From: a virus
Length of the DNA stretch: 50,987 nt
IMG/VR virus record: IMGVR_UViG_3300017971_000080
Coordinates: 1 to 50,987 of that record
Strand: one strand, 5' to 3'
Shown here: positions 1-50,987 of the stretch, piece after piece
Numbering within the stretch: the stretch's first letter is position 1
How the letters are laid out: each line of letters opens with the position of its first letter
Translations under genes and position numbers: made by a program
The notes under the pieces: generated by a model
The model's input: the letters and a program-made list of their open reading frames with translations, nothing else
What the model was told of the DNA's origin: nothing
Database searches by the model: none

Positions 1-76
1 CGAGGAATGCCCGCACGAGCAAGATGTTGTTCGCCGGCCGCTCATCGTATGTGTCTGTCTGTGGGTAAACTTGCAC
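1..76 (-). CDS. 5' part of small gene cut by the window end (complete copy at 50765-50971)
   Basis: This is the duplicated 5' end of the 68-residue gene at 50765-50971. It starts with GTG (74-76), immediately after the TAA of the adaptor gene at 77-79, and runs off the left edge. It is the same gene seen twice because of the terminal repeat, not a second copy. Confidence 0.8.
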   Translation of the reverse strand, partial: MQVYPQTDTYDERPANNILLVRAFL

Positions 77-92
77 TTAGCAGACTCCACGA
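1..92. repeat. Left copy of 92-bp terminal direct repeat
   Basis: The first 92 bases are identical to 50896-50987. The repeat lies inside an operon that reads continuously across the junction: the adaptor gene stops at 77 and the next gene's GTG start is at 76 (equivalent to 50971). The sequence cannot show whether this is an assembly overlap from a circular contig or real terminal redundancy. Either way it marks a complete genome. Confidence 0.97.
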
Positions 93-1003
93 CCTCGACG
101 GCCGAGGCCCCTCTTCATCGTGGTGCCTGACCTACCTTGAGCTTGAGAGTAGGCCAGCTTCAGGTTCCGCATGGACATCCGGTACTCCTCCAGGATGCCT
201 GCTGCCCTCTCTGCATCTGGTGAGTGTCGTACCAGCATCAAGGCCGTCCTACACGCCATGACGTAGTTCAGCTTCATCGTGTGCAGGGGCACGACCTCGT
301 AAGTGACGGCCGCCCCGTCGTAGTTTGGCTCGTTCGTGAACGCCGGAGCGTAAGTAGCCACACGGGTCGTCGGCTCATATGCCGTGATGATCCGCTCCTC
401 CTGGATGGCGTACTCCCCTCCTTGCAAGTCGGCATCCAGCAACCTCAAGACGTAGCCCGCATACGCATTCGCACGCAAATCCAGCGTGCCCGCTGTCGGG
501 GCAGCAGGGAAGGTAATGGTGCAGTCGTCGTGGTCTCCTGCTGGGGCTGTGCCTTCATGGGGCCAGGCCTCCCCTGAGTGGATGTACGTCATCCGTAGCG
601 TATGCGTCTCCTCCCAGGTTGGGTCGATCTGGATGACTGGACCTTCCAGGCCGATACCCATACCTTCCGGCTCAAGGATATGGGAGGGGACAATCTCCCA
701 ATTCGGCGTTGCAGGCGTACTAGTAGACATCTTCTCTAGGGCAATGAGTTTGCCTACAACAGGCGGGATGGCCAGGTACTCCGCGTCCGCCGTGATGGTG
801 ATGTTCGACCGGCAGTGTACCTTGAAGCCGTTGAAGGCATTGATCTCCCGCATGACTTCCATCTGGGCATCACGAAGGTAGTCCAGGATTCTGGCGTTGG
901 CGTACTTTGAAGAATCGACGGGCTCCTCCAGAATTTCACGGACTTTGGCTACGATGCCCGTGAGAATCCCGCTACCCGAGAGGTCATCATACGGCCCAGA
1001 CAT
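77..1003 (-). CDS. Putative head-to-tail adaptor protein
   Basis: A 308-residue protein two genes downstream of the major capsid gene and just before the nozzle-like gene (across the circular junction), the usual place for the adaptor ring that docks on the portal of short-tailed phages. The N-terminal half is helical (residues 15-60, with a YLRDAQMEVMREIN stretch typical of adaptor helices). The middle is beta-rich, and the C-terminal helix has regularly spaced Arg, Leu and Ala before a basic tail (KRGLGRRGRG). ATG at 1003 directly follows the stop of the preceding gene (1004), suggesting translational coupling. The role is inferred from position and fold character; no catalytic motif is expected. 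Confidence 0.6.
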   Translation of the reverse strand: MSGPYDDLSGSGILTGIVAKVREILEEPVDSSKYANARILDYLRDAQMEVMREINAFNGFKVHCRSNITITADAEYLAIPPVVGKLIALEKMSTSTPATPNWEIVPSHILEPEGMGIGLEGPVIQIDPTWEETHTLRMTYIHSGEAWPHEGTAPAGDHDDCTITFPAAPTAGTLDLRANAYAGYVLRLLDADLQGGEYAIQEERIITAYEPTTRVATYAPAFTNEPNYDGAAVTYEVVPLHTMKLNYVMACRTALMLVRHSPDAERAAGILEEYRMSMRNLKLAYSQAQGRSGTTMKRGLGRRGRGVC

Positions 1004-1480
1004 TTAGTACATGCCTCCAGGCATCGCTACTTTCCGCCTGTCAAAGTTGAAGCCGACCCGACGAGCCCACTGGTCCGCATGGTGCTCTCCATGTGCTCGC
1101 TTCATATCCCGATAGATCGTCAGGTAGGCGTCCCGTATTGCCTCCTCTTCTTCGATGTGGGCCGTAGCGGCAGCGGCTTCCCGCTGGCGTAGCCGACGCT
1201 TAACCTCCTTCTTCTCCAGGAGGACGGTCAGGAGCCTGACCAGGCGTTGGTAGTGCTCACGCGACTGGGGGAACGTCTGTGTGCCGTCCACGCCGTCCAC
1301 ATAGTCCAGCTCCAAGAGTTGGCGACCGTTGGCACTCTTCAAGGCGACGAGCCATTTCTTCGTCCCCTTATGGAAGTAGGTGACGATGTTGGGCTGTTTC
1401 GTGTCCCGGCGGAGGGATGACTCCACGGGAAGCGGCCGGAGTGCGTGCCATTCTGGGTCGAAGTCAATCGGGATATACAT
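1004..1480 (-). CDS. Hypothetical virion-operon protein, 158 residues
   Basis: Not recognised. The N-terminal half looks like a small beta domain (YFHKGTKKWLVALKSANG). Residues about 80-125 are a highly charged helix rich in Arg, Lys and Glu, probably coiled coil, and the C-terminus is basic. It lies between the capsid and adaptor genes, so a minor head or connector-associated role is possible. The ATG at 1480 has a strong ribosome site (GGGAGAAGGA) preceded by the recurrent TAAGTGGGAG element at 1491-1500. Confidence 0.6.
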   Translation of the reverse strand: MYIPIDFDPEWHALRPLPVESSLRRDTKQPNIVTYFHKGTKKWLVALKSANGRQLLELDYVDGVDGTQTFPQSREHYQRLVRLLTVLLEKKEVKRRLRQREAAAATAHIEEEEAIRDAYLTIYRDMKRAHGEHHADQWARRVGFNFDRRKVAMPGGMY

Positions 1481-1508
1481 ATCGTTCCTTCTCCCACTTA
1501 GGGCCGTG

Positions 1509-1589
1509 TTAGAAGCAGTAGCCGAAGCCGCATAGGATGCTACGCAGCAGCTCGAACAGAACTTGTGAGATTAACGCTCCAAGGTCCAT
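1509..1589 (-). CDS. Possible 26-residue hydrophobic mini-protein
   Basis: A short ORF downstream of the capsid gene: ATG at 1587-1589, TAA at 1509-1511. A good Shine-Dalgarno (AAGGAAGAG) lies about six bases before the ATG. The product is mostly hydrophobic (LGALISQVLFELLRSILCGF), a plausible single membrane helix or amphipathic peptide. It follows the capsid hairpin and precedes the 158-residue gene. Nothing is known of its function, and a chance ORF cannot be excluded. Confidence 0.4.
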   Translation of the reverse strand: MDLGALISQVLFELLRSILCGFGYCF

Positions 1590-1618
1590 CTTACTCTTCC
1601 TTTCCGGCAGCATAGGAG

Positions 1619-1652
1619 GGGGGGCCGCATCAGTTGCCTGACTTGGCCCCCC
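1619..1652 (-). terminator. GC hairpin downstream of the major capsid gene
   Basis: An 8-bp perfect stem, GGGGGGCC (1619-1626) with GGCCCCCC (1645-1652), and an 18-base loop, about 50 bases after the capsid stop. There is no T-run, so it is not a classical intrinsic terminator. It may attenuate transcription or protect the 3' end of the abundant capsid message. Two similar G6/C6 hairpins occur at 21663-21702 and 36200-36230. Confidence 0.55.
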
Positions 1653-1702
1653 GCTCCGGCACAGGGAGAAGGAGCTGCCGACCAATCCCCCCTTACACTG
1701 AC

Positions 1703-3220
1703 TTACAAGGTCTCGCTGAGGCTGGTCATCTTGATTCCGGGGATCGTCTTGGGGACAATCGCCTTCATCACCTCAAACGGGGCCTCCATGATGTTCGTGG
1801 ACCGTCCGTTGGTGTCGTGGTAGGGCTTGCAAATGCCCATCGGGCCACCAATCGGATAGGTGAACTCGATCTCGCGGCCGAAGCCTTCCAACGTCTTGGA
1901 CGAGCCAATCGGAGGAGGCACCAGCCGATTCAGGTTCTTGTCCCGTGTCTTCAGGCCCCAGAGCCGGCCGCCATTGACGGTCGAATCCGTAGCATCAGAC
2001 AGCGACGGCATGAACGGCGTATCGTACCAGCCCACCCGTTGGCCGTGGAAGGCGAACGGGGCACTGCCGATCTCATAGCCCTCGCCGAGCATGAACCGAT
2101 CACCCTGGTCCCGATTCACGACGAAGCCAGGGGCAGACAACGACCTATTCTCGACATAGTTCGTCGTCACGCCCGTACTCGTCACGATGGTATCAGGGAT
2201 GTCCGCCAGGCCGTAAGCCTTAAAGTAGCGGCCCCACATCCGGTTCAGCAGCGTCTCGGTCAGGCTGCCATCAACGTCGTTCACGACGGAGACGAACTGC
2301 TGGTAGGTCGTGACGTTGATCCCGAACGGAGTCGCACCAGAGGCAAGTAGCCAGGACTCAGGCCCCACCGGCCCATAAGACCGAGTGTTCGTCGAATCCC
2401 ACGAATCGGCCAGGACGATGATGTCGTTCGTCGCCACGGCCGTCCCAAAGACTGCGGACCAGTCCGACCCCGACTGGTTATGTCGGAGTGTGACCATGCC
2501 GTAGCCGCCGGTATCGTTCGTGGTGTCAACGACGTACCGCACGCCGTCTACCACCACGCGGGCCGTACCGTTCAGCTTCGTGGCGAACGAGTCCGTATAG
2601 TCGTAGATGTCAACGTGCATCCCGTTCTGGAGCTGGCGGATCGACCCGCCCTTGACCGGGAACGTACAGCTATTCCCAGAAAGGGTAGGCGTATTCGCCA
2701 CGATAGCCAACGACCGGGACGAGTCGTGGGCGTAGAAGGCCCCAATCTCAGCCAAGGCGACGTTCTTAGCCGTCCCCTTAATGATGAGTTCGACCGCATC
2801 GACGATACAGGCGTCGAGCTTCGTAGCACGCCTGTACTCGTGGGGCAGGAAAAGGTTTCCGACGCCCATAGCCAGTTGGACTTCCTTCTGTAGCCAAGCA
2901 GGCCAAACGGAGTCGTCCATGCTCGGGTAGGATCGCAGTCCAGGCTGTGAACTATGGGCATATCCATCGTTCGTAACAGAGGTGTCCGCAGCGGTAGCCG
3001 CCGGCCCAAGGGGCGTAACCCACTTGAACACGCCGGAGTTGTTCTCGGAGAACGTCCAGATTTTCTTCCAACTGGCCCCGATGCCGTCACGAATGACCCC
3101 CATCCAAGTGGTGTAAAACTTCTTCCACAAGGAGTCGAGGGCCGGGAGTGAGTCCGGCACGCCGCGAGTCAAATCCACCTCGATGACGGACGACATGTTC
3201 TCGATAACAGTGTCGGCCAT
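1703..3220 (-). CDS. Major capsid protein
   Basis: A 505-residue protein directly after the acidic scaffold-like gene, the canonical capsid position. It is rich in Thr, Gly, Asn and Val with alternating beta and helical stretches. The N-terminal segment (residues 20-60, with LWKKFYTTWMGVIRDG) resembles the N-arm and helix of HK97-like phage capsids. The C-terminal part (about 400-490) would cover the A-domain return (EFTYPIGGPMGICKPYHDTN). No signal or membrane segment is present. A G/C hairpin follows the stop, in keeping with high expression. The HK97 fold itself is inferred. Confidence 0.8.
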   Translation of the reverse strand: MADTVIENMSSVIEVDLTRGVPDSLPALDSLWKKFYTTWMGVIRDGIGASWKKIWTFSENNSGVFKWVTPLGPAATAADTSVTNDGYAHSSQPGLRSYPSMDDSVWPAWLQKEVQLAMGVGNLFLPHEYRRATKLDACIVDAVELIIKGTAKNVALAEIGAFYAHDSSRSLAIVANTPTLSGNSCTFPVKGGSIRQLQNGMHVDIYDYTDSFATKLNGTARVVVDGVRYVVDTTNDTGGYGMVTLRHNQSGSDWSAVFGTAVATNDIIVLADSWDSTNTRSYGPVGPESWLLASGATPFGINVTTYQQFVSVVNDVDGSLTETLLNRMWGRYFKAYGLADIPDTIVTSTGVTTNYVENRSLSAPGFVVNRDQGDRFMLGEGYEIGSAPFAFHGQRVGWYDTPFMPSLSDATDSTVNGGRLWGLKTRDKNLNRLVPPPIGSSKTLEGFGREIEFTYPIGGPMGICKPYHDTNGRSTNIMEAPFEVMKAIVPKTIPGIKMTSLSETL

Positions 3221-3294
3221 TTTAGGTAGACCTCAACTTCTACTTAGGGGTTGACCCAGGACTTAGGCCGTCTCACGCCGTTGCAAGACTCGAA

Positions 3295-4233
3295 TTAGCC
3301 CCCAAAGCCACCTAGCCGCAAGGCCAGATTCTTGGTGTAGTCCGGGTCATTTATGCTAACGGGCTTATTTAATTCGCGGCGGTGGGTGCCGGAAGACGCT
3401 GCCGTGCCAGATGGACCAATCGACTCCAGCAGGCCCTCATCGAGGAGCCCGCCGTCATCGGGGTCGTCAAGTCGGATACCCGTCCTTTGCAGGTATTTCT
3501 CCAGGTCTTCCAGACCTTTTGAAATAGTCCGGGGTCCGAAGGGCTTGATCTCCGCCGACCGCTTGCCGACGAAATTGCAAGCCTGATCCTGAAAGCGACC
3601 CAATGCTTCCGGGTCATCCTTCAGTCTCGCCACTATTTTAGACAGTTTCGGGTGGGAGTCAAGGGCACTATGTACCATCTGGCGGGCATGGAGGCCAGTG
3701 GCGTCCTGCTGGGCCTTCTTCTTCCTGGTCTCGGTGTCGGAGGCCCAGTCCTGCATCTGCTTGATCGCCTCCCGAGCGTCATCTAATTGGTCTTTCAAGG
3801 ACTGGACATAACGTAGGGCTTTATCTTGCTTGCCCTTCTTAGGCTTCTTGCCGGGTTCGTCCTCGTCGAAGTCCAGGTCCAGGTCGTCCTCGTCTGGCTC
3901 GTCCTCGGGGGTTCGGACTGGTTTGGGCGGCTGGAGCATGGCGTCCACCTCCTCCTGGGTGAGCACGCCCAGGCTGTTCAGGGCCGTGCGGAGCTTGTCC
4001 ACGGACTTCTCCTTGAAGCCTGACTTTAGGTTCTCGACGACCGACAGGTCGCCTTCCAAAGACTGCTTTAGCTGGGCAGCTTCACGGAGCTTGGCATCGC
4101 CAGCCAGCTCCTTCTGGAGGAAGGGCAGGGCCTCCTCCAAGGTCATGGTACGCTTCTGGCCATTGATCTCGAAGGTCCTCTCCGACTTGAGGACTTCTTC
4201 GGACCACTCTTGCGGTGTGTCTTGGTCGGGCAT
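3295..4233 (-). CDS. Capsid scaffolding protein
   Basis: A 312-residue acidic, hydrophilic, mostly helical protein immediately upstream of the capsid gene. Residues about 105-130 are an Asp/Glu tract (DEPDEDDLDLDFDEDEPG), followed by a Lys-rich patch and a long heptad-like helix (about 135-185). There is no large hydrophobic core. Composition, predicted coiled coil and portal-protease-scaffold-capsid order all match internal scaffolds, which guide procapsid assembly and are then expelled or cut. The ATG has a GGAG site that begins in the stop codon of the preceding gene. Confidence 0.75.
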   Translation of the reverse strand: MPDQDTPQEWSEEVLKSERTFEINGQKRTMTLEEALPFLQKELAGDAKLREAAQLKQSLEGDLSVVENLKSGFKEKSVDKLRTALNSLGVLTQEEVDAMLQPPKPVRTPEDEPDEDDLDLDFDEDEPGKKPKKGKQDKALRYVQSLKDQLDDAREAIKQMQDWASDTETRKKKAQQDATGLHARQMVHSALDSHPKLSKIVARLKDDPEALGRFQDQACNFVGKRSAEIKPFGPRTISKGLEDLEKYLQRTGIRLDDPDDGGLLDEGLLESIGPSGTAASSGTHRRELNKPVSINDPDYTKNLALRLGGFGG

Positions 4234-4244
4234 TCTTGCTTCTC

Positions 4245-4697
4245 CTACTTCTTCTTCTTCTTCTTAGGTTTGGTGGTGTTATTCTCCTCCAGCAAAAGCC
4301 GGATAAATGGTTTATTACTATCCATCAGGGTTAAAAGGCCAGTGGTGTATGACTCGACGATAGCCTCTTCTATGTCCCCGACGCGATTCAGAATCTTAGT
4401 CAGGACCTCCAGGTCGTTGGCGTTCAGGCGGTATTTTCCGCTGGCCATCGCCAGGAGCAGGGCCGGCACGACGAACTTAGCCCAGATGGCATGGCCGCAT
4501 TCGTGGAATAAAACTCGCAGCATCCACGGGATATTGTCCTCTTTCTTGAGCTGGACTGTATTATTATGCCCATAATACAGACCTTGGTAGTCCTTCAAGC
4601 TAGAAGGCCAACGTGCCGGGACCCGCACGGATAAGCACTCGTCTCCTAGCCTCACAGACTGGATGGGAAATTCCACCTTCTTGGCCTTATTGGACAC
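4245..4697 (-). CDS. HExxH zinc metallopeptidase-like protein in the prohead-protease position
   Basis: A 150-residue protein with FHECGHAIWAKF (His65, Glu66, His69), the zinc and catalytic signature of gluzincin/ImmA-type peptidases; Glu112 or Glu116 could be the third ligand. It lies between portal and scaffold genes, where many phages carry the maturation protease, so cleavage of scaffold or capsid is a plausible job; the usual serine protease families are not evident. The start is GTG, overlapping the portal 3' end by 11 bases. The C-terminus is a run of six lysines, whose AAG repeats lead into the ribosome site of the scaffold gene. An inactive structural role is possible. Confidence 0.6.
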   Translation of the reverse strand: MSNKAKKVEFPIQSVRLGDECLSVRVPARWPSSLKDYQGLYYGHNNTVQLKKEDNIPWMLRVLFHECGHAIWAKFVVPALLLAMASGKYRLNANDLEVLTKILNRVGDIEEAIVESYTTGLLTLMDSNKPFIRLLLEENNTTKPKKKKKK

Positions 4698-6795
4698 GGG
4701 AGGTTATCCTGCTCTGGAGGTCCACGTTAGGGAGTCCGCCGGCAAACTGGGCCTGCATGGCAGCCGCATCTTCTGGGTTCGGCATCCCCTGCGGTAGGAG
4801 GCCCCCAGCGGCCGGCGTCCACGCCCGTATACGTTGGCGGAAGATATCCTGCACTTCCTTGGACGCCAGGGAGAACTCATACGTGCTAGTGAACTCCTGC
4901 AAGGCCAGGATTTGGGCCGCTGGGATGTCGAACGTATCATGCGGCATCGCCTTCTCAGGCGGCCCTGGCGTCCGTCCATCCCCGAACAAGATGAGGTTGT
5001 GCATCACGGCTTTGACGTAGTTCTCGTAGAAGGCCCTCTTCCCCAAGGGCAAGCCCCAGTCCTCCCGGTAGTTCATTATGACCAGCTCATTCGGGACGAG
5101 CTGGCCAAGCTGCATCAGTTGGATGGCCTCGTTTCGGCGGCGTTCCGTCCGCACCGGATCAGTAGACATAATCTCGATCTGGACATTCCACGGATCGGGC
5201 AGGGCTCCGCCTTCGAGGGAGATAGTCCCGTCTGGGCCGACGGCTACGCCCATGATGGTATTGTCAATCCGAGCCAACGGGATCGTGGCAGCCACGGCGG
5301 CGGGGTCCCTCAAGGCTTGTGACATGTGGTGGAGCATCCACCGATAGCAGGACACATACGCCTTCTGGATGGAGGCGGCTACGGCCTGCAAGTTCGTGCT
5401 GCCCGTCTCGGCCAGGACACGGAACGCCTCTCCAGAGTCCGCACGGCCGGGGGCCTGGCCGCCCATCAACGGTCCCTGGTTGGTCGAGCGGTCCACCATG
5501 TCCACCCCGAACGACGCCACCTTCCCCGGCAAGTCGGAGGAGTTGACAGGCTGGACGGCCTGCACCGGGTCACGCGGGAACGACGGGTCATACTGGTAGG
5601 GGATAACACGGGGCGTACCTTTCTCGATGAAGTCCTCCTCGGACATGCCCATCCCCATCGGCATCAGCAAGAACCCAAAGCGGTCCATATCCTCCACGTT
5701 GCCAATGAGCCGATACAATAGCCGTTCCAAGCGTGAGACGAACGGGATCACCTTCGACGAGAAGGACCGGCCATAGAAGTGGCCCGTATCCTGGTACTTG
5801 CCGATGCCGACAGGGCAAGGGACCTTCTTCTGGTATGAAGTGTCGGCGGCAGGCCAATTCCCAGCACGGACGATGTACCGCTGGACGGACCAGTCAGGCC
5901 CGACGAGCCAGTGTTCCTGCAAGCGGACGAACTCCTCGAAGTCGCGGTGAGGCTTGCCGAGTTTACCCTCGGCGGCCCGGTCCATCTGGTCACGGGCCTC
6001 GCGGTCAAACATCTCTGAGAAGGAAACGCCCACGCCTTCTGCGGGCGTGCCGGCCCCCGAGGTCTGCATGTCAAAGACGGCCCCGTATGGGAGTTCCTGG
6101 ATATTCAGCTCCCCCCAATACTTCTTAGGCGGAAGGATGACGCCCTGCATCTGCTCCAGTTGCCGTAGGGGAAACATCCTCGACCGGCAAATCCCCCGCA
6201 GATCGGACGGCTGTGAGGTGGCAGCAGGAATGCCCAGCAACTCCCAGGGCGGGATGATCTCCCACTGGACTGAGACTCCTGGGGCGTCTTGCGAATACAG
6301 GCTGGCCTGGGGTGAGTCCGCCCAGCACCCTATGGCCGCCGTACCGTACTGCACCAACTGCGTCAAGAAGTCCAAGTAGAATGATCTATGCTCCGTCGAG
6401 CGAGTCAGGTAGTCGAGGAAAACCCTGGCCAGGGATGCCTCGCGGAGACTTTCCAAGGAGAAGGCACGCTTCTTCGTGTTGGGGCGGGTGTCTAGGCGAC
6501 ACAAGCGGCCTATCTCCGTCTGGATGTCGGCGAGTGCCTTTTCCCACCGGAAGGGTACACCGGGCATGCCCAAGGACTCGTCCGGGTCGTCATACTCCAG
6601 CTCGACTGTACCCTCGTCGTAGTTGACGATCTGGAAGGAGCGGTAGCCCTGCAAGTAGCCAGAGGTGATGAACCAACCAATCTGGTGCAGGTTCCTCTCC
6701 AGGATGGCAGCCTGCGAAATATGCTCTAAGGCATCAATTAAGGCCGGGTTATGCTTACCTGGCTTTTCCGGCGGCGGAAGTATCAGTCTGCTCAT
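4687..6795 (-). CDS. Portal protein
   Basis: A 702-residue protein downstream of terL and upstream of scaffold and capsid. Length and layout suit podovirus-type portals: an N-terminal helical wing (residues 20-150), a central beta-rich stem/clip region, a long helical region (about 380-470, with SRLERLLYRLIGNVEDMDRFGF and a Gly/Met-rich loop), then a Pro/Gln-rich crown-like C-terminus. Residues 440-520 carry the RADSGEAFRVLAETGS type motif common in portals. It would form the dodecameric DNA gate at the capsid vertex. Its ATG lies inside the 3' end of the upstream small gene. Confidence 0.8.
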   Translation of the reverse strand: MSRLILPPPEKPGKHNPALIDALEHISQAAILERNLHQIGWFITSGYLQGYRSFQIVNYDEGTVELEYDDPDESLGMPGVPFRWEKALADIQTEIGRLCRLDTRPNTKKRAFSLESLREASLARVFLDYLTRSTEHRSFYLDFLTQLVQYGTAAIGCWADSPQASLYSQDAPGVSVQWEIIPPWELLGIPAATSQPSDLRGICRSRMFPLRQLEQMQGVILPPKKYWGELNIQELPYGAVFDMQTSGAGTPAEGVGVSFSEMFDREARDQMDRAAEGKLGKPHRDFEEFVRLQEHWLVGPDWSVQRYIVRAGNWPAADTSYQKKVPCPVGIGKYQDTGHFYGRSFSSKVIPFVSRLERLLYRLIGNVEDMDRFGFLLMPMGMGMSEEDFIEKGTPRVIPYQYDPSFPRDPVQAVQPVNSSDLPGKVASFGVDMVDRSTNQGPLMGGQAPGRADSGEAFRVLAETGSTNLQAVAASIQKAYVSCYRWMLHHMSQALRDPAAVAATIPLARIDNTIMGVAVGPDGTISLEGGALPDPWNVQIEIMSTDPVRTERRRNEAIQLMQLGQLVPNELVIMNYREDWGLPLGKRAFYENYVKAVMHNLILFGDGRTPGPPEKAMPHDTFDIPAAQILALQEFTSTYEFSLASKEVQDIFRQRIRAWTPAAGGLLPQGMPNPEDAAAMQAQFAGGLPNVDLQSRITSRVQ

Positions 6796-7108
6796 CCTCT
6801 ACGTCATCCAAAAGGCAAGGCCCCTCTAATACCTGGGCACCACTGGATTTAGGGAAATACCGCGTCCGATCCGCCGGGCCGAGACGACGTGCAAGCCTCG
6901 GCCTCTTCTGCTTCTGGGGTGGAGTGGATGGACGGCCGGCAGCACGTTCTACCATGTCTCGAAGTCTGGCTTGGGCTTCCGGGGTGGCCTCTTCAGGTGT
7001 AGGCGGAGCCGACGCATGTTCCAGTTGTACCTGAGTCATAAGCGTAAATGCCTCTGCAAGCAAGGCATACGCCTTCGTCAACCGGTGGTCTACAAAGCCT
7101 GGCAGCAT
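6755..7108 (-). CDS. Hypothetical protein, 117 residues, overlapping portal start
   Basis: Not recognised. The N-terminus is an amphipathic helix (HRLTKAYALLAEAFTLMTQ), followed by a Pro/Glu-rich linker and a basic stretch (PPQKQKRPRLARRL), then an acidic tail. It overlaps the portal start by 41 bases and the Tad2-like gene by 19 bases, so translation is probably coupled. The EGPCLLDDVEDE ending resembles the CLLDGLDDE segment of the putative terminase small subunit (10250-11092), perhaps a shared interaction motif. Confidence 0.55.
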   Translation of the reverse strand: MLPGFVDHRLTKAYALLAEAFTLMTQVQLEHASAPPTPEEATPEAQARLRDMVERAAGRPSTPPQKQKRPRLARRLGPADRTRYFPKSSGAQVLEGPCLLDDVEDEQTDTSAAGKAR

Positions 7109-7296
7109 GGCGAGGCATCCTTCCAGTCATCTGCTAGGAAATCTTCCTGTGACGGTACATACATCATCGGACGTAGCCCCTCATGGGCCGGGATATAGTT
7201 CAGCCCGTCCTCTGCAAGACGAATAGTACCATGTACTCTGGGCCGGTAAACTTGCCCACCTTCTTCTAGTATCTTGACTGCTTCGTGGAATCGCAT
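7090..7296 (-). CDS. Tad2-like (DUF2829-type) small protein, candidate anti-Thoeris
   Basis: The 68-residue product starts MRFHEAVKILEEGGQVYR and ends with VPSQEDFLADDWKD. This is the layout of the DUF2829/Tad2 family, whose members start M-x-F-x-EA-x3-L-x2-G-x2-V-x-R and close with a polar-D-L-A-x-DW motif. Known Tad2 proteins sequester cyclic ADP-ribose-type signals and block Thoeris defence. The chosen ATG at 7296 has a GGAGG-type site; a longer reading to 7446 is less likely, since its extra 50 residues are Arg/Pro-rich and overlap the upstream gene. The family call is by eye. Confidence 0.5.
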   Translation of the reverse strand: MRFHEAVKILEEGGQVYRPRVHGTIRLAEDGLNYIPAHEGLRPMMYVPSQEDFLADDWKDASPCCQAL

Positions 7297-7496
7297 GGCA
7301 GTAGCTCCTCCTTCATGGTCTGAGGCAGGCCGTCGTAATTGCGGCGGATCAGCTTGGACAGGGCGTTCCTGCCAAGGGACTGTATCCGGGCCGTGGCCTC
7401 CCAAGGTCCTATACCGTCTGAGTACATCAGGGCGGCGGCGGCCCACTTATGCAGGCACTCCAACGGTGCGTGCTTCACGCCTGGGATTTTCTGCAT
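7266..7496 (-). CDS. Hypothetical protein, 76 residues
   Basis: Not recognised. Small, with Cys and Trp in CLHKWAAAALMYSDGIGPWEATARI and a helical, possibly DNA-binding segment (ARIQSLGRNALSKLIRRNYDGL). The start at 7496 is preferred to 7511 because GGAGGAG lies six bases before it, while 7511 has none. It overlaps the Tad2-like gene by 31 bases and belongs to the accessory cassette between terL and portal. Confidence 0.55.
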   Translation of the reverse strand: MQKIPGVKHAPLECLHKWAAAALMYSDGIGPWEATARIQSLGRNALSKLIRRNYDGLPQTMKEELLPCDSTKQSRY

Positions 7497-7525
7497 CGGG
7501 TGCTCCTCCATTCAGTCTAGGTCGG

Positions 7526-7930
7526 CTAGTCGGGAAGGGCAAGGGCATCCAGCAGGGCCTCGACCGACGAGAGGACCTTCACCTCATCGTGAAAGTGGAA
7601 GACGTTTTCGGCCTCTCCTACTACCCATACTGGACGACGTAAAGCCAGGCAGTAACCCAGCTCAACGTGCTTGCCGCCGCTCCAGCTCTTATCCGACGGG
7701 CCGGCCAGCAAGACTAGGCCGTCTACCGCCCGCTCCAGATCGTGCAAGTCGCGGTAGACGACAGCGTACTTCTCCTTCTGGGTGAGGGCTTGCCAGCCAC
7801 GATCCCACTCTTCCGCTCGATCTACCCACTGACAGATAGGCTGGTGGCCTGCCCGTAAGAGCTGGTCACGGACGGATTGGGCGTTCTCCCTGTTGTGGGA
7901 GGCCACGTACAGTTTCCTCGGCCTTAGCAT
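7526..7930 (-). CDS. Nucleoside 2-deoxyribosyltransferase-like protein
   Basis: A 134-residue protein with the hallmarks of the nucleoside deoxyribosyltransferase fold: N-terminal KLYVASHNRENAQSVRDQL (beta strand then helix), DLHDLERAVDGLVLLAGP (acidic nucleotide-binding region), then SGGKHVELGYCLALRRPVWV followed by GEAENVFHF. The conserved Glu of VELGY is the expected catalytic or sugar-binding residue. The family moves deoxyribose between bases or cleaves nucleoside monophosphates. Beside a Tad2-like gene it might instead act on a signalling nucleotide, which is speculation. Its ATG overlaps the stop of the upstream gene by one base. Confidence 0.7.
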   Translation of the reverse strand: MLRPRKLYVASHNRENAQSVRDQLLRAGHQPICQWVDRAEEWDRGWQALTQKEKYAVVYRDLHDLERAVDGLVLLAGPSDKSWSGGKHVELGYCLALRRPVWVVGEAENVFHFHDEVKVLSSVEALLDALALPD

Positions 7931-8295
7931 TACTTGTCCTCCTCGTTAAGGCCCCACTCCGCTATTTCCTCCTCCAGGTAACACATTGGCTCATCTAAGA
8001 GGGAGGGGTAATGCCCAAATTCCGTCCGGCAGCCAAGGAGGTCCCGTAGCCGCTGGTACTCGGCCTGCGTTATCTCTCGCACTACGATGTGTCGTGTGTA
8101 GACGCTTTGCCACGTTCCATCGTGCTCGTCCCCCTCCCAGCCTTCGTTCGTCCCGAAAAACCAATTAAACGGCAAAACTCCATACCGCTCCAGTAGCCCC
8201 GCTTCAGCCGCTTGCTCGGCGTCCGTGAACAGGCGGATTCCCTCTACATCGAATTCGACTGCCCAGCACTTTGAGAAAACTTTCATGTATGGCAT
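7930..8295 (-). CDS. Hypothetical protein, 121 residues
   Basis: Not recognised. An acidic alpha/beta protein with an aromatic middle (LPFNWFFGTNEGWEGDEHDG) and an acidic helical C-terminus. It is the first gene after terL and is coupled (one-base overlap) to the deoxyribosyltransferase-like gene, suggesting they are made together. AAGGAGAAG precedes the ATG. Confidence 0.55.
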   Translation of the reverse strand: MPYMKVFSKCWAVEFDVEGIRLFTDAEQAAEAGLLERYGVLPFNWFFGTNEGWEGDEHDGTWQSVYTRHIVVREITQAEYQRLRDLLGCRTEFGHYPSLLDEPMCYLEEEIAEWGLNEEDK

Positions 8296-8311
8296 TATGC
8301 TTCTCCTTGTG

Positions 8312-10234
8312 TTAACAGAGTCCTCTTAGTAGCCGGCGACCGCCCAACGGACGGCCTCGGCCACTACGGCGGCTGTGTTTCTTCGCCTCACGTTCGGCCT
8401 GGCGTTGCAAACCGGCCATTGCTTCTGGCGTCAAGTCGGAGGCATTCAAGGCCCCCATGAGAGGTATCTTCGTCCCAGGGAAGTACCTCATGCCTTTGGC
8501 CAGCATGGACATCACATCCGGGGCCGTATCCGCCGGCCTTGAGAGGTAGTTCCCCCTCGGCTTCACCAAGTAGGTGAACATGGCTGCCACGTCAATGGCG
8601 TCATCGAAGGGCAGCATGGCCAAGTCTTCGGTGAAGTTATCCACCTGGTAGAACAGCTCAGACCAGGGGTGGTCGGCTTCCAGGTGCCGTGGTAGTTTGA
8701 CGCGGAATTGCTCGAACCGCCAGGCCAAGGCGGTAGAGATGCGGCGTCCCTTATCCTTGTGGATGTCCTGCTTGTACTTGATTTCCTGGACGCGGGGCAT
8801 CCATTGCTCTACTTGAGCCTGTTGGAGGAACTCCGAGTTTAAGCGTTCGAGCCACTCGATCTTGGCACCGTAGGACTCTACGCCTACCGTGCGGACACGC
8901 CACTTCAAGGCCAGCTCCCACGCCTTCTTAATGAAGTCTTGCGGGCGGCATCGCTCCAGCCACAGGTCCAGGAACCACAGGTTGTCGGTATACCAGGCTG
9001 ACTTCGTTTCAAGCCCGACCACCATCCAGCATGCAAAGTCCGAGTTGGGGCCTGGTTTCTTGATCGGGTCGCCCAGCAAGTAGCGGTGGAAGCCCTGCAC
9101 TGTCTCGCCGAATTCCCTCTCGACTGGGACGATGGGGAGTTGATCTTCAGGGGTTGGCTCGCCCCGGACCCACGACAATAGCCTGGCCTTTGAGAGTAGT
9201 GGATTGGTGACCAGCTCCTCATCCGGCTTTGTCACGACATATTGGGAGAAGTGTGGATGTATGGGTAGGATACGGTCCTGGTCTGAGCCGGGGTCGTTCA
9301 TACATTGGGCGGCGTAGGCGGCCTTACCCAACGAATGCTTGAGGTAGCGTAAGCGTCGGCGGGAGAACTTCTCCTCCCAGAGGAGCTTGCCTCCCATCTC
9401 CAGTGGAAGGATGACCCTATTCCAGACGGAGTAGCGGGGCTCCTCATCTTCTGGGACGGTGGCCGCGTGATACAGTAGGGACCGCCTATTTAAGAGAGTG
9501 CCCCAGAGGTTGCCCATGCAGCCCTCGTCCAGCATCGGCATCAGGACGTTGTGGAGCAGCTCCCGCAGGTTCTCCGTCAGGATGGTAGGGGAGATTTTCA
9601 TACGGGGGTCGAACTCAACGTCGTCGCATGTCCACTCGTTCGGGCGGTATCCCAGCAGGTGCCCAGTGACCACCCCACACTCCAAGACGGAGCCATTCGT
9701 CATTTCGAGTAAGGGGTAGCCCCGACCGCCCTTGCCTCGTGCCGGCACTAGCTCTCCGAAGTCCCTCTTAATGAGGTCGTTGTGTTCCAGTTGCCAACGG
9801 ATGCGGTTGAAGTGCCTCTTGGAGAATGGGCCGATAGCCTTGATAGCGACCTTGGAGAAGCAGGGCCTAGTCAAGAGCATGAGGAGGTCCCACTCTCGGC
9901 CCAAGGTGGACTTGCCGAATGCCCTCGGGCAACCGAAGATGTTAAGGGGGTATTGGGCCAAGTCCCTGATGATCTGGTAGTGGGCCGGCGGACTGGGATG
10001 GTAGGGCGGCTTGTACCAGATACCCGGCCGTAGTGGTTCTAAGTAGAGGGCCTTGAACAACGCCCATGCGATAGACACGTCATCCGGGTTCTCCTGCACA
10101 CATAGGGCATTCAGACGTGCCTCACTCTGCTGCTTACGATTGAGCGAGTCGTAGTCCGGCGGCAGGGGGTAGAGAGGGTTCTCCTCCCGCTGGTGCCGGA
10201 TGGGGTCCTGGATGAGCGGTGGGAGCCTGTCCAT
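8312..10234 (-). CDS. terL: Terminase large subunit
   Basis: A 640-residue packaging motor. The ATPase domain has a Walker A-like GCPRAFGKST (residues 101-110) and Walker B with catalytic acid TCDDVE (Asp204, Asp205, Glu207). The C-terminal RNase H-like nuclease domain offers the expected acids: Asp389 in YLLGDP, Glu453 in GVESYG and Asp544/545/548 in LPFDDAID. It would translocate DNA into the prohead through the portal and cut the concatemer. The tail (about 605-640) is Arg/Gly-rich. It follows the terminase small-subunit candidates and begins the core packaging order. Confidence 0.93.
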   Translation of the reverse strand: MDRLPPLIQDPIRHQREENPLYPLPPDYDSLNRKQQSEARLNALCVQENPDDVSIAWALFKALYLEPLRPGIWYKPPYHPSPPAHYQIIRDLAQYPLNIFGCPRAFGKSTLGREWDLLMLLTRPCFSKVAIKAIGPFSKRHFNRIRWQLEHNDLIKRDFGELVPARGKGGRGYPLLEMTNGSVLECGVVTGHLLGYRPNEWTCDDVEFDPRMKISPTILTENLRELLHNVLMPMLDEGCMGNLWGTLLNRRSLLYHAATVPEDEEPRYSVWNRVILPLEMGGKLLWEEKFSRRRLRYLKHSLGKAAYAAQCMNDPGSDQDRILPIHPHFSQYVVTKPDEELVTNPLLSKARLLSWVRGEPTPEDQLPIVPVEREFGETVQGFHRYLLGDPIKKPGPNSDFACWMVVGLETKSAWYTDNLWFLDLWLERCRPQDFIKKAWELALKWRVRTVGVESYGAKIEWLERLNSEFLQQAQVEQWMPRVQEIKYKQDIHKDKGRRISTALAWRFEQFRVKLPRHLEADHPWSELFYQVDNFTEDLAMLPFDDAIDVAAMFTYLVKPRGNYLSRPADTAPDVMSMLAKGMRYFPGTKIPLMGALNASDLTPEAMAGLQRQAEREAKKHSRRSGRGRPLGGRRLLRGLC

Positions 10235-10249
10235 CTACTACTTACCTTA

Positions 10250-11092
10250 TTATGCCTCCTCGAACTCTGCATCAATGTGGTCGTCGTCCATGAACTCGTC
10301 ATCGAGGCCGTCCAGTAGGCAGGGCTCGTCCTGGACTTCTGCTGGGGGCTGGGCCAAGGGCAAGTCCAAGGAAGTGAAGGCCGATGAGAAGACGGACCAG
10401 GCCCACATGACGCAGATGACCTCCAACGCCCGTGCCGAGGACCAGTTCGGATGCACCTCCAGCAAGTACGAGACCGTACTCTTCACCAGCTTGGCGTTGG
10501 TGCAGCCGGCCTCGTGTACGTCCATCATGCCCTTCAGGAGGTCCGGGGGCATGTCCTCCGGCCGAATCCGGGCAATGGCGGAGAGGCTACGACGGAAGAG
10601 ACCCCCACGGATCACTGGATTCAAAAGTATCCGTTGGTACTCCGTCTGAAAATCCCCCGGAACCTTGACAGGGGCCGCAGAGACCGCCACCGAGGGGCGG
10701 CCTTGTGGGGGGTCTCCGGCCATAGATGGGCTTGCGGCTCCGGCGGCCGCTTTCCTCTGCTTCTTCTGGGCTAGCTTCTGCTTCTGGGGTGGTGTCTTGG
10801 TCATCTTCTGCTCCTGTGCTTCTCGTAAGAGGGTCTTCTTGTTCTTCGAGCCTTTGGGGCGGCCTCTCTTCTTCCGCTTCGGCTTCTCGGCCTGCTCCAG
10901 GGCGGCCTTGTAGTCGATAGTCGGCGGGGGGTCCGGCCTGGGCGGGTTGGGGTGGCGAGCAGGGTCCCACTTCGTCGCTGGAGGCGGGTCCACGTCCGCC
11001 GTGTCCCGTGCTCGCTGGTTCTTCTTCCACCGGATTTTGCCCGAGCGGCTGGCTAGTTCGTCCGGGGTCGGGTCCTCGCTGAAGTTCGGCAT
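10250..11092 (-). CDS. Candidate terminase small subunit with AT-hook-like motif
   Basis: A 280-residue protein ending 15 bases before terL, the usual position of the small subunit that recognises phage DNA. Residues 1-135 are Pro/Lys-rich and disordered and include KRGRPKGSKNKK, an AT-hook-type minor-groove binder. Residues about 145-250 are helical and could oligomerise (LFRRSLSAIARIRPEDMPPDLLKGMMD). The C-terminus is very acidic (LDDEFMDDDHIDAEFEE), suited to binding the large subunit. The ATG has AAGGAGAAGACAG upstream. 506 bases overlap another long frame (10587-11468). No classic helix-turn-helix is evident. Confidence 0.55.
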   Translation of the reverse strand: MPNFSEDPTPDELASRSGKIRWKKNQRARDTADVDPPPATKWDPARHPNPPRPDPPPTIDYKAALEQAEKPKRKKRGRPKGSKNKKTLLREAQEQKMTKTPPQKQKLAQKKQRKAAAGAASPSMAGDPPQGRPSVAVSAAPVKVPGDFQTEYQRILLNPVIRGGLFRRSLSAIARIRPEDMPPDLLKGMMDVHEAGCTNAKLVKSTVSYLLEVHPNWSSARALEVICVMWAWSVFSSAFTSLDLPLAQPPAEVQDEPCLLDGLDDEFMDDDHIDAEFEEA

Positions 11093-11468
11093 CTGTCTTC
11101 TCCTTCGGGGATGGTAAGAGGCCGGATTGGTTTACCTGCATCTGTGGCAGGGATTGACGGAGTGAGTCTGAGACACGGCTACCAAGACCAGTGAGCCGAG
11201 ATCGGTACTCGGTGGCCAGCAGGCGTTCCCCGCTGGCATCCCGCTCTAAGGTGGCCTCGCCGGTCTGGATATACCCGCCTAAGACGGCGGATTCATGGAC
11301 ACGCTTGCGTAAGCACTCAATGGCAGCCAGGGCAATAGCCGGATGCTGGGACTGGCGGGCCAGGGCCGCAAGCCTGTCCGTCTCATCCTGGACTGTCCAC
11401 TTCGACTTAATGAGGGCCTTGCCATAGGAGTGCGGGTGGAAGAAGCCAAGGATGGTTTCCGCCGTCAC
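10587..11468 (-). CDS. Packaging-region protein; N-terminal part likely real, C-terminal part overlaps next gene
   Basis: The first about 125 residues look like a genuine helical protein (WTVQDETDRLAALARQSQ, then HPAIALAAIECLRKRVHE), reminiscent of small-terminase or terminase-associated helical domains. After that the frame runs stop-free for about 168 residues inside the next gene and becomes Pro/Gly/Glu/Arg-rich, as chance frames in GC-rich DNA do. The GTG start at 11468 has a cramped ribosome site, and protein-like sequence continues upstream in this frame without a standard start codon. The true 5' end, and whether the overlap is translated in full, remain open. Confidence 0.45.
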   Translation of the reverse strand: MTAETILGFFHPHSYGKALIKSKWTVQDETDRLAALARQSQHPAIALAAIECLRKRVHESAVLGGYIQTGEATLERDASGERLLATEYRSRLTGLGSRVSDSLRQSLPQMQVNQSGLLPSPKEKTDAELQRGPDPGRTSQPLGQNPVEEEPASTGHGGRGPASSDEVGPCSPPQPAQAGPPADYRLQGRPGAGREAEAEEERPPQRLEEQEDPLTRSTGAEDDQDTTPEAEASPEEAEESGRRSRKPIYGRRPPTRPPLGGGLCGPCQGSGGFSDGVPTDTFESSDPWGSLPS

Positions 11469-11563
11469 TTCCTCTGGGGGCTCCGCCGGCCTGAGTTCTA
11501 TGGCCTGCCGTCCAGAGTCGTGCTGGGCGTTGGAGAGGCTTACGTAGGGGTGGGCGTCCTCGC

Positions 11564-11983
11564 TTAGGCATTGGTGGTGGCCTTTGGCTTCTGCTGGAGG
11601 ACCTTGCGTGCAATAGCTCGACCTAGCTGTTCCAGTCGTGCCGAGAGGAGCTTGGCGTCCGCCGTCTCGTACAGGCAGCCGGCCATAACGACCATAGCCT
11701 CCTTCTCCAATGGAGAGAGGTCGGCACGGATGTCCTCCGGCATGAGAGCATGGAAAAGTGCCAGCTCCAGGGCAGCCAAGGAGAAGAACTCCCGCTTGGT
11801 GTTGTCTTCCTCCAGCTTGAAGATAGGGATGTGGAAGGTGCCGAGGATTTTCTTCACCTTCTCCTCCGTAAGGTGCAACTCGTCCGCCAGGCTGTAGATG
11901 GACCGAAGGCGGAGAGCCGGCCCCAGGACGTGCTCGTCCGGGTAGGGCTGCAAGAACTTCGTCAGGTTGCTGTTGTCAGGCAT
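11564..11983 (-). CDS. Putative winged-helix DNA-binding protein, first gene of the late operon
   Basis: A 139-residue protein with an excisionase/MerR-like helix-turn-helix: IYSLADELHLTEEKVKKIL, then IPIFKLEED (wing) and FFSLAALELALFHAL. The ATG at 11983 is chosen because TTGGAG lies seven bases upstream and the promoter at 12022-12049 would place the RNA start just before it; a longer reading to 12061 would begin upstream of the -35 box. As the first late gene it could be a terminase small subunit, a pac-site binder or an autoregulator. Confidence 0.6.
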   Translation of the reverse strand: MPDNSNLTKFLQPYPDEHVLGPALRLRSIYSLADELHLTEEKVKKILGTFHIPIFKLEEDNTKREFFSLAALELALFHALMPEDIRADLSPLEKEAMVVMAGCLYETADAKLLSARLEQLGRAIARKVLQQKPKATTNA

Positions 11984-12021
11984 GTGGCAGCTCCAACTTA
12001 GCAGGTGGCGGTAAACTGCCA

Positions 12022-12049
12022 ATTCTATACCGGCGGGAATAAAAGTCAA
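12022..12049 (-). promoter_or_regulatory. Late-operon sigma70-type promoter
   Basis: On the minus strand: -35 TTGACT (12044-12049), 16-base spacer, -10 TAGAAT (12022-12027), both five of six to consensus. It would start RNA near 12015 and give a leader of about 30 bases to the ATG at 11983. It fits as the start of the packaging and structural operon, which then runs without an obvious break to the window edge and on to 38.6 kb. Confidence 0.7.
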
Positions 12050-12851
12050 CGGCATCCTCATAAAATAATCCGCCAGCCCGGAAGTGTGAAATGGACTTCC
12101 AGGTCGCCTACCTCTACCGGCGAAGCGTTATCGGACGCGACTGGGCACGTTTTGAAGTTCGGACTTTCGCATCTGCAAGTCGCCTGCGTAAGTGCCGGCG
12201 GGGCAACGAGTTACATCGCAAAGCCAGGCTTCAAAAAGTAGAAGCGTGGCTGTAAATCGGCCGTGGCGGGGTCAAAAACGCCGACGTTTCGGCTGAAAAC
12301 TTGGCATCTGCCGTAAGTGCCGCTGCGACGGCGACTTATGACAGCCTCGCCAGAGGGGGGTGGGTGTGTGTCCGCCGGGGTGTAGATAGTTAAGGTACCT
12401 GTACTCCTGGTAGACTCCTGTATATGAAAATAAATATACTTACCTAACCATAAAGGGGTAGTTATCGGACGGGAGGTACACACCCCCCTCCCCCTGGAGG
12501 CCCTCTCATAAATGCCTGTCCTTGCGGGACTTACGGAGGATGGGTATAAGTGGGCGAAAAACACCCCCCTGAAGGGGTCGAAAAGGGCGATTTTCACTCA
12601 CACTTCTACTTATTCGAGTATGGCTGCACGGCTGTAAGGGCGGGCCGCAGCACGACTTACGGGTGTTACATAGGCGGATATACGGATGTGGTTGAGAAGC
12701 AGTGGGGGTTAAAGTGAGAATTTTTGGTAGAAATCTACCCTTTCCTCACATTTTGGGGCCTCTCTAGGGGGCCAGTGGGGTCTTCCACTTAGTGGACATG
12801 GGCATGTCTTAAGGTATGGGGTGGGGTATCTCCGGCTTCTATGTCCGGGCG

Positions 12852-12921
12852 TAAAAGAACCCCGCGCCGGCTGGCAACCGACACGGGGTTTGAGGCTCCG
12901 ACTGCCCTACGCCGGGCAGTC
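12852..12921 (-). terminator. Tandem hairpins, probable transcription terminator
   Basis: Two stems lie after the gene ending at 12951. The first met on the minus strand is a perfect 8-bp hairpin, GACTGCCC (12900-12907) with GGGCAGTC (12914-12921), loop of six. The second pairs AACCCCG (12858-12864) with CGGGGTT (12884-12890) and is followed on the minus strand by TTCTTTTA, a short U-tract. Together they would end the accessory transcript before the control region. Confidence 0.6.
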
Positions 12922-12950
12922 CACTCACAAGAAGGCGACAAGCGATTGTA

Positions 12951-13292
12951 TCACTTCTGCTTACTGCCTAGATAGACGCCGCACCGGGCGGCTACTTCTT
13001 CAATGTGTTGTAACTGATCTCCGCCAAGCCCTACTGCCCGACACCATTTCAAGACTGCGAGCAATTCGCTATGTGCGGCCTGTGCGTCCGTTACGGCCGT
13101 CTGGGCGTTCTCCAGCGCCCTACGGGCCCTATCGGGGTTGCAGACCTTGAGACTACAGGCATACGTCCATAGTCGAAATATGGCGGCCCGATACGTACCT
13201 TCAGCCGCATCCGCCCGATATATTGCTTTCGATCCATGTTGCTCACGTAGGTGCTTGCATTCCGCCAATTGCTCTAACGTTCCGGTCGGCAT
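12951..13292 (-). CDS. Hypothetical protein, 113 residues
   Basis: Not recognised. Predicted mostly helical with five Cys residues (CKHL, ACSLKVC, KWCRA, ARCGVY) and a middle helix rich in Ala/Arg (RARRALENAQTAVTDAQAAH). A GGAGG site precedes the ATG. It is the last gene before the tandem hairpins and follows the gene at 13310 by 17 bases, so they form a two-gene unit under the promoter at 13907-13935. Confidence 0.6.
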   Translation of the reverse strand: MPTGTLEQLAECKHLREQHGSKAIYRADAAEGTYRAAIFRLWTYACSLKVCNPDRARRALENAQTAVTDAQAAHSELLAVLKWCRAVGLGGDQLQHIEEVAARCGVYLGSKQK

Positions 13293-13309
13293 GGGTCGTC
13301 ACCTCCTTC

Positions 13310-13828
13310 TTATTCGACCGGAACGAACCGTCCCTCAGCCTCAACATACACCATCATATGTCCCCCGATGGACTTGATCGTGCCATCGGCCAATGTGCCA
13401 CCAGTTGCGGTCGGCTGGGGGATTGCCTTACCCCTAACAGGCTGTGCGGTCGGCAACGGCAACGGAGCGGCGGACTTCGGCTGGGTTGCCGTATCGGCCT
13501 GAACTTCCTCAGGGGTGGCCAGCCTATAGCAAAATAAGGACAACCGCATGTTGTGCGGGCCTGTCACTGCACCGTTGGCCAACGTCGCATTCGGGTGTTT
13601 CGGCTTGCCGAACCGGTCCGCTTGCAAGCTGCCATCCGGACTCGGCCGACTATTATCGGTTAACCCAAAAGACTTCGCTTGCTGGACCACTAGCACGAGC
13701 GACCCATCGGCAGTGTACCCCGCTCGCAAGCCTGTAGCTTTCGCCAGTACCCTACCGTAGGGGTCCGCTGTGCCCGGTTGAACGGGCGTGAACTCAAGAA
13801 CGTCCGTACTGCTCTGTTTCTTTGACAT
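13310..13828 (-). CDS. Hypothetical protein, 172 residues
   Basis: Not recognised. Residues 15-105 look like a small beta-rich domain (GSLVLVVQQAKSFGL; MRLSLFCYRL), then an Ala/Pro/Gln-rich linker (about 110-145) and a short beta tail (GGHMMVYVEAEGRFVPVE). It is the first gene after a strong promoter-like sequence and could be an early-expressed host-interaction protein; no motif supports a specific role. Confidence 0.6.
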   Translation of the reverse strand: MSKKQSSTDVLEFTPVQPGTADPYGRVLAKATGLRAGYTADGSLVLVVQQAKSFGLTDNSRPSPDGSLQADRFGKPKHPNATLANGAVTGPHNMRLSLFCYRLATPEEVQADTATQPKSAAPLPLPTAQPVRGKAIPQPTATGGTLADGTIKSIGGHMMVYVEAEGRFVPVE

Positions 13829-13906
13829 GTTAGCACCTTATCCTTATCTGTGCTTGTCGCCTCTGCACTTGTGAAAGAGCAAGCCAGGCCATCGCCCGAC
13901 ATCCAC

Positions 13907-13935
13907 AGCATACCCCACACGGGGCGGAAAATCAA
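13907..13935 (-). promoter_or_regulatory. Sigma70-type promoter for the 13828-12951 gene pair
   Basis: Minus strand: -35 TTGATT (13930-13935), 17-base spacer, -10 TATGCT (13907-13912). The start of the -35 region and spacer (TTGATTTTCCGCC) closely resembles the plus-strand early promoter at 23421 (TTGACTTTCGCC), and the -10 box is identical, so both belong to one promoter family. The spacer holds CCCC-GTGT-GGGG, a small dyad. An ACTTACGG octamer lies upstream at 13978-13985. Confidence 0.65.
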
Positions 13936-14079
13936 GATCGTTAACCGCCCTAAATGCTAAGCCCTTGCCGCCACGTGACTTACGGCACCAGTCGGTCCCG
14001 ATTTTTTTTCTCCGCCTTGTCGTACCCTCATTTTGGACACTCCCGCTTCAATTCTTATCCTACTACAAGGGCCGGGGCT

Positions 14080-14097
14080 CCACAAATTCACACTGCC
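14080..14097. repeat. 18-bp repeat, left end of accessory cassette
   Basis: CCACAAATTCACACTGCC, differing at one position from 17829-17846, in the same orientation. Each copy lies just after the stop of a minus-strand gene and before a promoter, so the two bracket the 3.7-kb block of small genes. Possible roles are a recombination seam, a 3'-end processing element or a protein-binding site. Confidence 0.55.
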
Positions 14098-14099
14098 AC

Positions 14100-14468
14100 T
14101 TACACTTCGAGAGCGACCTTCTGGAGCTGCTCCAGGACTGACCTTGCCCCACCACGGCCCAAATACTGTACCAAGGCGGACGCTCCTGCCGTGCCCAAGT
14201 ACCGGGCCAAGTCCTCCTTGAGTGCCCCCTCCCCCCCAAATGGATGCTGCCCTAATAGAAACCTCGACATACTCGCTAGTGCTGCTGCCTTCACGGGAGA
14301 ATAATTCTGCGACCTTTCCCCTTTAAAAGTACCCCACCTGGCGTCGGTCACTTCCAGTTGATACGGAGACGAGCAGCCATCACAGACCGAATCAGGTTGA
14401 TACGTCACCTCCGCCACAAACTCCCCATAATCCTGACTCTTAACGTGGATTCTCAAGATCGTGCTCAT
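14100..14468 (-). CDS. Hypothetical protein, 122 residues
   Basis: Not recognised. The N-terminal half has a beta domain with a CDGC pair, perhaps a zinc site. The C-terminal half is helical (AAALASMSRFLLGQHPFGGEG). It is the last gene of the accessory cassette; its ATG (site GGAGCGTAAGGT) overlaps the stop of the zinc-ribbon gene at 14465 by four bases. Confidence 0.6.
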   Translation of the reverse strand: MSTILRIHVKSQDYGEFVAEVTYQPDSVCDGCSSPYQLEVTDARWGTFKGERSQNYSPVKAAALASMSRFLLGQHPFGGEGALKEDLARYLGTAGASALVQYLGRGGARSVLEQLQKVALEV

Positions 14469-14623
14469 ACCTTACGCTCCTTCTTGGGTTTGGACAAATA
14501 CTTGCTATCGACGAACGACCATTGCATCCCACACGCCCGGCATCTCCAGTGCGAGCGTGCTCCCAGCTTCCCCAGCAACACACCCTTCCCAGGACACATC
14601 GGACACCTACTCATCCTGGCCAT
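14465..14623 (-). CDS. Small zinc-ribbon protein
   Basis: A 52-residue protein with CPMC and CRAC pairs 23 residues apart, a classical four-Cys zinc ribbon (SRCPMCPGKG ... HWRCRACGMQW), and a Lys-rich tail (SKPKKERKV). The ATG at 14623 is chosen because AGGAGGGG sits seven bases upstream; a 66-residue form from 14665 is possible but has no site. It overlaps the genes on both sides. It probably binds DNA, RNA or a host protein. Confidence 0.6.
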   Translation of the reverse strand: MARMSRCPMCPGKGVLLGKLGARSHWRCRACGMQWSFVDSKYLSKPKKERKV

Positions 14624-15017
14624 CACTACCCCTCCTATGCTGCTGGGCCGGGTCGTCCTGCTCAAGCATGTAGGTGTTCTCGTCCCACTCGTGCTCGCTT
14701 TTGGCAGTCGCTAGAGGGGTGAACTCCCCCAGATACACTTGGAATGGCCCCCTAGCTATAATTGCGTACCCATACCCAACCTTCAACTCACGCTTGAGTT
14801 GCCCCACCGTCAGAGAGGGCTCGTGCTCCCGGCCGAGCCCACTACTGTCACAGAACAACTGCCTCTCAAGCTCCCACCCCTCCACTTCCGGCACGACAAA
14901 ATCCCCACCAAACTCCTCCGGGTCTGACAGGTTAGGGAAGGGGAACGGCGGCCACCCCTCCATTTCCTCCTTACTCTGGATCAGGTACGGCTCCTTCTTG
15001 TTATTGTCCTTACACAT
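14607..15017 (-). CDS. Hypothetical acidic protein, 136 residues
   Basis: Not recognised. Acidic, with a Pro/Phe-rich N-terminal part (GWPPFPFPNLSDPEEFGGDF), a central basic helix (SLTVGQLKRELKVGYGYAI) and a hydrophilic end. AAGGAGTTGAAG precedes the ATG. It belongs to the cassette of small genes transcribed from the promoter at 17717-17745. Confidence 0.55.
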   Translation of the reverse strand: MCKDNNKKEPYLIQSKEEMEGWPPFPFPNLSDPEEFGGDFVVPEVEGWELERQLFCDSSGLGREHEPSLTVGQLKRELKVGYGYAIIARGPFQVYLGEFTPLATAKSEHEWDENTYMLEQDDPAQQHRRGSDGQDE

Positions 15018-15044
15018 CAGACTTCAACTCCTTCCTTGGCGTGC

Positions 15045-15518
15045 CTACGCCTGGTGGGCCTCCATCTCCTTAGTAGAAGCATCCCAATCCTCCTGCCTGA
15101 TCTCCAACTCAAGGACGGACATGCACTTTATCTTACGTCCCACCACGCCTTGGAGGCCGACGGCAATTACGTCCCTACACCTGAAGTGGACTCGGACTAC
15201 CCTCAGCTGCCTCAAATTAACTCTACGGGGTGCCTCCATATACTCCAGCCACCTGTGCACGTCGCTCCGGCTCAGGCATACGTGAAGGCCCGCCCCGGAC
15301 ATATACTGCCCCCTCACACTACGGTGGGTCAACTGAATATTTCCCACACGAACTGAGGACAAACCTGGCCCGTACAATAAACTACCGCCAGGAGTAAGGC
15401 TCTCTCCCGTATGGAGGTATGGGCGACCATCTGGGTACATAGCCTTCCATCCTTCCATCACCGTCTCGCCATTGGCACGAACCGTCAATGTCTTCGCTAA
15501 GTCAACCACAAAACACAT
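15045..15518 (-). CDS. Hypothetical protein, 157 residues
   Basis: Not recognised. A mostly beta protein: two blocks of alternating hydrophobics (LSSVRVGNIQLTHRSVRG; LRQLRVVRVHFRCRDVIAVG) around a short helix (SRSDVHRWLEYME), ending in a charged helix. AGGTGAAGC precedes the ATG. Member of the accessory cassette. Confidence 0.55.
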   Translation of the reverse strand: MCFVVDLAKTLTVRANGETVMEGWKAMYPDGRPYLHTGESLTPGGSLLYGPGLSSVRVGNIQLTHRSVRGQYMSGAGLHVCLSRSDVHRWLEYMEAPRRVNLRQLRVVRVHFRCRDVIAVGLQGVVGRKIKCMSVLELEIRQEDWDASTKEMEAHQA

Positions 15519-15521
15519 GCT

Positions 15522-15887
15522 TCACCTGACCTTTTCTATCCAGGCTTCCAGCACACTGTCCTGGATATGCTCGAATGCCGCCCTGCAATGCCTAATCTCA
15601 TCCCGATTGCCGTCGATGATGGCCTGAAGATACTTCCTCAAGAGCCGGTCAAATTCAGTAACCGATTCTGAATCCGTACACTCCTGCTCCACTCGGCCTT
15701 CTGTACTGAAGGACTGAATTCCAGCACCTTCCCCGCTAGGTCTCTCCAACGGGCCACCCACTTTGCAGTGATCGGGTTGTCCCATACCCATAGTGTCCTC
15801 CCCAAGGACTGGCAACTCCTGCCTATTCCCTGCTTCCCCTGGAGGAACCTCAGGAGCACCTCTTCTTCTCGGAGGTAATTCATACAT
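15522..15887 (-). CDS. Hypothetical protein, 121 residues
   Basis: Not recognised. The N-terminal 70 residues are Pro/Gly/Glu-rich and probably disordered; residues 75-121 form one or two helices (EFDRLLRKYLQAIIDGNRDE). The start follows a TAAGTGGAGG element that contains the stop codon of the upstream gene. Another frame is also open here, but this one has the better ribosome site and the more protein-like C-terminus. Confidence 0.5.
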   Translation of the reverse strand: MYELPPRRRGAPEVPPGEAGNRQELPVLGEDTMGMGQPDHCKVGGPLERPSGEGAGIQSFSTEGRVEQECTDSESVTEFDRLLRKYLQAIIDGNRDEIRHCRAAFEHIQDSVLEAWIEKVR

Positions 15888-15900
15888 ACGTTCCCTCCAC

Positions 15901-16308
15901 TTAGGCTGCCGCCGTCTGTAGTGCTTCCAAGCTAACCGTCAACGCTCTCTGATGCTCAGGACAGAGGCCGTCGGCGTCACACCCACACCTTGTCCTTAGT
16001 GGAGGGTTCCCCCGCGTCCCCCAGGCCATCCACGCTAGGAAAGCCGCCAGCTTAATTGTACCGTCCTTTTCCCGAGCTGGCCACCACTCTGCCGGAGCCG
16101 TACCTATCTCCCCCCGGCTATCCAGGAACACGCACCCATCCTTATACCGACGAATGACGATATGCTCGGGCTTGCCCCCACTGGCCCTCACTACTTCTAC
16201 TGGGAGGGCTGGCACCATGTCCAGCACATCGTACATATTCACGATGAGGGCGTCCCAAAGCTGCTCCTTACGTGAGAACCGAGAACCGAACTGTCTCTTA
16301 CTTAGCAT
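15901..16308 (-). CDS. Hypothetical protein, 135 residues
   Basis: Not recognised. Basic N-terminus (MLSKRQFGSRFSRKEQ), a small beta core (EHIVIRRYKDGCVFLDSRG), a hydrophobic helix (KLAAFLAWMAWG) and a Cys cluster (RCGCDADGLCPEH) that could bind a metal. GGGAGAAAAGTC precedes the ATG. The last codons overlap the TAAGTGGAGG start element of the next gene. Confidence 0.55.
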   Translation of the reverse strand: MLSKRQFGSRFSRKEQLWDALIVNMYDVLDMVPALPVEVVRASGGKPEHIVIRRYKDGCVFLDSRGEIGTAPAEWWPAREKDGTIKLAAFLAWMAWGTRGNPPLRTRCGCDADGLCPEHQRALTVSLEALQTAAA

Positions 16309-16562
16309 GACTTTTCTCCCTGTCGGGGGCCACAGAGCCCGCGAACGTCTGGGACTGGGCGTACCTCCTCTCGCCTACTGTCATTACCATCTATGAGTTC
16401 CAGCTCGCTAGACGGTACCGAGACGACATGTAGAGGCATATCAATACTCGCCACGTAGTAACCCTCACTACGGAGGTAAGTATTCCCTCTTATAACTAGC
16501 CCTACCATAGTGTGGGACGCACCCTCCGAGTAGAAGACCTGATCTCCGGTATAGAACTTCAT
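16302..16562 (-). CDS. Hypothetical protein, 86 residues, SH3-like beta fold possible
   Basis: Not recognised by family. Residues 1-55 (MKFYTGDQVFYSEG, MVGLVIRGNTYLRSEGYYV) read as a small beta barrel of the kind that binds nucleic acid or protein partners; the rest is charged and probably flexible. The start follows TAAGTAGGAG (16571-16580), whose TAA ends the preceding gene. It overlaps the next gene by seven bases. Confidence 0.55.
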   Translation of the reverse strand: MKFYTGDQVFYSEGASHTMVGLVIRGNTYLRSEGYYVASIDMPLHVVSVPSSELELIDGNDSRREEVRPVPDVRGLCGPRQGEKSC

Positions 16563-16577
16563 CTGCCTAACTCCTAC

Positions 16578-16931
16578 TTAGCTGACCCAGACCCATCCCT
16601 GCTGCGGCAATTCGCCGTGCCTCTCCTCCTCCTTGATCTCCCCCTTGGGGATGACGAGCACATCCTTCTCCTCCTTATACTTCTCCACGTCCATGCCGCC
16701 CCGCCCGAAAGTCTCGTCGTTCCTATCGAAGTCAGTCGCCTGCTCCAGTGTCTCCGACTCAGAGACACTGTAGTCCTCCCCACAACAGCTACACGTTATC
16801 CTATTGGGATTATGTCCGAACCTGTTGTAGAAGATAACCTCCGCCTCTGCTTGCGGGGCCTCAACATAGATGAACTGCCACTTCTCCTTGAGGCCGCCAC
16901 CACTATGCATGTCCATGAACCGCGTCCACAT
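16578..16931 (-). CDS. Conserved phage protein with CSCCG zinc-type motif
   Basis: A 117-residue protein beginning MWTRFMDMHSGG, with KWQFIYVEAPQAEAEVIFYN, RFGHNPNRITCSCCGEDYSVSE and a charged tail. The combination F-x-DM-x-SGG, EAP-x2-EA-x2-IF-x-NRFG and TC-x-CCG-x-DY is one I have seen in many unrelated phage genomes as an uncharacterised small protein. The ATG at 16931 is preferred (GGAGGAG five bases upstream) over an earlier in-frame start at 17000. The Cys trio and acidic C-terminus suggest metal binding. Confidence 0.65.
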   Translation of the reverse strand: MWTRFMDMHSGGGLKEKWQFIYVEAPQAEAEVIFYNRFGHNPNRITCSCCGEDYSVSESETLEQATDFDRNDETFGRGGMDVEKYKEEKDVLVIPKGEIKEEERHGELPQQGWVWVS

Positions 16932-17343
16932 TTTGCTCCTCCTTCTGGATAGGCCACACGTAGGGCAGCCCCGGCTCCTCTGTCCAACAGAACTGGCCAT
17001 ACCACTCCGGGTCTTTATCCAGGAGTTGACTCCTATGTGAGGCGTGTACGTCCTCTCGTCCTAACCAGGAGGGCACTAACGCTCCGATAGTCACCTTTGG
17101 CACGACGATGTGGTTCGTATGTCCCCGCTTCTTCCACTCGGCGATACACTCAGACAAGTAGCAGGCCAAGCCCCACTCTGCTCCCTCCCACATCTTGACC
17201 GCCGGATGCTTCTTCCATCCATGTAGTTCTCCCAGGAGCGTCCTAAGTATCACTTTTGCCTCATTCCGCTGGTTCCCCAGCCGTCGTGCATCCAGCACAG
17301 ACACCGACTGGACATAATTCGGATACGGTAAGAATGTCTGCAA
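16903..17343 (-). CDS. MSMEG_6728-like protein, pyrimidine-dimer-glycosylase-like family
   Basis: A 146-residue protein starting MQTFLPYPNYVQSVSVLDARR, then LGNQRNEAKVILRTLLG, GWKKHPAVKMWEGAEWGLACY and CIAEWKKRGHTNH. This order (QTFLPYP, LD-x-RRLG-x-QR, HPAV-x-MW-x-G, EW-x2-RG) defines the MSMEG_6728 family, linked to T4-type pyrimidine-dimer DNA glycosylases. Its role in phage is not established; DNA repair is plausible. The start is TTG at 17343, an uncommon codon, with AAGGGTAGGTGTACG before it; the family's conserved N-terminus supports this start. Confidence 0.65.
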   Translation of the reverse strand: MQTFLPYPNYVQSVSVLDARRLGNQRNEAKVILRTLLGELHGWKKHPAVKMWEGAEWGLACYLSECIAEWKKRGHTNHIVVPKVTIGALVPSWLGREDVHASHRSQLLDKDPEWYGQFCWTEEPGLPYVWPIQKEEQNVDAVHGHA

Positions 17344-17364
17344 CGTACACCTACCCTTCTCCCG

Positions 17365-17436
17365 TTACAGGTCAATGCCGTTCAACCACCACATGAATAC
17401 CCCAACCAACATACCTACTACCATCCAATGTCCCAT
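17365..17436 (-). CDS. Possible 23-residue single-pass membrane peptide
   Basis: ATG at 17434-17436, TAA at 17365-17367, with GGAGG six to seven bases before the ATG inside a TAAGTGGAGG element. The product is strongly hydrophobic (WMVVGMLVGVFMWWL), enough for one membrane helix. It sits in the 106-base gap between two real genes in the same direction, and the strong site argues for translation. Such peptides can be holins, superinfection factors or leaders; no function is assigned. Confidence 0.5.
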   Translation of the reverse strand: MGHWMVVGMLVGVFMWWLNGIDL

Positions 17437-17449
17437 GCTGCACCTCCAC

Positions 17450-17656
17450 TTAGGAAAGGACCTTCTGGACCTGGCCGCCCTTGGCTAACACTTGAGCGTA
17501 CCACGTATGAGGCTTCGGATAGTGAGGCCCCTCCACTGCCACCCTACCATCCTGCGGACAAGGGAACGGTCCAGGACTAAAGACAGACACATCCTGGCCG
17601 GCCTTGACCGCCTCCTTCAGAGCCTTCTTCGTCTTGAAATTGGGCTGAACATACAT
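17450..17656 (-). CDS. Conserved small phage protein, 68 residues
   Basis: The sequence reads MYVQPNFKTKKALKEAVKAG, then VSVFSPGPFPCPQDG and VAVEGPHYPKPHTWYAQV. This YVQPNFKTKK-FSPGPFP-VEGPHYP-PHTWYA pattern recurs in many tailed phages as a small protein of unknown function. It is the first gene after the promoter at 17717-17745, so it is probably expressed early and strongly. TAAGTTGGAG precedes the ATG. Confidence 0.7.
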   Translation of the reverse strand: MYVQPNFKTKKALKEAVKAGQDVSVFSPGPFPCPQDGRVAVEGPHYPKPHTWYAQVLAKGGQVQKVLS

Positions 17657-17716
17657 ACTGGCATCTCCAACTTAGACTGCTACTGGGCACGGCCGGAACG
17701 TCCAGCCGACACGTCA

Positions 17717-17745
17717 AGCGTACCACGCAAACGGCCATCGGGCAA
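17717..17745 (-). promoter_or_regulatory. Sigma70-type promoter for the accessory cassette
   Basis: Minus strand: -35 TTGCCC (17740-17745), 17-base spacer, -10 TACGCT (17717-17722). Weaker than the other promoters but with the same spacing and the same -10 end (GCT). It lies 60 bases upstream of the ATG at 17656. An A/T-rich tract (AAAATTTT, 17759-17767) just upstream could act as an UP-like element. Confidence 0.5.
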
Positions 17746-17828
17746 ATCGAAAATCGCTGAAAATTTTACAGTCGCACCGAGCCCCTACAGATGTGCCGCG
17801 AGCCCCGCATCCGTGCAGATGCGTCCTC

Positions 17829-17846
17829 CCACAAATTCAAACTGCC
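17829..17846. repeat. 18-bp repeat, right end of accessory cassette
   Basis: CCACAAATTCAAACTGCC, 17 of 18 identical to 14080-14097. It lies just after the stop of the phosphoesterase gene and upstream of the cassette promoter. A small dyad (CGCATC/GATGCG, 17806-17823) sits next to it. Confidence 0.55.
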
Positions 17847-17862
17847 CCTGCTAGTCGTGTCG

Positions 17863-19302
17863 TTAGGAGATGGTATGCGTGTCGGCCGTCTCCCCGTTCG
17901 TGCCGTCACCCGCCAGGTATGCCCTGATGTAGTCTATCTTCACCGAGGTCGTCCCGGTTACAGTCACCTCAACGTGCCCCGAATTCTGCACATACGTCGA
18001 GCCTTCATCCGTGTAGCCGCCCTGTGTCTTGAACCCCCACCCATATGTATCATCCCTCGGCATCGGACACGTCACGTACACCAGACCATCCAACTCTTCA
18101 TAGGCATAGAAATGATCGTGCCCCTTGAACACCGCCGTCACACCCGCAGCCACTAACATGTCATGGATGGACCCATACGTCCACCCCACTCGCTCTGCCG
18201 TAAACCCCTCCGAGTCGTCCAGGTTCTTGCCGCCCCACTCAAAGTACGGCACATACTGAATCCCCCCCCGACCATAGGGCGTGATGCTCCCCTCTACCTG
18301 CCTCCCTCCCACCAACTGATGCACGAAGACGAACTTCCACGTCTTACTACTCGCGGCCAGAATGCTATACAGAAGATTGTATTGCCCCAGCCCCAAGGTC
18401 CAATTCCACCCGTCCTCTTCATAAGCGGAGGTGTCGTCAGCCGTCCCGTTCGAGTGGGGCTTCGTCCCAGTCCTCCAGTACGGGTCCAACACAACAAAGA
18501 GTGCGTCCCCCCACTCCCAAGCGTAGACCGACTCACTCGTGCGTTTGAAGAAGTCCCCCACCGGCAGTACACTAGCCCCGGCTTGCCAGAAGTCCGCCGA
18601 CCAGTTCGGATTGACGATGTACTTCTGCCGGGCGGCCAACGCCAGGTCCGGCGTCGGATCACCATGCTCAGTCCGCCACTTCTGCTCGCCCTCGTGGTTC
18701 CCCTGCACAAAGAAGAGCGGGCAAGCCATCCCAAGGCTTCCAATCAGGTCCCTATACTCACGGTGCCTACGTTCTGCTTCGTGCTGCGTCCTAGCAGACC
18801 CCCAGCTTATGTTCTCACAGTGGATCGAGTCCCCTAGATCAAAGAAGAAGTCCAGCCCAGCATCAATCATATTCTGATGCGTGATGCTGATAAGCTCAAT
18901 CCGATCCGTATACCCGTTCCGCTTACTGCCGTGGGCATGGTGATCCGCCACTATCCCGAACTTAAATGTTGAGAGAGCGGCTCTCTGCGTCCGAAAGCTA
19001 CACTCCGAGGACGACATGCTTACTGCTCCGCCGGGCATCCGGTACAGCAGCTTTGCCTGGTGCAGTGTATCCGCCGCTAACCCCGTCAGGTCCTCCTCGA
19101 TTACTTCCCCGGCCGCATACGAGGTCCACGCCGTAGGTTCAGCCGGATACGCCCCGCCATCTTCCCTAACGACAATGCCCCCCTCCACGGAGGCATCCAT
19201 CGTCAAGTTCACTGTAGCTGTAGTATCGGCGACTTTGCCCGCGATGATAGGCACAGACATGCGGGGAGTATTTGGGGCCGACGTGTGCGATCTCTGGCCC
19301 AT
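17863..19302 (-). CDS. Purple-acid-phosphatase-like metallophosphoesterase with N-terminal beta domain
   Basis: A 479-residue protein. Residues about 15-108 form a fibronectin/PAP-like beta domain. The calcineurin-like catalytic domain shows the full metal set: Asp120-x-His122 (VADHHAHG), Gly157-Asp158-x2-His161 (GDSIH), Asn202-His203-Glu204 (GNHE), His328 (FVHQL) and His395/His397 (GHDH). It would hydrolyse phosphoesters with a two-metal centre. There is no signal peptide. It follows the fibre-like genes, so it may be a virion enzyme acting on host surface polymers; a free phosphatase or nuclease is possible. AGTAGTGGT precedes the ATG, 12 bases from the neighbouring gene. Confidence 0.75.
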   Translation of the reverse strand: MGQRSHTSAPNTPRMSVPIIAGKVADTTATVNLTMDASVEGGIVVREDGGAYPAEPTAWTSYAAGEVIEEDLTGLAADTLHQAKLLYRMPGGAVSMSSSECSFRTQRAALSTFKFGIVADHHAHGSKRNGYTDRIELISITHQNMIDAGLDFFFDLGDSIHCENISWGSARTQHEAERRHREYRDLIGSLGMACPLFFVQGNHEGEQKWRTEHGDPTPDLALAARQKYIVNPNWSADFWQAGASVLPVGDFFKRTSESVYAWEWGDALFVVLDPYWRTGTKPHSNGTADDTSAYEEDGWNWTLGLGQYNLLYSILAASSKTWKFVFVHQLVGGRQVEGSITPYGRGGIQYVPYFEWGGKNLDDSEGFTAERVGWTYGSIHDMLVAAGVTAVFKGHDHFYAYEELDGLVYVTCPMPRDDTYGWGFKTQGGYTDEGSTYVQNSGHVEVTVTGTTSVKIDYIRAYLAGDGTNGETADTHTIS

Positions 19303-19314
19303 ACCACTACTCCC

Positions 19315-19899
19315 CTAGTTGGCCTCAGCAGACCACCTTATGATGTCGGAGGTAACGTCCTGGGTAAATCCGGGGCTTGCCACTAGAGCTGACATATCCG
19401 CCGGCAGCCCATCACCATACGTCCTGCTCATGTAGAAGAACCTGGCTGAATCCTGACCTATCGACGCTCTCCCGCACCTGGCGTACACGGCGGGCTGTGC
19501 TACCCTGGCCATGTTCAGGGCCGTGCTCGACAGCAGCAACGCCCACACCCACGGAGTCGGAAACCTCGTCGGCCCAAGAGGAATCAGAACAGCCCCAGTA
19601 GCCGCCGACAAGTCGTTCCCGCTGTCATGTGCCAGCCTTACATCCGGCCAGCCATCAGCCCCCACCGTGTAGATGCCCAGGTCCATCGTCCCCACTGCGG
19701 TAGAGGTCTGGTCCACCCCTATATTCTGCCACACCGACTGCCCGACATAGATAGGCCGTGCGTAGATCGTATTGGCCAGGATAGCCACGTTCCCAGTCGT
19801 ATCGCCTTGAAATCCCGGCTCACACGTATACCACAGGTCAGCTATAGTCGGCTGATCCACGATGGAGATACGTCGGCGTACTTCGAGACCACCCTTCAT
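19315..19899 (-). CDS. Putative virion or fibre-associated protein, 194 residues
   Basis: Not recognised by family. Beta-rich with many Thr, Gly, Ala and Val and almost no Lys, like tail-fibre or head-fibre modules (GNVAILANTIYARPIYVGQS; FPTPWVWALLLSSTALN). The ATG at 19899 is chosen because CGGAGG precedes it by six bases and the longer reading would overlap the neighbour. It forms a unit with the next upstream gene, also fibre-like in composition. Confidence 0.55.
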   Translation of the reverse strand: MKGGLEVRRRISIVDQPTIADLWYTCEPGFQGDTTGNVAILANTIYARPIYVGQSVWQNIGVDQTSTAVGTMDLGIYTVGADGWPDVRLAHDSGNDLSAATGAVLIPLGPTRFPTPWVWALLLSSTALNMARVAQPAVYARCGRASIGQDSARFFYMSRTYGDGLPADMSALVASPGFTQDVTSDIIRWSAEAN

Positions 19900-19922
19900 C
19901 TTCTGCCTCCGGCTACCTCTTC

Positions 19923-20783
19923 CTACCTCTTTAGCATGGACAGGCCCCACACTTCTGAGCCGTCCACATCAGTAGCAATATACAGGGTTGAGAGATCATG
20001 CGGCAGTCCAATACTACCGTCCTCCCCGGCGAAGATAGGCATACCCTGTTCGTCCCCCCCGGCCGCGTCCACCGAGTCGTCTCCCACTACCACCATCCCA
20101 GGAGAGTCAGCGGGCACAAACAGATTCGTCGCCCCAGCAATCAACGTACTTGACGTGAGCTGCTTCGCCCCATCTCCTGTGTCCACAGTCTGCCTAAACG
20201 TGTACGGATAGTACAGGTTGTCGCTCGGATCGTTCTCTGGCGTCTTGGCTACGGGCTTCCACAGCACCCCCAGGCTTGCCATCTGGCTCGCGGCGGGGAA
20301 GTTGATCTCAAGCACGAGTCGGGCAAAGCCCAACGTCGGCAGGATAAGTAGCCCAGTCTGGCTGCCCTCAAACGTACATGCCCTGGCTATGTTAGCTCCC
20401 TGTCCGCTCCCAAACGTATTCGGATCATACGTTTTCACTTCCAAGTACGTGCCGGACGGCCACTTGCCAGACGTGATAGGCTGGGCCACCGAATGCGTGC
20501 CCAACGTCACCCGTCCCTGCCACAACACCTGCCCAGGCCCAACCCCACCCTGGTCGTGGTCGAACATCCACCCCGTAATCTGCACGTCAGCTACTTCATT
20601 CTCGGCATCGGTGCCGAACATCTTGATCGCCACAGCACTATAGCCTGGCGGCGGCGAGATCACCCTCTTGAAGGAGTCGGAACCTTCATCCTCGAAGTTA
20701 TCAGGCTCAAAAGCCGTGACGAACGTATCCTCGTTGGCTGCGGCGAGGGGCCGACGCCATGTACCCCACTGTTCTGCGGACAT
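19923..20783 (-). CDS. Putative virion or fibre-associated protein, 286 residues
   Basis: Not recognised by family. Beta-rich, with a Gly/Pro-rich middle and repeated short strands (GYSAVAIKMFGTD; VADVQITGWMFDHDQGG; RLVLEINFPAAS). It ends with a likely compact domain (GLPHDLSTLYIATDVDGSE) of the type seen in virion surface proteins. No signal peptide. GGAGTAAGAGTCT precedes the ATG. Placement among fibre-like genes supports a structural role. Confidence 0.55.
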   Translation of the reverse strand: MSAEQWGTWRRPLAAANEDTFVTAFEPDNFEDEGSDSFKRVISPPPGYSAVAIKMFGTDAENEVADVQITGWMFDHDQGGVGPGQVLWQGRVTLGTHSVAQPITSGKWPSGTYLEVKTYDPNTFGSGQGANIARACTFEGSQTGLLILPTLGFARLVLEINFPAASQMASLGVLWKPVAKTPENDPSDNLYYPYTFRQTVDTGDGAKQLTSSTLIAGATNLFVPADSPGMVVVGDDSVDAAGGDEQGMPIFAGEDGSIGLPHDLSTLYIATDVDGSEVWGLSMLKR

Positions 20784-20789
20784 AGACTC

Positions 20790-21275
20790 TTACTCCGGCT
20801 TCTGGAGGTTCTTCAACAGGTCATCCAAGAGCTGTAGCAGCTTACTCTCCTTCTCCTGGGCTGACAGTTCGGTATTTCGGAGGAGATCAAGCATAGCCTT
20901 CCTCAACTCAGGGTCGGCCTCGGCCCGCTTCTCCAGCTTGGCCGCCAGCTCCCCCTCAAGATCGACTCCTGTAAGGGACAGCTCCAAGTCCACCAACCAT
21001 ACCGGCCCGGCCATCCCTACTACCCTATACCTCGGGTCGTTCAGCCGTGCGTCCACCGAGCTACTCCCACCGGTAGGGGACAACCCATCCACTGCCTGTA
21101 AGGCCAGCGTCTTGGCAATATCCGCTACCTGCCCGGCTGCCTTCGGCCCTGTCTGCACCACCTCTCCCGCCGGCCCAAGACATCCACAACACAGGATCAA
21201 GGACAGGCAGCACAGACTACCAAGTACGACACCTCGAACTACCCCTAAGCGTCTGCTACTCATTCCGCTACTCAT
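20790..21275 (-). CDS. Putative phage lipoprotein
   Basis: A 161-residue protein with a lipoprotein leader: basic start (SSRRLGVVRG), hydrophobic core (VVLGSLCCLSLIL), then a CCGC cluster fitting a lipobox. The mature part has a loop-rich region and ends in a long charged helix (about 110-160; ELAAKLEKRAEADPELRKAM). A lipid-anchored protein with a C-terminal coiled coil could be an outer-membrane spanin or a superinfection factor. ATG at 21275 overlaps the upstream stop; ATG at 21263 is an alternative. Confidence 0.6.
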   Translation of the reverse strand: MSSGMSSRRLGVVRGVVLGSLCCLSLILCCGCLGPAGEVVQTGPKAAGQVADIAKTLALQAVDGLSPTGGSSSVDARLNDPRYRVVGMAGPVWLVDLELSLTGVDLEGELAAKLEKRAEADPELRKAMLDLLRNTELSAQEKESKLLQLLDDLLKNLQKPE

Positions 21276-21621
21276 TCTGCTTGTCCTCCTTCGGGCTGCC
21301 GACGAACTTATCCCAGACCGGCAGATGCCTCTCCTCCAGCTTGTGCTGGGCATCCAGCTTCTTCAGTTCCTTCGAGATGATCTCCCTATGGCTATCGGTA
21401 AGTGCCAGCTCCATCGGCTCGTCCTTCGTGTGGTCCCAGGTCACGCCAGTATTGTTGCCCTTCTCATCCTGGATGTAGCTCATGCTGAGGTGCTCCCTCT
21501 CATAGTCGGAGAAGCTCAACAACTCCCTCAGCTCTCTGATCGTCCGAATCTCCAGGATGCTCCCCGTGAGCGGTCCCAGGACATGCAACAGCGTGATGCG
21601 TTCGGTTACATTGAGTTTCAT
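21268..21621 (-). CDS. Conserved phage protein, 117 residues
   Basis: The sequence MKLNVTERITLLHVLGPLTG followed by ILEIRTIRELRELLSFSDYE and a C-terminal LKKLDAQHKLEERHL matches a widespread phage protein layout (LNV-x-ERI-x-LL near the start, LRE-x-LSFS-x2-E, and a K-L-x3-H ending) of unknown function. ATG at 21621 is preferred to 21627 because GGAG lies eight bases before it rather than one. It precedes and overlaps the lipoprotein gene. Confidence 0.65.
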   Translation of the reverse strand: MKLNVTERITLLHVLGPLTGSILEIRTIRELRELLSFSDYEREHLSMSYIQDEKGNNTGVTWDHTKDEPMELALTDSHREIISKELKKLDAQHKLEERHLPVWDKFVGSPKEDKQNE

Positions 21622-21662
21622 CTTCATGCTCCTTCTTTGTAGTGCCTGAAAGACAAGGTAAA

Positions 21663-21702
21663 GGGGGGCGAGGCCAACCCGTCGGCTGGCGTGTCGCCCC
21701 CC
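21663..21702 (-). terminator. G6/C6 hairpin after the 325-residue virion protein gene
   Basis: A 9-bp perfect outer stem, GGGGGGCGA (21663-21671) with TCGCCCCCC (21694-21702); the 22-base loop contains a further GCCA/TGGC pairing. It begins about 13 bases after the stop at 21715. There is no T-run. Together with the hairpins after the capsid and SSB-like genes it forms a set of three, suggesting a common 3'-end signal for strongly expressed phage genes. Confidence 0.55.
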
Positions 21703-21714
21703 CAGGAAGTTACG

Positions 21715-22692
21715 CTACTGAGCGTTACTCAGCATGATGTAGTACACCGTGCCGGCGACGTAGCACCTGATCGTATGCGAAACGGCCGCCGAAGACTTGG
21801 CAGCGATCATGTTCCCGGCCCCGACGGTAAACCCATCGAAGTGGAACAGGCACGCATCATCGTCCGTGTCAGCGGCACCAGTCGCGTCCCCACCGTTCAC
21901 CACGCGGAAGAACGACAACCGAGTCATCCCGGCCGGATCAGAGTTAGCCCCGTCGGCATAAATCTCCGCCTGGATGGCTGCATACGTCCCGGTGGGTGCC
22001 CAACTCGCCACGTTCGGGATGTGCAGCGTAGCCCTCATGGCCACGCCCAAGCCCGAGCACTCCGACCCGCCAGCAGCAGCATCGAAGTCCATCGAGATGT
22101 GAGCCCCGTGGGCCGTCCCCACGTTCGAGTCCACATTCGTAAAGATACGGCAGGCTTCCCCGCCGCCACCTCCGGTCAGAGCCAGCCGCAGGTACATGCC
22201 ACGGTTGTCACCGGATGCGGCCCCGTTGTCGAAGTTGAAGTTCAGGAACCGCATGTCCGCCGTATCTTCCGTGACCGGAGACCCCGACGTACCGCACTTA
22301 ATGACACCACCATCCGTGTTAGCCGCAGCTACGTCACACGCCGACAGGTCAATCCGAGCGTCACCATCCAACTTTAGGGCCGATGCTGAGGCGTCCCACT
22401 CCATGAAGTCGGCCGCAGCGTTCCCGTAGAACCTGATGTCGAACGAGCTGGTCCCGTCGCCGAAGTAAATCTGACTGTCATCAGCGGCGGCCAGCACATC
22501 CAGGTTCGTGCCGTCCCACTTCATGGTAACGTCGTCTGCGTCACCGAAGCCAACCACCACGCTATCGTGGAACCTACACGTCCTGGTCGTCCCATCAGAC
22601 GTGATGGTAAAGACTTCATGCCCGCCATCAACAATAGTCCGGCGATCCGGCCCTGACCCATCATCATGCACAATCGCTCGAAGTTTACCCAC
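21715..22692 (-). CDS. Putative head/tail fibre-like virion protein, 325 residues
   Basis: A Gly/Asp/Ala-rich beta protein. Residues about 50-125 hold short strand-turn units of the kind DDVTMKWDGTNLDVLAAADD, then IYFGDGTSSFDIRFYG and FMEWDASASALKLDGDARI, a pattern I associate with large phage fibre or decoration proteins; the rest is a compact beta domain (ACRIFTNVDSNVGTAHGAHI). Starts with GTG at 22692 behind TAAGTAGGAG. The hairpin at 21663-21702 follows. Function inferred from composition and expression signals. Confidence 0.6.
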   Translation of the reverse strand: MGKLRAIVHDDGSGPDRRTIVDGGHEVFTITSDGTTRTCRFHDSVVVGFGDADDVTMKWDGTNLDVLAAADDSQIYFGDGTSSFDIRFYGNAAADFMEWDASASALKLDGDARIDLSACDVAAANTDGGVIKCGTSGSPVTEDTADMRFLNFNFDNGAASGDNRGMYLRLALTGGGGGEACRIFTNVDSNVGTAHGAHISMDFDAAAGGSECSGLGVAMRATLHIPNVASWAPTGTYAAIQAEIYADGANSDPAGMTRLSFFRVVNGGDATGAADTDDDACLFHFDGFTVGAGNMIAAKSSAAVSHTIRCYVAGTVYYIMLSNAQ

Positions 22693-22714
22693 TTCTTTGA
22701 CTCCTACTTAGCAC

Positions 22715-23227
22715 TTAATCCTGTTCTCGGATGATGGTCACGAACAGGATTCCAGTGGTTCTGTTCGCACCTGTAGCCCCGAACACGGCGTTCAGGGTGT
22801 CAGCCTCTTCGATCAACGCCTGGTCCTGGTCCAACTCACCGGCTTCGACTGCGGCGTTGTCCGATGCTACATCCATCGCATCCGAAATAGCCGTCGAGCC
22901 ATTCTTCAACTGGACTGTAGCACCAGTCACGGCAGAGAGGGAGCACCACTTCGCCCCCATGATTCTGAAGGCGTAGTCCGTCGTAGCTACCAGCGGCACA
23001 GTCCCCTTAGCTAAACTCCCCGTCGTGAACTTGAACACCAGGACATATGGCACGCCCGGCTCCATCGAGTCGTACATCGTCGAGGAAGCCGTCGCCTCCG
23101 TCTTGTACCAGGAGTCCGGGTCCATCGTGACAAGGAACCAGGTCCCGTCCTGCTCATGCCGGACAGGGAACTGCTCCCCCCGGTCCCGGCGGTAAGTTTC
23201 CGCCTTGCTATTCGGTGTTGGGCTCAT
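22715..23227 (-). CDS. Putative virion protein, 170 residues, first gene of the leftward block
   Basis: Not recognised. Beta-rich, with an N-terminal Arg-rich lead (SKAETYRRDRGEQFPVRH) and strands such as VPYVLVFKFTTGSLAKGT and YAFRIMGAKWCSL. The C-terminal GILFVTIIREQD resembles ends of jelly-roll decoration proteins. The start at 23227 is chosen because AGGAG lies eight bases upstream; an ATG at 23236 sits too close to the site. It is the first gene after the promoter at 23273-23300. Confidence 0.55.
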   Translation of the reverse strand: MSPTPNSKAETYRRDRGEQFPVRHEQDGTWFLVTMDPDSWYKTEATASSTMYDSMEPGVPYVLVFKFTTGSLAKGTVPLVATTDYAFRIMGAKWCSLSAVTGATVQLKNGSTAISDAMDVASDNAAVEAGELDQDQALIEEADTLNAVFGATGANRTTGILFVTIIREQD

Positions 23228-23272
23228 ACTTCGCATCTCCTGCGGCTTGAAAATTCAGCAAAAGGCTACCAG

Positions 23273-23300
23273 ACCATAGCCGCCGGATCGAGAAGGTCAA
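23273..23300 (-). promoter_or_regulatory. Leftward sigma70-type promoter in divergent region
   Basis: Minus strand: -35 TTGACC (23295-23300), 16-base spacer, -10 TATGGT (23273-23278). It is 46 bases upstream of the start at 23227 and would drive the virion/fibre genes leftwards. It shares the same 275-base divergent region with the rightward promoter at 23421-23449. Confidence 0.65.
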
Positions 23301-23420
23301 GGGCACTCCCGCCCCCGCCAGGGCGGATTCGCCAAAGCCACGCTTCAATTTTTCGGCTGCCATCGCAACCTTCTTCGCCGCAAAAGGTTACGCCGCCAGC
23401 AAAATTTCCCGCCACGCCGT

Positions 23421-23449
23421 TTGACTTTCGCCGGCTGGCGACGTATGCT
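23421..23449 (+). promoter_or_regulatory. Rightward early promoter
   Basis: Plus strand: -35 TTGACT (23421-23426), 17-base spacer, -10 TATGCT (23444-23449), a near-consensus sigma70 promoter. It would start RNA near 23456 and drive the plus-strand early and replication block. The spacer holds CGCC-GGCT-GGCG, a dyad in the same place as in the promoter at 13907-13935. Confidence 0.72.
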
Positions 23450-23458
23450 TGAATCGTC

Positions 23459-23478
23459 GGCCGCCATCGTCGGCGGCC
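23459..23478 (+). promoter_or_regulatory. Perfect hairpin at the 5' end of the early transcript
   Basis: GGCCGCC (23459-23465) pairs perfectly with GGCGGCC (23472-23478) around a six-base loop, starting about ten bases after the -10 box. In RNA it would form a 5' stem-loop that could protect the early message; in DNA it is a possible operator. Confidence 0.5.
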
Positions 23479-23511
23479 CACCGGCACAGGCTTACACAGA
23501 AGGAGCTACTT

Positions 23512-23799
23512 ATGCCAGACTCACCAGAGAACAAATGCATCGCTTGTGGAGGTACTGGCGTCATACGCCACGCCAAACCTAGCTGTTCGTTCAAAGCAGC
23601 CTTTGGCGGAGATGGCACTATCCCCCCCGAATATGAACTCATCGAGGCGTGTGACCTGTGTGTACGTTTCACGGTAGACTTCGATGCGGCCGAGACACTC
23701 TCACCACTGGCCCATTGGATCAAATGTGATGACGATGGATACCACGCTATCATCCCTACCCAAGCTCTCTCACCTACTACTCAGCCGGAGAAAGCCTGA
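23512..23799 (+). CDS. Zinc-finger protein, first early gene
   Basis: A 95-residue protein with CIACGGTG (DnaJ-type CxxCxGxG half-site) and a later CDLC pair, a four-Cys zinc site. The C-terminal half (CDDDGYHAIIPTQAL) is short and polar. AAGGAG lies seven to eight bases before the ATG at 23512; the earlier in-frame start at 23449 lies on the promoter. First gene of the rightward operon; its stop overlaps the next ATG by one base. Likely an adaptor to nucleic acid or a host protein. Confidence 0.65.
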   Translation: MPDSPENKCIACGGTGVIRHAKPSCSFKAAFGGDGTIPPEYELIEACDLCVRFTVDFDAAETLSPLAHWIKCDDDGYHAIIPTQALSPTTQPEKA

Positions 23800-24053
23800 T
23801 GTCCAGATTCTACGGCACAGTCCAAGGAAGCCGAGGAGAAGCTACCCGTTGTGGCACCCCCGCCAGCGGCATCGCTACCTATACTGCCGGCTGGTCAGGT
23901 GCCGTCCATGCCTATGTCTTCGACAAGGATGGCCGTGACTGGTGCCGCGTCGAGCTAACACACTGGCACGGCTGCGGCACCCACAAGCTCCTGTACGAAG
24001 GCCCAGTCAACGAGTACAAACCCTCAACAGAAGTGGAGGAATCCGATGCCTGA
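23799..24053 (+). CDS. Hypothetical protein, 84 residues
   Basis: Not recognised. A small beta protein (FYGTVQGSRGEATRCGTPAS; GWSGAVHAYVFDKDGRDW; VELTHWHGCGTHKLLYEGP) that resembles short uncharacterised phage proteins built around a TRCG-T and GW-x-G-x4-AY pattern. The ATG overlaps the preceding stop. Early-operon position. Confidence 0.6.
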   Translation: MSRFYGTVQGSRGEATRCGTPASGIATYTAGWSGAVHAYVFDKDGRDWCRVELTHWHGCGTHKLLYEGPVNEYKPSTEVEESDA

Positions 24054-24330
24054 GCCGACCCCAGATAAACCTAGCGTCTTCACCCAGAAGCAGCAGGAGC
24101 TTCTTGACTACATCTCATATGCAGCCCGTACTGGAGAGCTGGCCCTCGTGGAGTGCAAAACAGCCGTCAATACCCCAGTCGCAGTCTTGTGTGCCGTGCA
24201 GGGGCGTGAGGAGGATTACTTACTTGGACCTCTCCTCATTGTCCCTGACGATTATGTCAAGGCCCTTGAGTTCATCCGGCCCCCAGAAGGAGCACACGAA
24301 GTAGGAGGAGCCCCATGCCAGTCACCATAA
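24046..24330 (+). CDS. Hypothetical protein, 94 residues
   Basis: Not recognised. A helical start (TQKQQELLDYISYAARTGEL) then beta strands (ALVECKTAVNTPVAVLCAVQ; YLLGPLLIVPDDYVKAL). Overlaps the previous gene by eight bases and the next by 16, with GGAGG before the start inside the upstream coding end. Confidence 0.6.
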   Translation: MPEPTPDKPSVFTQKQQELLDYISYAARTGELALVECKTAVNTPVAVLCAVQGREEDYLLGPLLIVPDDYVKALEFIRPPEGAHEVGGAPCQSP

Positions 24331-24497
24331 AGAAACGCGGAAAGCTGTACCGCGTAGTTGAGGCAGCTACAGGCCGAATCGCCACTACCGGGAAGGGCAC
24401 ACCCCGCGACGGTGGTGGACACCCAAGCCGCCGTACAGCCGAGGCCCAGGCCAGAGCCATCAACGCCAATCGGCCACACAAGAAGAAAGGCCACTGA
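24315..24497 (+). CDS. Small basic conserved phage protein, 60 residues
   Basis: A Lys/Arg-rich protein: TIKKRGKLYRVVEAATGRIA, then GGGHPSRRTAEAQARAIN and a HKKKGH tail. The KLYRVVE and A-x-AQARAIN segments are typical of very small phage proteins that bind nucleic acid; no family is claimed. AGGAG lies a few bases before the ATG, inside the upstream gene. Confidence 0.6.
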   Translation: MPVTIKKRGKLYRVVEAATGRIATTGKGTPRDGGGHPSRRTAEAQARAINANRPHKKKGH

Positions 24498-24498
24498 T

Positions 24499-24708
24499 AT
24501 GTACGGCCATTCCGACCACATCCAGCAATGGGAAGACTACATCGGTGGGCCTCCAGAAGACGAATGCCCTATCTGCGAGTTAGAGGAACTCCTGGCATGT
24601 CGTGATGGCAACATCGCCCAGCTAGAACAGACCATCCACGACTTAGAGAGTGAGTTGCAGCAGTACCGAGAGGCTGCCCTCCAGGGCCGTAAGACGATCT
24701 TCCCCTGA
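24499..24708 (+). CDS. Coiled-coil protein with CPIC motif, 69 residues
   Basis: Not recognised. Residues 20-30 (ECPICELEELLACRD) carry three Cys, and residues 30-60 form a heptad-like coiled coil (IAQLEQTIHDLESELQQYRE). The ATG at 24499 follows the preceding stop by one base. A similar Cys-plus-coiled-coil design occurs at 29277-29450. It lies directly before the polymerase. Confidence 0.6.
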   Translation: MYGHSDHIQQWEDYIGGPPEDECPICELEELLACRDGNIAQLEQTIHDLESELQQYREAALQGRKTIFP

Positions 24709-24727
24709 GAAGGAGCATGGTAAGACC

Positions 24728-27346
24728 ATGACGTGCGAGTTCAAGTCCAACCCGGCCTGCACCGCTTGCCCTCTCCACGAGGGCGTCCAGTCAGTCTGCA
24801 TCCCGACACGGCTCTTCCAGCCCTGTAGTCTCACAGTACGCGGCAAGCAGGCCCTACTCTGTCTTGGTGAAGCTCCTGCCGCTAACGAAGATGCTGCCAA
24901 CGAATGCTTCATAGGGGAGTCCGGCGGCGTACTACGGGACTGCATGGCCTGCTTAGGTGTCCCTGACCTCGACATCTACGTCGGCAACTTACTTCGGTGC
25001 CGGCTACCCAAGCAAGCCAACCCCACTGACTCCCAGTATAAGGCGTGTCGCCCGTACCTCCTGGACGACATCAGGCACCTCCTTTCTGTGTACTCTGGCC
25101 GTCTGACCCTTCTACTCCTGGGAGGGTCAGCGGTCAGGGGCATCTTACGTACATCTGTCAAGAAGGCCCTGAAACGCCAAGGCGAACTCGTACTTCTGCA
25201 CGAGGAGTTGGAGCATATCCCAGTCTACTCCACTTACCACCCGGCGTATGCCCTGCCCGGTAGAAGTCCAGCGACGATTGCGGCTATTGCGGACCATCTG
25301 ACCCTCCTATCTCGTAGACTCCGCGGAGAAAGCGATGTCATCCAGCACGGAGAGGTTGATTATCTGGTCGCCCCGCCAGTCGAGTCGGCAAGCCCTGACT
25401 CAAGCTACCCTCTCAGCCTCGACATCGAGACTTACGGCATCTTGACCTCCTTCCCAGAACAGACTGTCTTCCACCCACAAAGGTCCATCCACACCGACGG
25501 CATCGCATCCGAAGACCTCGTACAGACCGCCGCCATCTCTTGGGCCGAAGATGGCCTGGTCGTAAAGACCGGCGTATTCAACCTAACACGCATGGACCAC
25601 CAGAACGAGTTTTTCAAGTGGGTACAGTATGTCTACCGCAAGCGGCGGAGGTGGGTCTTCTCTAACGCCCCCTTCGACTTATCCTACTTGAGGGAATGGG
25701 ACCAGGCCTTCCGCCTATACCTCCGTCACGAAGTTGAAGTGGAGGACATCCAAGCCTTATCCTACCTCGTGTCGGACGTGAGGCCAGAGCGGTCCCTCAA
25801 GGCCCTCTCCACCTTACTTGGAGTGGCGAAGTACGGCCAGCAGTCCAAGGAGTTCGTCCGGTACGATAGGCCGGACCATCCCGAACTACTGGCCTATCAC
25901 GCCCTGGATGCCGAGGCTACCCTCCGCTGCTACATCGCCCTCCAGCACGAGATCGAGGAAGCCTACCCGGACTCGCCCAAGCTGTCCCTGCGTACCCGAC
26001 AGTGGTACTCGGACATCATCTGGCTCTGTGTCTACCTGATGGAGAACGGGTGCTGCCTGGACTTCCGCCAACTCACGAAGCTCGGCCAGTCCTTCTCCTC
26101 CGGGATGGCGGCCCTCCTTTCCAAGGCGAAGAAGCAAGGGTTCAAGTTGGCCGGCAAGGGTTCGGACAAGTGCGTGCGGAACTTGATCTCCGACGCCGCC
26201 GCCCATGCCGGCCTCTTAACCCACCCCGAGCTGGAACGCACACCCACTAAGGGGGAGATCAGCGTAGGGGCCAACAACGTACGCTTGGTACAGGCCCATC
26301 TGTCAGGTACGGACCCCCTCTTCGGGCCGGTGGAGTGGCTCCGACGCTATGGCAAGCTCCAGAAGCTCCTCGGCACTTACGTCCGCCCCATGACAGGCTA
26401 CTCTGGAGTCAAGATGAAGCACGGCCAGGTAGATCGCCGCCAAGTCTTAATCAGGGGGACGGCGTATCCGACGTGCTTCCCCTTCCCCTCGCAGGTCTCC
26501 GACTACGACCCGGATGACACTGAGGGCGGGACGAAGCAGGGCCGCCTCTCCTACAAGAACCCGAGCCTACCCACTAACCCCAAGACCATCAAAGCCTGCA
26601 AGAAGAGCCGCCATCGCCCAGGCTTCCTCTTGGGTATAGACCTTTCTCGCATAGAGCTAGTAGTCGCAGCCTTCCTCTCCGGTGATGACCGTATGCTTAC
26701 GCTTCTACAGGAGAGCGACCTCCATCAGGTTAGGGCGGTGGAAATCTTCGGCGAATCCATCCTCGACTTGCCCAAGGAGGAGTTCTCTAAGCTCCGCCAT
26801 GTAGGCAAGACCGATAACTTCCGTGCCATCTACCGGGGCTCGGAGTACCTCCTGCGTATCACGATACGGGCACAGACAGGCCTCGACTACAGCCTGGAGA
26901 AGTGCCGTGAGATCGCAGCAGGTGTCAAGGAACGCTACCCCGACCTCTGGGCCTGGCAGGACTCCCTCATCGAGGAGGTAGACGAGAAGGGCTACCTCAT
27001 GGACCCCATCTTGGGTCAGGGGAGGCTATTCACGCAGAGCCCAACGACGAACCGCCAGGACTACGAATCGACCATCTGCAACTTCATGGTGCAGCAAGGG
27101 GCGGCGAACATCATGCTCTGGGCTCAAAGTCAGACTGAATTTTCTCTCCGGCGACGAGGGCTGTTGACACGCACCACCCTCAACGTCTACGATTCAGAGG
27201 ACCTGGACGGCCCCCTCCACGAGTACGACGAGGCCCGCGAGATCGCCTTGCACTACCTCCGACATAATCAGTACGTCAAGTGGCTCGAAGAGCACTATGG
27301 ACGCTCCTTCCCCTTGTCCTGGGAGGAAGAGGTACGCTACTTCTAA
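24728..27346 (+). CDS. Fused uracil-DNA glycosylase / family A DNA polymerase with 3'-5' exonuclease
   Basis: An 872-residue fusion. Residues 1-195 match family 4 uracil-DNA glycosylase: Fe-S ligands Cys11, Cys14, Cys91 and Cys107 (C-x2-C ... C-x15-C), LGEAPAANED (47-55) and YHPAY (170-174). The exonuclease follows with Asp232/Glu234 (LDIET), Asp317 (NAPFD) and Tyr390/Asp394 (YHALD). The family A polymerase shows motif A Asp638 (IDLSRIEL), motif B Arg690, Lys694 and Tyr702, and motif C Asp822 in VYDSED, where the usual HDE reads YDS. It probably replicates phage DNA, while the glycosylase part may excise or sense uracil. The ATG at 24728 leaves the cysteines intact; AAGGAG is 12 bases upstream. 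Confidence 0.9.
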   Translation: MTCEFKSNPACTACPLHEGVQSVCIPTRLFQPCSLTVRGKQALLCLGEAPAANEDAANECFIGESGGVLRDCMACLGVPDLDIYVGNLLRCRLPKQANPTDSQYKACRPYLLDDIRHLLSVYSGRLTLLLLGGSAVRGILRTSVKKALKRQGELVLLHEELEHIPVYSTYHPAYALPGRSPATIAAIADHLTLLSRRLRGESDVIQHGEVDYLVAPPVESASPDSSYPLSLDIETYGILTSFPEQTVFHPQRSIHTDGIASEDLVQTAAISWAEDGLVVKTGVFNLTRMDHQNEFFKWVQYVYRKRRRWVFSNAPFDLSYLREWDQAFRLYLRHEVEVEDIQALSYLVSDVRPERSLKALSTLLGVAKYGQQSKEFVRYDRPDHPELLAYHALDAEATLRCYIALQHEIEEAYPDSPKLSLRTRQWYSDIIWLCVYLMENGCCLDFRQLTKLGQSFSSGMAALLSKAKKQGFKLAGKGSDKCVRNLISDAAAHAGLLTHPELERTPTKGEISVGANNVRLVQAHLSGTDPLFGPVEWLRRYGKLQKLLGTYVRPMTGYSGVKMKHGQVDRRQVLIRGTAYPTCFPFPSQVSDYDPDDTEGGTKQGRLSYKNPSLPTNPKTIKACKKSRHRPGFLLGIDLSRIELVVAAFLSGDDRMLTLLQESDLHQVRAVEIFGESILDLPKEEFSKLRHVGKTDNFRAIYRGSEYLLRITIRAQTGLDYSLEKCREIAAGVKERYPDLWAWQDSLIEEVDEKGYLMDPILGQGRLFTQSPTTNRQDYESTICNFMVQQGAANIMLWAQSQTEFSLRRRGLLTRTTLNVYDSEDLDGPLHEYDEAREIALHYLRHNQYVKWLEEHYGRSFPLSWEEEVRYF

Positions 27347-27361
27347 GAAAGGAGGCAATGG

Positions 27362-27604
27362 ATGTCAGATACCAAGAAAGGCGGAGGCCCGGCCCAGCCG
27401 GCGATCACACGCGGAGTGATGGGCGGCCTTGGTCTCTCCCGCCTGGAGGAGATCGCCAAGAGCTGCCTCTCAGGCGTCTTGGCACGCTATTCCGACAAGA
27501 ACGACACCCAGGAGGACGAGCAGGAGATGGTAGAGAAAGCCTTTCGCATCGCTGCCAAGGCTATGGACTACTACGACAACTTACCTTCTGAGATGGAGAG
27601 ATAA
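27362..27604 (+). CDS. Hypothetical protein, 80 residues
   Basis: Not recognised. Gly-rich N-terminus then a helical, charged body (LSRLEEIAKSCLSGVLARYS; EDEQEMVEKAFRIAAKAMD). AAAGGAGG lies six bases before the ATG. It sits between the polymerase and the holin-like gene, ending two bases before the latter. Confidence 0.6.
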   Translation: MSDTKKGGGPAQPAITRGVMGGLGLSRLEEIAKSCLSGVLARYSDKNDTQEDEQEMVEKAFRIAAKAMDYYDNLPSEMER

Positions 27605-27606
27605 GT

Positions 27607-27825
27607 ATGGACATCAAAGCCCTCTTAGGTAAAGTGTGGGATGCCCTCAGCGGCTACAAGATGTACCTGGGCGTAGCCGGGTGGGCCGTCACTGGCTTAC
27701 TAGGCCAGGCCGGCATCATCCCAGAACCAATGGGCCAGGCCTTTCAGACCTTCTTCTTGGGGGTGGCAGGCGTCGGCCTCATACATAAGGGTGAGAAGCT
27801 CAGCAGGGAGCTTAACGATGTGTAA
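27607..27825 (+). CDS. Holin-like small membrane protein
   Basis: A 72-residue protein with two hydrophobic segments, about 19-37 (YLGVAGWAVTGLLGQAG) and 47-61 (FFLGVAGVGLI), joined by a turn and ending in a charged tail (HKGEKLSRELNDV). The LSGYK-x-YLG start and GLIHKGEK end match a common small phage protein often annotated as holin. Its 3' end overlaps the start of the metzincin lipoprotein, an arrangement typical of lysis cassettes. Could instead be a host-membrane modifier. Confidence 0.55.
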   Translation: MDIKALLGKVWDALSGYKMYLGVAGWAVTGLLGQAGIIPEPMGQAFQTFFLGVAGVGLIHKGEKLSRELNDV

Positions 27826-28639
27826 GTGGTGCTTCATCTTACTCTGCCTCCTCGGTGGGTGCTTGTGTGGGTGTAGCCAGGTCCGGCCGGTCGATCCGAA
27901 CAAGCCCCCACCCCCGCCGCCGCCCGAGACTCACTACGTCGGCACCATCCAGCCCTTCCTCATCACATCAGGGGAGGAGCACGAGTGGTCCGACTTACGT
28001 ATCGCCAAGGGCAAAGAGTATGTCGAGGCAGCGATGGCCGAGCCGGGCATCTCCATCTTATGGGAGGAGCCTATCCTATACGAATGGCCGGAGCTATACG
28101 ACATTGATACATTGTCGGAGTGGCTCCAGCTTTCGGCCGTCTCCCGCCAGTGGGAGATGACACGCTCCACCTTGCCCATCTACCTTTGTCATAAGATTCC
28201 GTACTGCGACTGCTCAGGCTTGGCCGCACTACCTAACAATAAGTGGGGCTTCGGCCACGGCATCGCCGTCGCCTGCTACCGTGGCACAGACTCGACCGAG
28301 TTTACACACCAGTCAGTCTGGCCGCATGAGCTTGGCCATGCCCTTGGCCTCGTCCATGTCTGGGAAAACCCCGCCATGAAGGGCATGTGCCCGTCGGCCT
28401 ATGCCTGCGATGACCCCTACTGCTACTGCAACATGATGTCTTACTGCGACCGGCCCATGCCAGTCGGAGTCTGCCTCAACGCCGCCTTCGCCGCCCAGCA
28501 AGAGGAGGACATGCGTGCCTGGCTCACTGTCCCCCCTCGCTCATGGACTTTCACTTCCACCGAGAAGAAGGCTACTACCAATACGTTCTCACCAGTTTAC
28601 ACTGACCGCGTAACCCCAACCCCTAGCACAGGAGACTAA
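27818..28639 (+). CDS. Lipoprotein metzincin metalloprotease
   Basis: A 273-residue protein. Residues 1-20 are a lipoprotein signal (CKWCFILLCLLGGCLCGC); a polyproline spacer follows. The catalytic core has the full metzincin signature HELGHALGLVH (170-180: zinc ligands His170, His174 and His180, base Glu171) and a downstream Met-turn, NMMSY (205-209). Many Cys (KIPYCDCSGL, YACDDPYCYCNMMSYC) suggest disulphides, as in secreted proteases. It would be anchored in the cell envelope and cut envelope proteins. The ATG at 27818 overlaps the holin-like gene by eight bases. No other lysis enzyme was recognised, so a lysis or host-wall role is attractive but unproven. Confidence 0.8.
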   Translation: MCKWCFILLCLLGGCLCGCSQVRPVDPNKPPPPPPPETHYVGTIQPFLITSGEEHEWSDLRIAKGKEYVEAAMAEPGISILWEEPILYEWPELYDIDTLSEWLQLSAVSRQWEMTRSTLPIYLCHKIPYCDCSGLAALPNNKWGFGHGIAVACYRGTDSTEFTHQSVWPHELGHALGLVHVWENPAMKGMCPSAYACDDPYCYCNMMSYCDRPMPVGVCLNAAFAAQQEEDMRAWLTVPPRSWTFTSTEKKATTNTFSPVYTDRVTPTPSTGD

Positions 28640-28641
28640 AC

Positions 28642-28911
28642 ATGAAGAAGGAGCCGACCAACATGAACGAGATCGTCGAACTCAACGGAGACGTGCCCCT
28701 GAAGGAGGCAACCTTATTTGACCTCTACGTAGGGCTCAGCACTGCCGCCATCTTGGGCGACCAGAGGTCCCTAGAGGCTATCTGCCAGATAGCCGCCGAG
28801 ACTGGAGAGCCTGAGCCTCTTACGGCGGCTAAGGTTGCCGCCGGCCAGGCCGCCTCCAACCTAGCTGTCCGTCGTGGACTTTACGCCGGCGACTACACAC
28901 CAGGAATTTAA
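28642..28911 (+). CDS. Hypothetical protein, 89 residues
   Basis: Not recognised. Acidic and helical (EATLFDLYVGLSTAAILGDQ; SLEAICQIAAETGEPEPL; AAKVAAGQAASNLAVRRGL). A second in-frame ATG (28663) gives MNEIVEL. Starts two bases after the metzincin stop. No membrane or signal segment. Confidence 0.55.
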   Translation: MKKEPTNMNEIVELNGDVPLKEATLFDLYVGLSTAAILGDQRSLEAICQIAAETGEPEPLTAAKVAAGQAASNLAVRRGLYAGDYTPGI

Positions 28912-28914
28912 CCT

Positions 28915-29241
28915 ATGCACGAGGACGAGGACAAGCAAGAGTTACTTTCCAACGGGCTGCCATGCGAATGCTTAGAGGCGGTAGCCCCGCTGACCATCTG
29001 GTTCTCACTCTTCTCGAAGACTTTTAAGGAGGGCATAGGCCTTGAATCAGAAGTGGAAGTTGGCCACCTTCCGCCGCAGTTACAGCAGGCAGTCCTGACG
29101 GAAGTGCGGTCCTATGCTACGATGGTAGACCTACGCCTCAAGCCCCTCCTTCGTTCGGGCAGAGACGTGGACTACCGCACGGCCCTCGGCCTCTACTCAG
29201 AATGCAGGGTCGTCCCTATGGATCAGATACAGTTCTCTTAA
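28915..29241 (+). CDS. Hypothetical protein, 108 residues
   Basis: Not recognised. Mixed helical (GLPCECLEAVAPLTIWFSLF; LQQAVLTEVRSYATMVDLR), ends in a short polar segment. Starts three bases after the previous stop; part of the same transcription unit. Confidence 0.55.
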   Translation: MHEDEDKQELLSNGLPCECLEAVAPLTIWFSLFSKTFKEGIGLESEVEVGHLPPQLQQAVLTEVRSYATMVDLRLKPLLRSGRDVDYRTALGLYSECRVVPMDQIQFS

Positions 29242-29276
29242 CGGAAGTGCAATTGACGAGCAAGTAGGAGGTTACT

Positions 29277-29450
29277 ATGTCCATCTGGGTTTGCGACAAC
29301 AACGATCACGGTGAAATATGTTACCAGGGCCACAGCTGTTCGGCCTGCGAGAAGATAGAGTCCCTCAAAAATGAAATTGAGGAGCTTGAGGGGATAATAG
29401 CCGACCAGAAGGACGAGATCGCCGAGCTTGAACAAGAGATCGAAGAGTGA
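29277..29450 (+). CDS. 57-residue Cys-cluster coiled-coil protein
   Basis: ATG at 29277 with TAGGAGG a few bases upstream; TGA at 29448-29450. The N-terminal part carries four Cys (WVCDN, CYQGHSCSAC) that could bind zinc, and residues 27-57 are a near-perfect heptad coil (IESLKNEIEELEGIIADQ, then KDEIAELEQEIEE). Function unknown; the design suggests a dimeric adaptor. Confidence 0.6.
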   Translation: MSIWVCDNNDHGEICYQGHSCSACEKIESLKNEIEELEGIIADQKDEIAELEQEIEE

Positions 29451-29499
29451 AAGTCCATGAGCGAGGGGGGACAGAAGCGGCGACTAGGAGGACAAGCAG

Positions 29500-29913
29500 A
29501 TGAAATCCTGGTACGACAAACTCTTCAGCTATGCGGGGTGGGTATCGGCCGCCCTGGTCGTGTGGCTCTTCCTAGGCTCAGTCATGGGCATGTGTGGCTG
29601 TACCGAGCTTATGAGCCCAGACTCCATCGACCAACAGGCCACCACCCAAGTAGAAGAGCAGGAGCAGACCTCGACTGCCACGACGGAGCAGATCAATACC
29701 GGCGGAGGTTCCCAAGCCGTGGACAACCGCCAGGTCCAGACGGCTATCCAGAACGACACAGCCGTCTTACTCAAAGCCATCCAGCACCAGCTCTATCGTG
29801 ACATCGCCTCCACTGTCCTGGTCGGCATCCTAGTCATTGCCGCTGTCTGGCACTATCGCTACTCACGCGAGAAGCCCAAGTACATGCGAGCCAACGGCTT
29901 CGGAGACCACTAA
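29500..29913 (+). CDS. Two-segment membrane protein, 137 residues
   Basis: Not recognised. A first hydrophobic stretch at about 13-35 (AGWVSAALVVWLFLGSVMG) ends in CGC, which resembles a lipobox but could be a simple anchor. A Gln/Thr/Glu-rich middle follows (about 45-75), then a second membrane helix at about 103-121 (IASTVLVGILVIAAVW) and a basic tail. GGAGGACAAGCAG precedes the ATG. It may be a spanin-like or other envelope protein of the lysis region. Confidence 0.55.
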   Translation: MKSWYDKLFSYAGWVSAALVVWLFLGSVMGMCGCTELMSPDSIDQQATTQVEEQEQTSTATTEQINTGGGSQAVDNRQVQTAIQNDTAVLLKAIQHQLYRDIASTVLVGILVIAAVWHYRYSREKPKYMRANGFGDH

Positions 29914-30170
29914 TGCCAATGACATGTACGAGCTGCGGCGGAACAGGCTTTCTGAACATCGAGCAAGTTCCAGAGGCAATCGCCGAACAGGGCATAGATG
30001 AAATTCTCTCGTGGATGCATACGAATCAAGACCACGACGTAACGGTGTGCGATTGTTGCGGAAACGGGGACGATTGGTACGGAGAGCCCGGCTATCACTA
30101 TGGAGCCGACGACCCGGCAGGTCCGCATGGCCCATACGGTTACAACGGAGGGCTATGCGAATGCCATTAA
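29913..30170 (+). CDS. DnaJ-type zinc-finger protein, 85 residues
   Basis: The product begins TCTSCGGTGFLNIEQVPE and continues to VCDCCGNGDDWYGEPGYHYG. The two Cys pairs with Gly-rich connectors resemble DnaJ cysteine-rich domains, and this CxxCGGTGF...CDCCGNG-x2-WYG-x-PG pattern is common in phage small proteins. It ends in a Gly-rich, Cys-containing tail. The ATG overlaps the preceding TAA. Function unknown; probably binds zinc. Confidence 0.65.
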   Translation: MPMTCTSCGGTGFLNIEQVPEAIAEQGIDEILSWMHTNQDHDVTVCDCCGNGDDWYGEPGYHYGADDPAGPHGPYGYNGGLCECH

Positions 30171-30931
30171 AGACCAAGACAACTAGCCAGGAAGTCGGCC
30201 TAATCTTAGGTGACTTACATATGCCCTTCCAGCACAAAAGGGCAGTCCAGGCCGTCCACGGATTCGCCAAGGTCCTGAAGCCGAACTGGATAGGCGTACT
30301 TGGGGACCTCATCGACTTGGACCAGCTCTACTCCAAGGGGCCGTCGTTCTCCTGGCTGGCTGAACGCCTCGGCCGTCTACAACATGACCTGGACGAGGCG
30401 GCTGACTTCCTGGCAGAGTGGTTGTGGTTCGACAAGGTGCATGTCTTCGAGGGCAACCATGAACAACGGATCGCCAAGTACCTCCGTCGAGGCCACGGCG
30501 TCTTATCTGGCTTGCGTAACCTCAAACTTCAGCATCTTCTTAAGGTTACTGAGGAGCCGTTTGTCTGGCATCCGTGGGATAAGCCCTGGCGTGTAGGCAA
30601 GACCAACCTCTACTTGACACATGGGAGCCAACTGAAGGGCGAATCGGGCCAGTCTGCTGGCAAGCACATCCGTAAATGGAACTCCTCCGTCTTGCATGGG
30701 CATTCGCACCGGCTCGGGACGTACATCTGGAGAGCCGGCCCGAACCGTGTCTTGCAAGGCTTTGAGAACGGCTGCTTGTGCTCGCTCGATCCCCTCTACC
30801 GGCAGGGGCCACCCGATTGGCACTTGGGCTTCTCCGTCGTGACAGTCGAAGGCAAGCACTTCCAGGTCGAGCAAGTCCACCTCTTACCTAACCATACGTA
30901 CTGGTGGAGAGGTAAGTTACACCAATGGTAA
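30161..30931 (+). CDS. Metallophosphoesterase
   Basis: A 256-residue calcineurin-like enzyme with all core motifs: Asp18-x-His20 (GDLHMPF), Gly48-Asp49 (GDLIDL), Gly98-Asn99-His100-Glu101 (GNHE), His154 (LTHGS) and His179-Gly-His181-x-His183 (HGHSH). It would hydrolyse phosphomono- or diesters with two metals; phage relatives are thought to process nucleic acid or nucleotides. ATG at 30161 is preferred over 30155 because CGGAGGG sits eight bases upstream. It overlaps the preceding zinc-finger gene by ten bases. A second, unrelated phosphoesterase lies at 17863-19302. Confidence 0.8.
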   Translation: MPLKTKTTSQEVGLILGDLHMPFQHKRAVQAVHGFAKVLKPNWIGVLGDLIDLDQLYSKGPSFSWLAERLGRLQHDLDEAADFLAEWLWFDKVHVFEGNHEQRIAKYLRRGHGVLSGLRNLKLQHLLKVTEEPFVWHPWDKPWRVGKTNLYLTHGSQLKGESGQSAGKHIRKWNSSVLHGHSHRLGTYIWRAGPNRVLQGFENGCLCSLDPLYRQGPPDWHLGFSVVTVEGKHFQVEQVHLLPNHTYWWRGKLHQW

Positions 30932-30955
30932 CAGAAGCAGAAGAAGGAGCTGACA

Positions 30956-31252
30956 ATGCCAAAACCCAAGACCATCCCACGCGGCAGGGGCCGCCCTCCA
31001 GAAGAGCGGTATGAGTACACCATCTTAGTCGGCTGGGTGGATGAGTACCAGATGCTTCAGTGTCGGTATTACCACGTCGAGGCTCGTAACCCAGGCGAGG
31101 CGGAACTCAGCGTCATGCGTCAATTCGAGGTCGAAGACGACTCTGACGTAGAGTTAGATGGTGACCTGGTTGATACTCTGCCTGTAGTGCTGGAGGTGTT
31201 CCCAGGCTACTTGGACGGCCTCCATGCCAATCCTACCCCGCTCGAACCATAG
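30956..31252 (+). CDS. Hypothetical protein, 98 residues, PRGRGRP motif
   Basis: Starts MPKPKTIPRGRGRPPEERYE, an AT-hook-like basic/proline patch, then a small beta core (EYTILVGWVDEYQMLQCRY) and an acidic helix. Not recognised by family. AAGGAG lies about six bases before the ATG. A DNA-binding accessory role is possible. Confidence 0.55.
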   Translation: MPKPKTIPRGRGRPPEERYEYTILVGWVDEYQMLQCRYYHVEARNPGEAELSVMRQFEVEDDSDVELDGDLVDTLPVVLEVFPGYLDGLHANPTPLEP

Positions 31253-31271
31253 CCCAATAAGGAGACTGACA

Positions 31272-31517
31272 ATGGCTAAGGTGTACGTAGAACTAGACCT
31301 GGATACGGACGGCAAGGTCGATACGTTCGAGTTGGCTACAAATTTGTCCTGTCTCTTCAGCGACGCGGCAGGGAAGTACGGGCTGCCTCTTGTTCTTGAT
31401 CTTACTGTCTGGTCATCTTTATTTGACCTTAACTATGATATAACCATGCTTGCCGACGAGCTACGGGGAGAGCAAGCTTTGCTATCCCACCAAATAGAGG
31501 GGGATAAGCCATGTTAA
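31272..31517 (+). CDS. Hypothetical protein, 81 residues
   Basis: Not recognised. Acidic, beta then helix (KVYVELDLDTDGKVDTFELA; NLSCLFSDAAGKYGLPLVLD). GGAG lies before the ATG at 31272. Overlaps the Tat-leader gene by seven bases. Confidence 0.55.
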   Translation: MAKVYVELDLDTDGKVDTFELATNLSCLFSDAAGKYGLPLVLDLTVWSSLFDLNYDITMLADELRGEQALLSHQIEGDKPC

Positions 31518-31831
31518 GACGATCCTTCTTAAAAGCCGTCGCCGCAGCGGTGTGCGTGCCATTGGCCAAGCCCCTTGCTGCTCTTGCCTCTCGTGGCCAC
31601 ACGGAAGTAGTGGTTGATACCATCGAGTACACGGGCTCCTCTCCCTACTGGGGCAACTCCTTCATGGGCACGCCCCGCCCACTAACGGAGGCCGACCTGA
31701 ATAAGGCGTACTCTAACTTCCACATAGGCTACGTAACAATGGAGGAACTTTCAGCCCCCAAAGAGATCATTCGGGGTACAGCAGATGAGGCCGCCAGCGC
31801 AGAACTAAACGTCTTCTACGGATTCGCCTAA
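31511..31831 (+). CDS. Tat-type signal protein, 106 residues
   Basis: The N-terminus MLRRSFLKAVAAAVCVPLAK, followed by PLAALASRG, is a near-classical twin-arginine signal (RRSFLK, moderate hydrophobic core, Ala-x-Ala cleavage). Tat signals are rare in phage genomes. The mature about 80 residues look compact and beta-helical (VVVDTIEYTGSSPYWGNS; YSNFHIGYVTMEELSAPKEI) with no known family. It implies export of a folded phage protein to the host periplasm or cell surface. Cleavage is predicted near residue 27. Confidence 0.6.
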   Translation: MLRRSFLKAVAAAVCVPLAKPLAALASRGHTEVVVDTIEYTGSSPYWGNSFMGTPRPLTEADLNKAYSNFHIGYVTMEELSAPKEIIRGTADEAASAELNVFYGFA

Positions 31832-31832
31832 G

Positions 31833-32426
31833 ATGAAGAAGCCGAAGCTGCCATTCAAGAAGCTCTCCGTCGGAGTAGACAAGGAGGAGAAGCAGCCCTA
31901 CCTCTTCCCTGGCAGGCTGACACTCCGGTTGGACTACACTGAACTTCTAGCCGGCCTCCCTGCCGCCGCCGTGGACGCCGAAGCCTCCGCCGTCTCCATC
32001 CCAGTCGAGACAGTCCGTACAAGCCTCCGCCGATATGGAGCTGACTACCTCTTACTTGGGTATGAGCACGTCTCACGATGGGAAAGGAAGGGCCGCATCG
32101 AAGAGTTGGTCCAGAACGTCGCCACCAAGGACAGCGTGCGGTTCTCGAACTCACTCTTGAAGTTGGTGGCTGGGTGTCGCTACCCCTACCTCGTCTTGGA
32201 TATGCTGCCGTCTGGGATTTGGAGGCCGGAGGTTGACATCCTACGCACCCTGGACGTTGGGTGGATTCTCGACCGCCTACTTGGGATGATGGCCTTCTCC
32301 AACTTGAGGCTGATGTGGGGCTCACGCCGCTCCCCCAAGCCAGCCGTCCGCCGACGCCTGGGCGAAATCATCCTTCGCGTGATGGCCCACCACGTCATCG
32401 CCGACCACCTGAAAGGAGACCTGTAA
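31833..32426 (+). CDS. ERCC4/XPF-type nuclease-like protein
   Basis: A 197-residue protein whose middle matches the ERCC4 nuclease layout: VDKEEKQPYLFPG near the N-terminus, then GADYLLLGYEHVSRWERKGR and the following IEELVQNV, and RFSNSLLKLVAGCRYPYLVL. The core GDxnERKx3D pattern appears as ADY...ERKGRIEE, with Glu in place of the last Asp. The C-terminal third is basic (RRSPKPAVRRRLGEI). It would cut branched or overhanging DNA during replication and recombination, next to the Cas4-like and Sak4-like genes. The substituted residue lowers certainty that it is active. Confidence 0.6.
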   Translation: MKKPKLPFKKLSVGVDKEEKQPYLFPGRLTLRLDYTELLAGLPAAAVDAEASAVSIPVETVRTSLRRYGADYLLLGYEHVSRWERKGRIEELVQNVATKDSVRFSNSLLKLVAGCRYPYLVLDMLPSGIWRPEVDILRTLDVGWILDRLLGMMAFSNLRLMWGSRRSPKPAVRRRLGEIILRVMAHHVIADHLKGDL

Positions 32427-32427
32427 G

Positions 32428-32868
32428 ATGAACGTCGGCTGCAACTTACCCCCGCAACCCCAGCGTACCCGGCTTGTCTCCGAGGTAGAGGGCCTGGAGT
32501 TGGAAGACTCGGGGGAACGCCGCCAGGCCAGCACAGGAGCCCAACGTGACCGTGCCAAGGGCAAGGGCCGTTACGACTTGAACTCGCCCGTAGCCGACGC
32601 CGCCTTGGCCCGGATCAACGAACTTGGGGCGGAGAAGTACAGTGACCGCAACTGGGAGAAGGGTATGCCCCTCTCCTGGTACTTAGACTCGTGCCGGAGG
32701 CATCTCGTGCGGTGGGTCATGGGCGAGACCGGCGAGGACCACCTGGCCCAAGCCTTCTGGAACTTACACTCGGCCTTGCATACGCGGGAGATGATCCGCT
32801 TAGGTTTACTCCCAAAAGAATTGGACGATTTACCCTACTACCTACAGAAGACCCAGAAGAAGGAGTAA
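32428..32868 (+). CDS. dATP/dGTP diphosphohydrolase-like protein
   Basis: A 146-residue protein matching the DUF5664 (dATP/dGTP diphosphohydrolase N-terminal) family: GKGRYDLNSPVADAALARIN, then ELGAEKYSDRNWEKGMPLSW, RRHLVRWVMGETGEDHLAQA and FWNLHSALHTREM. The EKGMPLSWYLDS and GE-x-GEDHLAQAFWN motifs carry the acidic and aromatic residues expected to bind nucleotide and metal. It would hydrolyse purine dNTPs and reshape the nucleotide pool. AGGAGA precedes the ATG and the last codons (KKE) supply the next gene's ribosome site. Confidence 0.72.
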   Translation: MNVGCNLPPQPQRTRLVSEVEGLELEDSGERRQASTGAQRDRAKGKGRYDLNSPVADAALARINELGAEKYSDRNWEKGMPLSWYLDSCRRHLVRWVMGETGEDHLAQAFWNLHSALHTREMIRLGLLPKELDDLPYYLQKTQKKE

Positions 32869-32872
32869 TCCG

Positions 32873-34123
32873 ATGAAGAGAACTGCTGCCGGCCAATACA
32901 CTCCACCTCCCGGCCGTGAGTGTGACCTAGTTCACCTCACGAACAAGAGGGGGCGACTTCGACTCATCAAGGACATGCCCAAGCCAGAGCATGTACTTCG
33001 TGACCTGTACGGCGTCCTGCCGGAGAGCTATGCCATCTTCTACCCAGGTGTGCATAGCTCCGCCGTCCGTGATAAGACTGTCTGCAAACGTATTACTCTC
33101 TTCCGAGAGCGTCTCGGCCTTCGCTTCAAGGGCGAGTACAAGTCGGCCCTCTGGACAGGCTCGGCCTTCCACTTGGCAATGGCCGGGCTAGGCCGTGGGG
33201 ACCCCTGGCCCAAAGTCCAAACCGAATGCCAGGAGTGGTACTCCGACGAACTCCGCCTGGTCCAGGAGCAGGTGAATCGGATGGGCCTCCTGCCCTCCGG
33301 CAAATCTCTCAAGCAAGTCCAGGAGCAGATGGAGCTGGACTTCTGGAAGGCCCTGGCAATGGCTGCCGTCTTCGCCTCGACGTATCATAGGGACGCCGCC
33401 GAAGGCTTGGGCCAGAAACGCCTACTTGGGACCGAGATTGAGATTCAGGCCAAGTACGTCGGCAAGTCCGTCCCGCTCGTCGGCACGGTGGATTACGCCT
33501 TGTGGGACCCAGACGCCCAGACCATCGAGATCGGGGACTACAAGACCACCTCTGGCATTCCCTCCGAAGAGGCCACGGCCTTCGGCTTCGACTTGCAGCC
33601 GCACCTCTACCGCTTGCTGGCGATGTGTGCCTGGCCTGACTACCCCATCACTCACTTCATTCACAATGTCGTGGAGAAGCCCACCATCAAATACTGCGGC
33701 AAGGACCCTACTCCGGCCGACTACATCAAACGTGTAGAGCAGTGGTACGACGACACCACCACCAAACGCGAGAAGGAGAAGGCCCCTGTCCTCCGTAGCC
33801 GTGTAGCCTTCATCGGGAAACGCCCGCCACGAGACATCCTCGGCCACATCGAGGAGACAGCTAAGCTCCTCACTGGCAACATCGACTTGGCCAAGTACCC
33901 CCGCTGCTCGAATAAGTACGTCTGTATGGGCATCGGCGGCAAGGACCCTTGCCCTTACTTGGCCTTGTGCCAGTATGACCACCCGAGGAACTGGCGGGGC
34001 CTCCTCTCCGAGTCCGGCCCCTATCAGCAAGAACACCGCGACTTCCCCTTGAAGGTCCTGGACCAGATGCCAACCACTACCACTAAGAAGGAGCTGCCCA
34101 ATGAAACGACCAGCCAAACGTAA
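32873..34123 (+). CDS. Cas4/RecB-type PD-(D/E)XK exonuclease with Fe-S-type cysteines
   Basis: A 416-residue nuclease. The catalytic core is Asp207 (LVGTVDYAL), Asp222 and Lys224 in EIGDYKTTS, and the QxxxY motif at Gln242 (FDLQPHLYRL). Residues 345-366 hold four Cys (PRCSNKYVCMGIGG, then CPYLALCQY) in the pattern of the Cas4/AddB iron-sulphur domain. It would degrade DNA ends or prepare 3' tails for the recombinase. It sits between the dNTP hydrolase gene and a Sak4-like gene, with its end overlapping the latter by 23 bases. Confidence 0.75.
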   Translation: MKRTAAGQYTPPPGRECDLVHLTNKRGRLRLIKDMPKPEHVLRDLYGVLPESYAIFYPGVHSSAVRDKTVCKRITLFRERLGLRFKGEYKSALWTGSAFHLAMAGLGRGDPWPKVQTECQEWYSDELRLVQEQVNRMGLLPSGKSLKQVQEQMELDFWKALAMAAVFASTYHRDAAEGLGQKRLLGTEIEIQAKYVGKSVPLVGTVDYALWDPDAQTIEIGDYKTTSGIPSEEATAFGFDLQPHLYRLLAMCAWPDYPITHFIHNVVEKPTIKYCGKDPTPADYIKRVEQWYDDTTTKREKEKAPVLRSRVAFIGKRPPRDILGHIEETAKLLTGNIDLAKYPRCSNKYVCMGIGGKDPCPYLALCQYDHPRNWRGLLSESGPYQQEHRDFPLKVLDQMPTTTTKKELPNETTSQT

Positions 34124-35129
34124 GTCACCCCCGGCCCGCCAGACACTAGAGCTGGACTCCGGCGAAGCCTTGGACATCCCAGCCTTGCCGGCCAAGTACG
34201 CCAACTTGGCTACAGCAGGCGGCCGGGACTTCAACCCAGTCCCGCACGACAACTTGAGGCTGTTCTTCGCCGGCCCAGTCGGCGAGGGCAAGACCACCTT
34301 CGCCTGCTCTGACCCTATGGCCGCCATCCTGGACTTCGAGAACAAGACCTCCGCCGTCGGCCGCTTCGCCCCCGGCACCCACGCCTTCTACTTACGGACT
34401 ATCCCTGAGTATGAGGACTTCTTCCGTGACTTGATCTCGGACGCACACCACGGCAGGCAGGTATTCAAGCGGATTTGGTTCGACGTAATCGACTCCTTCG
34501 CCGCTGCCGTCCGTGCCCACCTTACTGGGGAGAAGGGTTACTTCACCTTCAAGGACGACCGAGGCCGTATCTCCGTCGCGGACGCCGCCCGTCGAGGCAT
34601 GGAAGGTGCCGGCTGGGATGACATCAACAAGTTCGTCACAGGATGGATTGGTGCCCTCTATGCAGCGGGATATTCTTGGGGCGTGCTCTGTCACATTCGG
34701 GAGAAGATACTCACACGGACGGATGGCACCTCCACCGTCCATAGCGAGACGGACGTGACCCCCCGCATCCGTGACTACCTCCACAACAACTCCGAATATG
34801 GTGGAGTCATCGAGCGTGTAGATGACGTAGACATCCAGGTCATCGGCGGACGTAAGCGAGGAGTCAACGTCTCCAAGTATGCCCTCGTCCTCGATGCCAG
34901 TCAGGCCGTCACGCCTACCAGGCAGCACATCCCACTCGTCGAGGAGGTAATCGAGCTGCCGCTGTTCGGCGGCTACGTGGCGTTCGCCCAAGCCTATGAC
35001 GTGGCCGTTGAGGAGAGACGCCAGCTTCTACTGAAGAATGAGTCGGACGAGTCGGCATCTGAGGCTGCTGCCAAGCCACGCCTTCGCAAACGCCTCCGTG
35101 CCGCCACCCCCAAGCAGAAGAAGGAGTAA
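34101..35129 (+). CDS. Sak4-like RecA-fold ATPase (single-strand annealing/recombination)
   Basis: A 342-residue protein with Walker A GPVGEGKTTF (58-67) and Walker B-like RIWFDVIDSF (124-133) in a RecA/AAA_24-type core. The sensor region includes GVLCHIREKI and DVTPRIRDYL. It resembles Sak4 phage annealases, which pair single strands with the help of an SSB. The N-terminus and C-terminus are basic and Ala-rich. Neighbours (Cas4-type nuclease upstream, SSB-like protein downstream) match a recombination module. The last codons (QKKE) again form the ribosome site of the next gene. Confidence 0.72.
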   Translation: MKRPAKRKSPPARQTLELDSGEALDIPALPAKYANLATAGGRDFNPVPHDNLRLFFAGPVGEGKTTFACSDPMAAILDFENKTSAVGRFAPGTHAFYLRTIPEYEDFFRDLISDAHHGRQVFKRIWFDVIDSFAAAVRAHLTGEKGYFTFKDDRGRISVADAARRGMEGAGWDDINKFVTGWIGALYAAGYSWGVLCHIREKILTRTDGTSTVHSETDVTPRIRDYLHNNSEYGGVIERVDDVDIQVIGGRKRGVNVSKYALVLDASQAVTPTRQHIPLVEEVIELPLFGGYVAFAQAYDVAVEERRQLLLKNESDESASEAAAKPRLRKRLRAATPKQKKE

Positions 35130-35133
35130 GACC

Positions 35134-35373
35134 ATGCCAACCGACACCGAAATGTTAGACTGGCTCCAACGCCAACGATGCCCATACAGATGTGACACCG
35201 GCCCTGGCGTCGGAGTCATCTTCCGCTGGAGCGAGACCGGCCGGGGCTGGCGTCTGCACGAAACGGCCCTCACCCAAGAGGCCATCGACGCCGGAGCCCG
35301 TAAGGACGTTCGAGAATCCATCCAGATTGCGATGGCTAAGTACCCAGACGAACCCACATTGCCACAAGTGTAA
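35134..35373 (+). CDS. Hypothetical protein, 79 residues
   Basis: Not recognised. A helix-loop start (TDTEMLDWLQRQRCPYRC) followed by a beta pair (GVGVIFRWSETGRGWRLHET) and a C-terminal helix (RKDVRESIQIAMAKYPDE). AAGAAGGAG lies about nine bases before the ATG, inside the Sak4 3' end. Located between Sak4 and SSB-like genes, so possibly part of the recombination module. Confidence 0.55.
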   Translation: MPTDTEMLDWLQRQRCPYRCDTGPGVGVIFRWSETGRGWRLHETALTQEAIDAGARKDVRESIQIAMAKYPDEPTLPQV

Positions 35374-35412
35374 GTGGCAGGTTAGCTAACCCTTACAGTA
35401 GGAGTACAGCAC

Positions 35413-36177
35413 ATGGCAAAGCAGAAGAAGACTGCTGCCCCCAAGGCCCCCCAGGCTACACAGCCGAAGTCCGCCGGCACAGGGAAGCCGGCCCGATCCA
35501 AGTCGTCTGCTGGGGACGGCTTCGACCGGCGACGATTTGCACAGTTGGCCAAGCAACGCCAGGAAGCCTTCGCTAAGGCCCAGGCCCCCACTGGCGGCTG
35601 GTTCCCCCCGCCCGGTAGGTACATCGCTCGCCTCGTCGGTTGCCGTCGTGGCTTCTTCGAGAAAGGCAAGAATGCCGGCGAAGCCTACGCCAGCCTCCGC
35701 CTGGAGATCGCGGCCGTCCGCGAATGCTCCGACCCGGACCCCGACAAGCTCATCGGCAAGTCCTTCTCCTCGCCCCCGTGCAACACGTCCGAGAAGGGCC
35801 TTCCCTTCTTCAAGGGCCAGATCGAGGCCGTGGTCGGCCCCACCGATGATCTGCTCGTAGGTGCAGAGGAGATGGCCAACATCGCCGACGAGGGCACCCA
35901 GTACCTCGAAGTCGTGACGGCCCAGCAGGTCACGCCCCAAGGCACCTACCCTCGTGCCTACATCAATGGCCAGGCCGACCCGCCCGACGACGACGACCAG
36001 CCCCAGGCCCCAAGCGACGATGATGACGGGGATGAGGTCTCAGTCGGGGACAAGGTGGTCACGCCCGAAGAGGCCGAGGGCACCATCACGGCCATCTATG
36101 ACGACGGCACGGTCGAGGTCGAACTCGACAACGGCGTGGTGGAGCAGTGGGACGCCGCCGACATGACTCTGGCGTAG
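35413..36177 (+). CDS. Putative SSB-like recombination partner with acidic C-terminal region
   Basis: A 254-residue protein. Residues 1-50 are basic and Ala/Lys-rich; residues about 55-180 look like an OB-type core (PPPGRYIARLVGCRRGFFEK; YASLRLEIAAVRECSDP). An Asp-rich linker follows (DPPDDDDQPQAPSDDDDGDE), then an SH3/Tudor-like mini-domain (VGDKVVTPEEAEGTITAIYD). SSBs often use an acidic tail for partner binding, and phage SSB-like genes commonly follow Sak4 genes. Function inferred from position and architecture. A strong G/C hairpin follows the stop. Confidence 0.5.
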   Translation: MAKQKKTAAPKAPQATQPKSAGTGKPARSKSSAGDGFDRRRFAQLAKQRQEAFAKAQAPTGGWFPPPGRYIARLVGCRRGFFEKGKNAGEAYASLRLEIAAVRECSDPDPDKLIGKSFSSPPCNTSEKGLPFFKGQIEAVVGPTDDLLVGAEEMANIADEGTQYLEVVTAQQVTPQGTYPRAYINGQADPPDDDDQPQAPSDDDDGDEVSVGDKVVTPEEAEGTITAIYDDGTVEVELDNGVVEQWDAADMTLA

Positions 36178-36199
36178 TAGCGGTTCCTTCTATGGGTAC

Positions 36200-36230
36200 G
36201 GTGGGGGGTGGGTACATCCTGCCCCCCACC
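36200..36230 (+). terminator. G6/C6 hairpin after the SSB-like gene
   Basis: A perfect 9-bp stem, GGTGGGGGG (36200-36208) with CCCCCCACC (36222-36230), 13-base loop, 22 bases after the stop. No T-run. It belongs to the same type as the hairpins after the capsid and 325-residue virion protein genes. Confidence 0.55.
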
Positions 36231-36256
36231 ACTTCCGCTTACGTAGGAGCTGCTAG

Positions 36257-37426
36257 ATGTCAGAACAACCCATAGTAACGAGCCCGCTGACTCGGCTCCG
36301 CAACTTGTACCGGAAGAAGCTCCGGCTTGGACAAGACGACCTACCAGTCGTGGACTACATCGCCTCCACCATAGCTGCTGTCAGGCTAGGGGAAGCGACG
36401 GAGCTGGTCTGGTCCTGGCTCAAAGGCCCTCCCGGCGTAGGCAAGACAGAAATCTGCCGCCCGGTCATGCCCTTGGACTACACCCAAGCCATCGACACCC
36501 TGACCCAGAACTCACTCGTGTCTGGATTGGTGGATGAGAGCGGACGGGACTTCTCCTTGATACCGGAGCTGGATGGGAAGCTCCTCATCATCAAGGACTT
36601 CACGGCTATACTGCGGAAGGACCCGAAGGTCCTCGATGCCATCATGGGCCAACTCCGTGCTATCTTCGATGGGAGCTACACGGCGGCATTCGGCTCGAAG
36701 GGTCTCTGTCCGTACACGGCCCGATTCGGGATCATAGCCTGTGTCACGCCTGAGATCGACTGGATTCCAAGCCCGAACCTCAACTTGGGTGAAAGGTTTA
36801 TCTCCTTACGGATTGGACGACGGTTGCCGCCGAGGAACGTCCGCTGGAAAGAGGACGTGAAGATGCTGAACCGCTCGGGCAGCAAGGCCGTCTGGCGTCT
36901 CGAACTTGCACAGGAGATGGAACGCCTACTACTGCCGATACAGAAGCCGATCAAAGACTGGGCTCCTCCCATGCTCGACCCGAACTCCCCCGAGACGGAG
37001 AGGCTCCTATCCACTGCCGATCTTGTGACTCGCTTTAGGGCTCTCCCAGTCAAGAGCCGACTCAGCACACCAGAGACACCCAAACGCCTCCTGCATCAGT
37101 TGCACCAGATGGCTGGGGCCAGAGCCTTCCTCGACGACCGCGAAGACTGGTCTAAGGAAGACTTCGACTTGGTGGTGAGAGTAGGCTACGACTCACTGCC
37201 AGCAGAAGCGTTAGCCTTCTTACGGGCGTTGTGGAAGGCCGGCACTATCTCATCCGATGACCTGGCACGCAGGACCAACATCACGTATGAGAGAGTGCGA
37301 GCCATCTGCAACCAGTATGTCGAGTCCGGCCTCATCATTCGCCGGCAGAAAGGCACAAGTTGGAGCCTCAGCAAGGAGGCCATCTACCTCTTAGAAACGT
37401 CACGACTTATGGAGGCTGCCCCATGA
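36257..37426 (+). CDS. AAA+ ATPase with C-terminal winged helix, candidate replicative helicase or loader
   Basis: A 389-residue P-loop protein: Walker A GPPGVGKTE (57-65), Walker B-like KLLIIKDFT (Asp114), and a probable arginine-finger region (GERFISLRIGRRLPPR). The C-terminus holds a winged helix-turn-helix (RRTNITYERVRAICNQYV). No DnaB-type helicase or DnaG-type primase was recognised elsewhere, so this is the best candidate for a helicase or helicase loader; a transcription or recombination ATPase is also possible. ATG with GTAGGAG upstream. It ends in an ATGA overlap with the next gene. Confidence 0.6.
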   Translation: MSEQPIVTSPLTRLRNLYRKKLRLGQDDLPVVDYIASTIAAVRLGEATELVWSWLKGPPGVGKTEICRPVMPLDYTQAIDTLTQNSLVSGLVDESGRDFSLIPELDGKLLIIKDFTAILRKDPKVLDAIMGQLRAIFDGSYTAAFGSKGLCPYTARFGIIACVTPEIDWIPSPNLNLGERFISLRIGRRLPPRNVRWKEDVKMLNRSGSKAVWRLELAQEMERLLLPIQKPIKDWAPPMLDPNSPETERLLSTADLVTRFRALPVKSRLSTPETPKRLLHQLHQMAGARAFLDDREDWSKEDFDLVVRVGYDSLPAEALAFLRALWKAGTISSDDLARRTNITYERVRAICNQYVESGLIIRRQKGTSWSLSKEAIYLLETSRLMEAAP

Positions 37427-37740
37427 ACGGCTTGAGTAACCCGAGTCCTCGTACACATACGCGACTGGCTAATTCGGCTACTGTAGGCATACTTCAATGT
37501 AGCAGGTGCCGCTGGATAGATAGGGGGACTACGTTTGGGAACCCCTACTACATCGGGCCGAACGGCACACGAGAAGAGGTGATCCTCCAGTACAGGGAAT
37601 GGTTCCAGCGACGTATGCAAGTTGACCGACAGTTCGAGAAGGACGTGAGAAAACTGGCTGGTAAGATTCTTGTCTGCTGGTGCTACCCCCAGCCCTGCCA
37701 CGGAGATGTCATCATCGAGTGGCTAGAGGAGAACGTATGA
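37423..37740 (+). CDS. DUF4326 family protein
   Basis: A 105-residue protein with the DUF4326 signatures: RGTTFGNPYYIG, NGTREEVILQYREWF and the closing GKILVCWCYPQPCHGDV. The CWC-x-PQPCHGD cluster and the GNP loop are the family's conserved core; the function is unknown. Common in phages, where it may modify host or phage molecules. The start overlaps the preceding stop by four bases. Confidence 0.78.
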   Translation: MNGLSNPSPRTHTRLANSATVGILQCSRCRWIDRGTTFGNPYYIGPNGTREEVILQYREWFQRRMQVDRQFEKDVRKLAGKILVCWCYPQPCHGDVIIEWLEENV

Positions 37741-38015
37741 TGAAGCATCAGCACTCTAACTCTCAGTACAAGCGGTATCGTCGGCGGCTGGACCGGGCGA
37801 CCGACCTCGTGGAGAGCCTCTTAGTAGCTATGGCGGACCTGGCCTCCTACAGGGGCGAGGGGAAGCCCTCCTACCGCTGCTACCTGGAGATGTCCCTGAA
37901 GGCCCGGCGGTATCTCGCCGCCGGCCTCCGTGACCGCGACGAACTCTTACGCTTCGTTGGAGACTTCACCCATGATGAAGATGACTCTACTACTTCTACT
38001 GCTGATAGGGAGTAG
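37737..38015 (+). CDS. Hypothetical protein, 92 residues
   Basis: Not recognised. Basic helical start (YKRYRRRLDRATDLVESLLV) then a second helix (SYRCYLEMSLKARRYLAAGL) and an acidic tail. Overlaps the DUF4326 stop by four bases (ATG at 37737, with a second ATG at 37740) and the dockerin-like lipoprotein by 44 bases. Confidence 0.55.
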   Translation: MMKHQHSNSQYKRYRRRLDRATDLVESLLVAMADLASYRGEGKPSYRCYLEMSLKARRYLAAGLRDRDELLRFVGDFTHDEDDSTTSTADRE

Positions 38016-38409
38016 TTGTCCGCAGCAGCAGACTGTCTCAACTACTACGTATGAGTTGGCACAGGTGCCCCCTATGCTTGTAGACTACCACGGCCCAACC
38101 GACTTCACTGGCTACATGCCACGTACTATCTATTATGGGCCGGACATAGGGGCCTTCGAGTGGTGGATGCAGGGCGACTTCAACTTCGATGCCTCAGTAG
38201 ATGCAGCCGACTGGCCCTGGCTGGAATGGTGCTGGCGGTACTCCGGCCCAGGCGTGCCCTGCCCCTCCCGTACCCATACCGGCACAGGCGAGGTCGTGAC
38301 GATCCGCTGCTTACTGGCAGACGAGGACAACGACGGCGACATAGACTTATATGACGTTGCCGCCTGGATGACACGGCAGGGTAACGTCCACCTGCCCCCA
38401 TCTAACTAG
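37972..38409 (+). CDS. Dockerin-like calcium-loop lipoprotein
   Basis: A 145-residue protein. The N-terminus (MKMTLLLLLLIGSSC) is a short lipoprotein signal with a clear lipobox. The mature part has two dockerin-type calcium loops, DFNFDASVDAAD and DEDNDGDIDLYD, each with Asp/Asn at loop positions 1, 3, 5 and 12, separated by a Trp-rich helix and a Cys-GPGVPC linker. Such paired loops with GPGVP linkers are characteristic of Planctomycetota surface proteins. It would be anchored at the host envelope and bind calcium. The ATG at 37972 has TTGGAG nine bases upstream; the gene overlaps the previous one by 44 bases. Confidence 0.7.
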   Translation: MMKMTLLLLLLIGSSCPQQQTVSTTTYELAQVPPMLVDYHGPTDFTGYMPRTIYYGPDIGAFEWWMQGDFNFDASVDAADWPWLEWCWRYSGPGVPCPSRTHTGTGEVVTIRCLLADEDNDGDIDLYDVAAWMTRQGNVHLPPSN

Positions 38410-38422
38410 TAGGAGAATAGAT

Positions 38423-38626
38423 ATGGCAATAAGACAGGTAGAAGCCAAAAACACAGGTTTCGGATTCGTCGTTGAGTATAAGGTTATTCTCGTGCGGTTT
38501 ATGTGTGGAAAGTGCCACGAGTGTTTCTATGTAGAGCGTAAGCCAGAGGGTAAAGCCGTATGTGATGTCGTTTCTTGTCCTTTCGGATGCTCTCAGAAGG
38601 AGGAGAAGGAAGAGAACCCACTCTGA
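38423..38626 (+). CDS. Small zinc-ribbon protein, last rightward gene
   Basis: A 67-residue protein with CGKCHEC and CDVVSCPFGC clusters, a likely zinc ribbon, and a charged tail (SQKEEKEENPL). GTAGGAG precedes the ATG. It is the last plus-strand gene and its end overlaps by 34 bases the end of the large internal protein gene read from the other strand; no separate terminator is visible. Confidence 0.6.
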   Translation: MAIRQVEAKNTGFGFVVEYKVILVRFMCGKCHECFYVERKPEGKAVCDVVSCPFGCSQKEEKEENPL

Positions 38627-41600
38627 CTTCGGCTGGGAGCGAACCCAAACGGAGCTGACGCCTGTGCCTGTCCGCCCTGATACCCAAAGCGTAGGCCCAG
38701 TGTCTCTCCCTGCTGGGCCTGTGATCTCTCCGGCACGAGGCCCTGCCTGGCCTTCCGCTGGTACAGGTACTCCAGGAGGTTTCCAGGCTGCTCCTCCCGC
38801 CAGGGCTCTCGCAGTCGTGGCGTCGGCAGCGTTTGCAGTAGGTAGGGGTCCACTCCCATAAATTCGTCGGCTTCCTCCATCATGGCCATCCCTATCAAGG
38901 AGGACATGACAGGCCGTGCCTCTTGCGGGAGCGTTTCAAGCATCAGCTCGATCCGGGGGACCATGTACCGGCGATGCACAGCTCTCAAGTCGGCTTCCTT
39001 GAACTTCAGGCCGCCCATCCCAGGGTACACCTGCTCGTACTCGTCCTGGACTTGCTGGGCTGCCGCATAGTCGTTCTCGACCAGGGCATCCAGGTATGAT
39101 CTGCGGTACTGCCGAATCCGGTCCCTCTGCGAGATCAGATACCGCTCCAGCTCCTTCTCCATACGGCTGCCAGGATGACCCCCGGCAATCCCCACCGAGT
39201 CGGCGAATAGCTCGAACGGCGACATATACCCACGCAGGGACCCGCTAGGCGTATAGACAGGAATCCGCCCGTCCTCCAGCCGGTTGGAGTAGTCAGCATA
39301 TCCACGCCCAACTAGCTTGGCTACCTCCGGGGCAAACATCTGTGACCCACGGGCCAACGCCAGCCCGCCAGGGAAGAGAAGCGGCAGGGAATACCGCATC
39401 CGGTCAAACTTGCCCGTCAGCACATCCGAAGCAGCCGCCCCGGCTACTGACAGCACGGGCGGTATGAACGGTAAGGGGAAGCCTACTTGCCTCTCATGTG
39501 GGATGGGTAAGGCCCCGAAGAGCAGGCCGTGCGTCAAGTCCTGGTCCAGCAGGGTCTTGCCTGCCTCGTAGGTGATGCCGGACGTGGCCAGCATCCTCCC
39601 CAACGTGCCCCAGTTCCTCCCACCAAGGCCAGCCTGGGCAGCCGATCCCAGCTCCGTAGCCGGCCCAATCGCATACTCCAGCGTCCTAAAGGGGAAGATG
39701 CCGAACTGCTTGAGGGCGGGGCTCCAGCCGGCCATCATGGCAGGGATGTTCGCCGGCCCGCCCAAGAACTGCGTCATCTCCGTAATTCGTCGGGCGAAGA
39801 AGGACACGTCCTGCCCCTTCAGCCCCTCGGCTACGGCTTTGGCTGCTGCCCCTTCGTAGGAGGCCAGCCGCACTGTAGTCTCGGACGCCTGGAAGAGAGC
39901 CATTAGGGCTTCCTTCACCTTCTCGGACTTCCGGCCGATGGGCGTCTGCATCTGGAGGGAGACCTCCCACGCCTGGTTCAGACTCTTGGCAATCGCCTCC
40001 TCCGCTAGTGGGGCCGAGACGAGGCCAGCCTCGGCGAACTCCGGGTACGCCTTGGCCAGGGCGGCGTCGTGCGTCAAGCCAGAGAAGCGGCTCTCGAAAT
40101 ACTTAGGTGCCTTCTCGAACGTCCTCTTCAGTCCCTCGGCCGTCCACTTCGGCCCGATAGCCGGCACCGTCGTCAGGAGCAACTGCATCAGGTTGTACGA
40201 GGCAGAGACCGGATTGCCACCCAGGGCCGACAAGTAGAAGTACCCTGCCGTCCGGCCCGAGATGTTCTTCAGCGAGAGGAGCCCACGATCTTCAGTGAGG
40301 GCGTTGGCCACCCACTGCCGAATGTTCTCCGGCACGAGCTTCGCCCACTTGGCCGGCTCCGCCTTCGTGGCCGCATTGCCGAGGAGCTGTTCCGCCAGCC
40401 TCACCTTGCGGTCAGACCAGCGTAGGGAAGCCATCGCCTGCCTGAACGTCTGCCTCCCCAGGGCTAAGGGGATGTAGGTGTCCCGCATCATGGAGGCACG
40501 GACTGCCCCATCGGCCCCTGATTGTGCCAAGGCGTCCACGGACTTGCGGATGCCTGTCCCGTACCCCTGTAAGGTCCAGCCCCAGGCCCTCGCCAAGCTA
40601 TGTATGTAGGAGGACATCACCGGCATGAACCGTAGGCTGTACTGCCGTAGACTACGATCCCCTGCGACTTTGGTGAACCGCTCCAGCTTGCCAGGCCGGA
40701 GCATGTCCTTCACCAACTCCAAGTCTTTGATCCGTGGCAGCATCCCGCCCTCTCGTGGCAGGACGTGCCCGGTCGAGACCATCGTGGCGGCATTAAGTGC
40801 CTGCTGCCCGAACATCCCCTCCTTGCCGCCGGCCTGTTCGACCAGGCTCATAGTCATCTGCTGGAATTCCTGCTCCGACAGGACAGACTTCAAGGGGAAG
40901 TAGTTTCTGAGCTTCTTGGACTTCTTGGCCATCTGGACGAGCTGCTCGGGCTCCAGGAAGCCAGACGCCGCCAACTGGGCCGCCATTGACTTGGACAGGC
41001 TACCCTTCTGGGCTCCCAACGACCGTGCCTTCGAGGCTGCATCCGTGTCTACCACGCCTTCGTCCAAGGCGGAGGCAAGGCTGGAGGGCTTCTTCTGGCG
41101 GCCGGTCTTTCGCCCAACCTTCTTCAACTGCTTGTCAAGGAGGACCATCCTCTGCTGGAGGGTGCCGAACACCTTGTCATAGATTTCGTCGAGATGACCA
41201 CGAACTTCTGCTACGAGGGTTTCGCCGGCCTTGCTGAACCGGATAGGTTGGAAGATAGCACCCTTCGCCTCCTTCGACACATCCAGCCCTGCCAGCCGTG
41301 CCGACAGAAGTATCTGGTTACGCACATCGAAGGAGAAGCCAGACTCTTCCGCCCGCATGATGGACTGTGCAATCTTATCCGCATGCGTCCGGCGGAAGGT
41401 CTCCACCTCGCGGAGTAGGCCCTTATACGCCTCCGGCAACGTCGTCTTCTTGCCCGAGATGGTAGTGGGTATGCCGTGGAATATCTCGTCGATGGCTCCG
41501 ACACGACGCATGATTGGCCCGACACGTCGGCGAAGCCCTTCTAACCCCTTGGCGTACTGAAGCATCTCCCCAGCACGGGCGATTGGATACCGCAAGGCCA

Positions 41601-41838
41601 GGATAGCCCCGATGAGCACGACCGGGTTCGTAATGGTCCGTAAGGCAAAGTCATACAGGGTATTGCCCTGCCCGACGCCGAACTCGTCCGCTACTGTCCT
41701 ACGTTGTGAGGGTGAGAGTGTCTCCGGTGCAAGTAAGCCCCGTGCGGCCCCACCTGCATCTCCTCTGAGTATGTTGGAGACAAGAAGTGTGGGTCGTTCA
41801 AAGGGAGAGTCAGAGTAATACGTCGGCAGCGTAGACAC
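38593..41838 (-). CDS. Large internal virion / DNA-ejection protein, 1081 residues
   Basis: A 1081-residue protein at the end of the morphogenesis operon, the position and size of internal ejection proteins in podoviruses. Mostly helical, Ala-, Leu- and Arg-rich, with one hydrophobic segment near the N-terminus (about 62-90, ALRTITNPVVLIGAILALRY), a Lys-rich region (about 240-280), and a flexible Ser/Gln/Phe-rich tail (GFAPSRSQSGFSSFSSF). No lytic motif was recognised, but such proteins can hide a lysozyme-like or transglycosylase domain. The GTG start at 41838 follows AAGGAGTAGTAT. Likely built into the capsid and released with the DNA. Confidence 0.6.
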   Translation of the reverse strand: MSTLPTYYSDSPFERPTLLVSNILRGDAGGAARGLLAPETLSPSQRRTVADEFGVGQGNTLYDFALRTITNPVVLIGAILALRYPIARAGEMLQYAKGLEGLRRRVGPIMRRVGAIDEIFHGIPTTISGKKTTLPEAYKGLLREVETFRRTHADKIAQSIMRAEESGFSFDVRNQILLSARLAGLDVSKEAKGAIFQPIRFSKAGETLVAEVRGHLDEIYDKVFGTLQQRMVLLDKQLKKVGRKTGRQKKPSSLASALDEGVVDTDAASKARSLGAQKGSLSKSMAAQLAASGFLEPEQLVQMAKKSKKLRNYFPLKSVLSEQEFQQMTMSLVEQAGGKEGMFGQQALNAATMVSTGHVLPREGGMLPRIKDLELVKDMLRPGKLERFTKVAGDRSLRQYSLRFMPVMSSYIHSLARAWGWTLQGYGTGIRKSVDALAQSGADGAVRASMMRDTYIPLALGRQTFRQAMASLRWSDRKVRLAEQLLGNAATKAEPAKWAKLVPENIRQWVANALTEDRGLLSLKNISGRTAGYFYLSALGGNPVSASYNLMQLLLTTVPAIGPKWTAEGLKRTFEKAPKYFESRFSGLTHDAALAKAYPEFAEAGLVSAPLAEEAIAKSLNQAWEVSLQMQTPIGRKSEKVKEALMALFQASETTVRLASYEGAAAKAVAEGLKGQDVSFFARRITEMTQFLGGPANIPAMMAGWSPALKQFGIFPFRTLEYAIGPATELGSAAQAGLGGRNWGTLGRMLATSGITYEAGKTLLDQDLTHGLLFGALPIPHERQVGFPLPFIPPVLSVAGAAASDVLTGKFDRMRYSLPLLFPGGLALARGSQMFAPEVAKLVGRGYADYSNRLEDGRIPVYTPSGSLRGYMSPFELFADSVGIAGGHPGSRMEKELERYLISQRDRIRQYRRSYLDALVENDYAAAQQVQDEYEQVYPGMGGLKFKEADLRAVHRRYMVPRIELMLETLPQEARPVMSSLIGMAMMEEADEFMGVDPYLLQTLPTPRLREPWREEQPGNLLEYLYQRKARQGLVPERSQAQQGETLGLRFGYQGGQAQASAPFGFAPSRSQSGFSSFSSF

Positions 41839-41848
41839 ATACTACTCC

Positions 41849-43003
41849 TTACATGCCGGCCGTAGCGGCACCAGGTTCAGCCGTGTAGTCCTTCAGGCCA
41901 CTACTCATTAGAGCTTGACGGATTGCGTCTTCGTTGAGGCCGCTTGAGCCGAGAAGCCCGGCGTCGGCCAGTGAGCTAATGATGGCCGAGACAATACTTG
42001 CCGTATCATCTGTCTCTCCAGTAGTAGCTCCCTCAGACAAGTCAAAGAGGTTTTGCTCCTCCTTCCAGGTCTGGGCCGCCCTCTCCAACTCATTCGTAGT
42101 GACCTGGACGAACTCCCAAGGGTTAGCCCCGGCCGCCTGTGCGACGGCCCACTGGTTCGCAATCCACCCCTCTACTCCACCGTAGATGTCGGCTGCCGTG
42201 CCTTGTCCTTGGTACAGGATGTCCCGCACGAAGTCTTCCTGGGACATGCCAAGGTTGTTCTGATACCAATTCGTGACGGTCTGTAACCGCCCGCCAGGAG
42301 TATGGGCCGCATCCTGCACTCCCCCGAAGTAGAAGTCGGCGGGCTGGTAGATGTCCTGGCCGATGATCTTGTTCGCCGCCGCCATAGCCTCCGCCGAAGG
42401 GCCAGTGAAGATGTCCGGCACGGGACTACCCACTGCTCCTCCTGATGATTGGTACAGGAGCATCCCGTATACTTCATTGGCCAAGTCCGGCTCCAAGGCC
42501 GAGAGGTAGTTCATCGTTCTAGTATCTAGCCCGAGGGCCTCATCCAGATGAACACCTTGAAGTGACGTATCGTAGCCTTGTGCCAGGAGAGCCTCCTCCA
42601 GGGCGGTACGGTCCTGCTGCCACCTCGTCGCGAGATCACCAAGGAGTTTCCCCTGGTCGAGAGAAAGACCGGCTGCACCTAGAGTTTGTGCTGCCTGTGC
42701 TTCTGGCGAGAGAGCCGGACTTGTACCGCCGAAGAGGTCCTCCGGCTTCATCTGAGACATGCCGCGATGGCGGGCTAGTTGGCTCGGCGTAAGCCCGCTA
42801 AGGTCAATCGGCTGCGGAGGTAGCAGTGAAGTCTGGCTCCGGCCTGGCAGCACTCGTACTGTCCTTCCACCACTTGTCGAAGTCGTAGCCGCCGAGGTGG
42901 GTGTAGTTTGTGCCGACCCACGCGGTATAAGCGTAGGGGCAGCGTTCTCATCGGTCAGCCTGAACTGGCTCCCCCATTTACGACTGAGTGGACTCCAAGC
43001 CAT
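41849..43003 (-). CDS. Putative internal virion protein, 384 residues
   Basis: Not recognised. A Thr/Ser/Pro-rich N-terminal region (about 25-75) precedes a helical body (ALEEALLAQGYDTSLQGVHL; NKIIGQDIYQPADFYFGGVQ) and an acidic/helical C-terminus. No enzyme motif. Flanked by two other operon proteins of internal-protein character. TAGGAG precedes the ATG. Confidence 0.5.
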   Translation of the reverse strand: MAWSPLSRKWGSQFRLTDENAAPTLIPRGSAQTTPTSAATTSTSGGRTVRVLPGRSQTSLLPPQPIDLSGLTPSQLARHRGMSQMKPEDLFGGTSPALSPEAQAAQTLGAAGLSLDQGKLLGDLATRWQQDRTALEEALLAQGYDTSLQGVHLDEALGLDTRTMNYLSALEPDLANEVYGMLLYQSSGGAVGSPVPDIFTGPSAEAMAAANKIIGQDIYQPADFYFGGVQDAAHTPGGRLQTVTNWYQNNLGMSQEDFVRDILYQGQGTAADIYGGVEGWIANQWAVAQAAGANPWEFVQVTTNELERAAQTWKEEQNLFDLSEGATTGETDDTASIVSAIISSLADAGLLGSSGLNEDAIRQALMSSGLKDYTAEPGAATAGM

Positions 43004-43005
43004 GA

Positions 43006-44241
43006 CTACGCTCCTAGCAGTTGCTCAATCAGCTCAGGTGGGAGCTGTGACAAATCTGGCTGGCCTGCCGCTTGCTCTCCGCCTACGCCACCCTGTCCGA
43101 GCATGATTGCACCTTCGGGCAAGGACGACCTGGGCAAGTCCCTATACTGTGAGGCTAGGTGTGCCAACACACCAGGATCGGACTGGGCGACCCTCCGTGC
43201 CCGCTGTAGCAGGGCCTCCTCGATCTCTGCCTCGCGGACCATCTGACTCGAAGATGGGAGGAGTGAGGCCAGGCGTTCAGCCAAGCGTTCGTTCTCCTGC
43301 TGGCGAGCAAGACCACGCTCTCGTGCTTCGAGGCCGGTCTTGACGACGCCGCCTACTGCTTCCCCGGCGGCAAAGCCAGCAACGCCAGGAAGCCAGGGGT
43401 GTTTCCGCATCATGGCGGCCGTGCCGGCAATAGGCTCCTTCAGCACACGCCCCAACGTAGCAGGTTTAACCTTACCGGCGGCCTTCTGTACTCCGGCTGG
43501 AATCTTGGACTTCAGGGAAGCCACATCGCGGCCGACCGCTTTCGTCAAACGCTTGAAGGCGGGGTCCAACTTCTCCAGGTCTTTAGGCGTTGCGGCTCCC
43601 GTATACGCTTGGAAGACCGTCATTGCACCCAATCGTGCTGCCTTCGCCGCCCGTGCTGGTGTAGCGGGCAGGCTGGTCGTGATCTCCTGGATAGCACGCT
43701 GTAGCGGTTTCCCTGCTGCCGGCCCGACCAAATCTCCGGCTCCCTTGGGCAGGTTCAGCCGTTGGGCCATCCTGGTGAAGATGGCCTGAGCCTTCTCCGG
43801 GTTCTTGGAAGCCAGGGCTTTCGTGAAGGCTTGCAGGTCTCGCTCGACTGTGGCGGCTTTTAGCCCGCCCGCACGCCCTGCTGTAGCCCGTGCTGCCTTG
43901 GCCTCGGCGGCAGTCATCTCCGACTCTAAGGTCTGTCCGAGGCCGGCGGCAATACCTTTGGTCGCACCAGGAATCTTCTCCGAGATAACCTTGCGAAGGG
44001 CTTTGCCTAACTGTGACTCGTCCAGACGGATAAGGCCCGTCTTGAACTTCTGCAAAGCCTTCTGGATGTATGGAAATGCCTTCTCCGGCACGTTCAACTG
44101 AGCGTCAGTCAGGAGAGCACGTATCGTCTGTTTAGACGGATTCTGGTAGAACGCCAAGAGGCTGTTCTTCAGGCCGGAAGCGATAGTCGCCCCAGGATAG
44201 AACGGCTTGGTCGGATCGACGGGAAGTGGTTGGTCTGCCAT
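43006..44241 (-). CDS. Putative internal virion protein, 411 residues
   Basis: Not recognised. An Ala/Lys/Leu-rich helical protein with a hydrophobic patch (about 290-315, HPWLPGVAGFAAGEAVGGVV) and a charged coiled coil after it. Composition resembles podoviral internal/ejection proteins. The ATG at 44241 is chosen (GCGGAG eight bases upstream) over an in-frame ATG at 44271 that overlaps the neighbour. Confidence 0.5.
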   Translation of the reverse strand: MADQPLPVDPTKPFYPGATIASGLKNSLLAFYQNPSKQTIRALLTDAQLNVPEKAFPYIQKALQKFKTGLIRLDESQLGKALRKVISEKIPGATKGIAAGLGQTLESEMTAAEAKAARATAGRAGGLKAATVERDLQAFTKALASKNPEKAQAIFTRMAQRLNLPKGAGDLVGPAAGKPLQRAIQEITTSLPATPARAAKAARLGAMTVFQAYTGAATPKDLEKLDPAFKRLTKAVGRDVASLKSKIPAGVQKAAGKVKPATLGRVLKEPIAGTAAMMRKHPWLPGVAGFAAGEAVGGVVKTGLEARERGLARQQENERLAERLASLLPSSSQMVREAEIEEALLQRARRVAQSDPGVLAHLASQYRDLPRSSLPEGAIMLGQGGVGGEQAAGQPDLSQLPPELIEQLLGA

Positions 44242-44242
44242 T

Positions 44243-44710
44243 CTACAATCTCCGCACGACAGGGACTCCACGAGAGCCGAACCACTCGTTCACAGCAGGG
44301 TCCTTCTGGGCAGGCACTCCATTGAGGTAGTCACTCGGCATCAGCTTATGGCCGGAGACCGCCGACATCATCTTGTCGAGGCCGATGCCCCGACGGCGGG
44401 CCTCTTCGGCCAAGGGTGAGAGGTAGCCTGTCTCGCGTGAGCGTAAGCCCATCTGTGCCAGTTGCATCTCACCCTCGCGGAGTAAGCGGTCGGCACCCTC
44501 TTCCGTAGTCTGGCGGAAGGTCTCGTTCGCCGCCAACGCCGACCTGGCCTGCTTCCGCTGAAGTATCTCTGCCTGCTGGGCTCTAGCAAGCAAATCCTCA
44601 GCGGTCAAGTTGCCGGCGTAGTGTTCTTCGATAGCCCTGATGGCCCAAGGGATTCCCTGCGATGCCAAGGACCAGAGTAACGCAATTCCTGCCCAGCCTG
44701 CGAATCCCAT
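44243..44710 (-). CDS. Putative internal or membrane-interacting virion protein, 155 residues
   Basis: Not recognised. The N-terminus (GFAGWAGIALLWSLASQGIP) is hydrophobic enough for a membrane helix, followed by an amphipathic helical region (LLARAQQAEILQRKQARSAL) and a basic C-terminus. It could help DNA pass the host envelope. AAAAGGAAG sits before the ATG and is encoded by the Lys tail of the upstream gene. Confidence 0.5.
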   Translation of the reverse strand: MGFAGWAGIALLWSLASQGIPWAIRAIEEHYAGNLTAEDLLARAQQAEILQRKQARSALAANETFRQTTEEGADRLLREGEMQLAQMGLRSRETGYLSPLAEEARRRGIGLDKMMSAVSGHKLMPSDYLNGVPAQKDPAVNEWFGSRGVPVVRRL

Positions 44711-44713
44711 CGT

Positions 44714-46771
44714 CTACTTCCTTTTCTTCTTCTTCCTCTCGTCGGGTCGGATGTAGTATTCCTGGTAGGCAGTGTACGGGCCGCCAGCATCCTCGAAGTT
44801 GAAACCAGACTCCTCTTCCCCTGCCCCGCCTATAGTAAGTAGGTTATCTTCTCGTTCGCCCATCATCCTGTAGAACGCCTCGTTGGCTTCTTGTTCTAAT
44901 GGTGTAGGGCCTGGAGCCACCAAGAACCCCGGCTCGGCAAGAGGAGGTAATTCAATCCCGCTCGCAGTAGTCGTAGGAGCAAACGCCGGCCGCCCAAACG
45001 GCCCGAGGTCGAAGTCAAGCTGCGGCGACAACTCCTTCACCATGTTTCGGCGGGCTTCGGCATACGCATCGTCGAAGAGTGATGGCCCAAGGATACGTAG
45101 CAACACGTCCTCCGGCCCGGCCCCGACTGAGCCTTTCGCCAATGCTTCCTCGACGGCGGCCTCCACGTTCTCAGGGGCCAAGAGCGAGACGATGTTCCTC
45201 GTCGCCTCCTCGGCCAGGACTGGAGCCGTCCTGGACGTGATAGCGGACAAGGTGGCAAGTATCTCCATCATCTTGTCGGCGTTACGAACGGCAGTACCGG
45301 AGGACATCATCTGGCGAATCTTGGCATCTGAAGGTGCGCCCAGGCCAGCATCGCGGAAGTCCTGGCGTAGGGCCTCGAATGCCGCCTCGGTCGGCATCAC
45401 ATCCGAGATTGCCGCACGCTCTTCCTCGGTCATCTCCTTGCCCCGAGGGTGCTCTTCCCTCTTGCCGCCGGCACGCCAGTAGTCCAGACGCGACGGTAAC
45501 TCTTGCGTCAGAGACTCTAAGGCCCCGTTGAGGTTGTTCATCCCGATGTAGTGTGAGAGCGTAACAGGATTCGCCTGCGGGTCTTTCACATAGGAGATGA
45601 GGTTGTTAAGGCTCTGCTCCATCTCGCTGCCGTAGATTTCGCCCATGACTCGTCCGAGTGCGGCCACGGCATCTTCGGTGTCGGCATACTCACCCATCAA
45701 GATGAATCGGCCAAGCCCGTCCGCCGCTCGCTGGTGAAACAGCCCCTTAGTGTAGATTTTGGATGCCGACTGGAGGATGTCTTGCGTCCGTACCAGCTCC
45801 GCCCGAATCTTGGACGTAACGACTGCCGTATCGTGGATGGCCAGGCCAGAGTCGGAGGCGTGCTGTGCTCCAGCTACGATGGCATCAGCCAGCGTTGCCT
45901 GTGTAGTAAGCCTGAAGTCCTGGGCACTATCGAACACAGGCTTACCTTCAGCGTCTCGTAGGGGCTCGCCCTTCGGCGTGTTCAGCACGTCCTCGGTTGA
46001 GACGCCAAGCTCCGCTGCTACTACGCCTGCTTGAGCTTTGAGTATGTCTTGCCCGTAGGTGGACATCTTCTCCGAGAGGGCCTGCATGTTCCTAGCTGTA
46101 AGAGTCAGAGTATTCATGTAGGCTGCCACTTGTTCGCGGTTGCCCTCCGCCGATGCAGCCTGCAAGCCAGTCATTAAGCCGGACATAGGGCCGGCGACTA
46201 CTTCTCCGCCAGGTCCGACTTCCGTACCTCCGCCAAAGATGAGCTTCAAGCTGTTATTGTACTCATTCCGGTACATATTGTAGCCCGTCTGGGCACGCAG
46301 GACGTTATCTTTTGCGGCAGCGATCCGGTGCTGCTGGGCCAGCTCAGCCTTCTCTGCTACGAACTGCTCTTCAGCGAGGTTGGCCCTCTTCATCGCTGGG
46401 GCAGTCTGGAGTTCTGCTACGTCCAGGGCTGTCTCACGCTGGGACTGGAGCTGCTCCCGCTTGAAGTCGATGTCTTCCTGCCGCTCACGCTTGCGAGTAC
46501 GTTCCCTAATGCCTTCCGTGATGCCTCGCCCAAGTGCGTCAAACCCAGACTGGACGAGGTTGATCTGGGCCATAGCGTTGGTCTGCCGAGCCTGTGCTTC
46601 GACAGCGCGGGCTTGGGCGGCCTGCTGCTGTTGCTGCTGGAGGGCATTCTGGAAGAGGGCCTGGATGTTCATGCCTACGCTGGCACCGCCCCCGCCTCCA
46701 CCTACGCCGGGCACTTGAGGCGGAGCAGCCGTCGGAATCTGAATCATGGATGGATTGGGTTGCGTTGCCAC
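44714..46771 (-). CDS. Putative internal virion protein with polyglutamine helix, 685 residues
   Basis: Not recognised by family. Residues 1-35 are Pro/Gly-rich; 36-150 is a long helix with a run of glutamines (FQNALQQQQQQAAQARAVEA) and heptad-like charges, likely a coiled coil; the rest is helical with several short hydrophobic stretches; the C-terminus is a Lys/Arg tail (DERKKKKRK). Typical of ejection or internal scaffold-type proteins of short-tailed phages. Starts with GTG at 46771. Confidence 0.5.
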   Translation of the reverse strand: MATQPNPSMIQIPTAAPPQVPGVGGGGGGASVGMNIQALFQNALQQQQQQAAQARAVEAQARQTNAMAQINLVQSGFDALGRGITEGIRERTRKRERQEDIDFKREQLQSQRETALDVAELQTAPAMKRANLAEEQFVAEKAELAQQHRIAAAKDNVLRAQTGYNMYRNEYNNSLKLIFGGGTEVGPGGEVVAGPMSGLMTGLQAASAEGNREQVAAYMNTLTLTARNMQALSEKMSTYGQDILKAQAGVVAAELGVSTEDVLNTPKGEPLRDAEGKPVFDSAQDFRLTTQATLADAIVAGAQHASDSGLAIHDTAVVTSKIRAELVRTQDILQSASKIYTKGLFHQRAADGLGRFILMGEYADTEDAVAALGRVMGEIYGSEMEQSLNNLISYVKDPQANPVTLSHYIGMNNLNGALESLTQELPSRLDYWRAGGKREEHPRGKEMTEEERAAISDVMPTEAAFEALRQDFRDAGLGAPSDAKIRQMMSSGTAVRNADKMMEILATLSAITSRTAPVLAEEATRNIVSLLAPENVEAAVEEALAKGSVGAGPEDVLLRILGPSLFDDAYAEARRNMVKELSPQLDFDLGPFGRPAFAPTTTASGIELPPLAEPGFLVAPGPTPLEQEANEAFYRMMGEREDNLLTIGGAGEEESGFNFEDAGGPYTAYQEYYIRPDERKKKKRK

Positions 46772-46803
46772 TTCTTCTATCCTATTCCACGGAAGAGGCC
46801 AGA

Positions 46804-48246
46804 CTAGTCACCGCCGCCCTCACTGCTACCGCCACCACTACCGGCACCGATGCCGGCCCCAAGTAGGTCGCCACCCAAACCGAGGCCGCCACTTATCCAG
46901 GCGGATTCAGTCATGGCGTCGGCCTGGTCCTGGGCTGCGTCGTAGGACTTCTGCGTCTGCCAGGCCGATGAGAAGGACCCGAGGCCGGTCATCGCCCCTC
47001 CGAGCCACGCCATCGTCGGTGCCGTCGCGTTGGCGAAGTTACTGATGTCAAGGCCAGCCTTCGTGGCCCATGCCTGATACGCCTCAGACTTAAACGCATT
47101 CTGAATGCCGAGTAAGGTCGTGCTGAGGATAGCTACAGGCTCCGGCCCGACGGCCATATTAGCCGCCACATAGTCGTAGTTGCCTGAGAGTTCCTGAATC
47201 CGCATCTGGCCGATCCAGTTCTCCATTGCGATAGTGGCATTCAAGTCATAGTTCGCCTGTGCTTCTTTCAGGCTGTTATTCAGCACGACGGCGGACTTCT
47301 GCAAATCGGCAGAGCTTAGTACGGCTTGCGTGATTGCTCCGACACCCAAGCCAGCAATGGAGACTACTCCCGACTGCATGAGCTGGTCAGCCTGTGAAAG
47401 CTGCTCACCCACTCGCAGCATGAAGTCCATCATACGGGAGGACTCCTGGCCGACGAGGGCGTTATACATCTGCCGCATTGCAGCCCCACCAGTCAATCGG
47501 ATGGAGTTCTCCGAGATGGCCAGGGCTTCCGGCCCCATGCCCAACTTTGACAGCTCATCTCTCTCTGTGTCGATGGCAGTCTGGATGTCAGCGTCGATGG
47601 ACTGCCTGGCGGCCCCCATCATCGAAGCCACCTCGTTCGTGACCTGTCTCGCCATATCCAGCAAGCCAGAACGGGTCTGCTCCCGCAAGGTCGTCATGGC
47701 CTGCATGGCACCCTTGAGCTGGGTCATGGCAGGGCCAAGAACCTCTTGCTTCAATGACTTCGAGCGGTAGAGGAGGTCGTCTACCTTCTGGCCGGCGTCC
47801 TTGAAGGCTGCAAGGCCCCGTTGGCGGGTGCCAAGGAATTCCTGCTCTCCTGCTTCACGGACGCCAGGCAACTCCTGCAAGAGCTTGCCCAAGTTCATCA
47901 GGCCCTTGACGGACCTATCGTGGGCAGTCTTAGCCGCCGCCGTAGTCCGTGCCAGGTCGGATAACGCTAACGCCTGGGCTTCCTCCGGCTGCAAGAAGGA
48001 GGGCATGCCCCCCTGGAGCTTCTCCGGCAAAGTGGCCTGTAAGGAAGTAGGAACCTCGACGCGATGGCCGCCCCCAGCAGAGTAGGCATTGCCCTTCTCG
48101 CCAGTGTACCAACTGGAGTTCCAGCCGAGCATGGGGGCATCGCCGATCTGCGGCACCTTCTTCTCGATCTCTTCGGAGGCCGCCCAGCCGAGACCGGCCT
48201 GGGCTAAGGGCACGCCGAATTGAGCTAGAGTATCAACAAGGCTCAT
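46804..48246 (-). CDS. Putative internal virion protein, 480 residues
   Basis: Not recognised. An Ala/Leu/Met-rich helical protein (QLKGAMQAMTTLREQTRSGL) with long amphipathic helices, a second helical block (about 330-420) and a Gly-rich end (LGGDLLGAGIGAGSGGGSSE). The layout suits an internal head or ejection protein. AAGGAT precedes the ATG. It follows the nozzle-like gene directly. Confidence 0.5.
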   Translation of the reverse strand: MSLVDTLAQFGVPLAQAGLGWAASEEIEKKVPQIGDAPMLGWNSSWYTGEKGNAYSAGGGHRVEVPTSLQATLPEKLQGGMPSFLQPEEAQALALSDLARTTAAAKTAHDRSVKGLMNLGKLLQELPGVREAGEQEFLGTRQRGLAAFKDAGQKVDDLLYRSKSLKQEVLGPAMTQLKGAMQAMTTLREQTRSGLLDMARQVTNEVASMMGAARQSIDADIQTAIDTERDELSKLGMGPEALAISENSIRLTGGAAMRQMYNALVGQESSRMMDFMLRVGEQLSQADQLMQSGVVSIAGLGVGAITQAVLSSADLQKSAVVLNNSLKEAQANYDLNATIAMENWIGQMRIQELSGNYDYVAANMAVGPEPVAILSTTLLGIQNAFKSEAYQAWATKAGLDISNFANATAPTMAWLGGAMTGLGSFSSAWQTQKSYDAAQDQADAMTESAWISGGLGLGGDLLGAGIGAGSGGGSSEGGGD

Positions 48247-48247
48247 A

Positions 48248-50761
48248 CTATCTATCCTTGCGGGACGCCTCCTCGGACCCCTGTACTATACACCCTAGAA
48301 GTTCAAAGGTCAAGTTACTCCAGCAACACTCCATCCCAGGCACGATGACCGTCCCCCTATGCGGGGCAGACCAATAAGTATGGGCCGGCACAGTCGTTAT
48401 GTCAGCGTAGGCCGTCCGCTCCGCCGTATCCGAGTCGTCCTCGAAAAGCTGGTAGTTGCAGAATGCCCCCGTCGTATCCCCGGATAGCTCCCTCCAGAGG
48501 GCTCCCATCCCCCGTACCTTCTTAACGGAGAAGGCGTCCATCGCCCCCTCTGAGGACATGCCTACAGGAGAAAGACTGACCTTGAACGGGATAGGGGCCA
48601 GATGATACTGCACCCCAGTCGGGTTTCCGCTCAGGGCACTGTTCATCGTGAATGTCGTAGCGTTCGTGGAGGAGATTGTCCTCCGCTCACCCGTAACCCC
48701 AGTGACCTCCGTGCCGTCTTCCTTGACCGTGAAGTGGACGTAGAATCCATCGAGGGAATTGTCCGTCGGCAGGGCCGGTGTGCCAGAGGGCGTGATGACT
48801 GCTCCTGCATATGTCGAGACGACTCCGTTGTAGTCCGGCCCGGTAGCCCCACCATTCATCGTCGCCGTATCGGCAGAGCCGTCCACATCGACGGAGAATA
48901 TACGCTTCGACGCCTCATTTATGAAGAGGGCTTTCGTCACGCCCCCGTTGGTGAAGTCCGACCCCGTAAGAATCCAATCCCACGGGCAGTCTTCCAGGTG
49001 CGTAAGGACGCCTTCATTCATCCAGACCAGGAGCATCTCGTCCTCGGTCGGATTGTGGAAGATGGCAGCCCCGATACGCGAGTCATAGGCTGCCTGCACG
49101 TCCTCCAAAGAAGCACGCCACTCGGTCGTCTTGTCCAGCTTGTGCTGGGAAGCTGACAGCACATCCACTTGCCCCGAACCCAAGTCTACAAGTAAGAGGC
49201 CGACGGGCGACACCATAAGTAAGTTCGTCCCGATGGCCAGGATGCCGTGACGGCTGGATGCCCCGTGCCGGTTGTGCAACGTGTCTATTGAGACCCGACT
49301 CCCAGACCTATGTATACGGAAGATGTGGTTGTCCATCACCGCCGCCAGGAACGACCCGGCACGCACTAACTCTTTGAAGGAGTCGGACAAATCCTCCGGT
49401 GCTTTGTAATGTTCCAAGGGGAAGAGGTTTTGCCGATCCCTATTGACGGTGGACCACCTCAAAGTCTCTGTATCGGGGCCTTCATCGCCACTACCCACCG
49501 TGTCGGTGGCCAAGACGAGCAAGCCTTCGTAGTGGGCGATCCTCTTACCTGGCGGCAAGGTGACAAACGAGCGGGTTTCCTGCGGATCAAGTGCTAGCCT
49601 GCTGGCCATAGCCGTATCGGACAAGCCCGCGTTGGCGTTTGCACTCGGAGGGAAGACCATCGCAGTCTGAAAGAAGAACGGGCCAGCAGCATCAAAGCCA
49701 CCCTGGCGAACTCCCCAGAAAGCTATGAACCGGTCACCTCCAGCATAGGCAGTAATGTTTATTTCCTGCCGGCGTTCCAAGTAGAGCGAGCCGATCCTGC
49801 TGATGTCTCCAAAACCTGAACCAACTGTACGCCAATACTCAATGTATCTCTTAGTAGCCCAGGCGGTGGCTGCAAATACAAGTCCGTGATTTGCCGGGGT
49901 GCCTAAAGCATTCGTCCTGAACCCGGACACGTAAGAATTAGTGGCAGCAGTTAGTTCTAAGATGTCGCTCAAAGGGCCATACATGTCTTGCTCTGGGCAG
50001 ACAAGGCGGTAAGCAAATCCATATCGCTGACCGTTCTGCAACCACCCTCCGGCGGTTGTTCCAGCCACTTGTGTGTTATAATGCCCATAGTCACCGGAGA
50101 CTGGACTGTCCTTCAGAAACGTATTGTCAGGGGCTAACCCAGGCTCAGAGGGTGAGATCAGCCAGCCCACCCACGACTCATTCGCTGGCACGGCATCATA
50201 GTTAAACCGGAACGCCCGATCAATGGAGGTGCCATCCGTCAACTGCCCTACGACGAAGATATGCCGGTGGTTGTGCGACATCCCGATGTAGGAGATTGCC
50301 GTAGTCGAGCCAGCAGCCCCATCGACGTAGCCGATCTTCTGCAACTGGGTCGTACTCGTAGAAGTCCGGTAGTAGTAGGCGTACAAGCTCGTCTTCGAGT
50401 TGTGGTCCTGCCCTAAGAAGATAATGCCCCTAAGCAGGCCGGAACGGTTCGTCTCCTCCTGGATGCAGAAGTAGTGGTAGTGCTTGTTACCGGCCGAGTC
50501 TCCGAAGGTGTAGTCCTTGTCTACACCGTAGTCGCCGTCGGCGGGGTCCCAGAACTCCTCCGCCTGGGATGGAAGGGTGGCCTCTTCGTAGAAGCCAGGG
50601 AACCTCCGCAGGCGTTGGAAGTACCTCCCGTCCACCCCGGTCAAGCGAGAGAACGTACCTGGCGGCTGTAAATAGGGAGACGGCCTCGTGTCCAGGGCTG
50701 GTGAGCCGAAGCCATACTCCCAGACTTCCCTCGGATTAGCTCGGCGGATACGCTCGGACAT
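48248..50761 (-). CDS. Putative tail nozzle / tubular protein, 837 residues
   Basis: An 837-residue beta-rich protein after the adaptor gene (across the circular junction). Repeated Gly/Asp/Trp beta strands (KDYTFGDSAGNKHYHYFCIQ; VAGTTAGGWLQNGQRYGFAY) suggest a propeller-like barrel of the kind that forms the tail nozzle or tube in podoviruses, and the opening (PREVWEYGFGSPALDTRPSP, then FSRLTGVDGRYFQRL) resembles the N-terminal regions of such proteins. It would close the distal end of the short tail and open on contact. No enzymatic motif was found. Family assignment is inferred. Confidence 0.55.
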   Translation of the reverse strand: MSERIRRANPREVWEYGFGSPALDTRPSPYLQPPGTFSRLTGVDGRYFQRLRRFPGFYEEATLPSQAEEFWDPADGDYGVDKDYTFGDSAGNKHYHYFCIQEETNRSGLLRGIIFLGQDHNSKTSLYAYYYRTSTSTTQLQKIGYVDGAAGSTTAISYIGMSHNHRHIFVVGQLTDGTSIDRAFRFNYDAVPANESWVGWLISPSEPGLAPDNTFLKDSPVSGDYGHYNTQVAGTTAGGWLQNGQRYGFAYRLVCPEQDMYGPLSDILELTAATNSYVSGFRTNALGTPANHGLVFAATAWATKRYIEYWRTVGSGFGDISRIGSLYLERRQEINITAYAGGDRFIAFWGVRQGGFDAAGPFFFQTAMVFPPSANANAGLSDTAMASRLALDPQETRSFVTLPPGKRIAHYEGLLVLATDTVGSGDEGPDTETLRWSTVNRDRQNLFPLEHYKAPEDLSDSFKELVRAGSFLAAVMDNHIFRIHRSGSRVSIDTLHNRHGASSRHGILAIGTNLLMVSPVGLLLVDLGSGQVDVLSASQHKLDKTTEWRASLEDVQAAYDSRIGAAIFHNPTEDEMLLVWMNEGVLTHLEDCPWDWILTGSDFTNGGVTKALFINEASKRIFSVDVDGSADTATMNGGATGPDYNGVVSTYAGAVITPSGTPALPTDNSLDGFYVHFTVKEDGTEVTGVTGERRTISSTNATTFTMNSALSGNPTGVQYHLAPIPFKVSLSPVGMSSEGAMDAFSVKKVRGMGALWRELSGDTTGAFCNYQLFEDDSDTAERTAYADITTVPAHTYWSAPHRGTVIVPGMECCWSNLTFELLGCIVQGSEEASRKDR

Positions 50762-50764
50762 ACG

Positions 50765-50971
50765 CTACCCCGTAGGAGCCGTGAAGGCATCCAGAAAGAC
50801 TGCACCCATCAAGAACTGCAACGGGCTTGGCACGGCAGGCTTCTCCAGCCCAAGTGGAATCCCCATCACACGACGACCCAACCTGTCCTCGCGGCCGAGG
50901 AATGCCCGCACGAGCAAGATGTTGTTCGCCGGCCGCTCATCGTATGTGTCTGTCTGTGGGTAAACTTGCAC
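50765..50971 (-). CDS. Small tail/connector-region protein, 68 residues
   Basis: Not recognised. A short protein with a polar N-terminus (QTDTYDERPANNILL) and a Pro/Leu-rich, partly hydrophobic C-terminal half (EKPAVPSPLQFLMGAVFLDA). It starts with GTG directly after the adaptor stop (via the circular junction, positions 76/77) and ends three bases before the nozzle-like gene; the 5' half lies in the terminal repeat. Perhaps a small tail or connector component. Confidence 0.6.
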   Translation of the reverse strand: MQVYPQTDTYDERPANNILLVRAFLGREDRLGRRVMGIPLGLEKPAVPSPLQFLMGAVFLDAFTAPTG

Positions 50972-50987
50972 TTAGCAGACTCCACGA
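50896..50987. repeat. Right copy of 92-bp terminal direct repeat
   Basis: Identical to 1-92. Gene order is continuous when the two copies are merged: adaptor (77-1003), then the 68-residue gene (50971-50765), then the nozzle-like gene. This supports a circular or circularly permuted genome of about 50.9 kb. Confidence 0.97.

Follow-up and report, generated by a model that had tools for sequence, protein, structure and literature searches.

Phage-associated metzincins have already been tied to host lysis in Listeria. There the genes for a metzincin of phage origin (Mtz) and for its TIMP-like lipoprotein partner (Tim) frequently lie downstream of the holin-lysin genes in prophages, and co-expression of the two sensitised cells to phage lysis and raised virion release about 5-fold (PMC8235301). 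In a survey of phage u-spanins, all 58 proteins lacked cysteine in their middle part (PMC6139136). The window analysed here, which is the whole 50,987-bp stretch of a virus record, carries a lipoprotein metzincin gene that overlaps a small two-helix ORF and lies 0.9 kb upstream of a u-spanin-like gene (Table 1). We tentatively interpret this protease as an accessory lysis factor.

Table 1. Coordinates of the gene pair, its motifs and its neighbours in the window.
Position	Strand	Feature	Remark
24650–27346	+	UDG and family A DNA polymerase fusion	same tightly packed operon as the pair
27362–27604	+	80-aa gene between polymerase and pair, no assigned function	
27607–27825	+	72-aa protein, two mildly hydrophobic helices, charged C-terminus	holin-like in shape only
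27818–28639	+	273-aa lipoprotein metzincin	lipobox LGGC (C15), Pro-rich linker, HELGHALGLVH, Met-turn NMMSY
28325–28357	+	zinc-binding motif HELGHALGLVH, residues 170–180	sequence
28430–28444	+	Met-turn N-M-M-S-Y, residues 205–209	sequence
28642–29450	+	three small genes (89, 108 and 57 aa) between metzincin and u-spanin-like gene, no assigned function	without Pfam or PHROG match
29500–29913	+	137-aa candidate u-spanin: N-terminal signal, atypical lipobox MCGC, C-terminal membrane helix	criteria of PMC6139136

The first and last 92 bases of the record are identical. Identical ends are the usual mark of a complete genome, and because of this exact terminal repeat we take the phage genome to be probably complete. 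Most of its genes are unrecognisable. The layout appears podovirus-like, with portal, scaffold, capsid and internal virion proteins placed by position and composition only, and the putative portal and capsid genes match nothing in the Pfam and PHROG libraries; the terminase, on the minus strand, was recognised by a PHROG match (8e-39). Plus-strand replication genes extend from about 23.4 to 38.6 kb and include the UDG-PolA fusion, a PD-(D/E)XK nuclease, an AAA_24 protein and a dATP/dGTP diphosphohydrolase. The small ORF and the metzincin lie within this operon, one small gene downstream of the polymerase and on the strand opposite to that of the structural genes. From the polymerase region through position 38626 the listed genes are no more than 79 nt apart, strong Shine-Dalgarno sites precede nearly all starts in the operon, and consensus scans for promoters and terminators returned no more than chance level. 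Neither protein patterns (metzincin, polymerase, terminase, capsid) nor a degenerate terminase pattern retrieved a close relative of the phage, and tblastn and megablast searches against phages and plasmids gave just distant matches, to the polymerase and the terminase. The best match to the polymerase, MW202455, was set aside as a myovirus whose genes are arranged differently and which does not bear on the pair. Elsewhere on the minus strand we observed a Tad2-like domain (PF11195, 3.7e-7), from a family that counters Thoeris defence, at 7093–7446 and a second HExxH protein (HECGH) at 4248–4697, between the putative portal and scaffold genes.

Both reading frames and their overlap are as the first-pass annotation had described them, and the overlap measures 8 nt: the small ORF ends in ATGTGTAA, the metzincin begins at 27818, and codon usage preferred the annotated frame over the five other frames for each gene. 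The metzincin start is an ATG preceded by the Shine-Dalgarno sequence AGGGAG; the program-listed start of the protease, a GTG at 27791, was rejected as it is not the best start. The small protein had been described as holin-like, which applies to its shape but not to any family assignment, as no Pfam or PHROG family matched and the hydropathy of its two helices peaks at Kyte-Doolittle values of only 1.36 and 1.24. Its similarity to the transmembrane (TM) neighbours of other phage metzincins was no better than that of shuffled sequences.

The protease carries the full HExxHxxGxxH motif and Met-turn that had been noted at first reading. Its signal, MCKWCFILLCLLGG, is followed by a cysteine and then by PPPPPPP, and the lipoprotein signal LLGGC contains a lipobox, LGGC, at residues 12–15, in which position -2 is Gly, contrary to the strict consensus given in PMC6139136. 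We predict that the protein is exported by Sec as a lipoprotein and anchored in the envelope by its N-terminal cysteine, and that it is an active protease. All catalytic residues are intact, and in the Met-turn (N205-M-M207-S-Y209) the Tyr lies two residues past the Met, as it does in several metzincin families. The protein has 16 cysteines, 10 of them beyond residue 100. At E<=0.005 its Pfam matches belong without exception to metzincin families, namely M43 (the best, at 2.4e-4), M10, M66 and M12; five metzincin Pfam families were weakly matched in all, each under its curated cut-off, and the M43 score was 21.5 bits against a gathering cut-off of 23. Weak PDB matches to the catalytic region were metzincins in 16 of 16 cases, and AlphaFold2 models of the protease were of very low confidence (mean pLDDT 42.7 and 29.7). 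On the strength of its motif we assign the protein to the metzincin clan; it leans towards M43 but is not a member of that family. It is an orphan sequence: an alignment-guided scan detected no relatives of it among 571 viral motif stretches.

Those 571 stretches, all carrying HE[LF]GH[ATG]LG, show that metzincins are common in phages. A separate motif scan of viral contigs gave at least 120 matches, from which 114 ORFs were sampled, and lipoproteins among these ORFs from the matches listed numbered 12 by a strict script and about 18 by inspection. The earlier view that a lipid-anchored phage metzincin is unusual does not survive these counts. A single scan of genome contigs yielded only a Proteus serralysin-like gene. 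One further viral gene, L077:125-952, combines PG_binding_1 with a matrixin domain, which is the domain order of matrix metalloproteinases, and L114:2244-3053 looks similar; both stand beside small TM genes.

The gene context of other phage metzincins falls into several patterns. In contig L084 the metzincin is followed by an endolysin (PHROG 4e-21) and a holin (9e-21). In L064 the order is a TM protein, a lysozyme (PF00959 Phage_lysozyme, 4.5e-7), a lipoprotein metzincin and a spanin-like protein with a TM segment and a coiled coil, and in L055 a Peptidase_M15_3 endolysin (3e-12) precedes a lipoprotein metzincin and the same coiled-coil protein. The metzincins of these last two contigs (L064:5268-7246 and L055:422-2644) are homologous and occupy the same slot, while their endolysins, a lysozyme and an M15_3 enzyme, are not homologous. 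Small membrane or lipoprotein genes also adjoin or lie near the metzincin in L004, L053, L066 and L105 (small TM and lipoprotein genes after it in L105 and L066, a TM gene before it in L053), where the lysis context is less clear than in L084, L064 and L055; L053:11947-12624, L004:4036-4656 and L066:9588-10313 were suspected by eye to be lysins, and domain searches gave no confirmation. Other secreted metzincins are often near helicase, nucleotide-metabolism or RNA-ligase genes. Replication or RNA-processing genes surround those of L002, L101, L024 and L085, and in L002 and L101 the metzincins are lipoproteins amid genes of DNA and nucleotide metabolism. A small TM gene adjoins the metzincin in 8 of 26 clusters when any member is counted (p=0.004) and in 5 of 26 by majority (p=0.18), compared with 10% of control genes, so the enrichment is suggestive, not conclusive. 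With the phage under study left out, a conventional muralytic domain occurs in 6 of the 13 metzincin contigs: Amidase_2 in L002 and L103, Phage_lysozyme in L064, SLT in L016, M15_3 in L055 and a PHROG endolysin in L084, the co-occurrence being less telling in L016 and L103, which exceed 400 kb. L004 gave a weak GH-like match only.

In the phage itself, as the first-pass annotation had reported, we found no muralytic enzyme. Pfam and PHROGs revealed no such domain over 57 ORFs searched together and further ORFs searched in separate batches (nearly all plausible ORFs), whether adjoining the pair or elsewhere in the genome, and targeted searches with nine Pfam lytic families over the whole record also found none, although those for GH108 and GH19 matched no control genome either. 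This absence is weak evidence, because the putative portal and capsid genes escaped the same libraries. By its topology, the gene at 29500–29913, downstream of the metzincin, encodes a possible u-spanin, newly proposed here, with a predicted periplasmic part free of cysteine. Two other predicted exported proteins were seen in the window: one among the tail genes (20793–21353, minus strand), which has the lipoprotein signal LILCCGC when read from an internal Met and is possibly a second envelope protein, and a 106-aa protein (31511–31831, plus strand) with a Tat-type signal (RRSFLK), which is unusual for a phage.

A link between the metzincin and lysis is plausible because secreted or lipoprotein metzincins of other phages adjoin endolysins, holins or spanin-like genes, and because of the Listeria precedent and the u-spanin-like gene nearby. 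The overlap with the holin-like ORF supports an accessory role, and this role is favoured over replacement of an endolysin because in the clearest cases the metzincin adjoins an endolysin and because six of the 13 other metzincin contigs have a muralytic domain. Exported by Sec and held in the envelope by a lipid anchor on its N-terminal cysteine, the protease would work with the putative small membrane protein of the overlapping gene, and probably also with the u-spanin-like protein. It may cleave host envelope proteins of the outer membrane, linked to peptidoglycan or in a surface layer, with the result that the envelope would yield after the membrane has been opened and the wall cut. The position of the gene in the replication operon, directly after the DNA polymerase, argues against late lysis timing. 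The frequent siting of other secreted phage metzincins near helicase, nucleotide-metabolism or RNA-ligase genes and the lack of a clear enrichment of small TM neighbours also count against the accessory role. Together with the tight gaps and the lipoprotein metzincins of L002 and L101, this position would suit an enzyme of early or middle infection without a direct role in lysis, which would trim proteins on the host surface and might thereby exclude superinfecting phages or alter the envelope. We rank such remodelling second, as less likely than the accessory role. The holin-like overlap, the neighbouring u-spanin-like ORF and the several other phages with metzincins in lysis cassettes speak against it.

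It is also improbable that the gene is cargo unrelated to lysis or exclusion, or encodes an envelope lipoprotein that lacks catalytic activity and serves some other purpose; an orphan that passes no family cut-off could be expected in that case, but the intact catalytic residues and Met-turn and the tight operon packing speak against it. On the most far-reaching view, the phage lacks any enzyme that cuts peptidoglycan, and host lysis depends on the holin-like protein and an envelope-anchored metzincin dismantling a protein-based or protein-crosslinked outer layer; we regard this as extremely doubtful. In the reading of the first-pass annotation the link to lysis stands as plausible, but the replacement of a muralytic enzyme is unsupported. 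On that reading the protease is the sole lysis enzyme, breaking a protein-rich or protein-crosslinked envelope alone after the holin-like protein has acted. The lack of a recognised muralytic domain in a probably complete genome agrees with this, but that negative is weak, the conventional endolysins or lytic domains of other metzincin contigs count against it, and peptidoglycan is present in Planctomycetes (PMC4432640), which are a possible host group. We judge it highly improbable. Our guess at this host group comes from a short lipoprotein-like protein (37972–38409, plus strand) with two dockerin-like calcium loops (Pfam dockerin E=0.02), which seems to resemble planctomycete proteins; given the peptidoglycan of this group, a planctomycete host alone would be no argument for a wall made only of protein.

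If phage lipoprotein metzincins do assist lysis, as the accessory reading would have it, they would form a widespread and largely overlooked protein-cutting arm beside holins, endolysins and spanins. The L064 and L055 pair, with the same metzincin and unrelated endolysins, offers a directly testable system, and the present phage would be a more divergent version without any recognisable endolysin.

Compared with the M43 pappalysin family (e.g., ulilysin), our protein shares HExxHxxGxxH, the N-x-M-x-Y Met-turn and a Cys-rich catalytic domain, as well as a C...F...Q..M tail that we take to be a pappalysin feature, but it scores below the family cut-off, is predicted to be lipid-anchored and has a shorter spacer. 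With the proteins of L064 and L055 and of L004, L066 and L105 it has in common a short phage-encoded lipoprotein metzincin near small membrane or lipoprotein genes, with an endolysin adjoining in two of those contigs. Those proteins are M10-like by Pfam, and only a short spacer separates their zinc motif from the Met-turn, whereas ours leans to M43, has a Cys-rich spacer of 24 residues and is longer in its N-terminal part. The candidate u-spanin resembles phage u-spanins such as T1 gp11 in its N-terminal export signal with a cysteine, C-terminal TM helix and Cys-free middle, and differs in its atypical lipobox, the lack of a sequence match and the absence of an endolysin neighbour. Judged by features rather than sequence, the Listeria Mtz/Tim system shares with this locus a phage-associated metzincin with HExxHxxGxxH and a Met-turn, a second paired gene and, by prediction for our protein, export and a lysis link, but there the metzincin is soluble and secreted, its partner is a TIMP-like lipoprotein that Mtz cleaves, and the host is Gram-positive. 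The general idea is thus known from Listeria, and a metzincin that is lipid-anchored and encoded in an endolysin cassette represents a variation on it.
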